Positions 1 through 64,000 of a DNA stretch of 64,000 bases are shown here, in pieces. Position 1 is the first letter of the stretch. Each line of letters begins with the position of its first letter. A model generated the notes under the pieces. That model worked only from the letters and a program-made list of their open reading frames with translations, did not search any database and was not told where the DNA came from. The stretch lies in the NCBI GenBank assembly GCA_947259505.1, contig CAMYLT010000003.1, positions 248,001 to 312,000 on the forward strand, in the 5' to 3' direction. Made by a program: the position numbers and the translations under genes. Source of the DNA: an uncultured Porticoccus sp. (GTDB lineage Bacteria; Pseudomonadota; Gammaproteobacteria; Pseudomonadales; Porticoccaceae).

Positions 1-1
1 C

Positions 2-904
2 GGCGCGGCCCGCAAGCGTGGGGAGCCACTGGACCACACTCTGGTATTCGGTCCCCCTGGATTGGGTAAAACCACGTTGGCACATATTATTGCCAATGAG
101 CTTGGTGTGGCGTTGAAAACCACATCCGGACCGGTGTTGGAAAAGGCTGGCGATCTGGCGGCGCTGATGACCAATCTGGAACCTGGGGATGTGTTGTTCA
201 TTGATGAAATTCATCGTCTCAGCCCGGTGGTGGAAGAAGTGATCTACCCGGCGATGGAAGATTTCCAGCTTGATATCATGATTGGCGAAGGCCCCGCAGC
301 GCGGTCGATTAAACTGGATTTACCACCTTTCACCCTGGTGGGGGCGACGACCAGAGCCGGATTGTTGACATCGCCACTGCGGGATCGCTTCGGTATTGTG
401 CAGCGGTTGGAATTTTATTCTGTGGAAGAGCTGAGCCATATCGTCTATCGCTCCGCTGGTATTCTCGGCGTCAATATGGATCGAGAAGGAGCCTTTGAGA
501 TTGCCCGGCGTTCCAGAGGAACACCTCGCATTGCAAACCGTTTGTTACGCAGGGTGCGCGATTTTGCTGAAATGAAGGCAGACGGTGATATAAATGCCGA
601 GGTGGCAGATCTGGCGCTCAATATGCTAAACGTCGATGCCAAGGGTTTCGACCATATGGACCGGAGGCTATTGCTGACGATCATGGAGAGATTTGATGGT
701 GGCCCTGTAGGCATAGAAAGCCTTGCCGCGGCGATCAGTGAAGAGCGCGGCACTATCGAGGACGTGTTAGAGCCTTATCTGATCCAGCAGGGCTACGTGA
801 CTAGGACGCCCAGGGGGCGGATGGTGACACGGTTAGCCTACGAGCATTTTGGTTTGCAAAGCCCAGAAAAAGTGAACAGGCCACTGGATTTAACGGATAA
901 ATGA
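2..904 (+). CDS. ruvB: Holliday junction branch migration helicase RuvB (5' truncated by window edge)
   Basis: Reading frame open from base 2; Walker [18 protein letters not shown] Walker [20 protein letters not shown]-terminal winged helix. Confidence 0.97.
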
Positions 905-1302
905 CCAAAGAATACTGTCTACCCATTCGCGTCTACGTAGAAGATACCGACGCGGGGGGCATTGTCTACTATGCCAATTACCTGAAATACCTGGAGCGGG
1001 CTCGCACTGAACTGATGCGGTCACTGGGCTATGACAAGCCGGCGCTGTTCAATGGGATGCAGTTCGTGGTGCATTCAGTGGAATTGAAATACCGCGTTCC
1101 GGCGTTACTGGACGATGAAATTATTGCCACCGCCCGGCTGGTGGGAGTGACCAGAACATCGTTCACCATCGCCCAGACAGTAAAGCGCGGTGAACAAGTT
1201 TTAGTGGAGGGTGTGGTGCGGGCCGCTTGTATAGATCACCAATCCAAGCGGCCAGTCGCCATTCCTTCAGACATGATGCAGACCCTCAAGGCTGCCCTTT
1301 AA
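901..1302 (+). CDS. ybgC: Acyl-CoA thioesterase YbgC (Tol-Pal associated)
   Basis: 4HBT hotdog motif [26 protein letters not shown]; located between ruvB and tolQ. Confidence 0.95.
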
Positions 1303-1323
1303 CAGAGTAACGGGAGTATTTTG

Positions 1324-1998
1324 GTGAACGAACATTTATCCCTGTGGAGCCTGATAGCCAATGCCACGCTGCTGGTGCAGTTTGTCATGCTGTTGCTGTT
1401 TTTCGCGTCCATGATCTCCTGGGTGATGATCGTGCAGCGTGGTCTCTACCTTAGGAACGCGGCCAATACGTTGCGGGAGTTTGAGGATAACTTCTGGTCC
1501 GGCATCGATCTCAACCAGCTATATCACGATTCTGGTGCACAGGGTGCCGTGGAAGGGCTGTCCAGCATTTTTCGGGCAGGTTATCGGGAATTTAACCGTA
1601 TGACGCAGCAGGGTGGTGTTGACCCCGATGCGGTAATGGACGGAGCAGAACGTTCCATGCGCGTGGCGCTCTCCAGAGAGGAGGAACGGCTAAATCGCAA
1701 TCTGCCATTCCTTGCCAGCGTCGCATCCGTCAGCCCTTATATCGGGTTGTTCGGTACAGTGTGGGGCATCATGAATGCATTCCGCGGTTTGGCCACTGTT
1801 CAGCAGGCGACACTGGCGACCGTGGCGCCGGGTATCTCTGAGGCGCTGATTGCCACGGCTATGGGTCTGTTTGCCGCGATCCCTGCGGTGCTGGCTTACA
1901 ATCGTTACTCCGCATCTGCGGACAGTATTTACAGCAGTTATGAAACCTTTGCCGAGGAGTTTTCCAGTATTCTCCATCGCCGTGTTCACGGTGATTGA
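1324..1998 (+). CDS. tolQ: Tol-Pal system protein TolQ
   Basis: ExbB/TolQ family sequence (SVSPYIGLFGTVWGIMNAFRGL); GTG start at 1324 or TTG at 1321. Confidence 0.95.
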   Translation: MNEHLSLWSLIANATLLVQFVMLLLFFASMISWVMIVQRGLYLRNAANTLREFEDNFWSGIDLNQLYHDSGAQGAVEGLSSIFRAGYREFNRMTQQGGVDPDAVMDGAERSMRVALSREEERLNRNLPFLASVASVSPYIGLFGTVWGIMNAFRGLATVQQATLATVAPGISEALIATAMGLFAAIPAVLAYNRYSASADSIYSSYETFAEEFSSILHRRVHGD

Positions 1999-2000
1999 GT

Positions 2001-2429
2001 ATGAAGAAACCCCGGCAAAAACATCGGCTGGTCGCAGAAATCAATGTGGTGCCATACATTGATGTGATGCTGGTGCTGCTGATTGTCTTTATGGTGACGG
2101 CTCCATTGCTCATGCAGGGGGTTAAGGTGGAACTGCCGCAAGCCCCGTCTGCGCCATTGGAAGACAAGGATCTCGAGCCGTTGATTGTGTCGATCAAGGC
2201 GGATGGTTCTTATTACCTGGATTTAGGTAATGGCAAGAATGAACTGCAGTCACTGCAGGTAATTATTGAGAAAGTAAACAAAGTCATGGGGGTACAGCCG
2301 AAAACACCGGTTCTGGTCTGGGGTGATAAGTCGGTGGACTACGGCACAGTGGTGAAATTGATGAGCGAACTCCAGGGTGCGGGTGCGCCTTCGGTGGGAC
2401 TGGTTACTGAACCACCGGGACGAAATTAA
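2001..2429 (+). CDS. tolR: Tol-Pal system protein TolR
   Basis: ExbD/TolR sequence ([26 protein letters not shown]). Confidence 0.95.
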
Positions 2430-2434
2430 CAGCC

Positions 2435-3160
2435 GTGTTTTCGGGGAGAGCCTCTTCATACACAGTGGCCATTTTGGTCAGCCTGTTGCTGCACGTCGGC
2501 GTGGTGACGCTGATGGTGTTTCATTGGGAGCCAGAGCATAAGCAGCGCAAAATCGCGCAGCCAAAATATGTGCAGGCAAAATTACTGACCCTTGAGCAAA
2601 AAGCCAAGCCACAACCAAAACCGGTGGCCAAGCCTAAGCCAGCTCCCAAGCCTGCGCCGAAGCCCTCGCCAAAGCCTAAACCCAAGCCCGTGGTCAAACC
2701 GGCACCCAAGCCGACCCCAAAACCGGTGGCCAAACCAGTGCCCAAGCCGACGCCGAAACCGGTGTCCAAGCCGCAGCTGGATAAAAAACAGCTACAGCAG
2801 GAATTGGCCAGTGCCCTGGCTCAGGAAGAGGAGTTTCTGGCAGCTGCCAATGATGAAGAAGTGGCAACCAGTTATCATGACTACATTTTTGAACGCATCG
2901 CTGCCAATTGGAGTCGTCCGCCCAGCGCCCGCAGGGATATGGAGGTGGAGCTGTTGGTGCAGTTAGTGCCCACCGGTCAAGTGATCAGTGTCACCGTGGT
3001 GCGATCCAGCGGTAATTCTGCTTTTGATCGATCTGCCGAGCAGGCGGTGTATAAGGTGGGTCGCTTTGAGAAGTTGCAGGAAGTTAAAGATCCGAGAGTG
3101 TTCGAAAAATATTTTCGTCGTCTCTCATTGGTATTCAGACCGGATGATTTGAGGTTATAG
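2435..3160 (+). CDS. tolA: TolA, with Lys-Pro rich central domain
   Basis: N-terminal TM helix, KPxPKP repeats, TolA C-terminal domain; position between tolR and tolB. Confidence 0.92.
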
Positions 3161-3163
3161 GTT

Positions 3164-4453
3164 GTGAGAAGAAAGCAAGGGTTACTGATCTCGCTATCAA
3201 TGATACTGCTGTTGTGGTTGTCCCCGGCGGTGGCCGAGTTCACTATTGAAATTACCCAGGGAATGGACAACCCCACGCGTATTGCTATTTCGCCGATCAC
3301 GCAGGGCGGTCGAGCGCTCTCTGAGGATGTGAGTAATATTGTGTCGGCCGATTTGGAGCGAAGCGGGCTGTTCAGCTCCATTCCCCGTCAGAACATGTTG
3401 TCGTTCCCGGCCACACTCAAGGATGTTTATTTGCGTGACTGGCGCATTCTCGGTGCTGAGTATCTGGTGGTAGGGGAGGTTATAGATCGCGGTGGTCGCT
3501 ATCAGATTACCTTCAGTTTGCAGGAAGTAACCGGGGGGCGTAATGTTTTTACCAAGGTGGTTGATGGCACCCCCGCACAGATTCGTGATATGTCCCACCA
3601 TATTAGCGATCAAGTCTATGAGGCAATTACCGGCATACCCGGGGCATTTTCGACACGGGTCGCCTATGTGACGGCATACCCGCTTAATGGTCGTATGAAC
3701 TTCCGTTTGATGGTGTCCGATGCAGATGGTTTCCGTGAGCGGATGTTGCTGGAGTCCAAACAGCCAATTATGTCCCCGGCATGGTCACCCGATGCCAGAG
3801 AGCTGGTATATGTTTCCTTTGAAACTGGCCGACCGGCGATTTTTCGCCAGCAGCTGGCTAGTGGTACCCGTGAGCAGTTAACGAATTTCCGTGGTTTGAA
3901 CGGTGCGCCGTCCTGGTCGCCGGATGGGCGCAAGCTGGCTCTGGTGCTATCCAAGGACGGCAATCCGGAAATTTATACCTACGATCTCACTACTCGACAG
4001 TTCACCCGAGTGACCAGTCACTTCGCCATTGACACAGAGCCAAACTGGACACCCGATGGAAAGTCACTAATATTCACCTCGGACAGGGGCGGTACGCCAC
4101 AAATTTACAAGTTGGCCATTGCAAGTGGACGGGTAGAACGTTTAACCTTCGCGGGGTCGTACAACGCCAGACCTCGGCTTGCTCCTGATGGGCGTACTTT
4201 AGTTATGGTACACCGCGATAATGGCAGTTTTCATATCGCAACACAGGATCTGGTCACGGGCGACCTGAGAGTTTTAACACAAACGTATCTAGATGAGTCC
4301 CCAACTGTCGCTCCCAATGGTGCTATGCTACTTTATGCTACCAAACAAGGTGACAAGGGAGTACTGGCGGCTGTTTCGCTAGATGCGGGTGTGAAATTTT
4401 TATTGCCAGCACGGTTCGGGGATGTCCGCGAGCCAGCCTGGTCACCAAAATAA
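3164..4453 (+). CDS. tolB: Tol-Pal system beta-propeller protein TolB
   Basis: TolB N-domain plus WD40-like SPDG repeats ([18 protein letters not shown] etc.). Confidence 0.97.
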
Positions 4454-4484
4454 ACAAGCTACATCTAAGTTACAGGAGAAAACA

Positions 4485-4988
4485 ATGAATACTCAACTGC
4501 TCAAATATGGCGCGATGGTTACCTTCGTAGCCGCGCTGTTATCGGGCTGTTCAACCACTGGTAGCGATGAAGAGTCTGCTGCTACATCTATGCCGAGCCA
4601 ATCTGTTTCCACTGGTAGCGTGAGCACCGGCGACGTGAGCGGTTCTACGCTGGGTACTGATAGCGCGGTTCCTCGCGTATTCTACTTCGAGTTCGACAAA
4701 GCTGTGTTGAATGCCGAAGCGCGTGCTGCTTTACGCCTTCATGGCGAATGGCTGCGTGCCCACTCTGGTGTCAATATCCGCCTGGAAGGTCATGCTGATG
4801 AACGCGGTACGCGTGAATACAACATGGCGTTGGGTGAGCGTCGTGCCAACTCTGTTCGTGACTTCCTGGTTCAGGAAGGCGTGAATGGTGCGGTTATCGA
4901 AGTGATCAGTTACGGTGAAGAGAGTCCTGCTGCCATGGGTAGCAATGACTCATCTTGGTCACTGAACCGTCGCGTAGAGATGAAGTAA
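4485..4988 (+). CDS. pal: Peptidoglycan-associated lipoprotein Pal
   Basis: Lipobox LLSGC; OmpA-like C-terminal domain LEGHADERGTREYNMALGERRA; ATG at 4485 after AGGAGAAAACA. Confidence 0.96.
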   Translation: MNTQLLKYGAMVTFVAALLSGCSTTGSDEESAATSMPSQSVSTGSVSTGDVSGSTLGTDSAVPRVFYFEFDKAVLNAEARAALRLHGEWLRAHSGVNIRLEGHADERGTREYNMALGERRANSVRDFLVQEGVNGAVIEVISYGEESPAAMGSNDSSWSLNRRVEMK

Positions 4989-5011
4989 GGTCTTAAAGGC
5001 CACATGAACAG

Positions 5012-5044
5012 CGCCCGGCGTGAACGTTACGTCGGGCGTTTTGG
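5012..5044 (+). terminator. Intrinsic terminator after pal
   Basis: CGCCCGGCGT/ACGTCGGGCG stem followed by a T-rich tract. Confidence 0.75.
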
Positions 5045-5144
5045 CTTTTATGCCTGTCTCCAAACCACCAGTGCTGGTTCGGGGGCACTTCTCAACGATC
5101 TACTTGTCGAACAAGGTCTGCTTAATTCAGTAGGGGTATGACTC

Positions 5145-5909
5145 ATGCGAGCAACCATTGCCGGTATTCTTCTTTTTACTTTCCTGCTGCCAACGCTTCA
5201 TGCGGCGGCCCCAGTTTCTGAAATCGGTAGTGCCCCAACTTATACTCCCTCACCTATTCCGGTACCTGTGCCGGTGATGACACCCCCTCAACAATCTGCC
5301 CCACCTGCGGGTGATGCACACTATCAGATGCAAATGCTCGAGGATGAGGTGCGTACCTTGCGCGGCATGGTCGAAGAGCTGAATAATGAAGTCAGGCAGC
5401 TTAAGGCACGGCAGCTTGAAGATTATATGGATTTGGATCGTCGAGTCAGCGGGCTGGTCTCTGGCGGGGCACCGGCATCTTCGTCTTCCCCTCAAGGTGT
5501 TGACCAAACAAGTTCTGCCGTAGAGCCAGTGACTCCGGCAGGAGATGAAACGGCCCATTACACAAATGCCTATAACCAATTAAAGGCAGGCAAGACTGCA
5601 GAAGCCACAGCTCTGTTTAAGGAACACATTGCCCTTTACCCCAGCGGTGCCTACACGGCAAATGCGCATTACTGGCTGGGAGAAATTTATCTTTTGCAAA
5701 ATAAGTTAGAGCCCGCACGCCAGGCATTCAGCACCATAGTTAACAGTTATCCGGCCCACCGCAAAGCTGCTGATGCGACCTTCAAGCTGGGGCAGGTCTA
5801 TCATATGATGGGCGATAATGTGAAGGCTAAAGCCATGCTGGAAAAAGCGGCAGCTGGTAATGACAATGCTGCCAAACTGGCTCAGCGTTTTCTGCAGCAG
5901 AACTTTTAA
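5145..5909 (+). CDS. cpoB: CpoB/YbgF, Tol-Pal associated TPR periplasmic protein
   Basis: Signal peptide, coiled coil, TPRs (AHYWLGEIYLLQNKLEPARQAFSTIVNSYP); directly after pal. Confidence 0.92.
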   Translation: MRATIAGILLFTFLLPTLHAAAPVSEIGSAPTYTPSPIPVPVPVMTPPQQSAPPAGDAHYQMQMLEDEVRTLRGMVEELNNEVRQLKARQLEDYMDLDRRVSGLVSGGAPASSSSPQGVDQTSSAVEPVTPAGDETAHYTNAYNQLKAGKTAEATALFKEHIALYPSGAYTANAHYWLGEIYLLQNKLEPARQAFSTIVNSYPAHRKAADATFKLGQVYHMMGDNVKAKAMLEKAAAGNDNAAKLAQRFLQQNF

Positions 5910-5975
5910 AGCCAGTTTCACAGTTTAGGCATTTTTCCGTTAAACTGCGCGGTTTGTGCTGCGCAGCATTGCCCC

Positions 5976-6626
5976 ATGGAACAGACGTCCCTTCGAATCA
6001 CCGAAATTTTTTATTCCCTGCAAGGGGAGTCCTCCACAGTCGGCTTACCGACTGTGTTTGTGCGTCTCACCGGCTGTCCACTGCGTTGCCATTATTGCGA
6101 CACAGAATATGCTTTCTACGGCGGAGAGCGAAAATCTCTGCAGCAGATCCTGAATGAGGTCGACGCATTTCAAATGCCTCGTGTTTGTGTCACTGGTGGT
6201 GAGCCATTGGCCCAAAAAGCCTGCTTGGAACTGTTGTCCACACTCTGTGATCAGGGTTATGCGGTGTCACTGGAAACAGCCGGCGCACTTTCTGTGGCGG
6301 AGGTCGACTCCAGAGTAGTGAAGGTAATGGATTTGAAGACGCCGGCGTCGGGGGAGGCCCACCGCAACCTCTATGACAATATCGCCTGCCTGACGGATCA
6401 GGATCAGCTAAAGTTTGTCATCTGTGATCGCAGGGATTATGAGTGGGCGCGGCTCAAGCTCGATGAGCTATCGCTGCCTGGACGAGTGGGCGAAATCCTT
6501 TTCTCGCCAAGTCATGGCACACTGAATGCTGCTGAGCTGGCTGAGTGGATACTGGCCGATAGGCTCCCTGTCAGATTCCAGCTGCAATTGCACAAACTGT
6601 TGTGGAAAGACCAACCGGGACATTGA
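5976..6626 (+). CDS. queE: 7-carboxy-7-deazaguanine synthase QueE
   Basis: Radical SAM CPLRCHYC motif, EIFYSLQGES N-terminus, VTGGEPLAQ; followed by queC. Confidence 0.95.
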   Translation: MEQTSLRITEIFYSLQGESSTVGLPTVFVRLTGCPLRCHYCDTEYAFYGGERKSLQQILNEVDAFQMPRVCVTGGEPLAQKACLELLSTLCDQGYAVSLETAGALSVAEVDSRVVKVMDLKTPASGEAHRNLYDNIACLTDQDQLKFVICDRRDYEWARLKLDELSLPGRVGEILFSPSHGTLNAAELAEWILADRLPVRFQLQLHKLLWKDQPGH

Positions 6627-6629
6627 CCG

Positions 6630-7322
6630 TTGATGAGTGAAATGGACAAAAAAGCTGTGGTGCTGGTATCCGGTGGGCTGGATTCCACTACAGTGCTGGC
6701 AATGGCGCGGCAACAGGGTTTTCGTTGCTTTACATTAAGTTTTGACTACGGGCAACGCGCCCAGGCAGAACTGGTGGCAGCCCGTCAGTGCTCAACACAA
6801 TTAGGTGCGGAGCAGCACAAAGTTGTGAAACTGGATCTGAGGACCATTGGTGGCTCAGCACTGACCGATGATAGCATCAACGTTCCTGAGGAGCAGACGA
6901 CAGGTATTCCCGTTACCTATGTGCCCGCACGCAATACGGTCTTTCTGTCCATTGCGCTGGGCTGGGCAGAGGTGCTCGAGGCTCAGGATATCTTTATCGG
7001 CGTTAACGCAGTGGATTATTCTGGCTATCCGGACTGCCGTCCCGAATATATCGAGGCATTTGAAAAGATGGCAAATCTTGCCACGAAGGCCGGTGTCGAG
7101 GGTAAATACCTGCGCATTAATAAGCCATTGATTCACCTGACCAAGGCTGAAATTATTCAGGAGGGTATAGCAGCAGGTGTTGATTATGCGCAGACGGTTT
7201 CCTGTTATCAGGCTACAGAGGATGGTTTGGCCTGCGGGAAGTGCGACAGCTGCCGACTGCGTAAGGCCGGGTTTGATCAGGCGGGCATTACCGACCCAAC
7301 CCGTTATATTTCAGCGAAATAA
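6630..7322 (+). CDS. queC: 7-cyano-7-deazaguanine synthase QueC
   Basis: [13 protein letters not shown]-loop; C-terminal [10 protein letters not shown] zinc motif. Confidence 0.97.
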
Positions 7323-7369
7323 ATACTTGATTTTTGATCGCCCATAAGTAAGATATGCGCCTCTTCCAA

Positions 7370-7445
7370 GGGTCGTTAGCTCAGTTGGTAGAGCAGTTGG
7401 CTTTTAACCAATTGGTCGCTGGTTCGAATCCAGCACGACCCACCA
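7370..7445 (+). tRNA. tRNA-Lys(TTT)
   Basis: GGGTCGT...ACGACCCACCA acceptor, TTT anticodon in CTTTTAA loop, GGTTCGAATCC T-arm, encoded CCA. Confidence 0.97.
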
Positions 7446-7494
7446 AACAAATAAAAAGGCCACCCCATCGGGGTGGCCTTTTTATTTGTTTGGT
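7442..7494 (+). terminator. Extended palindromic terminator abutting tRNA-Lys
   Basis: Perfect 25-bp arms ACCAAACAAATAAAAAGGCCACCCC / GGGGTGGCCTTTTTATTTGTTTGGT with 3-nt loop ATC. Confidence 0.9.
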
Positions 7495-7596
7495 CATTTG
7501 TTTCAGGCTTGTTCGCTAAAGTGTGGTTCGACAGCCTCCGTCAAGAGTTTGGACCGAGAGGCCGGGGGGCAAAACAGTTATAAACTGTTTTGAGTC

Positions 7597-7615
7597 AATC
7601 CAGCACGACCCACCA
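7597..7615 (+). repeat. 19-bp direct duplication of tRNA-Lys 3' end
   Basis: AATCCAGCACGACCCACCA identical to 7427-7445. Confidence 0.9.
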
Positions 7616-7705
7616 TGTAGGTAAAGGAACCCTCAGTGCATCCCTTTGTGCATCTCCACTAGATATCTCTACCGGGTTGATGTCCCCCTCTTGCCCCTTT
7701 TAGTA

Positions 7706-8677
7706 TCACAGACCGAACACAGTGGTTGCCAAGTAACTGTTATAGCCAATGTAAGCGGCCAGCAGGATTGCGCCTTCGAATCGATTGATGCGGCCGGGTC
7801 CTCGAAAGCCGAAGCAGAACACAAACAGGGATAGCGTTAGTCCTGCCATCACCAACACGTCACGGGTCAATACTTCAGGGCCAACCCCCATTGGGTGTAT
7901 GGCACCAGCGATACCAACAACTGCCAGCGTGTTGAATATATTGGAGCCAAGCACGTTGCCGAGGGCGATATCGTGTTCACCTTTGCGCGTGGCGATCAGT
8001 GAGGAGGCCAGCTCTGGCAATGAAGTGCCCACAGCGATGATGGTCAGGCCGATGATAAGGTCGCTGACCCCCAGTCCTTGAGCGATATCTACTGCGCCCC
8101 ATACCAATAGACGAGAGCTGGCAACCAGCAGAATCAGCCCCCCGGTCAGCCGCAACAGGGCTTGACGAAGTGGCATGGCACTGATTGCCAGCTCTTCGGC
8201 CACTTCATTGCCAAGAACATCTCCTTTGTTGCGTAGCCCTTGGTGAATACTCCAACCCATTAGAACGGTGAATACTGCGAGCAACACCCAGGCATCTGTG
8301 CGCGATACCTCGCCATCCCAGAGTTGAAAGGCTGCCAGGGCGGTAAGGATTATCAGAATGGGCAATTCTTTACGCAGTACTTTGGAGTGCACGGCGATAG
8401 GGCTGATCAGTGCCGTGACGCCGAGTACCAAGGCTATATTAGTGATGTTGGAGCCGTAGGCGTTACCCAGTGCTATGCCGGGATTGCCCTGTGAAGCAGC
8501 TAGGGCAGAGACCACCATCTCCGGTGCGGATGTCCCAAAGCCCACAATGACCATGCCGATCAGCAAGGGCGGCATACCGAAATAGCGGGCTGTGGAGGCG
8601 GCACCATCGACGAACTGATCTGCGCTCCAAACGAGGATAACAAGTCCTGTGAGAACGGCTAGTACGGGGATAAGCAT
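7706..8677 (-). CDS. Calcium/sodium antiporter (CaCA family, YrbG-like)
   Basis: Duplicated GFGTSAPEMVVSA / AVGTSLPELASSL alpha repeats and NVLGSNIFN motifs. Confidence 0.93.
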   Translation of the reverse strand: MLIPVLAVLTGLVILVWSADQFVDGAASTARYFGMPPLLIGMVIVGFGTSAPEMVVSALAASQGNPGIALGNAYGSNITNIALVLGVTALISPIAVHSKVLRKELPILIILTALAAFQLWDGEVSRTDAWVLLAVFTVLMGWSIHQGLRNKGDVLGNEVAEELAISAMPLRQALLRLTGGLILLVASSRLLVWGAVDIAQGLGVSDLIIGLTIIAVGTSLPELASSLIATRKGEHDIALGNVLGSNIFNTLAVVGIAGAIHPMGVGPEVLTRDVLVMAGLTLSLFVFCFGFRGPGRINRFEGAILLAAYIGYNSYLATTVFGL

Positions 8678-8847
8678 AGAAATCTCTGGTTAATGTGATT
8701 TTGGCGTAAGGCGAATGGAGCAGAATGATCTTACCCGGCAGGTTAAATGGCAACCTTTTGTTGTGCTGCGCGCTTTTTGGGTGCTTTAGCGGCTGTTTAT
8801 TTCATTTCTACCGACAATTATAGAGCGGAGGAATATCCGTTCTGGGA

Positions 8848-10047
8848 TTAACCACTTTTGGGGCGTGATGTCATCAGACTGAACGCTAGTCCGGCTGCGA
8901 GGGCAACAGCACCCATGCTAAATGCCTCGGTGAGGGTTCCCCCTCGGGATAACCAATACTTTGTCAGCCAAGGACCAGCGATTTGTGCCAGGCCATAGAG
9001 TGCGATTAGCGCTGCCGAGAGTCTTGGCCCCTGATGTGGCTGAAGGGCGCGGCCAATGCGTTGGGTGAGTAATACGGTGCCTAGAAAGGTCCCTCCCACC
9101 AGTACGCCGCAACAAATGATGCCGACCGGTCCATTAAGAAATACAGCGGCAAGAACTCCTGTCAGTTGCACCATAAAGTTGAGTCGAAGTGCTGGCAGGT
9201 CGCCGAGTTTTGAACCCAAGTAGTTCCAGAGCCAGGCTGAGGGAATAGTGGCGAGTGCGACAATCAACCAGGACCCGCCTGTTAACCAGTGCCCCTTGGG
9301 CAGACTCAAGCTGGCCAGCAGGGGCAGGAAGGTCATCGGTAGAATATAGCCCAGACCGGCACCAGCGTAGGAGAGAAACAGTGGCAGGCTCGCCCGGGTC
9401 AGTAGAGCATTTCCTGCGGCACTCCGATCGGTACTGGTATGTACTGAGTCGGGAATATCCAGTCTTACCAGCTGCCTGCCGCCCCACCAAACCAGTGGTA
9501 GAGACGCAAGGGCCGCCGGCCACCAACGAGCGGGCCCTTCCAGCCAATCACGTGTTGTGCTCACCAGGATGCTGGACAGCAACAATCCAACACCGACGCC
9601 GAGATACACAAGGCCGCTCAGGGCAGCCCGATTGCGGGACACCAGCCATTCCAGAATCAGCGCCGGAGCCTGGACAAATACAATGCCGTTAGCGATTCCG
9701 TTCAGGCAGCGGGTGATCCCGAGAACAGCAGGTTGTTCCAGCTGTGTCTGCCCCAGCGTGGTAATGGAATGGGCGAGCAGGGCAAGGGGCAGAATGATTC
9801 GTATCTGAGGAATACTGTGCCAGCGCACGGCCAACAGTGCGCCCAACAAGTAACCTAAGTAATTCCAAGTGGCGATGGCTGCGCCCTGTTCCGTTGTCAG
9901 CATGCCGTCGCTGATAAAATAGGGTAGCAATGGCGTGTAGACGAATCTGCCGAGGGTATGGACAACCAGCAATACGACGCCACCCGCCAACAAGGCGGTG
10001 TAAATGTTCCCTTGTGGTGGCGCCATTGGTTGCTGGGAGTGATTCAT
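8848..10047 (-). CDS. MFS transporter, possibly YbfB/YjiJ family
   Basis: 12-TM hydrophobic pattern, FVYTPLLPYF N-terminal motif. Confidence 0.75.
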   Translation of the reverse strand: MNHSQQPMAPPQGNIYTALLAGGVVLLVVHTLGRFVYTPLLPYFISDGMLTTEQGAAIATWNYLGYLLGALLAVRWHSIPQIRIILPLALLAHSITTLGQTQLEQPAVLGITRCLNGIANGIVFVQAPALILEWLVSRNRAALSGLVYLGVGVGLLLSSILVSTTRDWLEGPARWWPAALASLPLVWWGGRQLVRLDIPDSVHTSTDRSAAGNALLTRASLPLFLSYAGAGLGYILPMTFLPLLASLSLPKGHWLTGGSWLIVALATIPSAWLWNYLGSKLGDLPALRLNFMVQLTGVLAAVFLNGPVGIICCGVLVGGTFLGTVLLTQRIGRALQPHQGPRLSAALIALYGLAQIAGPWLTKYWLSRGGTLTEAFSMGAVALAAGLAFSLMTSRPKSG

Positions 10048-10080
10048 GATGTCGGCCTTTCTGTGCTGGCTTGCTCAGTG

Positions 10081-10105
10081 TGGTGTGGTGTGGTGTGGTG
10101 TGGTG
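10081..10105 (+). repeat. (TGGTG)5 pentanucleotide microsatellite
   Basis: Direct reading: TGGTGTGGTGTGGTGTGGTGTGGTG, about 35-60 bp upstream of the MFS start codon. Confidence 0.95.
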
Positions 10106-10156
10106 AGGATGGTTCTTGCCTGGGGGAAAGGTAAGATGCGGAGGAGCGATAACGAT

Positions 10157-10975
10157 TCAGGGCAAACTTACTCCGTTTTCACCCACTTTTTCAACGGCCG
10201 GTTGATAATGCTGCTTTGCCGACTGTTGCAGCCAGTATTGGGATAGGTCAGTATCTTTTAGTTGGCCTACACCCGTTTCATACATGACAGATAATGCGTA
10301 CTGGGCCTCTGCATTTCCGCCTTCTGCCGCTATTTTAAATAATTCTCCGGCGCGATTGATGTCTTGTTCTACTCCGAGCCCAGTCTCGTAGAGCCAGGCC
10401 AAACGGGTCATGGCGACGTAATCGGGCGGGGAGGCCTCCGCCATCTCGATCAATAGTTCCCGGGCCTGATCCACCTCGCCTTTTGCAATTAACTGCCTGA
10501 CTTTCAGCATGGGGTCATCTGATGTACTGCCTCCGAGGCTGATGGATTTCAGCATCTCGGAGGCGTCCTCATCGCCGTCCAGAGCGGCGATGGTCAGCCA
10601 GTGGGTCGCTGTTTCGGCGCTCACCAGATCGGGGTAGTTCATATGCATGAGGCCCACCTGATAGGCACCTGCACGACTACCCTTATCGGCGGCCTGCAGG
10701 TAGTAATCCCTGGCTTGGAGAAGGTCTTTTTCAACCCCCATGCCCTGTTCGTACAAAATGCCCATATTGAATGCCGCCTCGCCGCTGCCTTTGCCGGTAA
10801 TGTGCAGCCACATCTCCCGGGCCACCTCGTAGTGGGCCATCTTGAATTCCGCGTAGGCCAGATAGAGCTGCATTTTTGGTTCTGCGGCATGGAATTCTTC
10901 AGACAGTTCCACCTCTGCCTGTGCGCAGAGCGATACCAGTAATGTGATCAGCAATATTCGGGTCTTGGCAAACAT
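10157..10975 (-). CDS. Secreted Sel1-repeat (SLR) protein
   Basis: Signal peptide MFAKTRILLITLLVSLCAQA; Sel1 repeats (AAFNMGILYEQGMGVEKDLLQARDYYLQAADKGS). Confidence 0.85.
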   Translation of the reverse strand: MFAKTRILLITLLVSLCAQAEVELSEEFHAAEPKMQLYLAYAEFKMAHYEVAREMWLHITGKGSGEAAFNMGILYEQGMGVEKDLLQARDYYLQAADKGSRAGAYQVGLMHMNYPDLVSAETATHWLTIAALDGDEDASEMLKSISLGGSTSDDPMLKVRQLIAKGEVDQARELLIEMAEASPPDYVAMTRLAWLYETGLGVEQDINRAGELFKIAAEGGNAEAQYALSVMYETGVGQLKDTDLSQYWLQQSAKQHYQPAVEKVGENGVSLP

Positions 10976-11405
10976 AGCAATTACTCGGGCTGACAATAGG
11001 TTCACTATAGAGCATTGAAACAGCCTGCCTGCCAAAGTGCCACGGTGCTTTAGTCCAAAGAGGTAGGAGATGTCTTCCAACCGGTTTAGGGATGATGTGG
11101 CGATTGAAATACTATGTTCAGGGGACTGCCACTCCGACCCGTATTGGATTCACAATGACTGGGACTTTAGTTGGCTGGAAGAGGGTTAAGTACCACGTCG
11201 GCTGGTTGTTGATATGACTTCTCTGGCTTGACTGGACGAGCCAAGTTGGACCAGAAGTGCTAGTGAACATCTCAGGAAGTTGTCCGGTAGGGCAAGAGAC
11301 TAAATTAGGTACGCTGGCCTCATTCGGGTCGCTGTATATGTTGCACAGGCCCATGTCAGCGAGTATTGTTGCCTGAAAGTGTTTGGTATTAGGTGAGGAA
11401 TCCAC

Positions 11406-13196
11406 TTGAAGCCAACCGATATAATAAAAGACAAAGAGTACTTCCACCGGGTCGTCGACTGTCAGTTTGCCTGCCCAGCTCATACCCCTGTTCCTGAATA
11501 TATTCGCCTGATCGCGCAGCAGCGATACACAGAAGCCTACATGATCAACTGGGAATCCAATGTGTTTCCCGGTGTGCTGGGCCGTACCTGTGATCGCCCC
11601 TGTGAGCCAGCCTGCCGTCGGGGTCGAGTTGAGGAAGAGCCGGTTGCCATCTGTCGTTTAAAGCGTGTGGCGGCAGATCATAAAGATGAAATCTCAGCGC
11701 ATTTGCCAGTTATCCCGACTACTAAAAATGGTCGAAAAATAGCTTTGGTGGGTGCGGGCCCGGCTTCATTGACTGTGGCGAGAGATTTGGCACCCCTCGG
11801 CTATGAGCTTCATGTTTACGACGAGCAGAAGAAGGGCGGTGGCTTTATGCGCAGCCAGATACCGTCATTTCGCTTACCTGAATCTGTATTGGATGAAGAA
11901 GTCGGTTATATCCTCGATATGGGGCTCGTGACCCACTTCAATAACTACGTGGACAGTCTCCAGGACTTATTGAGCCAGCAGTATGATGCGGTTTTTGTGG
12001 GTTCCGGCGCGCCTCGTGGGCGGGACCTGGCCAATCTGCCGGGTCGCCAGGAAGCAGACGATTCGATCCATATAGGCATTGATTGGCTGGCCAGCGTGGC
12101 CTTTGAGCACATCGAGACAATCGGCAAACGCGTGGTTGTGTTAGGCGGTGGCAATACCGCCATGGACTGCTGTAGAACGGCCCGTCGTTTGGGTGGAGAA
12201 GACGTGAAGGTCATTGTTCGCAGCCCCTACGAAGAAATGAAAGCTTCCCCGTGGGAAAAAGAAGATGCCACCCACGAGGGTATTCCCATCATAGAAAATC
12301 ACGTGCCCCTGGAGTTTGTCCATGAAGGGGGCAAGTTGGTGGGCATGCGTTTTGAGAAAGTTCAAGCTGTCTACGATGACCATGGCAAGCGTTCCCTGGT
12401 GCCCACGGGTGAAGAACCTGTTCTGTATCCCTGTGATGCCGTGTTAGTGGCAATTGGTCAGGAGAATGCCTTTCCCTGGATCGAAAACGACATCGGCATC
12501 GAGTTTGACGATTGGGGTATGCCGGTACTGAATCCGCAGACTTATCAGTCATCTCTTTCAAATGTTTTCTTTGGCGGGGATGCGGCATTTGGGCCCAAAA
12601 ATATTATTACCGCCGTTGCCCAGGGGCATCAGGCAGCCATCTCGATTGACCTGTTCTGCAACGGACAAAAGGTAGAGGAAAGGCTGCCTCCCAGCACTAA
12701 TCTGGTCAGTCAGAAAATGGGTATTCACGAGTGGAGTTACGATAACGGTATCACCACTGATGACAGAAAAATTGTCCCTTTAGTTGAGCTGACCAGTGCC
12801 CTCCAGAACCGTTCTCTGGAAGTGGAGCTGGGATTCGATGTGCAGACAGCCTTTGTTGAAGCACAACGTTGCCTGAACTGTGATGTGCAGACGGTATTCA
12901 CCGATGACAAATGTATTGAATGCGATGCCTGTGTCGACATCTGTCCCATGGACTGCATCAACTTCATAGAGAATGCCGAAGAGGAAGAGCTTCGGCAAAA
13001 TATCCGTGTGAAGGCCGTTAATGTGGAGCAGGCACTCTATGTATCCGGGGAGCTCAAAACCGGGAAAGTGATGGTGAAGGATGAGGACGTTTGTCTTCAC
13101 TGTGGGCTTTGTGCGGAACGATGTCCCACAGCAGCCTGGGATATGCAGCAGTTCTATTATCAGGTGACCAAGGCCGCGTCAGCATGCAAAAAATAA
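11406..13196 (+). CDS. GltD-like FAD/NAD(P) oxidoreductase with C-terminal 2x[4Fe-4S] ferredoxin domain
   Basis: N-terminal Fer4_20-like CDRPCEPACRRGR, ALVGAGPASLTVARDL and VVVLGGGNTAMDC Rossmann motifs, CIECDACVDICP and CLHCGLCAERCP; TTG start preceded by GAGGA. Confidence 0.88.
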   Translation: MKPTDIIKDKEYFHRVVDCQFACPAHTPVPEYIRLIAQQRYTEAYMINWESNVFPGVLGRTCDRPCEPACRRGRVEEEPVAICRLKRVAADHKDEISAHLPVIPTTKNGRKIALVGAGPASLTVARDLAPLGYELHVYDEQKKGGGFMRSQIPSFRLPESVLDEEVGYILDMGLVTHFNNYVDSLQDLLSQQYDAVFVGSGAPRGRDLANLPGRQEADDSIHIGIDWLASVAFEHIETIGKRVVVLGGGNTAMDCCRTARRLGGEDVKVIVRSPYEEMKASPWEKEDATHEGIPIIENHVPLEFVHEGGKLVGMRFEKVQAVYDDHGKRSLVPTGEEPVLYPCDAVLVAIGQENAFPWIENDIGIEFDDWGMPVLNPQTYQSSLSNVFFGGDAAFGPKNIITAVAQGHQAAISIDLFCNGQKVEERLPPSTNLVSQKMGIHEWSYDNGITTDDRKIVPLVELTSALQNRSLEVELGFDVQTAFVEAQRCLNCDVQTVFTDDKCIECDACVDICPMDCINFIENAEEEELRQNIRVKAVNVEQALYVSGELKTGKVMVKDEDVCLHCGLCAERCPTAAWDMQQFYYQVTKAASACKK

Positions 13197-15028
13197 CATC
13201 GGTCAATGATTTTGTGGTTTGTTTTGCCAACACCAATGGTACGGGTTCAGCCAGTGCCAACAATTTGTTTGCCAAATCAATTTTTCGCATGGGCATACCC
13301 GTCAGCCCCAAGAATGTCTTTCCCTCTAACATTCAGGGCTTACCCACCTGGTATGAAGTGCGGGTAAACGACAAGGGCTACTTGGGTCGGCGGGGTGGTG
13401 TTGATCTCATGGTGGCGATCAACCCCCAGAGCATCGCGCAAGACATTAAGTTGGTGAGCCCCGGCGGCTATTTCCTCTACGACAGTACCAAACCGCTGGA
13501 CGCGGGACTTCGCCGGGATGATATCAACCTGTTGGGAATACCGTTGACGGATATTTCCCGGCGTGAATATACCGACCAGCGCCAAAGGCAACTGTTTAAA
13601 AATGTAATTTATATCGGTGCATTATCAGCACTGCTGGATATGGAATTCGATATACTGAAAAACCTGATTCACGAGCAGTTCAAAGGCAAGGAAAAGCTGA
13701 TCGCGCCCAACATACATGCCCTTGAGCTGGGTTATCAGTACGCGCGGAAAAATTTCGATTGTCCCCTGGGAATTCGCATAGAACGCAGGGCTATGGTTAA
13801 CAATCATATTTTGATGGAGGGTAACGAGGCCCTGGCGCTGGGTGCCATCTATGGTGGTGCCACTGTCGCAGCCTGGTATCCGATTACACCGTCCACCTCG
13901 GTGGTGGAGCAATTTGAAAAATATGCCAAGCGGCTGAGAGTCGATCCTGGTTCCGGAAAATGTAACTACGCGATTGTGCAGGCAGAAGACGAACTGGCGG
14001 CAATTGGCGTGGTCGTCGGCGCCTCCTGGAATGGTGCCAGGGCATTTACCGCCACGTCGGGGCCGGGTGTTTCCCTGATGAATGAGTTTTTGGGTTTGGC
14101 CTATTTTGCCGAAGTGCCGACGGTGTTGATTGATGTGCAGCGTTCCGGCCCCTCCACAGGTATGCCCACCCGAACCCAGCAGTCAGATGTTTTATTGGCA
14201 GCCTATGCGTCCCATGGTGATACCAAGCATGTGCTCTTGTTCCCCGCGACGCCAAAAGAATGTTTTGAGATGAGTGCCGCCAGTTTTGAGTTGGCGGATC
14301 AATTGCAGACCCCGGTGATTATCATGAATGACCTGGACCTGGGGATGAATGAACACTTTTCTGAGCCGTTGGAATGGGATGATGCGACCTGTTACAACCG
14401 TGGCAAAGTGCTATCAGAAACCGATCTGGAAGACATGAAGGAACGTTACGGTCGTTATCTGGATGTAGATAATGATGGCATCTGTTATCGGACCTATCCC
14501 GGCACTCACCCTACCAAAGGTGCGTTCTTTACGCGCGGCACATCTCGCGACCGCTATGCCGTCTACACCGAAAGCAGTGATGCATACGTGGATAATATGG
14601 AACGCTTATTGGTCAAGTGGGAGACGGCCAAAGGGTACGTGCCGAAACCCGAATTCCGGCCTGCGGTTAAAGCGACCACCGATGGCATCATCTACTTTGG
14701 CACCACCAAAGCTTCAGCGGAAGAGGCCCTGGATATCCTGAGCGAGCAGGGTGTTCATCTGGATGCAATGAGAATTAGAAGTTTTCCTTTCAATGCAGAT
14801 GTCGATGCCTTTCTTGAAAACCATGATCGGATCTATGTGGTAGAACAGAACAGAGATGGGCAACTGCGTACCCTGTTGATTAATGAATGTGAGATAGCCC
14901 CTGACAAACTGAAAGCACTTTGCTGTTTTGACGGTATGCCGGTAACTGCCCGCTGGATTATTGATCACGTTCTGGGGGGCGGAAAAGCGACCCGACCGGT
15001 GCTTGCTATCAGGGAGGTTAAAGCATGA
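13184..15028 (+). CDS. 2-oxoacid:acceptor oxidoreductase, fused gamma-alpha subunit (KorA-like)
   Basis: NTNGTGSASAN gamma domain plus YPITPSTSVVE, TSGPGVSLM, DVQRSGPSTGMPTRTQQSDV alpha domain; start taken as ATG 13184 (MQKITSVND). Confidence 0.9.
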   Translation: MQKITSVNDFVVCFANTNGTGSASANNLFAKSIFRMGIPVSPKNVFPSNIQGLPTWYEVRVNDKGYLGRRGGVDLMVAINPQSIAQDIKLVSPGGYFLYDSTKPLDAGLRRDDINLLGIPLTDISRREYTDQRQRQLFKNVIYIGALSALLDMEFDILKNLIHEQFKGKEKLIAPNIHALELGYQYARKNFDCPLGIRIERRAMVNNHILMEGNEALALGAIYGGATVAAWYPITPSTSVVEQFEKYAKRLRVDPGSGKCNYAIVQAEDELAAIGVVVGASWNGARAFTATSGPGVSLMNEFLGLAYFAEVPTVLIDVQRSGPSTGMPTRTQQSDVLLAAYASHGDTKHVLLFPATPKECFEMSAASFELADQLQTPVIIMNDLDLGMNEHFSEPLEWDDATCYNRGKVLSETDLEDMKERYGRYLDVDNDGICYRTYPGTHPTKGAFFTRGTSRDRYAVYTESSDAYVDNMERLLVKWETAKGYVPKPEFRPAVKATTDGIIYFGTTKASAEEALDILSEQGVHLDAMRIRSFPFNADVDAFLENHDRIYVVEQNRDGQLRTLLINECEIAPDKLKALCCFDGMPVTARWIIDHVLGGGKATRPVLAIREVKA

Positions 15029-16077
15029 CTTACATGCGACCTGAATTCCGTCACCCCGATTTGCCCGTTAACGACCTGGGCTATACCAGAAAGGACTACG
15101 AAGGGGCCATATCAACACTCTGTGCCGGCTGTGGGCATGACTCAATCAGCGCTGCGGTTATTCAAGCCTGTTTCGAGTTGGCGATTGAGCCACACAAAGT
15201 GGCAAAAATATCAGGCATTGGCTGTTCATCCAAAACGCCAACCTACTTTTTAGGCAAATCTCACGGGTTTAACTCGGTACATGGGCGGATGCCTTCCGTA
15301 GCCACAGGTGCCAACCTCGCCAACCGTGATTTGACTTACATAGGTGTTTCCGGCGACGGCGATACTGCTTCAATTGGTATGGGGCAGTTTACCCACGCGG
15401 TTCGCCGCAATCTCAATATGCTGTATCTGGTGGAAAACAATGGTTGTTATGGTTTGACCAAAGGTCAGGATTCAGCCACATCAGATATCGGTTCAATTGG
15501 CAAAAAGGGCACGCCTAACCTGTTTGAGCCGATCGATCTCTGTACCCTGGCACTGGAATTGGGCGCAACATTTGTCGCCCGCAGTTTTTCCGGGGATAAA
15601 GACCAGCTCGTGCCATTAATCAAGGCTGCCATCAGTCATTGCGGCTTCGCACTGATCGATGTGATGTCGCCCTGTGTAACATTCAACAACAACCCAAACT
15701 CCACCAAAGGTTACGAGTTTGTTCGCGACCATATTGCGGCCACCGGCAAGACCGACTTTATTCCCGTGCGTAAGGAAATCATGGCGGAATATAACCCGGG
15801 CTTTACCCAGGAAGTTACCCTGCACGACGGCTCGGTGATACACCTCTACAAAAACGATAGCGACCTGGATTTACATGACCGTTTGAGCGCCATTCAGGCC
15901 ATCCACCGGTGCAAGGAAAAAAATGAGATCCTTACAGGTCTCTTATACCTCGACCCGGATTGCGAGGATCTGCATCAAATTCTCGGTACTGTAGAAAAAC
16001 CACTGCGTGACCAGGACGAAGAAGTACTTTGCCCTGGCAGTAAGGCACTGGAAGCAATCAACGAAAGTCTGCGTTAA
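15025..16077 (+). CDS. 2-oxoacid:ferredoxin oxidoreductase beta subunit (KorB-like, TPP-binding)
   Basis: CAGCGHDSISAA, GIGCSSKTP, GVSGDGDTASIGMGQF...NNGCYGLTKGQDS; overlaps the KorA stop by 4 nt. Confidence 0.93.
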   Translation: MTYMRPEFRHPDLPVNDLGYTRKDYEGAISTLCAGCGHDSISAAVIQACFELAIEPHKVAKISGIGCSSKTPTYFLGKSHGFNSVHGRMPSVATGANLANRDLTYIGVSGDGDTASIGMGQFTHAVRRNLNMLYLVENNGCYGLTKGQDSATSDIGSIGKKGTPNLFEPIDLCTLALELGATFVARSFSGDKDQLVPLIKAAISHCGFALIDVMSPCVTFNNNPNSTKGYEFVRDHIAATGKTDFIPVRKEIMAEYNPGFTQEVTLHDGSVIHLYKNDSDLDLHDRLSAIQAIHRCKEKNEILTGLLYLDPDCEDLHQILGTVEKPLRDQDEEVLCPGSKALEAINESLR

Positions 16078-16087
16078 TTTAAATAAC

Positions 16088-16120
16088 AAAAAAGCCCCGC
16101 TTTATGGTGGGGCTTTTTTT
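16088..16120 (+). terminator. Intrinsic terminator after the Kor operon
   Basis: AAAAGCCCCGCTTTATGGTGGGGCTTTTTTT. Confidence 0.85.
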
Positions 16121-16206
16121 ATTCTGGATTGGAGCCACAGATCGGTACCTGCTTACAGTTGCTCGCCATACGGGCGTGTGTTGTAGTTGCGGGCTGGTTT
16201 TAACGG

Positions 16207-16908
16207 ATGGTCATAATGAAATACGCGATCAAGCCATTAATTCTGGGATTGTCTTTGTTTTCCAGGGCTTCAGGCAATGTCTATGCAGGGGAATCTGAAG
16301 CACCTGATGTTGGAAGCAGTGACAATACTGCCTCAGTGGCGGATCAATCCCGTTCATTGTCTGTAGCGGAAAAGGCCCAATCGCAATTCTATCGTGGTAG
16401 GACCTCCTACCTTTTCGGCGACTATAAGTCGGCCGCCAAGAGTTTTCACCAGGCCGCAGGGCAAGGGCATGCCAATGCGCAGTTTACCCTTGGGGTGATG
16501 TACTACTAGGGAGATGGTCTCGATCAGGACCACAAAGAAGCGGTCAAATGGTATCGCCTGGCGGCAGATCAGGGGCTGGCTCCCGCGCAGCTCAATGTCG
16601 GCATGATGTACTACCAGGGCGATGGCGTCGACCAGGACTATCGGGAAGCGGCTAGGTGGTATCGCATGGTTGCAGAACAAGGCTTGGCGCAGGCGCAGTT
16701 CAACCTCGGCATGATGCATAACCTTGGGCGGGGCGTTTCCCTGGACCCGGTTCTTGCCTACATGTGGGCAGACCTGGCCGCAGCCAATGATCACCCCAAA
16801 GCGGAAAAATTACGCGGCACTTTGGCGCAAGCGCTGATACCGGCAGATATTTCAAAAGCACAGCAACTGGCAAAGCAGTGTATGGGCAGCAACTACAAGG
16901 CGTGTTGA
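16207..16908 (+). pseudogene. Sel1-repeat protein interrupted by an in-frame TAG
   Basis: Open frame 16207-16506, TAG at 16507-16509, then same-frame continuation GDGLDQDHKEAVKWYRLAADQG...CMGSNYKAC to 16908; homologous repeat position has CAG (YYQGDG). Confidence 0.85.
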
Positions 16909-17001
16909 GGGTTTGAAGGGGACGGCTGAGGGTTACTGTAAGCGATGATCCGGGTGTGGTGCTTTCACAGGGATTGGAATTGAGGTTATTGCTATTCACA
17001 G

Positions 17002-17190
17002 TTATATGGAGGATGCACAGCAGCACTAAGACTGTGTGCTGAGCATGGGGTCAATGCGGAGACGCTCTCCAAAAAGGCCATCTATCCCTGTGATACCTCG
17101 CCGCAGTTCACCGAATAGCTGGATAGCATCGCCAAACGCAGCGGTGTCACGTCTACCGGGTCGGGGCACCAGGATGCCTATTGGATGAAT
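17002..17190 (+). pseudogene. Gene fragment, weakly resembling a DapB-like/diaminopentanoate dehydrogenase-type NAD(P) oxidoreductase
   Basis: Single-frame protein-like sequence ALRLCAEHGVNAETLSKKAIYPCDTSPQFTE*LDSIAKRSGVTSTGSGHQDAYWMNN with internal TAG; family assignment tentative. Confidence 0.4.
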
Positions 17191-17193
17191 AAC

Positions 17194-17303
17194 GCGGCTT
17201 CCCCACTACCTTTCCCGGTAATGTGTAGCCACATTTCCCGGGCCACATCATAGTGAGCCATCTTGAATTCCGCATAGGCCATATACAACTGCATTTTGGG
17301 CTG
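17194..17303 (-). pseudogene. Truncated paralog of the Sel1 gene at 10157-10975
   Basis: Minus-strand translation PKMQLYMAYAEFKMAHYDVAREMWLHITGKGSGEAA matches PKMQLYLAYAEFKMAHYEVAREMWLHITGKGSGEAA (10773-10880 region); about 85% nucleotide identity by eye, most differences at third codon positions. Confidence 0.9.
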
Positions 17304-17306
17304 GGC

Positions 17307-18518
17307 TTATGAATCACCTTGCGCAGTATCCTCCAATGGGGGCGATGGCAAATCAGCAATGTGAGGTTGACGACGACGTCTGGTTTTTACCGGCACCATG
17401 CCGCGCATGGAATCAAGTTTTCCAAAGCAGAGTAGTTTGTCTTTTGCTTCCAGGATGCGCTCTGGCCTTGGGTTTGGGATACTTTTTGCGCCACGGTACA
17501 GGGTGAGCACATTGATATCCTGCTCTCGTAATTTGGTGTCTTGAATGCTGATGCCGACAAACTTTGATCCTTCAGGGATATATATCTCGCTAACCCCGTA
17601 GCCCTTGCTGACGGTGAGACGCTGTCGCACATCAATTTCAGGGAAATCTACCTGTGCCGCAATATATTCGATAACTGCACCGGCTACATCCAACCCCGTA
17701 CATTTTTCGATGCCCTCCAAGCCCGGGGAGGAATTGACTTCCATGATCTGCGGGCCATCTTTGCCCTCTAACATATCGACGCCTGCGACACGCAACCCCA
17801 TAATTTGTGCTGCTCTTACGGCTGTTTCTACATATTCTGGTGAAAGTTCGACAGCTTCAGCCACGCCGCCGCGATGAACGTTACTTCTAAATTCCTGCCC
17901 TTGAGCAACGCGGCGCATAGCTGCCACAACGCGATCGCCAACGACAAAGGCTCTGATGTCCTTTCCCTTGCTTTCCGCTACAAATTTTTGAATTAAAACA
18001 TTCTGCTTTTGACTTTGTAGTAATTCGATAATGGATTCTGCTGCCTTTAAAGATTCAGCCAGTAGAACACCAATACCTTGAGTGCCCTCAATTAATTTAA
18101 TGATAACGGGTGCTCCGCCCACACGTTCAATAGCGGGCAAGACATCTTTCTTATCGCGCACAAAAGTTGTTCTTGGAATGCCAATATGGTGGCGACTAAG
18201 GATTTGTAAACTCCGGAGTTTGTCGCGAGAATTGCTAATTCCATGCGCGGTATTAGCACAAAATACATCCATTTCTTGAAATTGTCTGACTACAGCCGTT
18301 CCGTAATAAGTTATGGAGGCGCCAATCCTCGGTAGGACGGCATCATAAGTGCTTAATGACTTTTGGCGATAATAAAGGTCAGGAACCCCTCGCTGTAGGT
18401 CAATAGCAAATTTAAGTGTATTTAATACTCTAACGTCGTGCCCTCTTTGCAGGGCGGCTTCTTTTAAACGTTGTGTGCTGTATGCGTTTGGTCCACACGA
18501 TAAAATGGCAAGTTTCAT
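17307..18518 (-). CDS. rimK: RimK-family ATP-grasp glutamate ligase with C-terminal RCK_C (TrkA_C)-like domain
   Basis: MKLAILSCGPNAYSTQRLKEAA, ATP-grasp motifs (VIIKLIEGTQGIGVLL, IMEVNSSPGLEGIE); C-terminus VSEIYIPEGSKFVGISIQDTKLREQDINVLTLYRGAKSIPNPRPERILEAKDKLLCFG fits an RCK_C pattern; AGGAG RBS before ATG. Confidence 0.9.
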   Translation of the reverse strand: MKLAILSCGPNAYSTQRLKEAALQRGHDVRVLNTLKFAIDLQRGVPDLYYRQKSLSTYDAVLPRIGASITYYGTAVVRQFQEMDVFCANTAHGISNSRDKLRSLQILSRHHIGIPRTTFVRDKKDVLPAIERVGGAPVIIKLIEGTQGIGVLLAESLKAAESIIELLQSQKQNVLIQKFVAESKGKDIRAFVVGDRVVAAMRRVAQGQEFRSNVHRGGVAEAVELSPEYVETAVRAAQIMGLRVAGVDMLEGKDGPQIMEVNSSPGLEGIEKCTGLDVAGAVIEYIAAQVDFPEIDVRQRLTVSKGYGVSEIYIPEGSKFVGISIQDTKLREQDINVLTLYRGAKSIPNPRPERILEAKDKLLCFGKLDSMRGMVPVKTRRRRQPHIADLPSPPLEDTAQGDS

Positions 18519-18720
18519 ATTGTTTACTCCTGTAACGTTCTGCACAGCACGAGTCAAGCAGATAGAATTAACCTAGTTTTATTGTTCAGTGCTTATTGCT
18601 AGGTTTTATTAATAACGCTATAAGACCATATAAATAGTTTTATAGGTGTACCCTAAATGGGTTAAAGGACCTCTCCTTTATATGCAGGCTGGATTAAAAA
18701 TAGATAGGCCTCGACGCCAA

Positions 18721-19173
18721 CTACACAGGGTTCTCATTTTTAGAGAAAATAAACTCATGGCTAGGGTCTACCATAATTCTATCCTTCATGGCTTCACGCC
18801 CTAATAGCATCAAATAGTTCATCGTCGATCGATCGGTTAATGTCAGCTTGATCTTCCACTCCTCACCTCCCAATTTGATGACTGTTCTGATGACTACGCG
18901 CTTTTCCTTATCAGCAGAGGAGCTTTTAACTACTTTTGTGCCTCTCAATGGCACTGCGGTGTGGACAATCTTTTCAACATTATGAACGTCTGGGTGAATA
19001 TCAAAGCTTACCCACCGTTTTCCTTCCTTGATAAATTCTTCAATATTATCCACATGCAACGAAGAAGTAGCTGCACCTGTGTCAACTCGCATCTCTACAT
19101 TAGATATACCTAGGTCTGGCAGGTCACAGTATTCCAGTGCACCTAGGATAATTTTATTGGACGGTTCAATCAT
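18721..19173 (-). CDS. rimB: RimB-like retropepsin-type protease
   Basis: VDTGAATSSLH active-site motif, LGREAMKDRIMVDPSHEF C-terminus; directly upstream of rimK. Confidence 0.85.
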   Translation of the reverse strand: MIEPSNKIILGALEYCDLPDLGISNVEMRVDTGAATSSLHVDNIEEFIKEGKRWVSFDIHPDVHNVEKIVHTAVPLRGTKVVKSSSADKEKRVVIRTVIKLGGEEWKIKLTLTDRSTMNYLMLLGREAMKDRIMVDPSHEFIFSKNENPV

Positions 19174-19508
19174 GTCTGTGTGTTATGAATCTTGTTATTG
19201 GACGTCAGAGTATACACCACCATCTTTTTATAGGGTTTTTACCTTTATTTTGCATTTGGTTTGTTGGCGCTAAATTTTATGTCAGAGGATAGTTCAAGAT
19301 TTCCACAGTGAAAAAAGTGTTCTTTCATATTCGAATAAAAAGAAGTAATCGACGCCTTAGTGTGTTTGCGTGAGTTAGAAGGTTAGTAGTCTTTAGTGAG
19401 TTACGACGCCAGCTCCACGGAGACAATGAATCGTCGTACTGGAGTGCCTTTGAATATTCGGTTTCGCATGATGGCTCCTTAAAAAAGCATCTGAGTCACG
19501 ACTCATGA

Positions 19509-20324
19509 TTATCTATCTTTCCGCATGCGCTCCGCTCGCAGATAGGCTACCCAGTACACGCCAGCCACCAGAAGAGTGCCGCCAACGAGATTGCCAGCAG
19601 TTACCGCGATAATGTTCCTGCTGGCACCGATTATCGATATTGTGTCGCCCGCATCGATGGCGAGCCCAAAAGGCAGGAAAAACCAGTTTGCGATTGAATG
19701 CTCTAAGCCGATGGCAACGAAGGCTGTAATGGGGAAAAAGATTGCCAGTATCTTGTCGGTCACACTACGTGCACCTATCGCGAGCCATACTGCAAGGCAG
19801 ACAAACACATTGCATAAGATGCCACGCGTGAAAGCCTCGGACAGGGTCAGATCAGCTTTGACGCGAGCGATGTGTACAGCCATCTCACCTATGGAGCCAG
19901 CTCCCAGACTGGCGATGTCTGCCCACACGACGAGGAGTACTGTTCCAAGGCAACCAATAACGTTGCCGACATAGACCAAAAGCCAGTTCCTCATTATCTC
20001 CCGGGTGCCGATCAGGCGACTGGCCCAGGCCATTGCGATGAGGTTGTTCCCAGTGAATAACTCCGCGCCGGCCACCACGACGAGAACTAAGCCCAGACAG
20101 AAGCTCACGCCGCCAAGCAAGCGCGTAGGGCCGAAGCCAAGGCTGGATTCCGTTACCGTCACAGTGAACAGCAGAGAGCCAAGCGAAATGAAAGCCCCGG
20201 CGAGTATGGCTAGCACGAGCAATGTGATGGTATCGTCGTGCGCCTTTGCAACGCCGAGGCGCTCAACTTTTCGGGCAATCTCCTGCGGTGGGTAGGCGTC
20301 ACTTAGGTACGGTTCTTGTTCCAT
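19509..20324 (-). CDS. Formate/nitrite transporter (FNT) family channel
   Basis: GAELFTGNN, NWLLVYVGNVIGCL, GLEHSIANWFFLPFGL, GNLVGGTLLVAGVYW motifs. Confidence 0.9.
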   Translation of the reverse strand: MEQEPYLSDAYPPQEIARKVERLGVAKAHDDTITLLVLAILAGAFISLGSLLFTVTVTESSLGFGPTRLLGGVSFCLGLVLVVVAGAELFTGNNLIAMAWASRLIGTREIMRNWLLVYVGNVIGCLGTVLLVVWADIASLGAGSIGEMAVHIARVKADLTLSEAFTRGILCNVFVCLAVWLAIGARSVTDKILAIFFPITAFVAIGLEHSIANWFFLPFGLAIDAGDTISIIGASRNIIAVTAGNLVGGTLLVAGVYWVAYLRAERMRKDR

Positions 20325-20678
20325 AGAACTCTCCGCAATCAGTTAATTATGAAGGCACTGGCGCTTATCTAATTTTGGTACCCTATCTGAGGTCTGCATA
20401 ACAAAGTGACATGGCTTTTCTTTCAAACAATAGCTTAATCGCAAGATTGGTGGGTAATTTCTGACATGAAGCCCTCTCTATCAACTTGTCGATTCATAAC
20501 CAATCAGCTCCATAGACATTTTCATAGGGGGTGAAGCATTGGGCTTAAAGCCGCCATGATTGGCTCTCTCTGTGCCTTTTCCTAGGGCTGGGGGTGGGTG
20601 GGTTATCCCCCCAGAAATACCCCCATATGCCCACAGGTGGCAATGTACAGAGGTGGGTGATGCTAGACAAGAAGGCAT

Positions 20679-20703
20679 AAAAAAGCCCCGAATTTCGGGG
20701 CCT
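20679..20703 (-). terminator. Intrinsic terminator of ssrA
   Basis: Minus strand GGCCCCGAAATTCGGGGCTTTTTT. Confidence 0.85.
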
Positions 20704-20737
20704 TGTGGACATCATTGGATGTTGCTAGATGTCGAAT

Positions 20738-21132
20738 TGGTGGAGGCGGCGGGAATTGAACCCGCGTCCGCCAGTCCTCTGCCGAGGGATCTACATGCTT
20801 AGTTCAGTCTATTATATTTAGCTGTCTACAGCCCGGCTGACAGGGCGCGCAAACAGCGATTCCGGTAAGTGTTTAGCGAATCCACCCCGGACGAGCTTCA
20901 TCGCGATCTTGTGAGTATGACACCTGAGTGCTTCGCCACTACCCGAGGGTAGTTGAAGCGCTGGACGCACAAGCACGGCTCCAGTCAGATGGCATTCTAC
21001 CGTTTCTTAGGCGGCGAGTGCGTAGTTGTCGTCGTTGGCAACTATAATTTGCGACTTTGGATTTACGAGATTGGTCGCCATCTCGGCATGCACCCAGGGT
21101 TTCGCAACCGGCGTCGAATCCAAATCGCCCCC
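20738..21132 (-). ncRNA. ssrA: tmRNA (SsrA), tag peptide ANDDNYALAA
   Basis: Minus strand 5' GGGGGCGATTTGGATTCGACGCCGG, 3' GGCGGACGCGGGTTCAATTCCCGCCGCCTCCACCA; tag frame GCC AAC GAC GAC AAC TAC GCA CTC GCC GCC TAA at 21007-21039. Confidence 0.97.
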
Positions 21133-21272
21133 TGAAAATGGTGGTAAATCTTTCTAGCATCCCGGCCTTGGCCGAGGCGACGCATCCTATCACAAGAAAG
21201 ACTTTTCCTTAGACTTTTTCTATTGGGGAAGTTCAGTGCAAGGGAGCTGCAACCTGAGATTGCTGATGTCGG

Positions 21273-21752
21273 TCAGTGATTGTGGCGCATCAGGCGCTGT
21301 TTCTGGCGGTCCCAGTCGCGGTTCTTTTCAGTCTCGCGTTTGTCGTGCTCTTTCTTGCCTTTGGCCAGGGCGATTTCGCATTTCACCAAGTGCTTTTTCC
21401 AGTAAAGAGCAGTAGCCACACAGGTGTAGCCTTTTTGGTTCACGCCATTGAACAGTCGACTGAGTTCCCGTTCGTGAAGTAACAGCTTGCGGGTTCTAGT
21501 GGGGTCGGTCACGAAGTGGGTGGAGGCGGTGGCGAGAGGCGTAATGTGCACACCCAGCAGAAAGGCTTCTCCGTCTTTTAGCAGCACATAGCTGTCCGTA
21601 ATCTGGACTTTGCCTGCCCTGAGACTTTTGACTTCCCAGCCTTTCAGCACTACACCGGCCTCGAACTTTTCTTCCAGCTGGTATTCGTGGCGAGCACGTT
21701 TGTTGAGCGCGATGGTGGAGCTTTGGTTTGATTTTTGTGGTTTCTTTGCCAT
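21273..21752 (-). CDS. smpB: SsrA-binding protein SmpB
   Basis: [42 protein letters not shown]; adjacent to ssrA. Confidence 0.98.
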
Positions 21753-21878
21753 GGGGCGGCATTATAAGGATTGCGCTGTGGTGCGCCTATGGTTTTGTGA
21801 CGGGACTCGCTGGCGGTTTGGTTTTGCCGGACACCGATTGCCGGTACAATCGAGCACATCAAGGTATGAGTAACGCCG

Positions 21879-23285
21879 ATGGCGGAAGAACAACTGACAG
21901 CGCCCAGTTCAGATGAGGCCTCTGGCAAGCGTGGCATCCACGGTGCATGGTCCAGTCGTTGGACATTTGTCATGGCGGCGACGGGTTCTGCCGTTGGACT
22001 TGGCAACATTTGGAAATTTCCTTATATCGCCGGCGAAAATGGCGGAGGGGCTTTTGTGCTGGTGTATCTGATCTGCATTCTGTTGGTGGGCATGCCAGTG
22101 ATGGTGGCTGAGGTGATGCTGGGTCGTCGTGGTCGCCAGAGTCCCATTAATGCTATGCGCTATCTGACACAAGAAGCTGGCCTGCACGGTGCCTGGAATG
22201 CTATCGGTTGGCTGGGGGTGACGGCGGGGTTGATGATCCTCTCGTACTACGCAGTGATTGCTGGCTGGGCGCTCTATTACATAGGTCAGATGGCTTCGGG
22301 AACTTTTCAGGGCGCGAGTGCTGATCAGGCCGGTGTGGTGTTCGGCCAATTGCTGTCCAGTCCCAAGGAATTAATCTTTTGGCAGAGCATTTTTATGCTG
22401 CTGACGATGGCAGTGGTTGTGGGTGGTGTGACCCGGGGTTTAGGGGTTGCCGTGCGTATTTTGATGCCGCTGTTATTCGTGTTGCTGGTGATATTGTTAG
22501 GGTTTTCTATTCAGCGTGGAGATTTTGCACGCGGTTTCAGTTTTCTGTTCAGCTTCAATTTTGAAGCGTTGACCTGGGCTGGTGTGCTGGAGGCGATGGG
22601 GCATGCTTTCTTTACGCTTAGTCTGGGGATGGGTGCGATCATGGCTTACGGTGCCTATATGCCGGATCACGCCCGCATCGGTCGCACGGTATTGGCGGTG
22701 GGGTTTCTCGACACCCTAGTGGCATTGCTGGCAGGGTTGGCAATTTTTCCAATTGTCTTTGCCAACCCGACTATTGAACCTGGCGCCGGCCCCGGCTTGA
22801 TGTTTGTGAGCCTGCCGGTTGCCTTTGGCAACATGGCGGGCGGCTTGCTGTTTGGCAGTATCTTTTTTGTGCTGGTGACTTTGGCGGCCTGGAGCTCGGC
22901 GATTTCACTGATTGAACCGGCTGTCGCCTTCCTGATCGAGTCTAAGGGCTTTAATCGTATTACCGCCAACCTTTTGCTGGGTGGTCTTGCCTGGTCGGTG
23001 GGGCTGGGCAGCGTTCTGTCTTTTAATGTGTGGGCAGATGTGACGCTGGCAGGGTTTAACTTTTTTGAATTCATGGACTTTTTGACATCCAGCGTGATGC
23101 TGCCCCTGACAGGGTTGTTTATTGCTCTTTTCGTGGGCTGGCTGATGAAGCCCGAGGCGGTGCGCAGTGAACTTATGGATGAATCCAGTGGGGTCTTCAC
23201 CGCTTGGCGCTGGATATTGCGATATATTTCCCCTGCGGCCGTTCTGGTGGTTTTTGTAATGGGTGTCTACAAGACGTTTTCCTGA
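21879..23285 (+). CDS. Sodium-dependent transporter, NSS/SNF family
   Basis: SSRWTFVMAATGSAVGLGNIWKFPYIAGENGGGAF signature. Confidence 0.95.
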   Translation: MAEEQLTAPSSDEASGKRGIHGAWSSRWTFVMAATGSAVGLGNIWKFPYIAGENGGGAFVLVYLICILLVGMPVMVAEVMLGRRGRQSPINAMRYLTQEAGLHGAWNAIGWLGVTAGLMILSYYAVIAGWALYYIGQMASGTFQGASADQAGVVFGQLLSSPKELIFWQSIFMLLTMAVVVGGVTRGLGVAVRILMPLLFVLLVILLGFSIQRGDFARGFSFLFSFNFEALTWAGVLEAMGHAFFTLSLGMGAIMAYGAYMPDHARIGRTVLAVGFLDTLVALLAGLAIFPIVFANPTIEPGAGPGLMFVSLPVAFGNMAGGLLFGSIFFVLVTLAAWSSAISLIEPAVAFLIESKGFNRITANLLLGGLAWSVGLGSVLSFNVWADVTLAGFNFFEFMDFLTSSVMLPLTGLFIALFVGWLMKPEAVRSELMDESSGVFTAWRWILRYISPAAVLVVFVMGVYKTFS

Positions 23286-23722
23286 TGCTGACAACGATTA
23301 AACGCAGTGCGCTGGTTATGTATTCAGTTGAGCAGATGTTCGATCTGGTTAATGACGTAGCTAGTTATCCCCTCTACATGGAAGGCTGTGTCGGGGCAGT
23401 GGTACTGGAGGCAAGTGAGGAGACAATGATTGCCCGGCTCGACTTGAAGAAAGGCGGAGTGGGTCAAAGTTTTACCACGTGTAACACGCTGCTACGGCCC
23501 GAACGTATAGGGCTGCGACTCCACGATGGTCCTTTCAAAAAATTATCGGGCGAGTGGAGCTTTAAACCACTGACAGAGTCGGCCTGCAAAGTGATGCTAG
23601 ACCTGGAATTTGAATTTAACAGCCTGTCGGTGGGGCTCGCTTCTGGCGGGTTGTTTGCCTCGGTGGCCAACAATCTGGTGGATTCGTTATCCCGACGGGC
23701 AAAAGAGGTTTATGGTCAATGA
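23285..23722 (+). CDS. ratA: RatA-type START-domain/coenzyme Q-binding protein
   Basis: MLTTIKRSALVMYSVEQMFDLVNDVASYPLYMEGC; ATG at 23285 overlapping the upstream stop. Confidence 0.92.
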   Translation: MLTTIKRSALVMYSVEQMFDLVNDVASYPLYMEGCVGAVVLEASEETMIARLDLKKGGVGQSFTTCNTLLRPERIGLRLHDGPFKKLSGEWSFKPLTESACKVMLDLEFEFNSLSVGLASGGLFASVANNLVDSLSRRAKEVYGQ

Positions 23723-24033
23723 AAGATGTGGAGTTGATTACCGTTGAAGTGGCCTATGCGTTACCGCAACGTCAGCAGTTGACGACCTTGCAGGTGGCCC
23801 CTGGCACGACGGCGTACGAAGCCGTTCAGCAGTCAGGTATTGTTCAACAGTTTCCTGAGATCGATCTGGACAACGCCAAAATGGGTATATTTGGTCAGGC
23901 GCTGGGTACCAAGGGGTTAAAACCGCCGAAAGAACACGTATTGCAGGCCGGGGATCGGGTGGAAATTTATCGTCCGTTGATTGCCGACCCGAAAGAAGTG
24001 AGAAAGCGTCGAGCAGAGAAGGCCAAAGAATAG
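23719..24033 (+). CDS. rnfH: RnfH-family ubiquitin-like protein (RatB)
   Basis: VEVAYALPQRQQLTTLQVAPGTTAYEAVQQSG, VEIYRPLIADPKEVRKRRAEKAK. Confidence 0.93.
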   Translation: MKDVELITVEVAYALPQRQQLTTLQVAPGTTAYEAVQQSGIVQQFPEIDLDNAKMGIFGQALGTKGLKPPKEHVLQAGDRVEIYRPLIADPKEVRKRRAEKAKE

Positions 24034-24081
24034 CCAAAGAGGTCGATGAGAAATGTATTCAGGGTTTCCGAACCAGAACGA

Positions 24082-24504
24082 TTACTGGGTTTCTGATTCG
24101 GTGTCTGCGTTTTCGCTTTCGGTGCTCGCCGCAGGTGGTGCGAGAGCAGAGGGAATATAATCGCCCCGAAAACCTACCAGCTTGTCATCTTCAAAGAAGA
24201 TAGCGACTTGCTCGCGGACTTCTTCCCCTTCGCCAGGTACCAGACTGTAGTAATAATCCCAGCGGTTTTGGTTAAAGGTGTCAGCGACCAGGGGTGTTCC
24301 CATAATAAAGCGCACTTGAGACTTGGTCATGCCAGGTTTGAGCTGGTCGATCATCTCCTGCGTAATGACGTTACCCTGCTGAATATCGAATTTGTGTATG
24401 CTTGGCAGGTGGGGCATGCTGAAGCTGGGCATTGATATCCTGGAACACCCGGTCAGGGCGACCGACAAAGCCAGGCAACAAATCAGGCGTGCAGTAAAGT
24501 GCAT
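24082..24504 (-). CDS. bamE: Outer membrane assembly factor BamE
   Basis: Lipoprotein signal with lipobox [36 protein letters not shown]. Confidence 0.95.
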
Positions 24505-24578
24505 CTTGGGGTTCCAGTCATTTCAGCGAACGGCGATAATACCGAATCCATCCAGTGTATAGAAGGGGCGTTACCTGA

Positions 24579-24986
24579 ATGAACGATGAAAACCGTGAAT
24601 TGCGTAAGGCCGGACTTAAGGTAACAGTCCCCCGCCTGAAAATTCTGCAACTTCTTGAAGAGAGTGGCGATCGGCACATGAGTGCGGAGGACGTCTACCG
24701 CCAGATGCTCGAGACGGGTGACGATGTAAGTATCGCCACGGTCTACAGGGTTCTGACCCAGTTTGAGAGTGCGGGGCTGATCACTCGGCACAATTTTGAC
24801 AGTGGCTCCGCCGTGTATGAGATCGACCGGGGTGAGCACCACGATCATATGGTCAATGTGGACACTGGCAAGGTGATTGAATTTCACAGTCCCGAAATCG
24901 AAGAGCTGCAAAGGCAGATCGTCGAGAAGCATGGCTATGAGCTGGTTGGCCACAACCTGGTGTTGTACGTTAAGTCGAAAAAGTAA
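24579..24986 (+). CDS. fur: Ferric uptake regulator Fur
   Basis: LRKAGLKVTVPRLKILQLLEES...HHDHMVNVDTGKVIEF; divergent from bamE. Confidence 0.97.
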   Translation: MNDENRELRKAGLKVTVPRLKILQLLEESGDRHMSAEDVYRQMLETGDDVSIATVYRVLTQFESAGLITRHNFDSGSAVYEIDRGEHHDHMVNVDTGKVIEFHSPEIEELQRQIVEKHGYELVGHNLVLYVKSKK

Positions 24987-25025
24987 TCGCTATTGTTTGA
25001 CATTGGGGATGGGCGTGACCAACGT

Positions 25026-26243
25026 CTAGCAACACTGGATTTGGTTTCTACCGCCATCCTTCGCCCTATACAAGGCACTATCTGCTGCCTTTAACACACC
25101 TTCAAAATGCAGGGCATCTTCAGAATCGGCTACGCCCATGCTGATGGTCACTCGAATATTGCCTTCGCGGCGTGAGGCGCCACGCTTTTTTTCGCCACTT
25201 TTCTGGATGCGTGGACGGTTTTTCTTGTCCCGAGCTGTCATATCGTAGTTGGCAATTTCTCTGCGGAGCTCTTCCAGAAAGTCGAGTACCTGTTCTGATT
25301 TTCTGCCGCGAAAGAGCAGGCAAAATTCTTCTCCACCGAAACGGTAGGCCTTGCCACCACCTGCCACTCTGCGCAGCTTCGCCGCAACAGCCTTCAGAAC
25401 CTGGTCGCCGACATCATGCCCGTAGTTGTCATTAACCCTTTTGAAGTGATCCACATCCGCTATGGCCAGCGCGTAATGGCTGCCCATGCTGCGAACGTCG
25501 CGCATGAGAGCCCTGCGGTTGGGTATTTGGGTGAGTTCGTCCCGGTAAACCATATTGAGCAGGCTGTGGGTCTGGTTGATGATCAACAGCAGTCCCGCGG
25601 CGGAAAACATGATGGCCGAGATATGAGCCAGCTCAAACCAGCTCATGGTAATAAAGCCAAACAAAATACAGCCTGGCAGACTTGTATCGAGTTGTTCATG
25701 CTGGAGTAGCGGTAACGCGACACCCATGGGCAGGGCAATCAGGAATAATAGCCCTGCGGTTGGAGAAATCCTTAGCCCGAGGAAATCTGATTCGCCCATG
25801 TTAGGCATCAATTGAGCAAACCATAGTGGTTGCCACTGGAACAGACTGATGACAATCAGCGCGAAAATGGAAATAAAGGCCACCAGTACCAGGAAGGCTG
25901 GGTGCCTCCAACCGGTATCCGGCAGGATAATAAACAGCATTAACAATACCGGCAGGCAAAGGGATATGATGCCAAATACCTGCCCGGCAGGTTCTGTTCC
26001 CAGCGGTTCCTGGAGGAACTGATTAATAATCCAGAAGCTGATCAGCATGGTAGCGGCGGCGCCCAGATCCTTGGAGCGGTTGGCGAGGATGGCCATAAAG
26101 GCTGCGAGTCCGCATACGATGAAAGGCAGCTGTTCCAGCAGTGACAGTTGAGGTCCTTTTAGTGTGGGCAGCTGCCAGTAGGTCAGTAATGCCAGCAACA
26201 GGCAGAAGAGGAGTGGAAGAAGGCGAATGAGGACTTGTGACAT
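25026..26243 (-). CDS. Membrane-bound GGDEF diguanylate cyclase
   Basis: Multiple TM segments, RDELTQIPNRRALMRDV, YRFGGEEFCLLF active site; start taken at MSQVLIRLL. Confidence 0.9.
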   Translation of the reverse strand: MSQVLIRLLPLLFCLLLALLTYWQLPTLKGPQLSLLEQLPFIVCGLAAFMAILANRSKDLGAAATMLISFWIINQFLQEPLGTEPAGQVFGIISLCLPVLLMLFIILPDTGWRHPAFLVLVAFISIFALIVISLFQWQPLWFAQLMPNMGESDFLGLRISPTAGLLFLIALPMGVALPLLQHEQLDTSLPGCILFGFITMSWFELAHISAIMFSAAGLLLIINQTHSLLNMVYRDELTQIPNRRALMRDVRSMGSHYALAIADVDHFKRVNDNYGHDVGDQVLKAVAAKLRRVAGGGKAYRFGGEEFCLLFRGRKSEQVLDFLEELRREIANYDMTARDKKNRPRIQKSGEKKRGASRREGNIRVTISMGVADSEDALHFEGVLKAADSALYRAKDGGRNQIQCC

Positions 26244-26401
26244 AACGGGTTGTTTCTGCACGCCTTCATTATCGAGTTGAGGACAGTCTAAGTGGTTGGT
26301 CGGGCCGCGTAAATATTTGCTTGGAGTCGGTCTGATGTATTGCTGACAGGAGCGATCAGCGGAGTAGTGCGGCTGGAATTGATGGCAGCAAAGGGAAGGA
26401 G

Positions 26402-27205
26402 GTGGTGATGGTTCGCAAGGTGCTATGCGTGTTACTGCTCGGGTTGGTTGGTGGGGTATCAACTTCCAGTCAGGCAGATGAGTTTTGCCTGCTGTTGGCT
26501 GAGAACTACCATGAACAGTTGTATTGTGAATTGCAGGCTCTCGGTCAGGGGCAGGACTTGCCCCCGCTGCGGGATTTTCGTCGCAATGACAGTCTGACCC
26601 AGGCCCTACTGCTGAAGCGTCCAGCTGCGCGGGTGGGTATCAACGTACTCATACCCAAGCAAACAGTTGCTGCGCGGCCTTCTATTCCCGATAACGCAAC
26701 GGCATCCCTGGCATCGGAGCGAGATGGTTTTGAAGCAGCTTGTCAGCTGAAAGGGATTATTCTTCACTGTGGCGATAGCCGTTATCGACTGGTTGGCAAT
26801 CAGGCCAATAGCCATTTGTCAGCGGGGGCGCTAGATGGAGCCAATAAAATGGCCATCCCTTTTTCGCCGAATAGTGTCAGTGATCGGCGTGTTCTGGTTG
26901 CCTATCTCGCTCGTGCATACCGTCAATACCTGACCAAAATGCTGGAAATCGGTTTAGGTGGGTCTACTTTTTCGTTCAGAAAGTTTATCTATTTGTTCGA
27001 TGATGTGACGGCAAGGGGGCTGGACTTCAGTGAGCGTTTTGAAACCATGTTCGGGTTTTTGAAGCAGGATAAACAGCGTATGTCGGTAAATGAAAGGTTG
27101 CCTGACATTGCCAATCTGGAAGCCAGCCACTGTGAGCAGCTGGATCAGGTTGTGGCAGTTTGCGATGGGGGGCGTAAAAACTACCTTTTCAAACGGGATA
27201 ACTGA
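26402..27205 (+). CDS. Secreted protein of unknown function, divergent from the GGDEF gene
   Basis: N-terminal signal peptide VRKVLCVLLLGLVGGVSTSSQA; several Cys; no family recognised. Confidence 0.7.
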   Translation: MVMVRKVLCVLLLGLVGGVSTSSQADEFCLLLAENYHEQLYCELQALGQGQDLPPLRDFRRNDSLTQALLLKRPAARVGINVLIPKQTVAARPSIPDNATASLASERDGFEAACQLKGIILHCGDSRYRLVGNQANSHLSAGALDGANKMAIPFSPNSVSDRRVLVAYLARAYRQYLTKMLEIGLGGSTFSFRKFIYLFDDVTARGLDFSERFETMFGFLKQDKQRMSVNERLPDIANLEASHCEQLDQVVAVCDGGRKNYLFKRDN

Positions 27206-27217
27206 CTAGCGCCATCC

Positions 27218-27595
27218 TCAATCGAGTCGCTCAGCGGGACCGTGCTCAATTACCCGTGAAGACTGCGCAGTTAAAACACGGCAGGCAGTCAGCAAATTGA
27301 TGAGCGCGTGTCCTACGTGCTGCTCCGCCAGTGCCAGTTCCCGGTTGGCGATCATCTCTCGTTCCTGCTTGCTCAAATTGGCCGGATCTCCTCCCAGCTC
27401 GTTGTCAATGCGGGACATGATTTGTCCCATCATCATTTGCGCCTCGTCTCGAGATTGATGCATGTCCGACGAAAAATTTTTCATCAGGTAGGGCAGGTCT
27501 CGCATGGCCTGTACCGTGTTCTTGGTGTTGCGGATGGCCAGCCTGGCAGGAAGCATTGAGATGTTGAAGCCGGCGGAGAGAAGTTCAGCAATCAT
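27218..27595 (-). CDS. Hypothetical protein, about 125 aa
   Basis: ORF with M at 27595 (MIAELLSAGFNISMLPARLAIRNTKNTVQAMRDLP...). Confidence 0.6.
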   Translation of the reverse strand: MIAELLSAGFNISMLPARLAIRNTKNTVQAMRDLPYLMKNFSSDMHQSRDEAQMMMGQIMSRIDNELGGDPANLSKQEREMIANRELALAEQHVGHALINLLTACRVLTAQSSRVIEHGPAERLD

Positions 27596-27732
27596 CAAAC
27601 AAACGCTCCTATTGTGAAACATAGAGGCATTAGGGTAGCGCAGCCGACATCTGGCGTCGAGTGCAATGAGAAGAATTGTCGTGGTGTCGTTGGGTGATCC
27701 CTGCTGGCCCTGGAGCCAGCAGGACCCAGCGG

Positions 27733-27837
27733 TCAGGCAATGGCTACAGCAACAGCAATCAACACGAACATCACACCGACGCCTAGCAAGACCAGCTTGC
27801 CCACTCTGCCCAAGGTTGCAGTATCTTCTGCTAGCAT
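27733..27837 (-). CDS. 34-aa single-TM micro-protein (not in supplied ORF track)
   Basis: ATG preceded by CGGAGGTAGATAAAA; translation MLAEDTATLGRVGKLVLLGVGVMFVLIAVAVAIA*. Confidence 0.6.
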   Translation of the reverse strand: MLAEDTATLGRVGKLVLLGVGVMFVLIAVAVAIA

Positions 27838-27905
27838 TTTTATCTACCTCCGATAATTGGAAGTGCAAGAATAGGAGGGAGTTTGAATAAGGTTATTGAT
27901 CCAGA

Positions 27906-29588
27906 TCAATTGGGCTGGTTGGCGAGTTCCAGCAGCTCGCGGGCGTGATTGAGGGTGGTTGCGGTGATGGTGCTGCCACCCAGCATGCGAGCGATCTCGC
28001 CAATCCGCTCATCTTCCTGAAGCCGATGGATATCACTGTGGGCTGAGTCTGCCCCGGTTTGCTTGGTGACTCGCAGCTGATGGTGGGCACAGGCGGCCAC
28101 TTGGGGTTGGTGGGTCACGCAGATGACTTGCCCTCCACTGCCTAGTTCCCTTAGCAATCGGCCCACTACTTCCGCTGTGGCGCCACCAATACCTACGTCC
28201 ACTTCGTCAAAGACCAGGGTTGCGATAGTGGAGTGACGAGCTGCAATGACTTGAATCGCAAGGCTGATGCGCGACAGTTCGCCGCCCGAGGCAATCCTGG
28301 CTAACGGCTTAGGGGGTTCACCGGGATTAGTGGCGATCAGAAACTCGATATTTTCCAGGCCATGGGCTGAGGGATTGGTCGGGTCGATCGGCGTGAGGTT
28401 GACGACGAAACGGGCGCCTTTCATAGACAGGGACGAAAACTGTTGCTCAACCAGCACTGATAATTGTTTGGCCGCTTCGTTGCGGACTTGGCTGAGCTCA
28501 GTAGCCTGGTTTTGATATTCGAGCAGCAATTTATCGGCCCGCTGCTGCAGCGCCTCCAGGTTATCGGTGCCGCCAGTGAGTTGATCCAGCTCTGCCTGTA
28601 GGGCGCGCTGTTTTTCCAGTAGCTCTTCCGGGTTGATACGGTGTTTGCGTGCCAGTTGGTAGATGGCGCTGAGTCGTTCCTCTATTTGCTGGAGTTGTTC
28701 AGGGTCCAGTTCGAAGCTGTCCAGATGATGCTGGATTTCCCGCCCGGCTTCTTCTACCTCAATCAGCGCGCTGTTGAGTAGCTTTTCTACCTCCTGAAGT
28801 GCAACAGGTTTGTTGGGCATGCTCCCCAGCAGGTGCATTGCTCTGCCCAGTCCATCCTGCAGGTTAAAATCATCGCCATCTCTGCACAGCTGTATCAGAG
28901 CGTGGCTGTCGCGGAGTATGGCTTCGGCATTCGAGAGTAGCTGTTGCTGTTCCTCCAGGCGTGGCAGCTCGCCTTCCATGAGAGCCAATTGACCCAGCTC
29001 CTCGAGCTGGAAGCCCAGCAGGGCTTTGCGGGCCTCGAGTTCATCGCTGGCACTGGCCAATTTCTGGGCTTGTTGATGGGTGCTGGACCACTGTTTATGT
29101 GTGTCGCGGAGGGTGTTTGCCAAGGTGGTGCACGCAGCAAAGTCATCCAGCATCTGGCGGTGACTGTCGCGGCGAAGCAGGGATTGGTGCTCATGCTGGC
29201 TGTGGATATCCATGAGCATTTCGCCGAGTTCTCGCAACTGCTGCATGGTGGCGGGCTGACCATTAATGTAGCCCCTTGAACGACCTTCTCGCGTCAGGAT
29301 GCGGCGCATCAGACAGTCATTGCCATCGGGCGCAAAGTCATTGTCGGTCAACCATTCTGCAGCGGCAGCACTTTGTGCGATATCGAATAGGGCGGAGACT
29401 TCTGCGCGATCCTGTCCTTGGCGAATCCGGTCGGTATCGGCGCGATCTCCCAGGGCCATGGACAGGGCGTCAAGCACCAGAGATTTGCCAGCGCCGGTTT
29501 CCCCGGTTAGGGCTGTCATACCGTTGCTGAAGTCCACTTCGAGAGACTCCACCAGAGTGAAATTCTTGACTGTCAGGCTGGTTAACAA
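27906..29588 (-). CDS. recN: DNA repair protein RecN
   Basis: MLTSLTVKNFTLVESLEVDFSNGMTALTGETGAGKSLVLDAL; C-terminal LVFDEVDVGIGGATAEVVG. Confidence 0.97.
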   Translation of the reverse strand: MLTSLTVKNFTLVESLEVDFSNGMTALTGETGAGKSLVLDALSMALGDRADTDRIRQGQDRAEVSALFDIAQSAAAAEWLTDNDFAPDGNDCLMRRILTREGRSRGYINGQPATMQQLRELGEMLMDIHSQHEHQSLLRRDSHRQMLDDFAACTTLANTLRDTHKQWSSTHQQAQKLASASDELEARKALLGFQLEELGQLALMEGELPRLEEQQQLLSNAEAILRDSHALIQLCRDGDDFNLQDGLGRAMHLLGSMPNKPVALQEVEKLLNSALIEVEEAGREIQHHLDSFELDPEQLQQIEERLSAIYQLARKHRINPEELLEKQRALQAELDQLTGGTDNLEALQQRADKLLLEYQNQATELSQVRNEAAKQLSVLVEQQFSSLSMKGARFVVNLTPIDPTNPSAHGLENIEFLIATNPGEPPKPLARIASGGELSRISLAIQVIAARHSTIATLVFDEVDVGIGGATAEVVGRLLRELGSGGQVICVTHQPQVAACAHHQLRVTKQTGADSAHSDIHRLQEDERIGEIARMLGGSTITATTLNHARELLELANQPN

Positions 29589-29649
29589 GGTGATACCGGG
29601 TTGAATGCTGGATGGCTCATGTTATACAGATTTTTTCGATGCGTCTGCC

Positions 29650-29678
29650 CTTGAAACTGGTTGTAATGGCCCAATATA
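29650..29678 (+). promoter_or_regulatory. Candidate sigma-32 (RpoH) promoter upstream of grpE
   Basis: CTTGAAA-N13-CCCAATAT, close to the RpoH consensus, about 40 bp before the grpE start. Confidence 0.65.
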
Positions 29679-29713
29679 GCGGATGAATCAAAGTCCAGAA
29701 GGGGGATTGTTAC

Positions 29714-30298
29714 GTGTCGACAGAAGAACATAGCCCGCAAGAACCGGAACAGCAAGTTCCGGAGAGCGTACAGGCTGCTGCGGAGCAGCCGGAAACCACT
29801 CAGGCTGAAGCCAGTCCGGAACAGGATATGGAGCAGATGCTGACTGATCTTGCCGCGGCCAGGGAACAGGTGATGCGTACCCAGGCGGAAATGCAAAACC
29901 TGCGTCGGCGGTTGGAGCGGGATGTGGAAAACGCACATAAGTATGCGCTGGAAAAGTTTGTCGGTGAGTTGCTGCCGGTTGTGGATAACCTAGAGCGTTC
30001 TATTCAGGCCATTGATCACAGTAATGACGAATTCAAGGCGGTGGGCGAGGGTATCGAGCTGACCCTGAAGAGTTTCCACGACGTACTGGATCGTTTCAAG
30101 GTGACCGCAGTGAACCCCAAGGGTGAGCTCTTTGATCCAGAGTTGCACCAGGCCATGAGCCTGTTGGAGTTAAAAGAAGTGCAACCGAATACTGTGGTTG
30201 ACGTCTTCCAGAAGGGCTACACACTCAATGGCAGACTGGTACGCCCAGCCATGGTTGTGGTCGCCAAACCTGCACCAAATAACGATGGCGAGGGTTGA
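29714..30298 (+). CDS. grpE: Nucleotide exchange factor GrpE
   Basis: LPVVDNLERSIQA, FDPELHQAMS, VFQKGYTLNGRLVRPAMVVVAK; GTG start. Confidence 0.97.
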   Translation: MSTEEHSPQEPEQQVPESVQAAAEQPETTQAEASPEQDMEQMLTDLAAAREQVMRTQAEMQNLRRRLERDVENAHKYALEKFVGELLPVVDNLERSIQAIDHSNDEFKAVGEGIELTLKSFHDVLDRFKVTAVNPKGELFDPELHQAMSLLELKEVQPNTVVDVFQKGYTLNGRLVRPAMVVVAKPAPNNDGEG

Positions 30299-30374
30299 AA
30301 TCCCCTAAAGCGGGCCAATATACAGAACCAGAAGCCAGTTTTTAACTAATTGAGTAAACCCGGAGAACGAAATA

Positions 30375-32294
30375 ATGGGCAAGATTATCGGAATTGACCT
30401 CGGTACCACCAACTCCTGTGTGGCCGTGCTCGAGGGCGGCAAGCCGAAGGTTATTGAGAATGCAGAAGGTGGGCGCACAACGCCGTCCATCGTTGCATTC
30501 TCCGACGAAGGCGAAGTGCTGGTAGGCCAGTCTGCCAAGCGTCAAGCTGTCACGAACCCCAACAGCACACTGTTTGCGGTCAAACGTTTGATTGGTCGCC
30601 GTTTTGAAGATGATGTGGTTCAGAAAGACATCAAAATGGTGCCTTACAAAATCGTCAAGGCCGATAACGGTGATGCTTGGGTAGAAGTCAAAGGTGACAA
30701 GAAAGCGCCGCCGCAGATCTCTGCCGAAGTGCTGAAGAAAATGAAGAAGACAGCGGAAGATTACCTGGGTGAGAAAGTCACCGAGGCGGTCATTACTGTG
30801 CCGGCTTACTTTAACGACTCCCAGCGTCAGGCTACCAAGGATGCAGGCAGAATTGCCGGTCTGGAAGTAAAGCGTATCATCAACGAACCCACTGCGGCTG
30901 CGTTGGCCTACGGCATGGACAAAACCCCGGGAGATCACGTGATCGCGGTCTACGACCTGGGTGGCGGTACCTTCGATATTTCCATCATTGAGATCGCCGA
31001 TGTAGACGGTGAGCACCAGTTTGAAGTGCTGTCCACCAACGGTGACACGTTCCTCGGTGGTGAAGACTTCGATATGCGGTTGATCGAATATTTGGCCGCA
31101 GAGTTCAAGAAAGAGAGCGGTATTGATCTGCATAGTGATCCGCTGGCCCTGCAGCGTCTGAAAGAAGCTGCAGAAAAAGCCAAGATTGAGCTTTCTTCCA
31201 GTCAGCAAACCGAAGTGAACTTGCCCTATATCACTGCAGATGCGACCGGTCCCAAGCACTTGGTGGTCAAGCTGACTCGCTCCAAGCTTGAGTCGCTGGT
31301 GGAAGAGCTGGTTGTGCGCGCCATGGAGCCAGTGAAAATGGCGCTGAAAGATGCCGGTAAGTCTGCATCCGAGATTGATGATGTGATCCTGGTGGGCGGC
31401 CAGACCCGTATGCCGCTGGTACAAAAATATGTCACCGAATTCTTTGGCAAGGAGCCGCGCAAGGATGTGAATCCCGATGAAGCTGTTGCTGTGGGTGCAG
31501 CCATTCAGGCAGCGGTGCTGTCCGGTGATGTGAAAGATGTATTGCTGCTCGACGTGACCCCGCTGACCCTGGGTATTGAAACCATGGGCGGCGTAGCGAC
31601 TCCGCTGATCGAGAAGAACACGACGATTCCTACCAAAAAATCGCAGATCTTCTCCACGGCAGATGACAACCAGACTGCGGTTACCGTGCATGTGGTACAG
31701 GGTGAGCGCAAACAGGCGGCTGGCAACAAATCCTTGGGTCGTTTTGACCTGGCTGACATCCCGCCAGCTCCCCGCGGCATGCCGCAGATCGAAGTCACCT
31801 TCGATATCGATGCCAACGGTATCCTCAATGTGGGCGCCAAGGACAAAGCTACCGGCAAGGAGCAATCCATTGTGATTAAGGCGTCCTCCGGTCTCTCCGA
31901 TGAAGAAGTCGAGAAAATGGTTAAGGATGCCGAAGCCAATGCGGCCGAGGACAAAAAGTTCGAAGAGCTGGCTCACGCTCGCAATGCGGCTGATGGTTTG
32001 GCCCATGCGGCGAAGAAAACCCTTGATGAAGCAGGTGATAAGGCAACCGCTGAAGAGAAGGAAGCGATTGAGGCTGCCATCAAGGAAGTAGAAGAAGCGG
32101 TCAAAGGTGATGACAAAGAAGCCATTGATGCCGCTGCCAATAAGCTTTCTGAAGCATCAGCCAACCTCGCTCAGAAACTGTACGCTGAGCAGGCGGCACA
32201 GGGGCAAGCTGAAGAGGGCGCATCCGCTGGAGAAGGCTCTCAGGATGACGCGCTTGATGCCGAGTTTGAGGAAGTGAAGGAAGACAACAAGTAA
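30375..32294 (+). CDS. dnaK: Molecular chaperone DnaK
   Basis: [38 protein letters not shown]; full-length Hsp70. Confidence 0.99.
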
Positions 32295-32453
32295 GGTCAA
32301 CTGACTGGTTTGTTGTCCCCGGCTTCCACAGCCGGAAGCAGGCGCGGATTAAGTCCGCGCTTTGCTACGTCTGACAGGTGCATAACTGTCGAGGCTCTGG
32401 AAAATTTTATGCTGCCTTCGGGCCGCCAACCTGACAATAGAAGTTGATACACC

Positions 32454-33587
32454 ATGGCCAAACGCGATTACTACGAAATTCTCGGTGTAGCCAAAAATTC
32501 CTCTCCGGAGGAAATCAAAAAGGCCTACCGTCGGATTGCGATGAAAAACCACCCGGATCGCAACCCGGATAATAAGGAGGCAGAAGATGTCTTCAAAGAA
32601 GCCACCGAGGCTTACGAAGTACTCTCCGACAAGGAGAAGAAAGCGGCTTATGACCAATATGGTCATGCCGGGGTAGATCCCAATGCCGGGTTTGGTGGTG
32701 GTCCAGGTGGCGCCGGCTTTGGCGGTTTCAGCGATATTTTCGGTGACGTCTTCGGCGACATCTTTGGTGGTGCCGGTGGGCGGGGTCGGGGCGGCCCCCG
32801 TCGCGGCTCCGATCTGCGCTATGACCTGGATCTGGACCTTGAGGATGCTGTTCGGGGTAAAACGATCCAGATCAAAGTGCCAACTCTGGCTGCCTGTAAA
32901 GTCTGTGACGGCTCGGGCGCCAAGAAGGGTAGTTCTCCTGTCACCTGTCCCACCTGTGGTGGACATGGTCAGGTGCGGATGTCCCAAGGGTTTATCGCGG
33001 TTCAGCAGACCTGTCCCAAGTGCCGTGGCCGTGGTCAGGTCATCCAGGATCCCTGTGGTTCTTGTCATGGTCAGGGACGTATTCAAGAAACCAAAACCCT
33101 GTCTGTAAAAGTGCCGGCGGGGGTTGATACCGGTGATCGCATTCGTCTGTCGGGTGAGGGTGAAGCGGGACCGGAAGGTGGTCCAGCCGGCGACCTTTAT
33201 GTACAGGTGCGGGTGCGTGAACATGCTTTGTTTCAGCGTGAAGGCCGGGATCTCTACTGTGAGGTGCCGATCAGCATCGTCGATGCGACCCTGGGGGGTG
33301 AAATTGAGGTTCCTACCCTGGATGGTCGCGTTAAACTGAAAATCCCTGCAGAAACCCAGACCGGCCGACTGTTCCGTTTGCGAGGTAAGGGCGTTACTAG
33401 TGTGCGTGGTGGTGGTCAGGGTGACCTGCTGTGTCGTGTCATACTGGAGACGCCGGTCAATCTCAACAATGACCAAAAAGAATTGCTGCAACAGTTGCAG
33501 GAGAGCTTGGAGGGCGGCAAACATTCCCCACGGAGAACCTCCTGGTTTGAGGGTGTGAAAAAATTCTTTGATGGCTTTGCCCTTTAA
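32454..33587 (+). CDS. dnaJ: Chaperone DnaJ
   Basis: J domain with HPD, G/F region, four CxxCxGxG zinc motifs. Confidence 0.99.
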
Positions 33588-33615
33588 TCAGGCGCAACCA
33601 TCACTCTGATAATAA

Positions 33616-34431
<816 letters not shown>

Positions 34432-34507
34432 CGGCTAGTGTTGGTTATCGGACTCTTCAGAGTACCGGGTAGAGGCTGATTTTTCCTGTTCCCAGTCGTA
34501 TATCGGC

Positions 34508-34536
34508 TGGACAGGCTGGAGAGCTTCCCCTAGAAT
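34508..34536 (+). promoter_or_regulatory. Candidate sigma-70 promoter for carA
   Basis: TGGACA-N17-TAGAAT. Confidence 0.6.
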
Positions 34537-34607
34537 GCGCCGTTAGTTTCCGCAGTTAGAGAAAGTCCTGCAAACACAGGTGGGAGACTCGGTTGAAGAA
34601 TTCGAAA

Positions 34608-34642
34608 GCGAGGTGAGACGTACGGTTTCATCTCGCTTTTTT
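34608..34642 (+). terminator. Intrinsic terminator in the carA leader (candidate attenuator)
   Basis: GCGAGGTG-loop-CATCTCGC followed by TTTTTT, between the candidate promoter and the carA start. Confidence 0.7.
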
Positions 34643-34734
34643 ACAGCCCGAAGTTGGCAGGCCTCGTGGCCAGAAAATGGCTGACAGGACGGGTTGTAGC
34701 AAGTCTTATCCCCTATACGATTGAGGAGGTTGCA

Positions 34735-35880
34735 TTGAATACCGATAGCCATCGGTCCGCTATTCTCGCGCTTGAGGATGGCACTGTTTTTGAGGGCATT
34801 GCCATAGGTGCAGATGGTCTCTCCAGTGGTGAAGTGGTATTCAATACGGCGTTGACCGGATATCAGGAAATTCTCACTGATCCATCTTACGCCCGCCAGA
34901 TTGTCACCCTGACTTACCCCCATATCGGCAATACCGGCATTAATCAGGAAGATCAGGAGTCTCATCGCATCTGGGCCGCAGGTCTGGTGATTCGCGACTT
35001 GCCCCTGCTGGTAAGTAACTTCCGCTCCGAGCAAGCCCTTGACGAGTACCTCAAGGCTAACAATATCCTCGGTATTGCTGACATTGATACCCGCAAATTG
35101 ACACGCATTCTGCGAGAGAAAGGCGCCCAGAGTGGTTGCCTGATGGCAGGGCGCGTGGATCGGGATGAAGCGTTGGCCGCGGCGCGGGCCTTTGCCGGAT
35201 TGAAAGGGATGGATCTGGCCAAAGAAGTTACCACAGACAAATCCTATGTCTGGTCAGAGGGTAGCTGGCAGCTGGGGCAGGGTTTCACCCGTCCGGACAG
35301 CACACCCTTCAAAGTGGTCGCCTATGATTTTGGTGCCAAGCGCAACATTTTGCGTATGTTGGTGGATCGCGGCGCAGACCTTACGGTGGTGCCGGCCAAG
35401 ACCCCCGCAGCAGAGGTGCTGGCCATGAATCCCGACGGGGTGTTCCTGTCCAACGGACCGGGTGATCCAGAGCCCTGCGATTACGCCATCCAGGCGATTC
35501 AGGACATCTTGGAGACCGATATCCCTATCTTCGGAATTTGCCTGGGACACCAGTTGTTGGCGCTGGCCAGTGGTGCCAAGACTGTCAAAATGAAGTTTGG
35601 CCATCATGGTGCCAACCACCCGGTTAAAGACCTGGATAATGATTCGGTGATGATCACCAGCCAGAACCACGGTTTTGCGGTGGATGAAGCCAGCCTGCCA
35701 GCTAATCTGCGGACTACGCACAGTTCGCTGTTTGATGGTTCCTTGCAGGGTATTCATCGCACTGATAAAGCGGCTTTCAGTTTCCAGGGGCATCCGGAAG
35801 CCAGTCCCGGACCCCATGATGCGGCGCCACTGTTCGATCATTTTTTCGAACTGATGCTGGCACACCAGAAGAAAGGCTGA
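34735..35880 (+). CDS. carA: Carbamoyl phosphate synthase small subunit CarA
   Basis: [14 protein letters not shown]..., [17 protein letters not shown] start after TTGAGGAGGTTGCA. Confidence 0.98.
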
Positions 35881-36002
35881 CAGCCGTTCACGGCAAGTCT
35901 TTCCCGCCAGCCCTTTGGGTAACCCCGCTGGGGGCTGGGCAAAACAGAGGCCTGTTTTCAGGCGACACACGTTAACGGCAACTGCCTAACTGACATCGAC
36001 TT

Positions 36003-39000
36003 ATGCCAAAAAGAACCGACATCAAAAGTATCCTGATCCTTGGGGCGGGTCCCATTGTCATCGGCCAGGCCTGTGAGTTCGATTACTCCGGCGCCCAGGC
36101 CTGCAAGGCGCTGCGGGAAGAGGGTTACCGGGTGATCCTGGTGAATTCCAATCCGGCGACCATCATGACTGATCCGTCCATGGCCGACGCGACCTACATC
36201 GAGCCTGTGGAATGGCGCACGGTTGCCAAAATTATCGAAAAAGAGCGCCCGGATGCACTGTTGCCCACCATGGGTGGCCAGACTGCCCTGAATTGCGCTC
36301 TCGACCTGGCTCGCGAAGGTGTGCTGGAAGAATTTGGCGTCGATATGATCGGTGCGGATGCTGATGCCATCGACAAGGCAGAGGATCGCGATCGCTTTGA
36401 TAAGGCCATGAAAGCCATCGGCCTGGATACGCCCAACGCGGTCATCGTGCACAGCTTGGAAGAGGCGTTGCAGGTGCCGGATCGTTTCGGTTATCCGTGT
36501 ATTATTCGCCCGTCCTTCACCATGGGCGGTTCCGGTGGTGGTATTGCCTACAACCGCGAAGAATTCGTGGAAATCTGCCGCCGTGGCCTCGATTTGTCGC
36601 CCACCAACGAATTGTTGATCGATGAATCGCTGATCGGTTGGAAAGAGTACGAGATGGAGGTGGTGCGCGACAAAAATGACAACTGCATCATCATCTGTTC
36701 CATCGAAAACTTTGACCCGATGGGCGTGCATACCGGCGACTCCATCACCGTGGCACCTGCCCAGACGTTGACCGATAAAGAATACCAGATCATGCGTAAT
36801 GCCTCGATTGCGGTGTTGCGCGAGATTGGTGTCGAGACTGGCGGTTCCAACGTGCAATTCGCCGTTAATCCCGAGGACGGCAGACTGGTCGTGATCGAGA
36901 TGAATCCGCGAGTATCCCGTTCCTCGGCGCTGGCCTCCAAGGCCACTGGCTTCCCGATTGCCAAGGTGGCCGCCAAATTGGCGGTGGGTTACACCCTGGA
37001 CGAGTTGCAGAATGATATTACTGACGGTGCTACCCCGGCTTCTTTCGAGCCGAGCATCGACTACGTCGTGACCAAAATTCCCCGTTTCGCCTTTGAAAAA
37101 TTCAACCAAGCCAACGCTAAACTCACCACCCAGATGAAATCTGTGGGCGAGGTGATGGCGATCGGTCGCACCTTCCAGGAATCCCTGCAAAAAGCCTTGC
37201 GCGGCCTTGAGGTGGGTTCATCCGGCTTTGAGTCCAAGGTTGATGCCGCTACCGAAGAGGGTCGAACCGAATTGCTTGAGCAGTTGAGCAATCCCGGGGC
37301 CGAGCGCATTTGGTTTGTGGGTGATGCCTTCCGTGCGGGCATGACCGTGGAAGAAGTGTTCAGCTATTCCGCCATTGACCCCTGGTTCCTGGTGCAGATC
37401 GAAGATCTCATCAAGCAGGAGATGGCGTTGCAGGGCGACGCTCTGGCGGCACTGGATGCCCGCAAGCTGTATGCTCTGAAGAGAAAAGGGTTCTCCGACA
37501 AACGCCTTGCTGCGTTGTTACAGACTTCTGAAAAGGCAGTGCGTGAGCATCGCTATGGTCTCGGTATTCACCCTGTCTACAAGCGAGTGGATACCTGTGC
37601 GGCAGAATTTTCTACCGCCACCGCTTATATGTATTCCAGCTATGAGGAAGAGTGCGAGTCGCAGCCTTCTGGCTGCGACAAAATCCTGGTGCTCGGTGGC
37701 GGTCCAAACCGCATTGGTCAGGGTATTGAGTTTGACTACTGCTGTGTGCACGCAGCCCTCGCCATGCGCGAAGATGGCTACGAAACTATCATGGTCAACT
37801 GTAACCCCGAAACCGTTTCCACGGATTACGATACTTCTGACCGCCTCTACTTTGAGCCGGTTACGCTTGAGGATGTGCTGGAGATTGTTCGGATAGAAAA
37901 ACCTGTGGGCGTTATTGTGCAGTTCGGTGGGCAGACACCCCTGAAACTGGCCCGTGCCCTGGAAGCAGAAGGTGTGCCGATTGTCGGCACGACTCCGGAT
38001 GCCATTGATATGGCGGAAGACCGCGAGCGCTTCCAGCAGATGATTCACAAGCTGAAACTGCTACAACCGCCGAATGCCATTGTGCGGTCAGCAGAGGAAG
38101 CCGTAGCTGCCGCTGCGGGCATCGGTTATCCGCTGGTGGTGCGTCCGTCCTACGTACTTGGTGGCCGTGCCATGGAGATTGTCTACCGCGAGGAAGAACT
38201 GCAGCGCTATATGCGTGATGCGGTACAGGTCTCTGAAGATGCGCCGGTACTGTTGGATTACTTCCTGTCATCGGCCATTGAGGTGGATATTGATGCCGTC
38301 TCCGATGGCGAACAAGTGGTGATCGGCGCCATCATGCAACACATTGAGCAGGCGGGCATTCACTCCGGTGACTCCGCCTGTGCGCTGCCACCCTACAGCC
38401 TGCCGGAAGACGTGCAGGATGAAATGCGCCAGGTGGTTAAAGCCATGGCCATTGAGCTGAAAGTGAAGGGTTTGATGAACGTGCAGCTGGCCTGGCAGGA
38501 TGAGAAAATCTACGTCATTGAGGTCAACCCTCGCGCCTCTCGTACCGTACCCTTCGTTTCCAAGTGTATCGGTACGTCGCTGGCAAAAATCGCCGCACGT
38601 TGCATGGTCGGCACTACGTTGGTAGATCAGAACTTCACCAGCGAAATTATTCCCCGCTTCTTCAGCGTTAAAGAAGCTGTGCTGCCCTTCAATAAATTCC
38701 CCGGTATTGACCCGATTCTTGGGCCGGAAATGAAATCCACCGGTGAAGTGATGGGCGTCGGCGACACCTTTGCTGAGGCCTATGCCAAGGCTGAGTTGGG
38801 GGCTAGCGATCCTATTCCTACCTCCGGTACGGCCTTCCTGAGCGTGCGCGAACCGGACAAAGCAGGAATTGCCAGTGTGGCTCGAAGCCTGATCAATAGC
38901 GGTTTCAAACTGGTAGCCACCGCGGGCACTGCCCAAGTGATAGAGGATGCCGGTTTGCCAGTCGAACGGGTCTTCAAGGTCAAACAAGGTCGTCCGCATA

Positions 39001-39221
39001 TCGTCGATATGATCAAAAATGATCAAATTGATTTGATTGTGAACACTACCGAGGGGCGCCAGGCGATTGCGGATTCCTCCACTATACGCTCCAGTGCAGA
39101 ACAGCATGGGGTGTACTACACGACAACCCTCGCCGGTGGCCAAGCTGTCTGCATGGCGCTGGAACAGACTGGGGAAATTAAGGTTCGCCGCCTGCAAGAT
39201 CTCCATGAGAGGAACCTCTGA
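36003..39221 (+). CDS. carB: Carbamoyl phosphate synthase large subunit CarB
   Basis: [36 protein letters not shown]; 1072 aa duplicated ATP-grasp. Confidence 0.99.
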
Positions 39222-39697
39222 TGCAAAAAAATCCGATGACTGTCGAAGGCGCAGAAAAGTTGCGCAAGGAGCTGGATAACCTTAAGAAAGTTGAGCGTCC
39301 GCGTATCGTGGCGGCTATTGCCGAGGCCCGTGCACACGGGGACCTGAAGGAAAATGCCGAATATCATGCCGCCCGTGAACAGCAGAGTTTTGCCGAAGGG
39401 CGCATCCAGGAAATCGAAGGCAAGCTGGGTAATGCCCAAATTATCGACATTACCAAGATTCCTCAGGGCGACAAGGTTATTTTCGGCAGCACGGTGGACA
39501 TCATCAATCTGGAGACGGATGGAACCGTGACCTACACCATCGTCGGTGATGATGAGTCCGATGTAAAACTTAACAAGATTTCCTACCAGTCACCGATTGC
39601 CCGCGCGTTGATTGGCAAAGAGGTGGGAGATATCGTCGTGGTCAAAACGCCCGGCGGGGATGTGGAATATGAGATTGACGATGTGAAACACATCTGA
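39221..39697 (+). CDS. greA: Transcription elongation factor GreA
   Basis: [46 protein letters not shown]. Confidence 0.98.
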
Positions 39698-39716
39698 ATA
39701 TTCCAGTGAAGACACT

Positions 39717-39744
39717 AAAAAGAGGCCATTTGGCCTCTTTTTTT
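39717..39744 (+). terminator. Intrinsic terminator after greA
   Basis: AAAAAGAGGCCATTTGGCCTCTTTTTTT. Confidence 0.85.
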
Positions 39745-39893
39745 ATGGCGGACAGTGCACTTGGCTGTTTGGACTCCCCTCCCGGAGGTAGTGATATGTA
39801 CCGCTTTTGAATCGGCGGTGTACCCCGTCAATACAGCTGAAGTGTTGTGCCTTGCGGATTTAAACTAAAGTTCTATTTGTCAGGGAGCAATGA

Positions 39894-40157
39894 ATGAAGC
39901 CAGATGTCAGCAAGGCCATGCGGCAGCTGATCCGTGATGTACGAAAGACCATACCTTTTGATATGCCGGTCGCACAGGTGTGTGGTGGTCTTTGTGTCGG
40001 GTGTCCAAAAAAGCTGCTGAATTATCTTGAGGATGAACTCGCTCGTTGGCAGTCATGTCTTGATGATGGTGCTGTGCCCAGCCTGGGTGACCTGAATCGG
40101 CTGGGGCGCTGCAGCCAAAAAGTCTACTCAGCGTTGCAAAAAAACCAACTGGTCTAA
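39894..40157 (+). CDS. Hypothetical 87-aa protein with a Cys motif CGGLCVGCPKK
   Basis: Complete ORF; preceded by GGGAGCA; no family recognised. Confidence 0.6.
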   Translation: MKPDVSKAMRQLIRDVRKTIPFDMPVAQVCGGLCVGCPKKLLNYLEDELARWQSCLDDGAVPSLGDLNRLGRCSQKVYSALQKNQLV

Positions 40158-40357
40158 TAGCGCGATATAGCCATATTGTCATCGTTAGGCAATAGGCCTC
40201 CCGCAAGTCATCCACTCTACAGATAAAACACTGGTGTTGATCGCAGCCGCTGAGGGGGCCGTCACCCTCGGTCTTACTCTGCAGGCCTGTGCCCCGTCGA
40301 CGCCTATATGCTTTTATGCCAGTATGCGGTTTAAAAATAAGAAGAGGGGTGTGAACA

Positions 40358-41257
40358 ATGCGTCGGGATGTTGAGTTCAATACGGAAGATGGGGTAACAC
40401 TTCGCGGTTGGCATTATGTGCCTAAGGATATTCAGGGGGAGGTGCCAACCATTGTGATGGCGCATGGTTTCTCGGCAGTAAAAGAAATGTACCTTGATCG
40501 TTTTGCGGAGTCCTTTGCCAAGGCTGGGCTGGCATCGATAGTGTTCGATAACCGAAATTTCGGGGCTAGTGATGGAGAACCTCGTTACGAAATTGATCCC
40601 TGGCAGCAGGTGCGCGACTACCGTGATGCGATCACCTACGCGGAAACGCTTCCTGAAACTGATGTTGATCGAATTGGAATATGGGGGTCCAGTTATAGCG
40701 GCGGGCATGTCATGGTTGTGGGCGCATTGGACCGGAGAGTGAAGTGTGTCGTGTCCCAAGTACCGTTGGCCAGCGGCCACCGCAATGTACGGCGGCTCAT
40801 CCGATCAGACTATCTTGCTTCGGTGCGTGCAATGTTTGACCAAGACCGCCGTGCGCGCATGAAAGGCGGAGCCCCAGCGATGATTCCTGTCGTCTCCGAG
40901 GACCCGGCAGCCCCTTCAGCATTGCCAACCCCTGACAGCTGGTCCTGGTTTACCGAGACGGGTAAGGCCCGGGCACCATCATGGCATAATGAAGTGACCT
41001 TACGCTCGGTGGAAATGTTCACCGAGTATGAGCCGATCAGTTACGCCCGATATATCAGCCCAACCCCATTTATGATGATTGTGGCGCTCAGTGATGTGCT
41101 GACTGTGTCTGACCTGGCGCTGGAAGCCTACGAGGAAGCGCTGGGCCCCAAACGACTGGTAACGCTTGCTGGAGGCCATTTTGATGCCTACGTAAATGAC
41201 TTCGAGGCTGCTTCTGGGCCGGCAGTTGAATGGTTCACCCAGCATTTGGGGGCGTAG
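40358..41257 (+). CDS. Alpha/beta hydrolase
   Basis: VMAHGFSAVKEMYLDRFAESFAKAG, GSSYSGGH nucleophile elbow, C-terminal GGHFDAY. Confidence 0.88.
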   Translation: MRRDVEFNTEDGVTLRGWHYVPKDIQGEVPTIVMAHGFSAVKEMYLDRFAESFAKAGLASIVFDNRNFGASDGEPRYEIDPWQQVRDYRDAITYAETLPETDVDRIGIWGSSYSGGHVMVVGALDRRVKCVVSQVPLASGHRNVRRLIRSDYLASVRAMFDQDRRARMKGGAPAMIPVVSEDPAAPSALPTPDSWSWFTETGKARAPSWHNEVTLRSVEMFTEYEPISYARYISPTPFMMIVALSDVLTVSDLALEAYEEALGPKRLVTLAGGHFDAYVNDFEAASGPAVEWFTQHLGA

Positions 41258-41296
41258 TGTAGAGGGTCAGTTGGTTGTGTCAGCGGCAACGGTTTT

Positions 41297-41599
41297 TTAG
41301 CGTAGCAGGTTTGAGAGATGCGGGTTGGGTTTGTCAGCACGCCGCAACAGCAGCACAATATGGCCGATGGTTTGCACCGCCTCAGCACCCAATTTTTCAG
41401 CAATCTCCGCAATGACAAGCTGTTTGGCTTCTTTGTCGCCCACCGCCAGTTTGACCTTGATAAGTTCGTGGTCATTCAGCGCTCGGTCAAGCTCCGCCAG
41501 TACTGATTCGCTCAGACCATTGCCCGCAACGGTCACCACTGGATTGAGATTGTGACCCAGGCGGCGCAGATGCTTTTTGTCCTCGTTGGAAAGTGTCAT
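41297..41599 (-). CDS. yhbY: Ribosome assembly RNA-binding protein YhbY (CRM domain)
   Basis: LSNEDKKHLRRLGHNLNPVVTVAGNGLSESVLAELDRALNDHELIKVK. Confidence 0.95.
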   Translation of the reverse strand: MTLSNEDKKHLRRLGHNLNPVVTVAGNGLSESVLAELDRALNDHELIKVKLAVGDKEAKQLVIAEIAEKLGAEAVQTIGHIVLLLRRADKPNPHLSNLLR

Positions 41600-41655
41600 A
41601 GAATAGCTGTCCTTTTAAACGGCGCGTATTCTAGCCGAACTACTATCAGGTTGAT

Positions 41656-42282
41656 ATGGGACGCTCAAAAAGTAGCCAGCGATGGTTGCAGGAACACAGA
41701 AACGACCACTACGTGAAACGCTCCATAAAGGAGGGTTACCGTTCCCGTGCCAGCTATAAATTGCTGGAATTGAACGAGAGGGATCGGCTGTTTAGACTAG
41801 GCATGACAGTGCTTGACCTGGGCGCAGCACCTGGCGGGTGGTCCCAAGTGGCGGCCAATCTGGTGGGAGATAATGGGCGCATCATTGCCTCCGATATTCT
41901 GCCCATGGATAGCCTGGCCGGGGTTGATTTCGTCCTGGGTGACTTTACAGAAGAAGCGGTCCTCAACGAAATCCTGCAATTGTTGGGCGATGAACCGGCA
42001 GACCTTGTAATATCGGATATGGCCCCCAATATGAGTGGTATGAAGGCCGTTGACCAGCCACGTGCCATGTATTTGGTGGAACTGGCTATGGAAATGGCCT
42101 GCCAGGTATTGAAACCTGAGGGCGTTTTTGTTGCCAAAGTGTTTCACGGCGAAGGTTTTGATAGTTTCATGCTGGAAGTGAAGCGCCGTTTTCAGCGGGT
42201 GGTTGCCCGCAAGCCTGATGCCTCTCGATCCCGCTCCAGGGAAGTTTATCTGGTGGCGCGAGGTCTAAAGGAACAGGGATAG
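41656..42282 (+). CDS. rlmE: 23S rRNA 2'-O-methyltransferase RlmE (FtsJ)
   Basis: [39 protein letters not shown]. Confidence 0.97.
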
Positions 42283-42366
42283 GTTGAATAAGCGGGGCTT
42301 CTGTTTTTACAGACCCCAGTGTTGCTGCGCGGCAGAGGTCGGCAGCATTAATACGAGGAAGTCCAG

Positions 42367-44286
42367 TTGAACGATATGGCCAAGAATCTTGTGCTGTGGC
42401 TGATTATCGCAGCAGTATTGCTGTCGGTATTCCAGAGCTTTAGCCCCCCCGCCAAAGAGAATGCAATCAGTTACTCCTCTTTTATTGAAGAAGTGCAGTC
42501 CGGTCGTGTCACCAATGTGGTGATTGAAGGGCTGACCGTCGAAGGCAAGCGTGCCGATGGCACTACTTTCAAAACCATTCGGCCCAATGTGCCGGATTCC
42601 GGCTTGATGGGCGACCTGCTCAACAACAACGTCAGCGTTGAGGGTCGTGAGCCGGAGCAACAGAGTCTGTGGAGCCAGCTACTCGTGGCTTCATTCCCGA
42701 TTCTGCTGATTCTCGCTATTTTCATGTTTTTCATGCGGCAGATGCAGGGCGGTGCCGGTGGCAAGGGCGGTCCAATGGCCTTTGGTAAAAGCAAAGCGCG
42801 CCTGCTGGGTGAAGATCAGATTAAAACCACCTTTGCCGATGTGGCCGGTGTCGATGAAGCGAAGGAAGATGTTCACGAACTGGTGGACTTTCTGCGCGAT
42901 CCGTCCCGCTTCCAGCGCCTCGGTGGTCGTATTCCTCAGGGTGTGCTGATGGTGGGTCCGCCCGGTACCGGTAAAACCCTGTTGGCCAAAGCCATTGCCG
43001 GTGAAGCCAAGGTGCCGTTCTTTTCCATCTCCGGTTCCGACTTCGTGGAGATGTTTGTGGGTGTGGGCGCTTCACGTGTGCGGGATATGTTCGAACAGGC
43101 GAAGAAGCAGGCGCCCTGTATCATTTTTATCGATGAGATCGATGCCGTCGGTCGTCACCGCGGTGGTGGTTATGGCGGTGGTCACGACGAGCGTGAGCAG
43201 ACACTGAACCAGTTGCTGGTGGAAATGGATGGTTTTGAGGGTAATGAGGGTGTCATCGTCATCGCTGCCACCAACCGTCCTGATGTGCTCGACAAGGCAC
43301 TGCTGCGCCCTGGTCGTTTTGACCGCCAGGTGTTTGTGGGACTGCCAGACATCCGTGGTCGTGAGCAAATTCTCAAGGTTCATGCCCGCAAGGTGCCGCT
43401 GGATGAACATGCGGATCTCGGTATTGTTGCCCGCGGGACCCCCGGCTTTTCTGGCGCTGACCTGGCCAACCTGGTGAATGAGGCGTCCCTCTTCGCCGCA
43501 CGCGCCAACAAGCGCATCGTGACCATGGAAGAGTTTGAAAAAGCCCGTGACAAAATCATGATGGGCGCGGAGCGCCGCTCCATGGTGATGTCAGAAAAAG
43601 AGAAGGAAAATACTGCCTATCATGAGGCGGGCCATGCCATTGTTGGCCGCTTGATGCCCGAGCATGATCCGATCCATAAGGTGAGCATTATTCCCCGTGG
43701 CCGCGCACTGGGTGTTACCCAGTTCCTTCCGGAGGAAGACAAGTACAGCATGAGTCGTCGTCAACTAGTGGGCCAGTTGTGCAGCCTGTTTGGTGGCCGT
43801 ATTGCTGAGGAGCTGGTTCATGGTGCCGACGGTGTTACTACCGGTGCTTCCAATGATATTGAACGTGCGACGCAGATGGCGCGCAACATGGTGGTGCGTT
43901 GGGGCCTGTCAGATAAAATGGGTCCGTTACTGTATGGCGAAGAAGAATCACAGGTGCCCGGCGGTGGTAGAGCTACCTATTCTGAGGACACCGCACGTGA
44001 AATCGATGTCGAAGTGCGCCGGGTGCTGGATGAATCTTACGCCCGCGCCAAGAAAATCCTCGAAGATAATATCGATGTGCTGCACGCCATGAAGGACGCT
44101 TTGATGGAGTACGAGACCATTGACCTGGAGCAGGTTGATGATCTGATGGCTCGCAAGCCGGTGCGCCCTCCGCATGACTGGCACGACCAGGATTTTGGTG
44201 GTCGTCCCGGGCCGGATGGCGGCACCCCGAAAGCCGATGATTCTGATGATCGCGGCTCCGTGGGTGGCCCTGCCAAGGAACACTGA
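42367..44286 (+). CDS. ftsH: ATP-dependent zinc metalloprotease FtsH
   Basis: [23 protein letters not shown] zinc motif; TTG 42367 or ATG 42376 start. Confidence 0.98.
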
Positions 44287-44413
44287 TTTGCTCCCCGGCC
44301 TGAGAGGGCCGGGGATATCCCCTCTCCCTTTTTTTGTCGATCCATTTGCCCATGTCTAAAGCAATCCATTGTCGTGATCGGTGGTCAGCTCGTTCGTTGA
44401 CAGGGTCTCTTTG

Positions 44414-45250
44414 ATGCAGTTTGGTCGTTTTCTGCTCGACCTGAACACCCCTAAAATCATGGGGGTGCTCAATACCACGCCCGATTCCTTCTCTGACGGA
44501 GGCTCCCTGCATACAAGAGATGGACGGCTAGAGATATCTCGGGTGTTACAGCGGGTTGAAACCATGCTGGAGGAGGGCGCGGACATCATTGATGTGGGTG
44601 GCGAATCCACTCGCCCAGGTGCGACTGCGGTAGCGGAGGATGAGGAATTACGACGGGTAGTGCCTGTCGTTGCGGCGATTGCCCACCGTTTTGATGTCCC
44701 GGTGTCAGTGGATACCAGCACGGCACAAGTGATACAGGCGGCGGCGGACGCTGGCGCCAGTCTGATTAATGATGTGCGCGCCTTGCGTCGCCCCGGGGCA
44801 CTGGAGGCGGTAGCGAATACGGGTTTGCCCGTGTGCCTGATGCATATGGCCGGAGAGCCAGAAGGCATGCAGGATAACCCGGAATACCGCAATATCATTG
44901 ATGACGTCAGAGCCTTCCTGCTGGAGCGTATCGCAGCTTGTGACGCAGCCGGTATCCCCAGTGAGCGAATACTGATTGATCCGGGCTTTGGGTTTGGTAA
45001 AACCCTCGCACACAATTTGGAACTGTTTCGGAATTTACCCGAATTACAGAAACTGGGCAGGCCGTTGCTCATAGGCGTATCACGCAAATCCATGATCGGA
45101 GCCATTCTGGATAAACCGGTGTCACAGAGAATGGTGGGTAGTGTCGCTATGGCGATGTTGGCAGCCCAGCGTGGGGTGGCGATCCTCCGTGTACACGATG
45201 TATCGGCAACTGCCGATGCGTTTAGGATTAGGAACATGATAGAAGGATAA
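44414..45250 (+). CDS. folP: Dihydropteroate synthase FolP
   Basis: [30 protein letters not shown] 44414. Confidence 0.97.
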
Positions 45251-45254
45251 AATC

Positions 45255-46595
45255 GTGGGAAGGAAATTTTTTGGTACGGATGGGATTAGGGGGAGAGTAG
45301 GTGAGCCGCCAATTACAGCAGACTTTGTTCTGAAATTGGGCTGGGCCGCGGGTAAAGTGTTCAGTGAGCAGTCAAAAGGACGCAAACTGATCATTATGGG
45401 AAAAGATACGAGAGTCTCGGGCTATATGTTTGAGTCAGCTTTGCAGGCAGGCTTGATAGCTGCTGGAGTGGATGTTGAGCTGCTTGGGCCAATGCCGACC
45501 CCAGGTATAGCGTATCTGACGCGTACTTTTCGGGCCCAGGCCGGTATTGTGATCAGCGCATCTCACAACCCCTACTACGATAATGGTATTAAATTTTTTG
45601 GTGGGGATGGCTTCAAACTTTCAGACGATATAGAGCTTGCAATAGAGAGCTACTTGCAAAAGGATTTAGTCACAGAAACATCTGATAAGTTAGGAAAAGC
45701 ACATCGTGTGGCAGATGCTGTGGGTCGCTATATTGAATTCTGCAAGGGAACACTCCCATCAGGTAGTCATCTTCAAGGACTGAAAATCGTGGTCGATTGT
45801 GCCAACGGTGCTACCTACCATATTGCCCCTAATGTTTTCAGGGAGCTCGGTGCCGAAGTGGTGGAAATGGCTGTGGAGCCGGACGGCTTCAACATTAATG
45901 AAAACTGTGGCTCCACTAACCCGGTCTTACTTCAGGAGGCTGTGCTCAACACCGGTTCCGATATGGGTATTGCTTTCGATGGTGATGGTGACAGGGTGTT
46001 GTTTGTGGATCACAAGGGGCACATGGTAGATGGTGATGAGCTACTTTTTGTGATCGCCAAACATCGCCATTTTCAAGGTGAGTGCAGTGGTGTGGCAGGT
46101 ACCCTGATGAGTAACTTCGGTATGGAGTTATCGCTCAAGGAGTTGGGCATTCCATTTTATCGGGCTCAAGTGGGTGATCGCTATGTGATTGAAGCCATGA
46201 AAGAACGAAAATGGCAGTTGGGCGGAGAGAGCTCTGGTCATATTATTTGTAGTGACTTGACAACTACGGGTGACGGTGTGGTCGCAGCGTTGCAAGTGCT
46301 GCGGGCTATGCAAGAAATAGGTGCGCCACTTAATCATTTGAAGAAGGGTATGAAAAAGTATCCTCAAAAAATGATCAATGTCCGCATCAAGCAAAAATTT
46401 AATTTATCTGAATTTCCTGCTATAGAGAATGCAGTGCGCGAAGCTGAAAAGCAGCTGGCTGGAACTGGGCGTGTATTGTTAAGACCCTCCGGTACCGAGC
46501 CACTGGTGCGCGTCATGGTGGAAGGTGAGGATGCAGAGCTGGTGGACAGTCTGGTAAAAAAAGTCGCAGCAGTTGTGACTGAGGAAGTGGGCTGA
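45255..46595 (+). CDS. glmM: Phosphoglucosamine mutase GlmM
   Basis: [37 protein letters not shown] start. Confidence 0.98.
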
Positions 46596-46722
46596 TGTCC
46601 CCAGCCTGCGGCAGCCTTTCTGTTGTTGAAGCGGAGCGGCAAATTGCCGGGCCCATCAGTTGTATGTTGACGACAACTTCGTTAAGATTGCGCCCCTTTT
46701 CAGGGCCGGGAAAACCTTAGTT

Positions 46723-47451
46723 ATGCGTCGTCCCCTGGTAGCAGGAAACTGGAAAATGCACGGTTCACGCGAATCGATTGCATCCCTTGTTTCAGGCTTG
46801 CTACAGATTAACTCTGTTGTGGATGTGGCAGTTTTTCCACCCTATGTGTACCTCCAGCAGGTGATCAAGGCATTGGCCGATACCACCGTTGGGGTGGGTG
46901 CACAGAATGTTTCTGAACAGCGGCAGGGCGCCTATACCGGCGAAATCTCTGCTGATATGTTGAAAGACATTGGCTGTCACTATGTGATTGTTGGTCACTC
47001 GGAGCGACGTACCCTCTACGGGGAGAGTGATCAGCAGGTGGCAGACAAGTTTATTGCTGCCCAGTCGGTCGGGTTGGTACCAATACTTTGTGTTGGTGAG
47101 ACACTGGCTCAGCGTGAACAAGACGAAACACTTGCTGTCATCGCCAGACAGCTCGATGCCGTGACAGCAGTTGCCGGTATTGAAGCAGTTTGCAAGGCAG
47201 TGCTAGCCTACGAGCCGGTCTGGGCCATTGGTACCGGTAAAACGGCCACGGCAGATCAGGCTCAAGAAGTGCATCAGGCCATTCGCCAGAGGCTTGGTGC
47301 GGTTGCCGAGAGAACCAGACTGATCTATGGCGGTAGTGTGAAGGCCGCCAATGCGGCAGAGCTGTTTGCACAACCCGACATTGACGGTGCGTTGGTGGGC
47401 GGAGCCTCCCTGGACAGCGCCGAATTCGGCGAGATTTGTAAACTGGCATAA
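46723..47451 (+). CDS. tpiA: Triosephosphate isomerase TpiA
   Basis: RRPLVAGNWKMHGS, AYEPVWAIGTGKTA, YGGSVKAANA. Confidence 0.98.
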   Translation: MRRPLVAGNWKMHGSRESIASLVSGLLQINSVVDVAVFPPYVYLQQVIKALADTTVGVGAQNVSEQRQGAYTGEISADMLKDIGCHYVIVGHSERRTLYGESDQQVADKFIAAQSVGLVPILCVGETLAQREQDETLAVIARQLDAVTAVAGIEAVCKAVLAYEPVWAIGTGKTATADQAQEVHQAIRQRLGAVAERTRLIYGGSVKAANAAELFAQPDIDGALVGGASLDSAEFGEICKLA

Positions 47452-47472
47452 CCACAAATACGAAGTGGGAAA

Positions 47473-47853
47473 ATGGAAAAATTTATACTGATCGTTCACC
47501 TGTTGACCGCGCTGTCCATTATCGGGCTGATTCTGGTTCAACAGGGCAAGGGTGCCGAAGCGGGTGCTTCCTTCGGTTCCGGAGCTTCACAAACCGTTTT
47601 CGGTAGTGCTGGCGGCTGGGGTTTCTTCACTAAAGCTACCGCCATCATGGCAACCGTATTCTTCGTCACCAGTTTTACACTGGCAGTGATGGCGAAAGAC
47701 AATGCGAGAGTCGGTGACAAAGTGTTGCCGGAGCTGGAAGCCATACAGCAAGTGCTGCAGGAAGATATGCAGGCCTCGGATATTCCTGCTGCTGAAGACG
47801 ATATTCCCTCGGCACCTGCGGCGGAGATCCCCGAGTCGACAGGTACAGAGTAA
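47473..47853 (+). CDS. secG: Preprotein translocase subunit SecG
   Basis: VLVQQGKGAEAGASFGSGASQTVFGS-type sequence after tpiA. Confidence 0.96.
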   Translation: MEKFILIVHLLTALSIIGLILVQQGKGAEAGASFGSGASQTVFGSAGGWGFFTKATAIMATVFFVTSFTLAVMAKDNARVGDKVLPELEAIQQVLQEDMQASDIPAAEDDIPSAPAAEIPESTGTE

Positions 47854-47865
47854 CAACCGTTTAAT

Positions 47866-47950
47866 GCCCAAGTGGTGGAATTGGTAGACACGCTATCTTG
47901 AGGGGGTAGTGGCGTAAGCCGTGCCGGTTCAAGTCCGGCCTTGGGCACCA
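47866..47950 (+). tRNA. tRNA-Leu(GAG)
   Basis: GCCCAAG...CTTGGGCACCA, long variable arm, anticodon loop TTGAGGG, encoded CCA. Confidence 0.96.
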
Positions 47951-47956
47951 TCTAAA

Positions 47957-47989
47957 GAAAAGGCTCCAACTTCGGTTGGGGCCTTTTTG
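47957..47989 (+). terminator. Intrinsic terminator after tRNA-Leu
   Basis: AAAAGGCTCCAACTTCGGTTGGGGCCTTTTT. Confidence 0.85.
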
Positions 47990-48064
47990 TTTGTATCAGT
48001 TTCCTCTCTCACAACGCATCCAATCTATACTCAAACAGTACCCCCCAACCCGCGTGGCAGACCA

Positions 48065-48742
48065 ATGTGCTATTCAACCGCAGTGAGTTTTACCAGTGCT
48101 GTGGTGCTGACGGGTGGCGGACTCGCCTGTCTGAAAAGGATGGGGAGTTTTAACCCGTCAAACGGGGTATTTCCGCTGTTGCCGTTGTTGTTTGGCATAC
48201 AGCAGGGGATTGAGGGGGTTGTCTGGTGGTCGCTGGGCACTCATGACCCCGAGATTTTGCGAATGTCGGCTTTGGGGTTCCTGTTTTTTTCCCATGTGAT
48301 CTGGCCGTTCGCCATCCCGTTTTCCTGTTATCTGGCGGAGCCGCTGCACAAACATAAGGGGTTGTTTTTGCTGATGACTCTGCTCGGTGCAGTCTTTGCT
48401 CTCAGCACCTATACGCCGTTGCTGCTGAACCCTGGCTGGTTGGTTGTATCTGAAGTCCATCACTCGCTTGTCTACCGGACGACGCTGCTCTATGACGCGG
48501 TGCTGCCCCGGCCTGTGGTGACCGTTGCCTACACGCTGGTTGTGTTGCTGCCGCTGTTGTTATCGGTGCGGCTCGCGTATCGCTTTCTCGGGCTGCTGAT
48601 GCTGCTCGCCGCGATTTTGACGGCGGCGATGTTCAAACTGGCGTTTATCTCCGTCTGGTGTTTTTTCGCCGCGCTTATTTCGCTGTATATCTATTACATT
48701 GTCGTGGTGCAGGCCGAGGCTGAGATTGGCTCCACGCTATAA
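48065..48742 (+). CDS. Multi-TM membrane protein, DUF6629-like
   Basis: MCYSTAVSFTSAVVLTGGGLACL and GIQQGIEGVVWWSL; ATG 48065. Confidence 0.7.
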   Translation: MCYSTAVSFTSAVVLTGGGLACLKRMGSFNPSNGVFPLLPLLFGIQQGIEGVVWWSLGTHDPEILRMSALGFLFFSHVIWPFAIPFSCYLAEPLHKHKGLFLLMTLLGAVFALSTYTPLLLNPGWLVVSEVHHSLVYRTTLLYDAVLPRPVVTVAYTLVVLLPLLLSVRLAYRFLGLLMLLAAILTAAMFKLAFISVWCFFAALISLYIYYIVVVQAEAEIGSTL

Positions 48743-48780
48743 CGGCTGCGACAGCGTTTTCCCAACCTTTTGGTTTGTGC

Positions 48781-49662
48781 TCAGTCCCGATACAGCTTGG
48801 TCAGGTCACTGTAGTGATCGATGCGGCGGTCGCGCAGGTAGGGCCAGATGCGACGTACGGCTTCACTGCGATCCAGATCAATCTGCGCTACGGCGAAGGT
48901 TTCGGTTTGGGTGTCCGCCTGCCAGAGGATTTCGCCCTGAGGTCCGGCAACAAAACTTGATCCCCAGAATAATGCGCCGGGACCCTCACCGGGGTCCGCT
49001 TCATGGCCAATGCGGTTGACGCTGATGACCGGAAGGCCATTGGCGACGGCATGTGAGCGCTGGATGGTGATCCAGGCGTCTCGCTGACGCTGTTGTTCGG
49101 CGGCTTCATCGTCGGGATGCCAGCCGATGGCGGTGGGGTAGATCAGCATATCGGCACCGGCCATGGCCATCAGTCGAGCCCCTTCTGGAAACCACTGGTC
49201 CCAGCACACCAGTACACCCAGTTTGCCCACCGAGGTCTGGATGGGTTTGAAACCGAGATCGCCGGGGGTGAAGTAGAATTTCTCGTAGTAGCCGGGATCG
49301 TCGGGAATATGCATTTTGCGATAGATGCCGGCGATACTGCCGTCGCTCTCCAATACCACGGCGGTATTGTGGTAGAGGCCCGCCGCACGGCGTTCAAATA
49401 ATGAAGCCACGATGACCACGCCCAGCTCTTTGGCCAGTGCGCCCAGTTGGTCGGTAGTGGGGCCCGGAATGGTTTCGGCCAAGTCAAACTCATCGGTGTT
49501 TTCTTGTTGGCAGAAATAGAGGCTGCGGTGCAGTTCCTGTAATACCACTAACCGAGCGCCCTTGCTTGCTGTGGTGCGGATGCCTTGCATGGTTTTTTGC
49601 AGGTTGGCATCGACATCGGCGCCGCAGGCATACTGGACAATACCAATCGTGAGTTCAGCCAT
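48781..49662 (-). CDS. aguB: N-carbamoylputrescine amidase AguB (nitrilase superfamily)
   Basis: LTIGIVQYACGADVDANL, LGVLVCWDQWFPEGARLMAMAGAD; next to agmatine deiminase. Confidence 0.93.
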   Translation of the reverse strand: MAELTIGIVQYACGADVDANLQKTMQGIRTTASKGARLVVLQELHRSLYFCQQENTDEFDLAETIPGPTTDQLGALAKELGVVIVASLFERRAAGLYHNTAVVLESDGSIAGIYRKMHIPDDPGYYEKFYFTPGDLGFKPIQTSVGKLGVLVCWDQWFPEGARLMAMAGADMLIYPTAIGWHPDDEAAEQQRQRDAWITIQRSHAVANGLPVISVNRIGHEADPGEGPGALFWGSSFVAGPQGEILWQADTQTETFAVAQIDLDRSEAVRRIWPYLRDRRIDHYSDLTKLYRD

Positions 49663-49692
49663 AAAAAATACCTCGAATCTGGTGCGATGGCG

Positions 49693-50751
49693 TTAGCCCC
49701 TGGCGTTAACGTCCGCAAGGGTGCCTTGGGGCAGTTGCATGGTAATACAGTGCAGGCTGCCATGCTGGTGGATAATGGGCAGGCAATCAAGCCCTTCAAT
49801 CTGATAGCCGGGAAAGGCCGCAGCAATTTGTGCGAGGGCCTCTTTATCTTGGACATCGCGGTAGGTGGGAACGATCACCAGACCGTTAAAAATCAGGAAG
49901 TTGGCGTAGGTGGCCGGTAGTCGATGTCCATCCTCGTCATATTTTGGTGAGGGCCAGGGAAGTGGCACAAGTTGGTAATGCTTGCCGGTGCTGCTGGTGA
50001 TGTTGCCCAGTTCTTCGGCCATGAGTTGCAACTCACGATAGTGACTGTCGGTCTCGTCATCACAGGCCTGATAGGCGATGACGTCATCGGGGCAGAACCT
50101 TGCCAGGGTGTCGATATGGCTGTCCGTGTCGTCTCCTTCCATTGCACCGTGGTGGATCCAGTTGATTTTCTCTACCCCCAAATCCTGACGGAGCTGATTC
50201 TCAATCTCCGTTTGGTTTAGTGCTGGATTGCGGTTGGTGTTAAGTAGGCATTGTGCTGTCGTCAGTAGGGTGCCTTTGCCGTCACTTTCAATCGCGCCGC
50301 CTTCCAGGATTAGCTCGCGATGTTGAATTGTCGCGCCGGGGTATGCGCCCTGGTGATAGAGCGTTGATGTGACCTGGTTGTCTTGTGTGCTGGCGTATTT
50401 ATTGCCCCAGCCGTTGAACTGGTAATTGAGCAGAGAGAGACCGGTGGATGTTTTGACCGAGATGGGACCGTGGTCTCGTGCCCAGGTGTCATCAGACTCA
50501 ACGGGGTAGATATGCAGCTTGTCTGGTGGGACAGCCAATTTGGTCAGACGTTGCTTGATTGTGTCTACTTCTGCTGCGGGAGCGCCGATGATCACGTGCC
50601 CTTTGCTCACCAGTAGTTGCACTAAGCGCTCGTAAATTGGGATGACTTCGCCTAACAGTGGTAGCCAGTCTGTGTCCTTATGGGGCCAGGTAAGCTGGAT
50701 GGCATCCTGAGGTTCCCATTCGGCAGGCAGGCGCACAGTCTGTTTAGTCAT
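49693..50751 (-). CDS. aguA: Agmatine deiminase AguA
   Basis: RLPAEWEPQDAIQLTWPHKDTDW, WARDHGPISV, LEGGAIESDGKGTLLTT, GCLPxxH-type C-terminus (DCLPIIHQHGSLHC). Confidence 0.95.
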   Translation of the reverse strand: MTKQTVRLPAEWEPQDAIQLTWPHKDTDWLPLLGEVIPIYERLVQLLVSKGHVIIGAPAAEVDTIKQRLTKLAVPPDKLHIYPVESDDTWARDHGPISVKTSTGLSLLNYQFNGWGNKYASTQDNQVTSTLYHQGAYPGATIQHRELILEGGAIESDGKGTLLTTAQCLLNTNRNPALNQTEIENQLRQDLGVEKINWIHHGAMEGDDTDSHIDTLARFCPDDVIAYQACDDETDSHYRELQLMAEELGNITSSTGKHYQLVPLPWPSPKYDEDGHRLPATYANFLIFNGLVIVPTYRDVQDKEALAQIAAAFPGYQIEGLDCLPIIHQHGSLHCITMQLPQGTLADVNARG

Positions 50752-50991
50752 CACGGGGTTTAATCCTATATTGAAAAAGCGGCAATTTATCATATTCGTT
50801 GGCGCGCAGGTGCATATCACCTGCTTGCAGGGATATAGACATAATAATAGTTGCAAGCCGGTACTGTCTTAAGCGGAAGTGGCGTGTGGCGGACGATGAT
50901 GAGTCATCAGTGTTTGGGATGATGTTTGTTTGGTCGTATAAGCAGCCATCCCATTTTGTCGGGATGGCTGTTGTGGCGGGAAGTCAGTGTT

Positions 50992-52740
50992 TCAAAGCAC
51001 TTTTATGGTTTCTTGGGCGTTGTCATGTCGGACAATATTGAGCTTTGCCTCAGTCGCTTCCACCGTGCTGTAGTCTTTGATGGAGGCGGGGTTGAGCGGG
51101 TCACCAATCCAGCGCTGTGAGGGTTTGAATGCTTTTGACACCAAGCTGGCGCTGTAGTCCATTTCATCAAAGCTCAGGCCGACCATATCGGCAAATGCGT
51201 AGATAAAGTTAGCACTGGAATAGGGGCGGTCTGCGGCCGCTTTCCACGGTGTCATATCCCTGTTGCGCTGGAAATCTTCCGACCCCCAGGCAATGAAGGG
51301 TACGGTGTACATGGCCGAAGTGGGCGCACCCTCATTGCGCCCGGTAAACAGATCGTCCGGGTTGTCGAACACTTCCTCACCGTGGTCTGAGAGATACAGT
51401 AGCAGGCTCTTGCCCTTTGCTCTGCGAGTTTCGTTGATAAGATTGGAGACGACCATGTCGTTGTAGCGAATAGCGTCGTCATAGCTGTTGTATTCGTCCA
51501 GCAGGTCCGCTGAAACCCAATCTGGCACGTCAGTTTTGCCGCTGAAATAAGCGAAGTCTTCGGGGTAGCGACAATCGTAGGCACGGTGGGTGCCGAGCAG
51601 GTGAACAACGATGAATTTACGCGGGGCATTTGTGTCCAGTGCCTCAGCGAAAGGCGGCAGCACGACGCCATCGTACTGGTTGGCATTTTGCTGGCGATTA
51701 TTGTTCAGATAAACCTGATGGTCGGCCATCTGTGAAAATGTTGTCAGCATGGTGTTGCGGCGGGTTTGTGTTTGCTGATTGGTAATCCAGGTGATGTCGT
51801 ATCCCGCCTGTTTCATCATATTGATCAGGGTGGGTTCGCTGAAAAAACGCTCGGGATGTTTGGAATCCGCAAAAGACAGCACCTGCTGCAGTGCTTCGAT
51901 GGTGTAAGGGCGTGGCGTGACCACATTATTAAATACGACCAGCTCGCCTTGCTGGTTTAGTTTGTCCAGATTAGGTGTGGTGGGGCGCTCGTAGCCATAG
52001 AGGCTCATGCGTTGGCGATTGGTGGATTCGCCGATGACCAGAACGACGGTGTCCGGCATGGAGGCATTGTCCGTGACCAGGTTTTGCAGCGGCTTTACCT
52101 GGCGGTTTTGTGTCAGGAGTTGTTGCATGTCGGCCATTTGTTGCTGGTATTTGGTGTATCCCATGACCAGATTCCAGGGGGCTGCTGGCTCCATTCTGAC
52201 CATTTGATGGTACAGAGCATCATTGATGCTTTTCTGCGGTTCAAATAATGCGGACCCGATAAAGGGCCAGAAGGCTATCAAGCTGAAAACGGATGCATAG
52301 CCAAGGCGTCGGGACAAACCTAATTGCAGTGGCTTGGCCTGACTCCATAGCCATGCCGGGATGGCACTAAATACCAGGGTCAATGGCAGGAACCACCATT
52401 GCCAATAGGACTGAATGAATTCACTGCTTTCGGCGACATTTGATTCAAACGCGATAAAAATGGCGCTTTGCGAGAATTCTTGCCCGTAAACGATGAAATA
52501 AAATAATGAAATCAGAGCCGCTGGCCACATCAGCATTCCTGCGAACGCCAGCCATTTTTTTGCGTGTTGGGGCAGTAGCAAGATGGGGATTAGCCAGGCA
52601 AAACTCATGAGCAGGGAATCACGAAGCCCGATCGAACCCGACATGCCATTGGCATAGATGGGGATGTGATAGCTCAGAGAAAAATAGGCTGCAAACAGAT
52701 AGGCCCATAACAGGGGATGTTTTTGAGAGAAACGGAGCAT
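50992..52740 (-). CDS. Phosphoethanolamine transferase, EptA/CptA-like sulfatase fold
   Basis: N-terminal 5-TM domain, VVLVIGESTNRQRMSLYGYERPTTPNLD, LSDHGEEVFD. Confidence 0.85.
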   Translation of the reverse strand: MLRFSQKHPLLWAYLFAAYFSLSYHIPIYANGMSGSIGLRDSLLMSFAWLIPILLLPQHAKKWLAFAGMLMWPAALISLFYFIVYGQEFSQSAIFIAFESNVAESSEFIQSYWQWWFLPLTLVFSAIPAWLWSQAKPLQLGLSRRLGYASVFSLIAFWPFIGSALFEPQKSINDALYHQMVRMEPAAPWNLVMGYTKYQQQMADMQQLLTQNRQVKPLQNLVTDNASMPDTVVLVIGESTNRQRMSLYGYERPTTPNLDKLNQQGELVVFNNVVTPRPYTIEALQQVLSFADSKHPERFFSEPTLINMMKQAGYDITWITNQQTQTRRNTMLTTFSQMADHQVYLNNNRQQNANQYDGVVLPPFAEALDTNAPRKFIVVHLLGTHRAYDCRYPEDFAYFSGKTDVPDWVSADLLDEYNSYDDAIRYNDMVVSNLINETRRAKGKSLLLYLSDHGEEVFDNPDDLFTGRNEGAPTSAMYTVPFIAWGSEDFQRNRDMTPWKAAADRPYSSANFIYAFADMVGLSFDEMDYSASLVSKAFKPSQRWIGDPLNPASIKDYSTVEATEAKLNIVRHDNAQETIKVL

Positions 52741-52869
52741 CGAAATGGCCTGTTATTCTAATATTGTTCCGCAGGATAACAGTCGTTTCTTAAGGGGGGC
52801 TTAAGGGTGCATATTAAGGTTGGTGTCTACCCGGTGGCATCGGTCAATTGATGTGATTGCGGTGACAGG

Positions 52870-53793
52870 TCAGGGTGTCAGGGTATATCGGAATTGATAG
52901 AGGAGATTGGGTTCGCCCAATATGTGAAGCGTGTTGTGGCTATCGATGGTGACCCCTTCCGGCTGGGCAATATCCTCCGTCAGTCCAGCATAGCCACGTT
53001 TAAGCCTTAATTGACTGGAAACTTGCCCCAGCATGTTGATGGAGGTGAGCTGTTTTGATTCGTGGCTGAGCAGCAACAGGTTGTCGGAGTGCGTATCAAA
53101 GAAAACCCCCGATAAATCAGTATTGCCGTAGGCTTTTTGTTCGAGATCCACAGGGTTGGATATGGAAATGGAACCCGTGTTGTCAACAAAACCGTCAACC
53201 AGCCATAGCTGGCGGGGATTTTTCTCGTTCACAATATAGAGCTGTTTTGTCAGTGGATTGATGGTCAATCCTTCGAAGCCATTATTTTCAGTGCCTTCGC
53301 CAGGCAGCCGCAATTGCCTTTGGTGCGCCAGTGTAAGGCTGTTGGTATCCATTGGCAGATCGATAATGACAATCGTGCGTCGCCGCTCTTCCAGAATGGC
53401 GAGCTGGCCATTTCCGAGATAGGTAACATCTTCGGTATCTTCAAAACCGTGCAGCGGAATTGTTCGCAGAATACGCCCATCCAGACTGATCTCGAACAGT
53501 TGCTCTGGATTGTTGGTCACCGCAAACAGGCTGTCGGTCTCCGGGTTGTAGGTTAAACCGGAGGCATTGTCGGGAATGCCCTTGAGTACTATTGGGTTCC
53601 CGCGCAGTCGATATCCGTCTAAGTCGAATCCGTTGACTGTTGCAGCGGGATAGGCGCGAGTACTTTGCGGTTCAAGTAGTATCAGGATAGCGACGCTCAA
53701 CATAACCAGGGAGAGGCACATAAGCCGCTCCGGCTTAGTTCTGTGGGTATGTTCTGGTTGCTGCCAACGTAGGCCTGGTAAGCGGAAGCTCAT
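52870..53793 (-). CDS. SdiA-regulated-like secreted beta-propeller protein
   Basis: NASGLTYNPETDSLFAVTNNPEQLFEISLDGRILRTIPL, NGFEGLTINPLTKQLYIVNEKNP. Confidence 0.78.
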   Translation of the reverse strand: MSFRLPGLRWQQPEHTHRTKPERLMCLSLVMLSVAILILLEPQSTRAYPAATVNGFDLDGYRLRGNPIVLKGIPDNASGLTYNPETDSLFAVTNNPEQLFEISLDGRILRTIPLHGFEDTEDVTYLGNGQLAILEERRRTIVIIDLPMDTNSLTLAHQRQLRLPGEGTENNGFEGLTINPLTKQLYIVNEKNPRQLWLVDGFVDNTGSISISNPVDLEQKAYGNTDLSGVFFDTHSDNLLLLSHESKQLTSINMLGQVSSQLRLKRGYAGLTEDIAQPEGVTIDSHNTLHILGEPNLLYQFRYTLTP

Positions 53794-54076
53794 AATGTGG
53801 TCGTTGTTATTATTAAGTGGGGCAGAGTGTACCCATGTATACATGAAAGGAATATGACGCCTTTTTAAGGCGAAGCAGGCAGGTTGAGTCCAGTCGCCAG
53901 ATATAAAGATAATTAGCTGCTAATTACCCTTGACCGGGGAGGGGGGCATACCTATAATTCACGGCCCTTGAAGCAGCCACTTAATCAGCTGTTTTTGGGC
54001 GAAGCCGGAGGTTATGACCGGTGGGTGCAGGAGACGTGCTCAGTCTCTCGGTCGAAAGGCCAATGCAGAAGTTTGA

Positions 54077-54153
<77 letters not shown>

Positions 54154-54205
54154 AATTCGGATATCAGTGCCATCTGATATCGCGCGCCGGTACAAGGCGC
54201 AGTCG

Positions 54206-54230
54206 AAAGGCCCCTTTTCAGGGGCCTTTT
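54206..54230 (+). terminator. Intrinsic terminator after tRNA-fMet
   Basis: AAAGGCCCCTTTTCAGGGGCCTTTT. Confidence 0.75.
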
Positions 54231-54301
54231 GCTAGGTGCCAAAAAAGTAGTTTGAAGTGGGCCGAGAGCCCATTTTTTCATTGTAGAACCAAGAGGTTGC
54301 A

Positions 54302-54760
54302 GTGGCGACAAAAGAGGAAACGCTCAGAGCGATGATAGCCCCTGTGGTGGAAGCCCTGGGCTGTGATTTTTGGGGGTTGGAATATCTGTCCTCCGGACGC
54401 AATGCTCTGCTGCGGATTTACATTGATCGCGATGAAACAGGCGTGACGGTTGAGGACTGTGAAAAGGTCAGCCGTCAGGTAAGCAGCCTGATGGATGTGG
54501 AAGACCCGATCGGGGGTGAATATACCCTGGAGGTGTCTTCGCCGGGACTGGAGCGGCCGCTTTATACGCTGAACCAGTTTCTTCGGTATGTTGGGGAAGA
54601 TGTCGCCATCAGGCTGCGCTTTCCCTACGAAGGAAGGCGGAATTTCAAGGGCCGCCTGAATGGTGTTGAAGGCGAGGATATTTTGTTGATCGTGGAAGAT
54701 CACGAATATCTGTTTCCTGTGGATAGCATTGAAAAGGCGAATGTCGTTCCCCGATTTTGA
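54302..54760 (+). CDS. rimP: Ribosome maturation factor RimP
   Basis: LGCDFWGLEYLSSGRNALLRIYIDRDETGVTVEDCEKVSRQVS; upstream of nusA. Confidence 0.96.
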   Translation: MATKEETLRAMIAPVVEALGCDFWGLEYLSSGRNALLRIYIDRDETGVTVEDCEKVSRQVSSLMDVEDPIGGEYTLEVSSPGLERPLYTLNQFLRYVGEDVAIRLRFPYEGRRNFKGRLNGVEGEDILLIVEDHEYLFPVDSIEKANVVPRF

Positions 54761-54782
54761 GGGCGATTGCGAGGCTGACTGA

Positions 54783-56273
54783 ATGAACAAAGAAATCTTG
54801 ATGGTGGCGGAAGCCGTTTCCAACGAAAAAGGCGTTTCCAAGGAAGTGATTTTCCAGGCCATCGAACAGGCCCTGGCCACGGCGACCAAGAAGCGTTATG
54901 ACGAAGACGCGCACATCCGTGTTGTGATCAATCGCGCTACCGGCGAATACGAGACATTCCGCTGGTGGGAAGTGATGGATGATGACACCCTCGCCGAGCT
55001 AGGCACCCAGTTCACATTGGAAGAAGCTCACGAGAAAGATCCCTCGTTGAAGGTGGGCGATATTTTCGAGGAGCAGGTGGAAAATATTGGCTTCGGCCGT
55101 ATCGCTGCTCAGACCGCCAAGCAGGTTATTGTGCAGAAAGTGCGCGATGCCGAGCGTGCTCTGGTGGTTGATCAGTATCGCGACCAGGTGGGTGAGCTGA
55201 TCAGTGGCGCCGTCAAAAAAGTGACTCGAGAAAATATTATCGTTGACCTGGGCAATAACGCTGAGGCTGTGTTGCCCCGCGAAGAATTGGTGGGACGCGA
55301 AGTTTTCCGTATCAACGACCGCGTGCGTGCCATTCTCAAGGAAATCAATTCTGAAAGCCGTGGGCCTCAGCTTTTCCTGAGCCGAAAGTGTAAGGAGATG
55401 CTCACTGAGCTATTCCGCATTGAGGTGCCGGAAGTGGCCGAAGAGGTAATTGAGATCCGCGGTGCCGCTCGTGATCCTGGGTCTCGTGCGAAAATAGCAG
55501 TGAAAACAAACGACGGTCGGATTGATCCAGTGGGTGCCTGTGTTGGCATGCGTGGAGCGCGCGTGCAAGCGGTATCCAATGAGCTGGACGGTGAGCGCAT
55601 TGACATTGTGTTGTGGGATGACAATCCGGCACAGCTGGTCATTAATGCGATGGCCCCGGCAGAAGTGGAGTCCATCATTGTTGATGAAGATGCTCGTTCC
55701 ATGGACGTAGCAGTAGCCGCAGATACACTGGCCATGGCCATTGGGCGCAATGGTCAGAATGTGCGTCTGGCTTCCGAGTTGACCGGCTGGAAAATCAACG
55801 TCATGACGGTTGAAGAAGCCGTGAGCAAACAGGAAGAAGAGTCCAGTTCTCTGGTATCCACTTTTATGGATCGCCTTGATGTGGATGAAGACGTGGCCGC
55901 GGTGCTGGTGGAAGAAGGCTTTACCTCTGTTGAAGAAGTGGCCTATGTTCCTCTGGAGGAGCTGGCAGGTATCGAAGGTTTCGATGAAGATATTGCCGAG
56001 GAGTTGCGCGCACGTGCCAAAGATGCGCTGCTGACCATGGCGCTAGCCTCTGAAGAGGGTATTTCCGAGCCTGCTGAAGATTTGTTGACCATGGATGGCA
56101 TGGACGAAGAGTTGGCCCACACCCTGGCAGCTAACGGTATCGTCACGATGGAAGATCTGGCCGAACAGGCCGTGGAAGATTTGCTGGATATTGCAAACAT
56201 GGATGAAGCGCGTGCTGCTGAGTTGATCATGACAGCGCGGGCACCCTGGTTCGCCGATCAGGGCGATAATTAA
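54783..56273 (+). CDS. nusA: Transcription termination/antitermination factor NusA
   Basis: [33 protein letters not shown]1/KH domains and C-terminal acidic repeats. Confidence 0.98.
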
Positions 56274-56302
56274 ACGACAAGGCGGAAAATCGAGGAAAAC
56301 TG

Positions 56303-58870
56303 ATGGCTGAAGTCACTGTAAGCGAACTTGCCAAGGTTGTCGGAGCATCCGTCGACCGTCTGCTCAGTCAAATGCAGGAAGCTGGTCTGTCCCATAAATC
56401 TGCTGACGCGACGGTCAGCGATGAGGAAAAGCAGAAACTGTTGGCATACCTGAAAGGTTTGCATGGAGAGCAGACGCGCGATCCTAAAAAAATTACGTTG
56501 CAACGCAAGACTGTCAGCACATTGAAAACGGGTGCTGGCCGCAAGACCGTCAATGTGGAGGTGCGTAAAAAGCGCACCTACATCAAACGTAGCGCCGATG
56601 AAATGGCAGAGCCAGGCGTGGACGTTGAGCAGCTTCAGGAAGGGACTCCTGTTGAAGAAGCCCAGCCCGGTTCCATGGTGGATGATGTGGAACTGAAGCG
56701 TCAGGCGGCTATTGAAGCTCGCCGTAAAGCGGAAGAAGAAGCTCGGGTTAAAGCAGAGGAAGAGGCCGCCCAGAAAGCAGAAGAAGCTGAACCAGTTGCA
56801 ACGGCCGAAGAACAGCCGACCCCAGTGGTCACAGCACCTGCGGCAGACCCGGTTGTAGCGGATGTCCACAAGCACATTAAAAAGCACGTTAAAGATGACG
56901 ATGCCTCCGATGACAGCGAAGACGCGCCGAAAAAGGCGAAAAAACGTGGTGCCATCAAGGATCCTAAACGCAAGAAAGAAGATTTGCTGAAGGCCGTTGT
57001 CGAAGAGGTCGAGGACGTCTCCGAAGAGAAGAAACCGCGTTTGCGTTCAGGCATTCCTGCTCCGATCAAAGTTGAGAACAGGCACAAGTTCAAGAAGCCC
57101 ACTGACAAGATTATTCACGAAGTGGAAGTGCCGGTAGAGATATCTGTCGGTGAGCTGGCCCAGCGTATGTCCGTGAAGGCCGCGGTGGTGATCAAGGAGC
57201 TCATGAAGATGGGCACCATGGCATCCATCAACCAGCCTATCGATCAGGATACGGCCATCCTCGTGGTGGAAGAATTGGGCCACAAGCCGGTGCCGGTGTC
57301 TGATGAAGAAATAGAATTGAAACTGATTCAGGCGCTGCAAAGCTCGGTGGAAGAGAACCTGGAGCCTCGCGCTCCGGTGGTGACCGTCATGGGTCACGTC
57401 GACCACGGTAAAACGTCCCTGCTGGACCATATCCGCGCAAGCCGTGTGGCTTCCGGGGAAGCGGGTGGTATTACGCAGCATATTGGGGCTTACCACGTTG
57501 ATACGCCGAAGGGGATGGTGACGTTCCTTGATACGCCCGGGCACGCTGCATTTACTGCTATGCGCGCACGGGGTGCGAAGAGTACCGATGTTGTGATCCT
57601 GGTGGTGGCCGCTGATGATGGCGTGATGCCTCAAACAGAAGAAGCCATTCAGCACGCACGCGCCGCGGGTGTACCGATCGTGGTCGCCATCAACAAAATT
57701 GATAAAGAGTCTGCCGACCCTGACCGTGTGACCAGTGAGCTGGCTGCCAAAAATGTCATCCCCGAAGAGTGGGGTGGTGATGTGCAGTTTGTGAAAGTGT
57801 CTGCTCATACCGGTGAAGGTGTCGATGATCTGCTGGATGCAGTGTTGTTGCAGGCGGAACTACTGGAATTGCAGGCGCCGCGCAATGTCCCCGCCAAAGG
57901 TGTGATCGTTGAATCGCGGATGGAGAAAGGTCGTGGCGCGGTGGCAACTGCACTGGTTCAGGCTGGTATCCTGCGCAAGGGTGACCTGGTGCTGGCGGGT
58001 GAAAGTGTCGGCAAGATTCGTGCAATGAATGATGAAGCTGGGCGCCCCACCACAGAGGCTGGCCCTTCCATTCCAGTGGAAATTCTCGGCCTGGATGTGC
58101 CGCCAGCTGCTGGCGAAGAGTTCCTGGTGGTTGAAGACGAGCGCAAGGCCCGCGGCATAGCCGAGATGCGCCAGGAAAAAGCGCGTCAGGAGAAGGTCTC
58201 TCGGCAACAGGCGGCCAAGCTGGAAAATATGTTTGCCACCTTTGAAGGTCAGGAGAAGGGTGTGCTGCCGGTGCTGGTCAAGGCCGACGTGCGCGGCTCC
58301 CTGGAAGCGATTTTGTCCGCCATCAGCGACATCGGTACCGATGAAGTGGAAGTCACACTGGTCGGTTCCGGCGTAGGTGGCATCAATGAGTCCGATATCA
58401 ATCTGGCCATTACGACGGGTGCTGCAGTGATCGGCTTCAATGTGCGTGCTGATAATGCCGCCCGTCAGTTAGCAGAGAATGAACAGGTTGATTTGCGTTA
58501 TTACAGTGTGATCTACCATCTGCTGGATGATGTTAAGCAGGCTCTCAGTGGTTTGTTGGCTCCGGAACGGCGCGAGGAAATCATTGGTATTGCCGAAGTG
58601 CGCGATGTATTCCGTTCCCCGAAATTTGGTGCGGTGGCTGGTTGTATGGTCATCGAAGGCACGGTCCACCGCAACAAGCCGATTCGGGTGCTGCGCGACA
58701 ACGTGGTCATTTATGAGGGCGAGCTGGAATCCTTGCGTCGCTTTAAAGATGACGTCAATGAAGTGCGCAATGGCATGGAGTGCGGTATCGGTGTGAAAGA
58801 TTACAACGATATTAAAAATGGCGACCAGATTGAGGTCTTCGACATCAAGGAAGTGGCGCGACAGCTGTGA
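56303..58870 (+). CDS. infB: Translation initiation factor IF-2
   Basis: [20 protein letters not shown]1 motif; 855 aa; downstream of nusA. Confidence 0.99.
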
Positions 58871-58897
58871 TGATATTGACAGCCGACGATTATATTT

Positions 58898-59296
58898 ATG
58901 CCTAGAGAATTTACCCGTAATGACAGGGTCGCCGATGCACTGCAGCGCGAGTTGGCACAGCTGATTCGCGATGAAGTGCGCGATCCACGGCTGGGGATGG
59001 TTAACATTACCGCCGTGGAAGTCGTTCGCGATCTTTCCAGCGCCAAGGTGTTTGTCAACCTGGTGGGGGCAGACTCCGCGGAACAGAGTGAAAAGGCAGC
59101 AGAACTTCTGAATGGTGCTGCCGGTTTCCTCCGGACCCATTTGGCCAAACGCATGCAGTTGCGCATCACGCCTAGATTGCGCTTTATCTACGACTTGAGC
59201 GGTAAGCGTGGACAGGAGCTGTCTGCGCTGATCGAATATGCCGTCAATCGGGATAAAGAACGCCACCACGATCCAGATCCTTCCGAGGAAGGCTGA
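58898..59296 (+). CDS. rbfA: Ribosome-binding factor RbfA
   Basis: NDRVADALQRELAQLIRDEVRDPRLGMVNITAVEVVRDLSSAKVFV. Confidence 0.97.
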   Translation: MPREFTRNDRVADALQRELAQLIRDEVRDPRLGMVNITAVEVVRDLSSAKVFVNLVGADSAEQSEKAAELLNGAAGFLRTHLAKRMQLRITPRLRFIYDLSGKRGQELSALIEYAVNRDKERHHDPDPSEEG

Positions 59297-59298
59297 TC

Positions 59299-60261
59299 TT
59301 GGGGCGCAGTCGTAAGGGCCGGCCGGTCAACGGCATTCTTTTGCTGGACAAACCGCTGGGGTTATCTTCTAACAGTGCATTGCAGCGGGTACGCCACTTA
59401 TTCGGCGCAGCCAAGGGTGGCCACACCGGCAGTCTCGATCCACTAGCTACTGGTGTGTTGCCGGTTTGTCTGGGTGAGGCGACAAAATTCACGCAGTTTT
59501 TGCTGGATGCGGATAAACGCTATCGGGCAACTTTCCGTTTTGGAATTGCTACCGCCAGCGGTGATGCGGATGGCGAAATCCTCAGTGAAGACGGTGCGCC
59601 ACAGCTGACGGAAAAGCAGCTGGAACAGGTGCTACCTGAGTTTCGCGGTGACATTACCCAGATTCCCTCCATGTTCTCTGCTCTTAAGCATCAGGGGCAA
59701 CCTTTATACAAGTTGGCTCGTGAGGGAGTGGAAATTGAGCGGGAAGCCCGTCCGGTAACTATTTTTTCTTTGGACATAATGGCATTCAGGGCTGGAGAGT
59801 TTCCCGAAGTGGATGTAGACATTCACTGCAGTAAGGGTACCTACGTGAGAACCCTCGCTGAGGATGTCGGCAAGCGTCTGGGTTGCGGTGCTTATGTGTC
59901 GAAGTTGCACCGCTCTGCAGCGGGGCCTTTTGATGAGAGTCAGACCGTCAGTTTGTCTGCATTGCAGTCCTTGCGTGAAAGCCAGTCTGCTGAAGCCCTG
60001 GATGAATTGTTGCTGCCGATGGATGCTGGGATCACCCATTTAACTGTGGTGGAATTGTCCGAAGATACGGCCCATTACTTCCGCCAGGGACAGTCTGTGA
60101 TGGTGCCGCAGGTCTATCAACTGAGCGAAGAAGGCGATATAGTGCGCGTCTTTGAAAATCGGGGGGAGACCTCCGAGCGTACGCCTTCTTTATTGTTTTT
60201 GGGGGTGGCCGAAGTGACCGACGATGGGCGCGTGGCGCCGAAACGTCTGGTGGTGTTTTAA
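59299..60261 (+). CDS. truB: tRNA pseudouridine(55) synthase TruB
   Basis: NGILLLDKPLGLSSNSALQRVR, GHTGSLDPLATGVLPVCLGEATKF; TTG start. Confidence 0.97.
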   Translation: MGRSRKGRPVNGILLLDKPLGLSSNSALQRVRHLFGAAKGGHTGSLDPLATGVLPVCLGEATKFTQFLLDADKRYRATFRFGIATASGDADGEILSEDGAPQLTEKQLEQVLPEFRGDITQIPSMFSALKHQGQPLYKLAREGVEIEREARPVTIFSLDIMAFRAGEFPEVDVDIHCSKGTYVRTLAEDVGKRLGCGAYVSKLHRSAAGPFDESQTVSLSALQSLRESQSAEALDELLLPMDAGITHLTVVELSEDTAHYFRQGQSVMVPQVYQLSEEGDIVRVFENRGETSERTPSLLFLGVAEVTDDGRVAPKRLVVF

Positions 60262-60365
60262 TTTTTGCGCTTTATTGAGCGTGGAAAAAGAATTTGTCCC
60301 ATAGGGGCAATCAGTGGGCAGGATACAGCGAGTCGCTGGGTCTGCCCTTTAATAGGGTCCCTGTA

Positions 60366-60402
60366 AATATGCGCGGGTACCCTGAACCTTAACCCGCATA
60401 TT
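60366..60402 (+). promoter_or_regulatory. Leader hairpin immediately upstream of the rpsO Shine-Dalgarno (candidate S15 autoregulatory element)
   Basis: AATATGCGCGGGTA...TAACCCGCATATT stem ending next to GGAG. Confidence 0.5.
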
Positions 60403-60413
60403 GGAGAAAAACT

Positions 60414-60680
60414 ATGTTAACTGCAGCTGAAAAAGACGTCATCGTTAAAGAACACGCCCAGGCTGAGGGCGATACCGGTTCGCCGGAAGTACAGGTGGCG
60501 CTATTGACTGCCAACATCAACAAACTGCAAGGTCACTTTGGTGACCACAAAAAGGATCACCACTCTCGCCGTGGTTTGATCCGGATGGTAAACCAGCGTC
60601 GCAAACTGCTGGACTACCTCAAAGGTAAGGATGCAAGCCGCTATACACAGCTCATTGGAAAGCTCGGACTGCGTCGTTAA
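60414..60680 (+). CDS. rpsO: 30S ribosomal protein S15
   Basis: [37 protein letters not shown]. Confidence 0.99.
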
Positions 60681-60692
60681 TAGAATTGCTGA

Positions 60693-60712
60693 CGGCTCCC
60701 TCGGGAGCCGTT
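60693..60712 (+). promoter_or_regulatory. rpsO-pnp intergenic hairpin
   Basis: ACGGCTCCCTCGGGAGCCGT perfect stem; no strong U-tract. Confidence 0.55.
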
Positions 60713-60729
60713 CACGCGTAAGGATATAG

Positions 60730-62898
60730 GTGACAATTGTGAATCCCGTAATTAAATCGTTTCAATACGGTAACCACACCGTAACGCTGGAGACCGGTCG
60801 TATTGCGCGACAGGCCACTGGCTCGGTGATGTGTACCATGGATAAGACGGCGGTACTTTGTACTGTGGTCGGCGCCAAAACTGCCAAAGAGGGTCAGGAT
60901 TTCTTCCCCCTCAGCGTGCACTATCAGGAAAAAACCTACGCAGCCGGCAAGATCCCCGGTGGTTTTTTCAAGCGCGAAGCTCGTCCCAGTGAAAAAGAAA
61001 CACTGACTTCCCGTCTGATCGATCGCCCGATCCGTCCGCTATTCCCCGACGGCTACAAGAATGAGGTGCAGGTGATCTGTACCGTGATGTCAGCCGAGAA
61101 AAATATCGATCCCGATATCGTCGCCATGATCGGCACCTCTGCCGCATTGGCGATTTCTGGTATCCCCTTCAACGGCCCCATCGGTGGTGCTCGTGTAGGT
61201 TATACCCGCGATCAGGGCTACCTGTTGAACCCGACCTATTCCGACTTGGCTGAGTCCGAGCTGGACATGGTCGTTGCCGGTACCCGCGATGCTGTACTGA
61301 TGGTGGAATCCGAAGCCCGTGAACTGCCTGAAGATATCATGCTCGGTGCGGTGCTGTTTGGTCATCAGGAAATGCAGGCCGTGATCCAAGTGATTGACGA
61401 GCTGGTTAAAGAAGTGGGCAAGCCCCGTTGGGACTATCAGCCTGCGGTGATTAACGAAGTATTGGCTGACGCACTCAAGGCTAAAGTGGGTGAAGGCTTG
61501 GATGCCGCCTATCGGACGACTAACAAGCAGCAACGGGTTGCGCAGCTCGATAGTCTTCGCAACGAAGCCATTGCTTCACTAGCCGGTGAGAGCACCGGTG
61601 CCAGTGAAGATGATGTGCGCGACGCCTTCAAAAAGCTCGAGAAGAAAATTGTGCGCGGCCGTATTATTCGTGGTGAGCCACGTATCGATGGTCGTGATGG
61701 CAAGACTGTGCGCGCTATCGATGTTGAGGTGGGCGTATTGGCCCGTGCTCACGGTACTGCTCTGTTTACCCGCGGTGAAACCCAGGCTTTGGTTGCAGCT
61801 ACCCTCGGCTCCATGCGTGATGCCCAGATGATCGATTCACTGGAAGGCCGTCGCGAAGATCCCTTCATGTTGCACTACAACTTTCCTCCCTATTCTGTAG
61901 GTGAGTGCGGTCGTATGGGCGCAACTGGGCGTCGTGAAATTGGACACGGCCGTCTGGCTCGTCGTGGTATTGCCGCAGTGTTGCCGAACACTGCCGATTT
62001 CCCATACTCCATCCGCGTGGTATCGGAAATTACTGAATCCAACGGTTCCAGCTCCATGGCTTCTGTTTGTGGTGCCAGCTTGGCGCTGATGGATGCCGGC
62101 GTTCCTTTGAAAGCGCCAGTGGCCGGTATTGCCATGGGGCTGGTGAAAGAACCCGATGGCTTTGCCGTGTTGACGGACATCCTGGGTGACGAAGATCACC
62201 TCGGTGATATGGACTTTAAAGTGGCCGGTACCGCTCAAGGTGTTACCGCACTGCAAATGGACATCAAGATCGAGGGTATCACTGAAGAAATTATGGACAT
62301 CGCCCTGGGCCAAGCCCTGCAGGCACGTCTGCATATTCTTGGTGAAATGAACAAGGTGATCGACAAGTCTCGCGCCGAAGTGGCCGAGTCCGCTCCCCGT
62401 TTCCATACCATGAAGATTGATCCGGACAAGATCCGCGATGTGATCGGTAAAGGCGGTGCGACTATCCGCGCACTGACCGAGGAAACTGGCGCTACTATCG
62501 ATATTTCTGATGATGGCTCTATCCGCATTTACAGCGACGACAATGAAGGCCTGAGCAATGCAATTTTCCGCATTGAGGAAATCACTGCCGAAGCGGAAGT
62601 GGGCAAGATCTATGAGGGTACTGTGGCTCGCATCGTCGACTTCGGTGCTTTTGTGACCATCATGCCTGGAACAGACGGTCTGCTGCACATTTCCCAAATC
62701 GCTAAAGAGCGTGTGGAAAATGTTTCCGACTACCTCAAAGAAGGTCAGCAGGTTCGCGTCAAGGTACTTGATGTGGACGCTCGCGGTCGTATCAAACTGT
62801 CCATGAAGGAAGTGCTTGAAGAAGAGGGTGGCAGTGAAACTGCCGTCGACGCTCCAGCAGCACCAGCTGTTGAAGCCCCCCAGTCTACCGAGCAGTAA
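60730..62898 (+). CDS. pnp: Polyribonucleotide nucleotidyltransferase
   Basis: [31 protein letters not shown] and S1 domains; GTG at 60730 or 60739. Confidence 0.98.
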
Positions 62899-63033
62899 CT
62901 TCAGGTTGGTTGACAGAAAAGCGGGGCTTCGGTCCCGCTTTTTTTGTTTGCGATTACCCTGCTTAACCTCTCCATTGACGACGATACATTGCAGTTGCCG
63001 ATAGACACCGGCTTACGGGTACAATCCCAGTCC

Positions 63034-64000
63034 ATGAATGAAGATCGCACCATCAAGAATCCCCAGCTGGAGTTCCGACTCTATGCAGGAAGATTGCTGT
63101 TTACCTTTCTGGTAGTGCTGATCATGGCTGGGGTTCTGCTCTGGCGTTATTACCACTTGCAGGTGGTGAGTCACGAGAACTTTGTAACGCTGTCCGACCG
63201 CAACCGGGTCTTGGTAGAACCGCTACCACCAACTCGGGGGTTGATCTATGACCGGAATGGCGTGTTGTTGGCCGATAACCGTCCCAGTTTTAACCTGTCT
63301 ATCGTTAAGGAGCGCGCTGGCGATATCGATGGCCTATTGGCTGAACTGGATAAGCTGATTGGCATTACCGACGCTGAGAAAGAGCGCTTCTTCAAGCAGT
63401 TGGCGCGACGCCGTCGCCCCTATGAACCGGTACCCCTAAAACTCAATCTGGATGAGAGAGAACAAGGCATCCTAGCGGTGAATGAATACCGCCTCTCCGG
63501 GATGGATGTCACCGTCCAGCTGTTGCGTTACTACCCTTTCGGTCCCGAGCTGGCTCATGTGTTGGGCTATGTGGGGCGTATTAATGATCAGGAAATTCAG
63601 GAGCTGGACCCGGTTCGTTACAGCGGCACACTGGTGGTAGGCAAAACAGGCCTGGAAAAATACTACGAAGATCAATTGTTGGGAGAAGTGGGCTACCAGA
63701 CTGTAGAAACCAACGCTCGCGGTCGTGTGATGCGCCAGCTGGATAGAACTGACCCCTCGCCTGGGCAGGATCTCCAGCTCTATTTGGACAGCCGTCTGCA
63801 ACATGTTGCGTATGAAAGCCTTGGGGGCGAGCGTGGCGCAGTGGTCGCTATTGAGGTGGCTACCGGGGGCGTATTAGCCATGGCCAGCGCCCCAAGTTTT
63901 GATGCCAACGAATTTGTTACCGGTATTGGTACCGACAGTTACAATGCGCTGCTTAATTCCCCGGATCGACCGCTGTTTGACCGGGTATTGCAAGGGCAAT
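63034..64000 (+). CDS. mrdA: Peptidoglycan transpeptidase, penicillin-binding protein 2 (3' truncated by window edge)
   Basis: MNEDRTIKNPQLEFRLYAGRLLFTFLVVLIMAGVLLWRYYHLQVVSHENFVTLSDRNRVLVEPLPPTRGLIYDRNG, open to the end of the window. Confidence 0.93.
   Translation, partial: MNEDRTIKNPQLEFRLYAGRLLFTFLVVLIMAGVLLWRYYHLQVVSHENFVTLSDRNRVLVEPLPPTRGLIYDRNGVLLADNRPSFNLSIVKERAGDIDGLLAELDKLIGITDAEKERFFKQLARRRRPYEPVPLKLNLDEREQGILAVNEYRLSGMDVTVQLLRYYPFGPELAHVLGYVGRINDQEIQELDPVRYSGTLVVGKTGLEKYYEDQLLGEVGYQTVETNARGRVMRQLDRTDPSPGQDLQLYLDSRLQHVAYESLGGERGAVVAIEVATGGVLAMASAPSFDANEFVTGIGTDSYNALLNSPDRPLFDRVLQGQ

Follow-up and report, generated by a model that had tools for sequence, protein, structure and literature searches.

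The window analysed here, a 64,000-nucleotide stretch from the genome of an uncultured Porticoccus sp., carries a 34-residue ORF that, judging from its sequence, is a real gene lying below ordinary annotation cut-offs and has an FNR/Anr class II promoter of its own. Very probably, the product is an FNR-driven membrane microprotein. Taken as a whole, our proposal is that of an FNR/Anr-activated inner-membrane microprotein acting as a factor for a low-oxygen respiratory complex, with the cbb3 oxidase as the best candidate, and to this we assign a probability of about one half. Those parts that are read from sequence comprise the gene and its coding constraint, the architecture and conservation of the promoter, the FNR/Anr homologue, and the FNR boxes that precede respiratory genes. 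Small respiratory subunits are routinely missed, and here a sub-cut-off gene is conserved across Gammaproteobacteria, one that moves freely around genomes yet retains its exact oxygen-sensing promoter. For marine bacteria, it offers a candidate new component of microaerobic respiration, and one that can be tested.

Table 1. Features of the microprotein locus and of other loci in the same genome. Positions are those of the window unless a locus is named.
Feature	Position	Strand	Remarks
recN (ORF)	29588..27906	minus	upstream neighbour; 3' end carries the FNR box
FNR/Anr box TTGATCTGGATCAA	27909..27896	minus	perfect match to TTGAT-N4-ATCAA; overlaps recN stop codon (27908-27906)
-10 element TATTCT	27868..27873	minus	22 nt after FNR box; class II spacing
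Shine-Dalgarno CGGAGGT	27852..27846	minus	8 nt 5' of ATG
Microprotein gene, 34 aa	27837..27733	minus	ATG 27837-27835, TGA 27735-27733
GC-rich hairpin, strong	27700..27724	minus	T run absent; directly 3' of microprotein stop codon
Conserved hypothetical gene, 126 aa (MIAELLSAGF...)	27598..27218	minus	downstream
Exported-looking hypothetical protein, 267 aa	26402-27205	plus	locus-conserved throughout genus
FNR/Anr homologue	L268 828-1523		N-terminal cysteine motif CGDCRMNALC
Own-genome FNR boxes	L182 3098, 11940, 11977 (G000:C5)		one 118 nt before ccoN
Further candidate FNR-regulon loci	L189 1180-1638, L195 1445-1639, L191, L192

The microprotein gene and its relatives

An earlier note, made on this DNA without database searches, had claimed an unlisted ORF at this position that encodes a microprotein with a single transmembrane segment and follows a Shine-Dalgarno sequence. 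The ORF is indeed present, on the minus strand (which the note had left unstated), and translates to MLAEDTATLGRVGKLVLLGVGVMFVLIAVAVAIA, and the Shine-Dalgarno motif was found at the spacing claimed (Table 1). In a single-sequence search of 58 relatives, the gene was present in 14 of the 17 Porticoccus genomes, with the window genome counted, at E values within the genus from 1e-4 to 8e-15, and these homologues share an identical stop position and a length of 33-34 aa. The three genomes of the genus without the gene are the streamlined G001 and G014 (1.2-1.3 Mb) and the incomplete G002. A scan of named genomes with a narrow profile returned mostly Porticoccus MAGs. Moreover, the pooled pS and pN over ten pairs of relatives were 0.33 and 0.07 (pN/pS of 0.22), with synonymous change about five-fold above non-synonymous change and differences by codon position of 41:16:88. 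Overlapping ORFs of 216 aa and 38 aa in other frames had no comparable support from conservation or synonymous bias. An unconserved frame or frameshifts in close relatives had been named as grounds for refutation, and the gene survives this check because its stop and length are conserved and its changes are biased towards synonymous ones. In one MAG with 5% contamination (G012), we observed two copies of the recN-microprotein locus (L003 and L024), which are probably two strains binned together.

For the 34-aa protein, AlphaFold predicted a single helix over residues 2-33 with a mean pLDDT of 90, and the 19-residue hydropathy rises to 3.1, in keeping with a lone hydrophobic helix some 20 residues long; the predicted transmembrane helix extends to the C-terminus. 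Profile searches revealed homologues in the family, order and class. They occupy unrelated loci and span some 15 gammaproteobacterial families, a count in which the assignment of weak members (e.g., G433, G304 and G196) may be wrong and a few low-scoring matches are possibly false; weak profile matches inside long ORFs (e.g., G639 and the G050 group) were excluded. Homologues are some 33-50 aa long and follow the pattern (E/D)D..T...(V/L)G, after which comes a hydrophobic helix that runs up to the stop codon. In the 32-sequence alignment of the family D5 is invariant, and most homologues have a Shine-Dalgarno site; the homologous ORF in G526 is without a standard start codon within the part read. 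Coding constraint, class-wide homologues and the predicted helix thus all support the claim of a single-transmembrane microprotein, and the accompanying label of a regulatory membrane protein is plausible. No Pfam or NCBIfam family scored above its curated cut-off with the window protein, the 32 family members gave only scattered one-member matches to these collections (best E of 0.0015), and profile searches of the PDB with the family gave no credible relative. In our reading, the homologues make up a family that has no name so far, is widespread in Gammaproteobacteria and consists of single-helix, oxygen-responsive membrane microproteins.

An FNR/Anr class II promoter and the surrounding regulon

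Reading along the minus strand, the elements upstream of the gene are arranged in the order TTGATCTGGATCAA, 22 nt, TATTCT, a putative transcription start at about 27861, CGGAGGT, 8 nt, and ATG. With this predicted start, the box is centred at -41.5, as in class II activation by FNR. Here, then, the box, the -41.5 centre with a matching -10 element, and an FNR/Anr protein with N-terminal cysteines are found together in one genome, and they point to a class II promoter that belongs to the microprotein gene itself. The earlier note had named neither regulation nor pathway, and this promoter was missed.

Conservation of the box was scored as at most one mismatch within 250 nt upstream of the gene, and 34 of the 44 initial homologues carry such a box, as opposed to 0.8% of shuffled upstream regions. 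The same is true of 17 of 20 later members, which were detected by the protein profile alone after the rule had been noticed (binomial p of about 1e-28). In total, a box precedes 51 of the 64 homologues versus 13 of 243 neighbouring genes (5%); several of those 13 share the microprotein gene's own box. TANNNT lies exactly 22 nt past the box in 39 of the 51 homologous promoters, with any other spacing occurring at most six times. About one fifth of the homologues are without a good box, and two convincing ones (G244 and G164) have none. Plain searches are unreliable for proteins of 34 aa, and the box with its -10 spacing provides an independent signature for finding members.

The FNR/Anr homologue of the window genome (Table 1) is 56% identical to the FNR that adjoins the microprotein homologue in G039. 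Other FNR boxes of this genome precede ccoNOQP, hemN, a bacteriohemerythrin gene, a usp/nitrate-transporter pair and moaA/nnrS (gene names for the regulon and for neighbours being assigned by inspection of translations), and to judge from its members this set is a typical FNR/Anr regulon. Two of the boxes, close-set in L182, precede a Yip1-like membrane protein gene downstream of the cco-ccoGHIS cluster. The further candidate loci in Table 1 hold genes for a bacteriohemerythrin and a DUF2892-like small membrane protein, moaA/nnrS, and a usp adjoining a nitrate transporter-like gene.

Low-oxygen respiration and the candidate target

Protein and oxygen-responsive promoter are conserved while the neighbourhood is not. 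This makes action in trans, at the membrane and under low oxygen, the most likely mode for the microprotein; the likeliest role, as far as sequence can indicate one, would be to assist, as an accessory factor, the respiratory chain that operates at low oxygen. In the mechanism we propose, falling oxygen would allow FNR/Anr with an intact iron-sulphur cluster to bind TTGATCTGGATCAA, whose centre lies 41.5 nt ahead of the transcription start, and to recruit RNA polymerase to the TATTCT element by class II activation, so that a short mRNA would be made and the 34-aa protein translated from it. The protein probably inserts as one helix, with its N-terminus inside and its C-terminus on the periplasmic side. 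The helix face lined with small residues (G13, G19 and G21) and the acidic N-terminal cap (E4-D5) may pack against a membrane complex, and the packed helix would then promote, in trans, the assembly, stability or activity of a low-oxygen respiratory complex.

As regards the identity of that complex, ccoO (FixO), which encodes a subunit of the cbb3 oxidase, was found in 55 of the 64 microprotein carriers. Within the family, 28 of 33 carriers have it versus 18 of 79 non-carriers (odds ratio of 19), and elsewhere in the class 27 of 31 versus 25 of 49 (odds ratio of 6.5), the p-values of this association being inflated by relatedness. Both genes are absent from the streamlined G001 and G014. On the other hand, ccoO is missing in nine of the 64 carriers where incompleteness predicts about four (p of 0.02), so that cbb3 is no strict requirement. 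Many genomes with cbb3 are also without a detectable microprotein homologue, and the association may merely reflect a common FNR dependence and common ancestry. The cbb3 oxidase is put forward as the best single candidate target at odds of clearly less than even. In the same tentative vein, the FNR/Anr-controlled microproteins across the class might be a hitherto unseen, trans-encoded subunit or assembly factor of the cbb3-type oxidase or of its cytochrome c supply line. They would then, in effect, be a second answer, unrelated to CcoM, to the need that CcoM serves in Pseudomonas.

Alternatively, a membrane microprotein induced by low oxygen could have a target other than an oxidase, be it a transporter, the Ccm machinery of haem/cytochrome c maturation, an enzyme of denitrification or NO metabolism, or the lipid bilayer itself (silencing of growth or metabolism), a real though not a leading possibility. 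The evidence from the promoter holds whatever the target may be, the nine carriers without detectable ccoO fit such a reading, and so do the varied neighbours, since homologues outside Porticoccus sit at unrelated loci with the same promoter retained. Eight of them (L127-L129, L138, L148, L149, L151 and L161, from three families) lie in the ccmB-ccmC gap, antisense and divergent from ccmC; one (L031/L253, in G039) adjoins fnr and hemN, three (L123, L156 and L162) are near uspA, two (L032 and L034) adjoin a phosphatase gene, and one (L251, in G486) sits in a cco/nirK/nnrS island, with htpG also among the varied neighbours. Against a non-oxidase target stand the co-occurrence with ccoO, which is far over background, and the finding that no single neighbour gene is common to the homologues across families; for Ccm in particular, the placement is limited to a few families. 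In the ccm-gap loci, the FNR box sits between the microprotein gene and ccmC, from where it may activate ccmC and its downstream genes as well.

SOS toxins can take the form of small hydrophobic peptides, and a position after recN would be decisive if the gene encoded a toxin-like membrane peptide of a recN operon or the SOS response. In agreement with the earlier note, which had placed the gene between recN and a hypothetical gene on the same strand, both neighbours are on the minus strand, recN 5' and the hypothetical gene 3', and recN lies directly upstream in all genus carriers whose contig reaches that far. The emphasis laid on recN holds within Porticoccus but not across families, where the FNR/Anr promoter is conserved and recN is not. 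An SOS-related peptide is highly improbable given the gene's own FNR promoter and its other loci, with that same promoter, outside the genus, nor did an antisense RNA antitoxin come to notice in passing; the recN operon as a general functional unit is likewise rejected, as the gene's position changes there. On the downstream side, the 126-aa protein has no Pfam or NCBIfam family and is 60-71% identical in part of the genus, while in the remaining members it was not recognised. The 267-aa protein encoded beyond it also has no Pfam or NCBIfam match.

Folding of the stretch 27685-27735, around the hairpin, gave a minimum free energy of -28 kcal/mol (z of -3.6), though the terminator scan did not call this hairpin; it may end the transcript and so yield a monocistronic mRNA of about 165 nt. 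An FNR promoter followed within ~160 nt by a strong hairpin would also suit a small RNA with a fortuitous ORF, a reading made extremely improbable by the synonymous bias, the conserved stop, an amino-acid pattern kept in some 15 families, and the Shine-Dalgarno sites in most members.

Comparison with known small membrane proteins and regulons

In size, single helix and low-oxygen respiratory context, the microprotein resembles the 36-aa CcoM of the Pseudomonas stutzeri cbb3-1 oxidase (PDB ID: 5djq, chain N), which is likewise encoded apart from the cco operon. Homology between the two was nevertheless rejected, as there is no alignable sequence (hhalign probability of 0.7%), and the PDB profile search with the family did not return 5djq_N. 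In CcoM the N-terminus is short and the C-terminal tail basic, whereas members of the microprotein family have an acidic/basic N-terminal cap and end with the helix.

CydX is similarly a one-helix protein of ~30-40 aa in a respiratory setting, and bd oxidases, which are frequently under oxygen control, contain small subunits of a single helix, so that the shared size class might suggest a CydX-like subunit of cytochrome bd oxidase. However, CydX belongs with cydAB, and most microprotein carriers are without cydA: CydA is encoded in only 18 of the 64 (absent in 46) and not in the window genome (G000). Moreover, cydAB was not seen adjoining homologues in the loci read, and the Pfam family of CydX was not matched. 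The absence of CydA largely refutes this reading, which we consider exceedingly unlikely.

The stress-induced single-helix proteins of E. coli (AcrZ, YohP and others) are also stand-alone tiny genes whose products act in trans at the membrane, and we found no sequence match between them and the microprotein. To our knowledge, none of these has an FNR class II promoter conserved in this way throughout a bacterial class, and literature searches found no described FNR-regulated microprotein of this type. In Pseudomonas, the Anr/FNR core regulon includes hemN, azu, cioA and others according to the abstract of PMC6588701, in whose gene list no such microprotein appears. That regulon and the window genome have in common the same box, the same type of regulator and an overlapping target, hemN.
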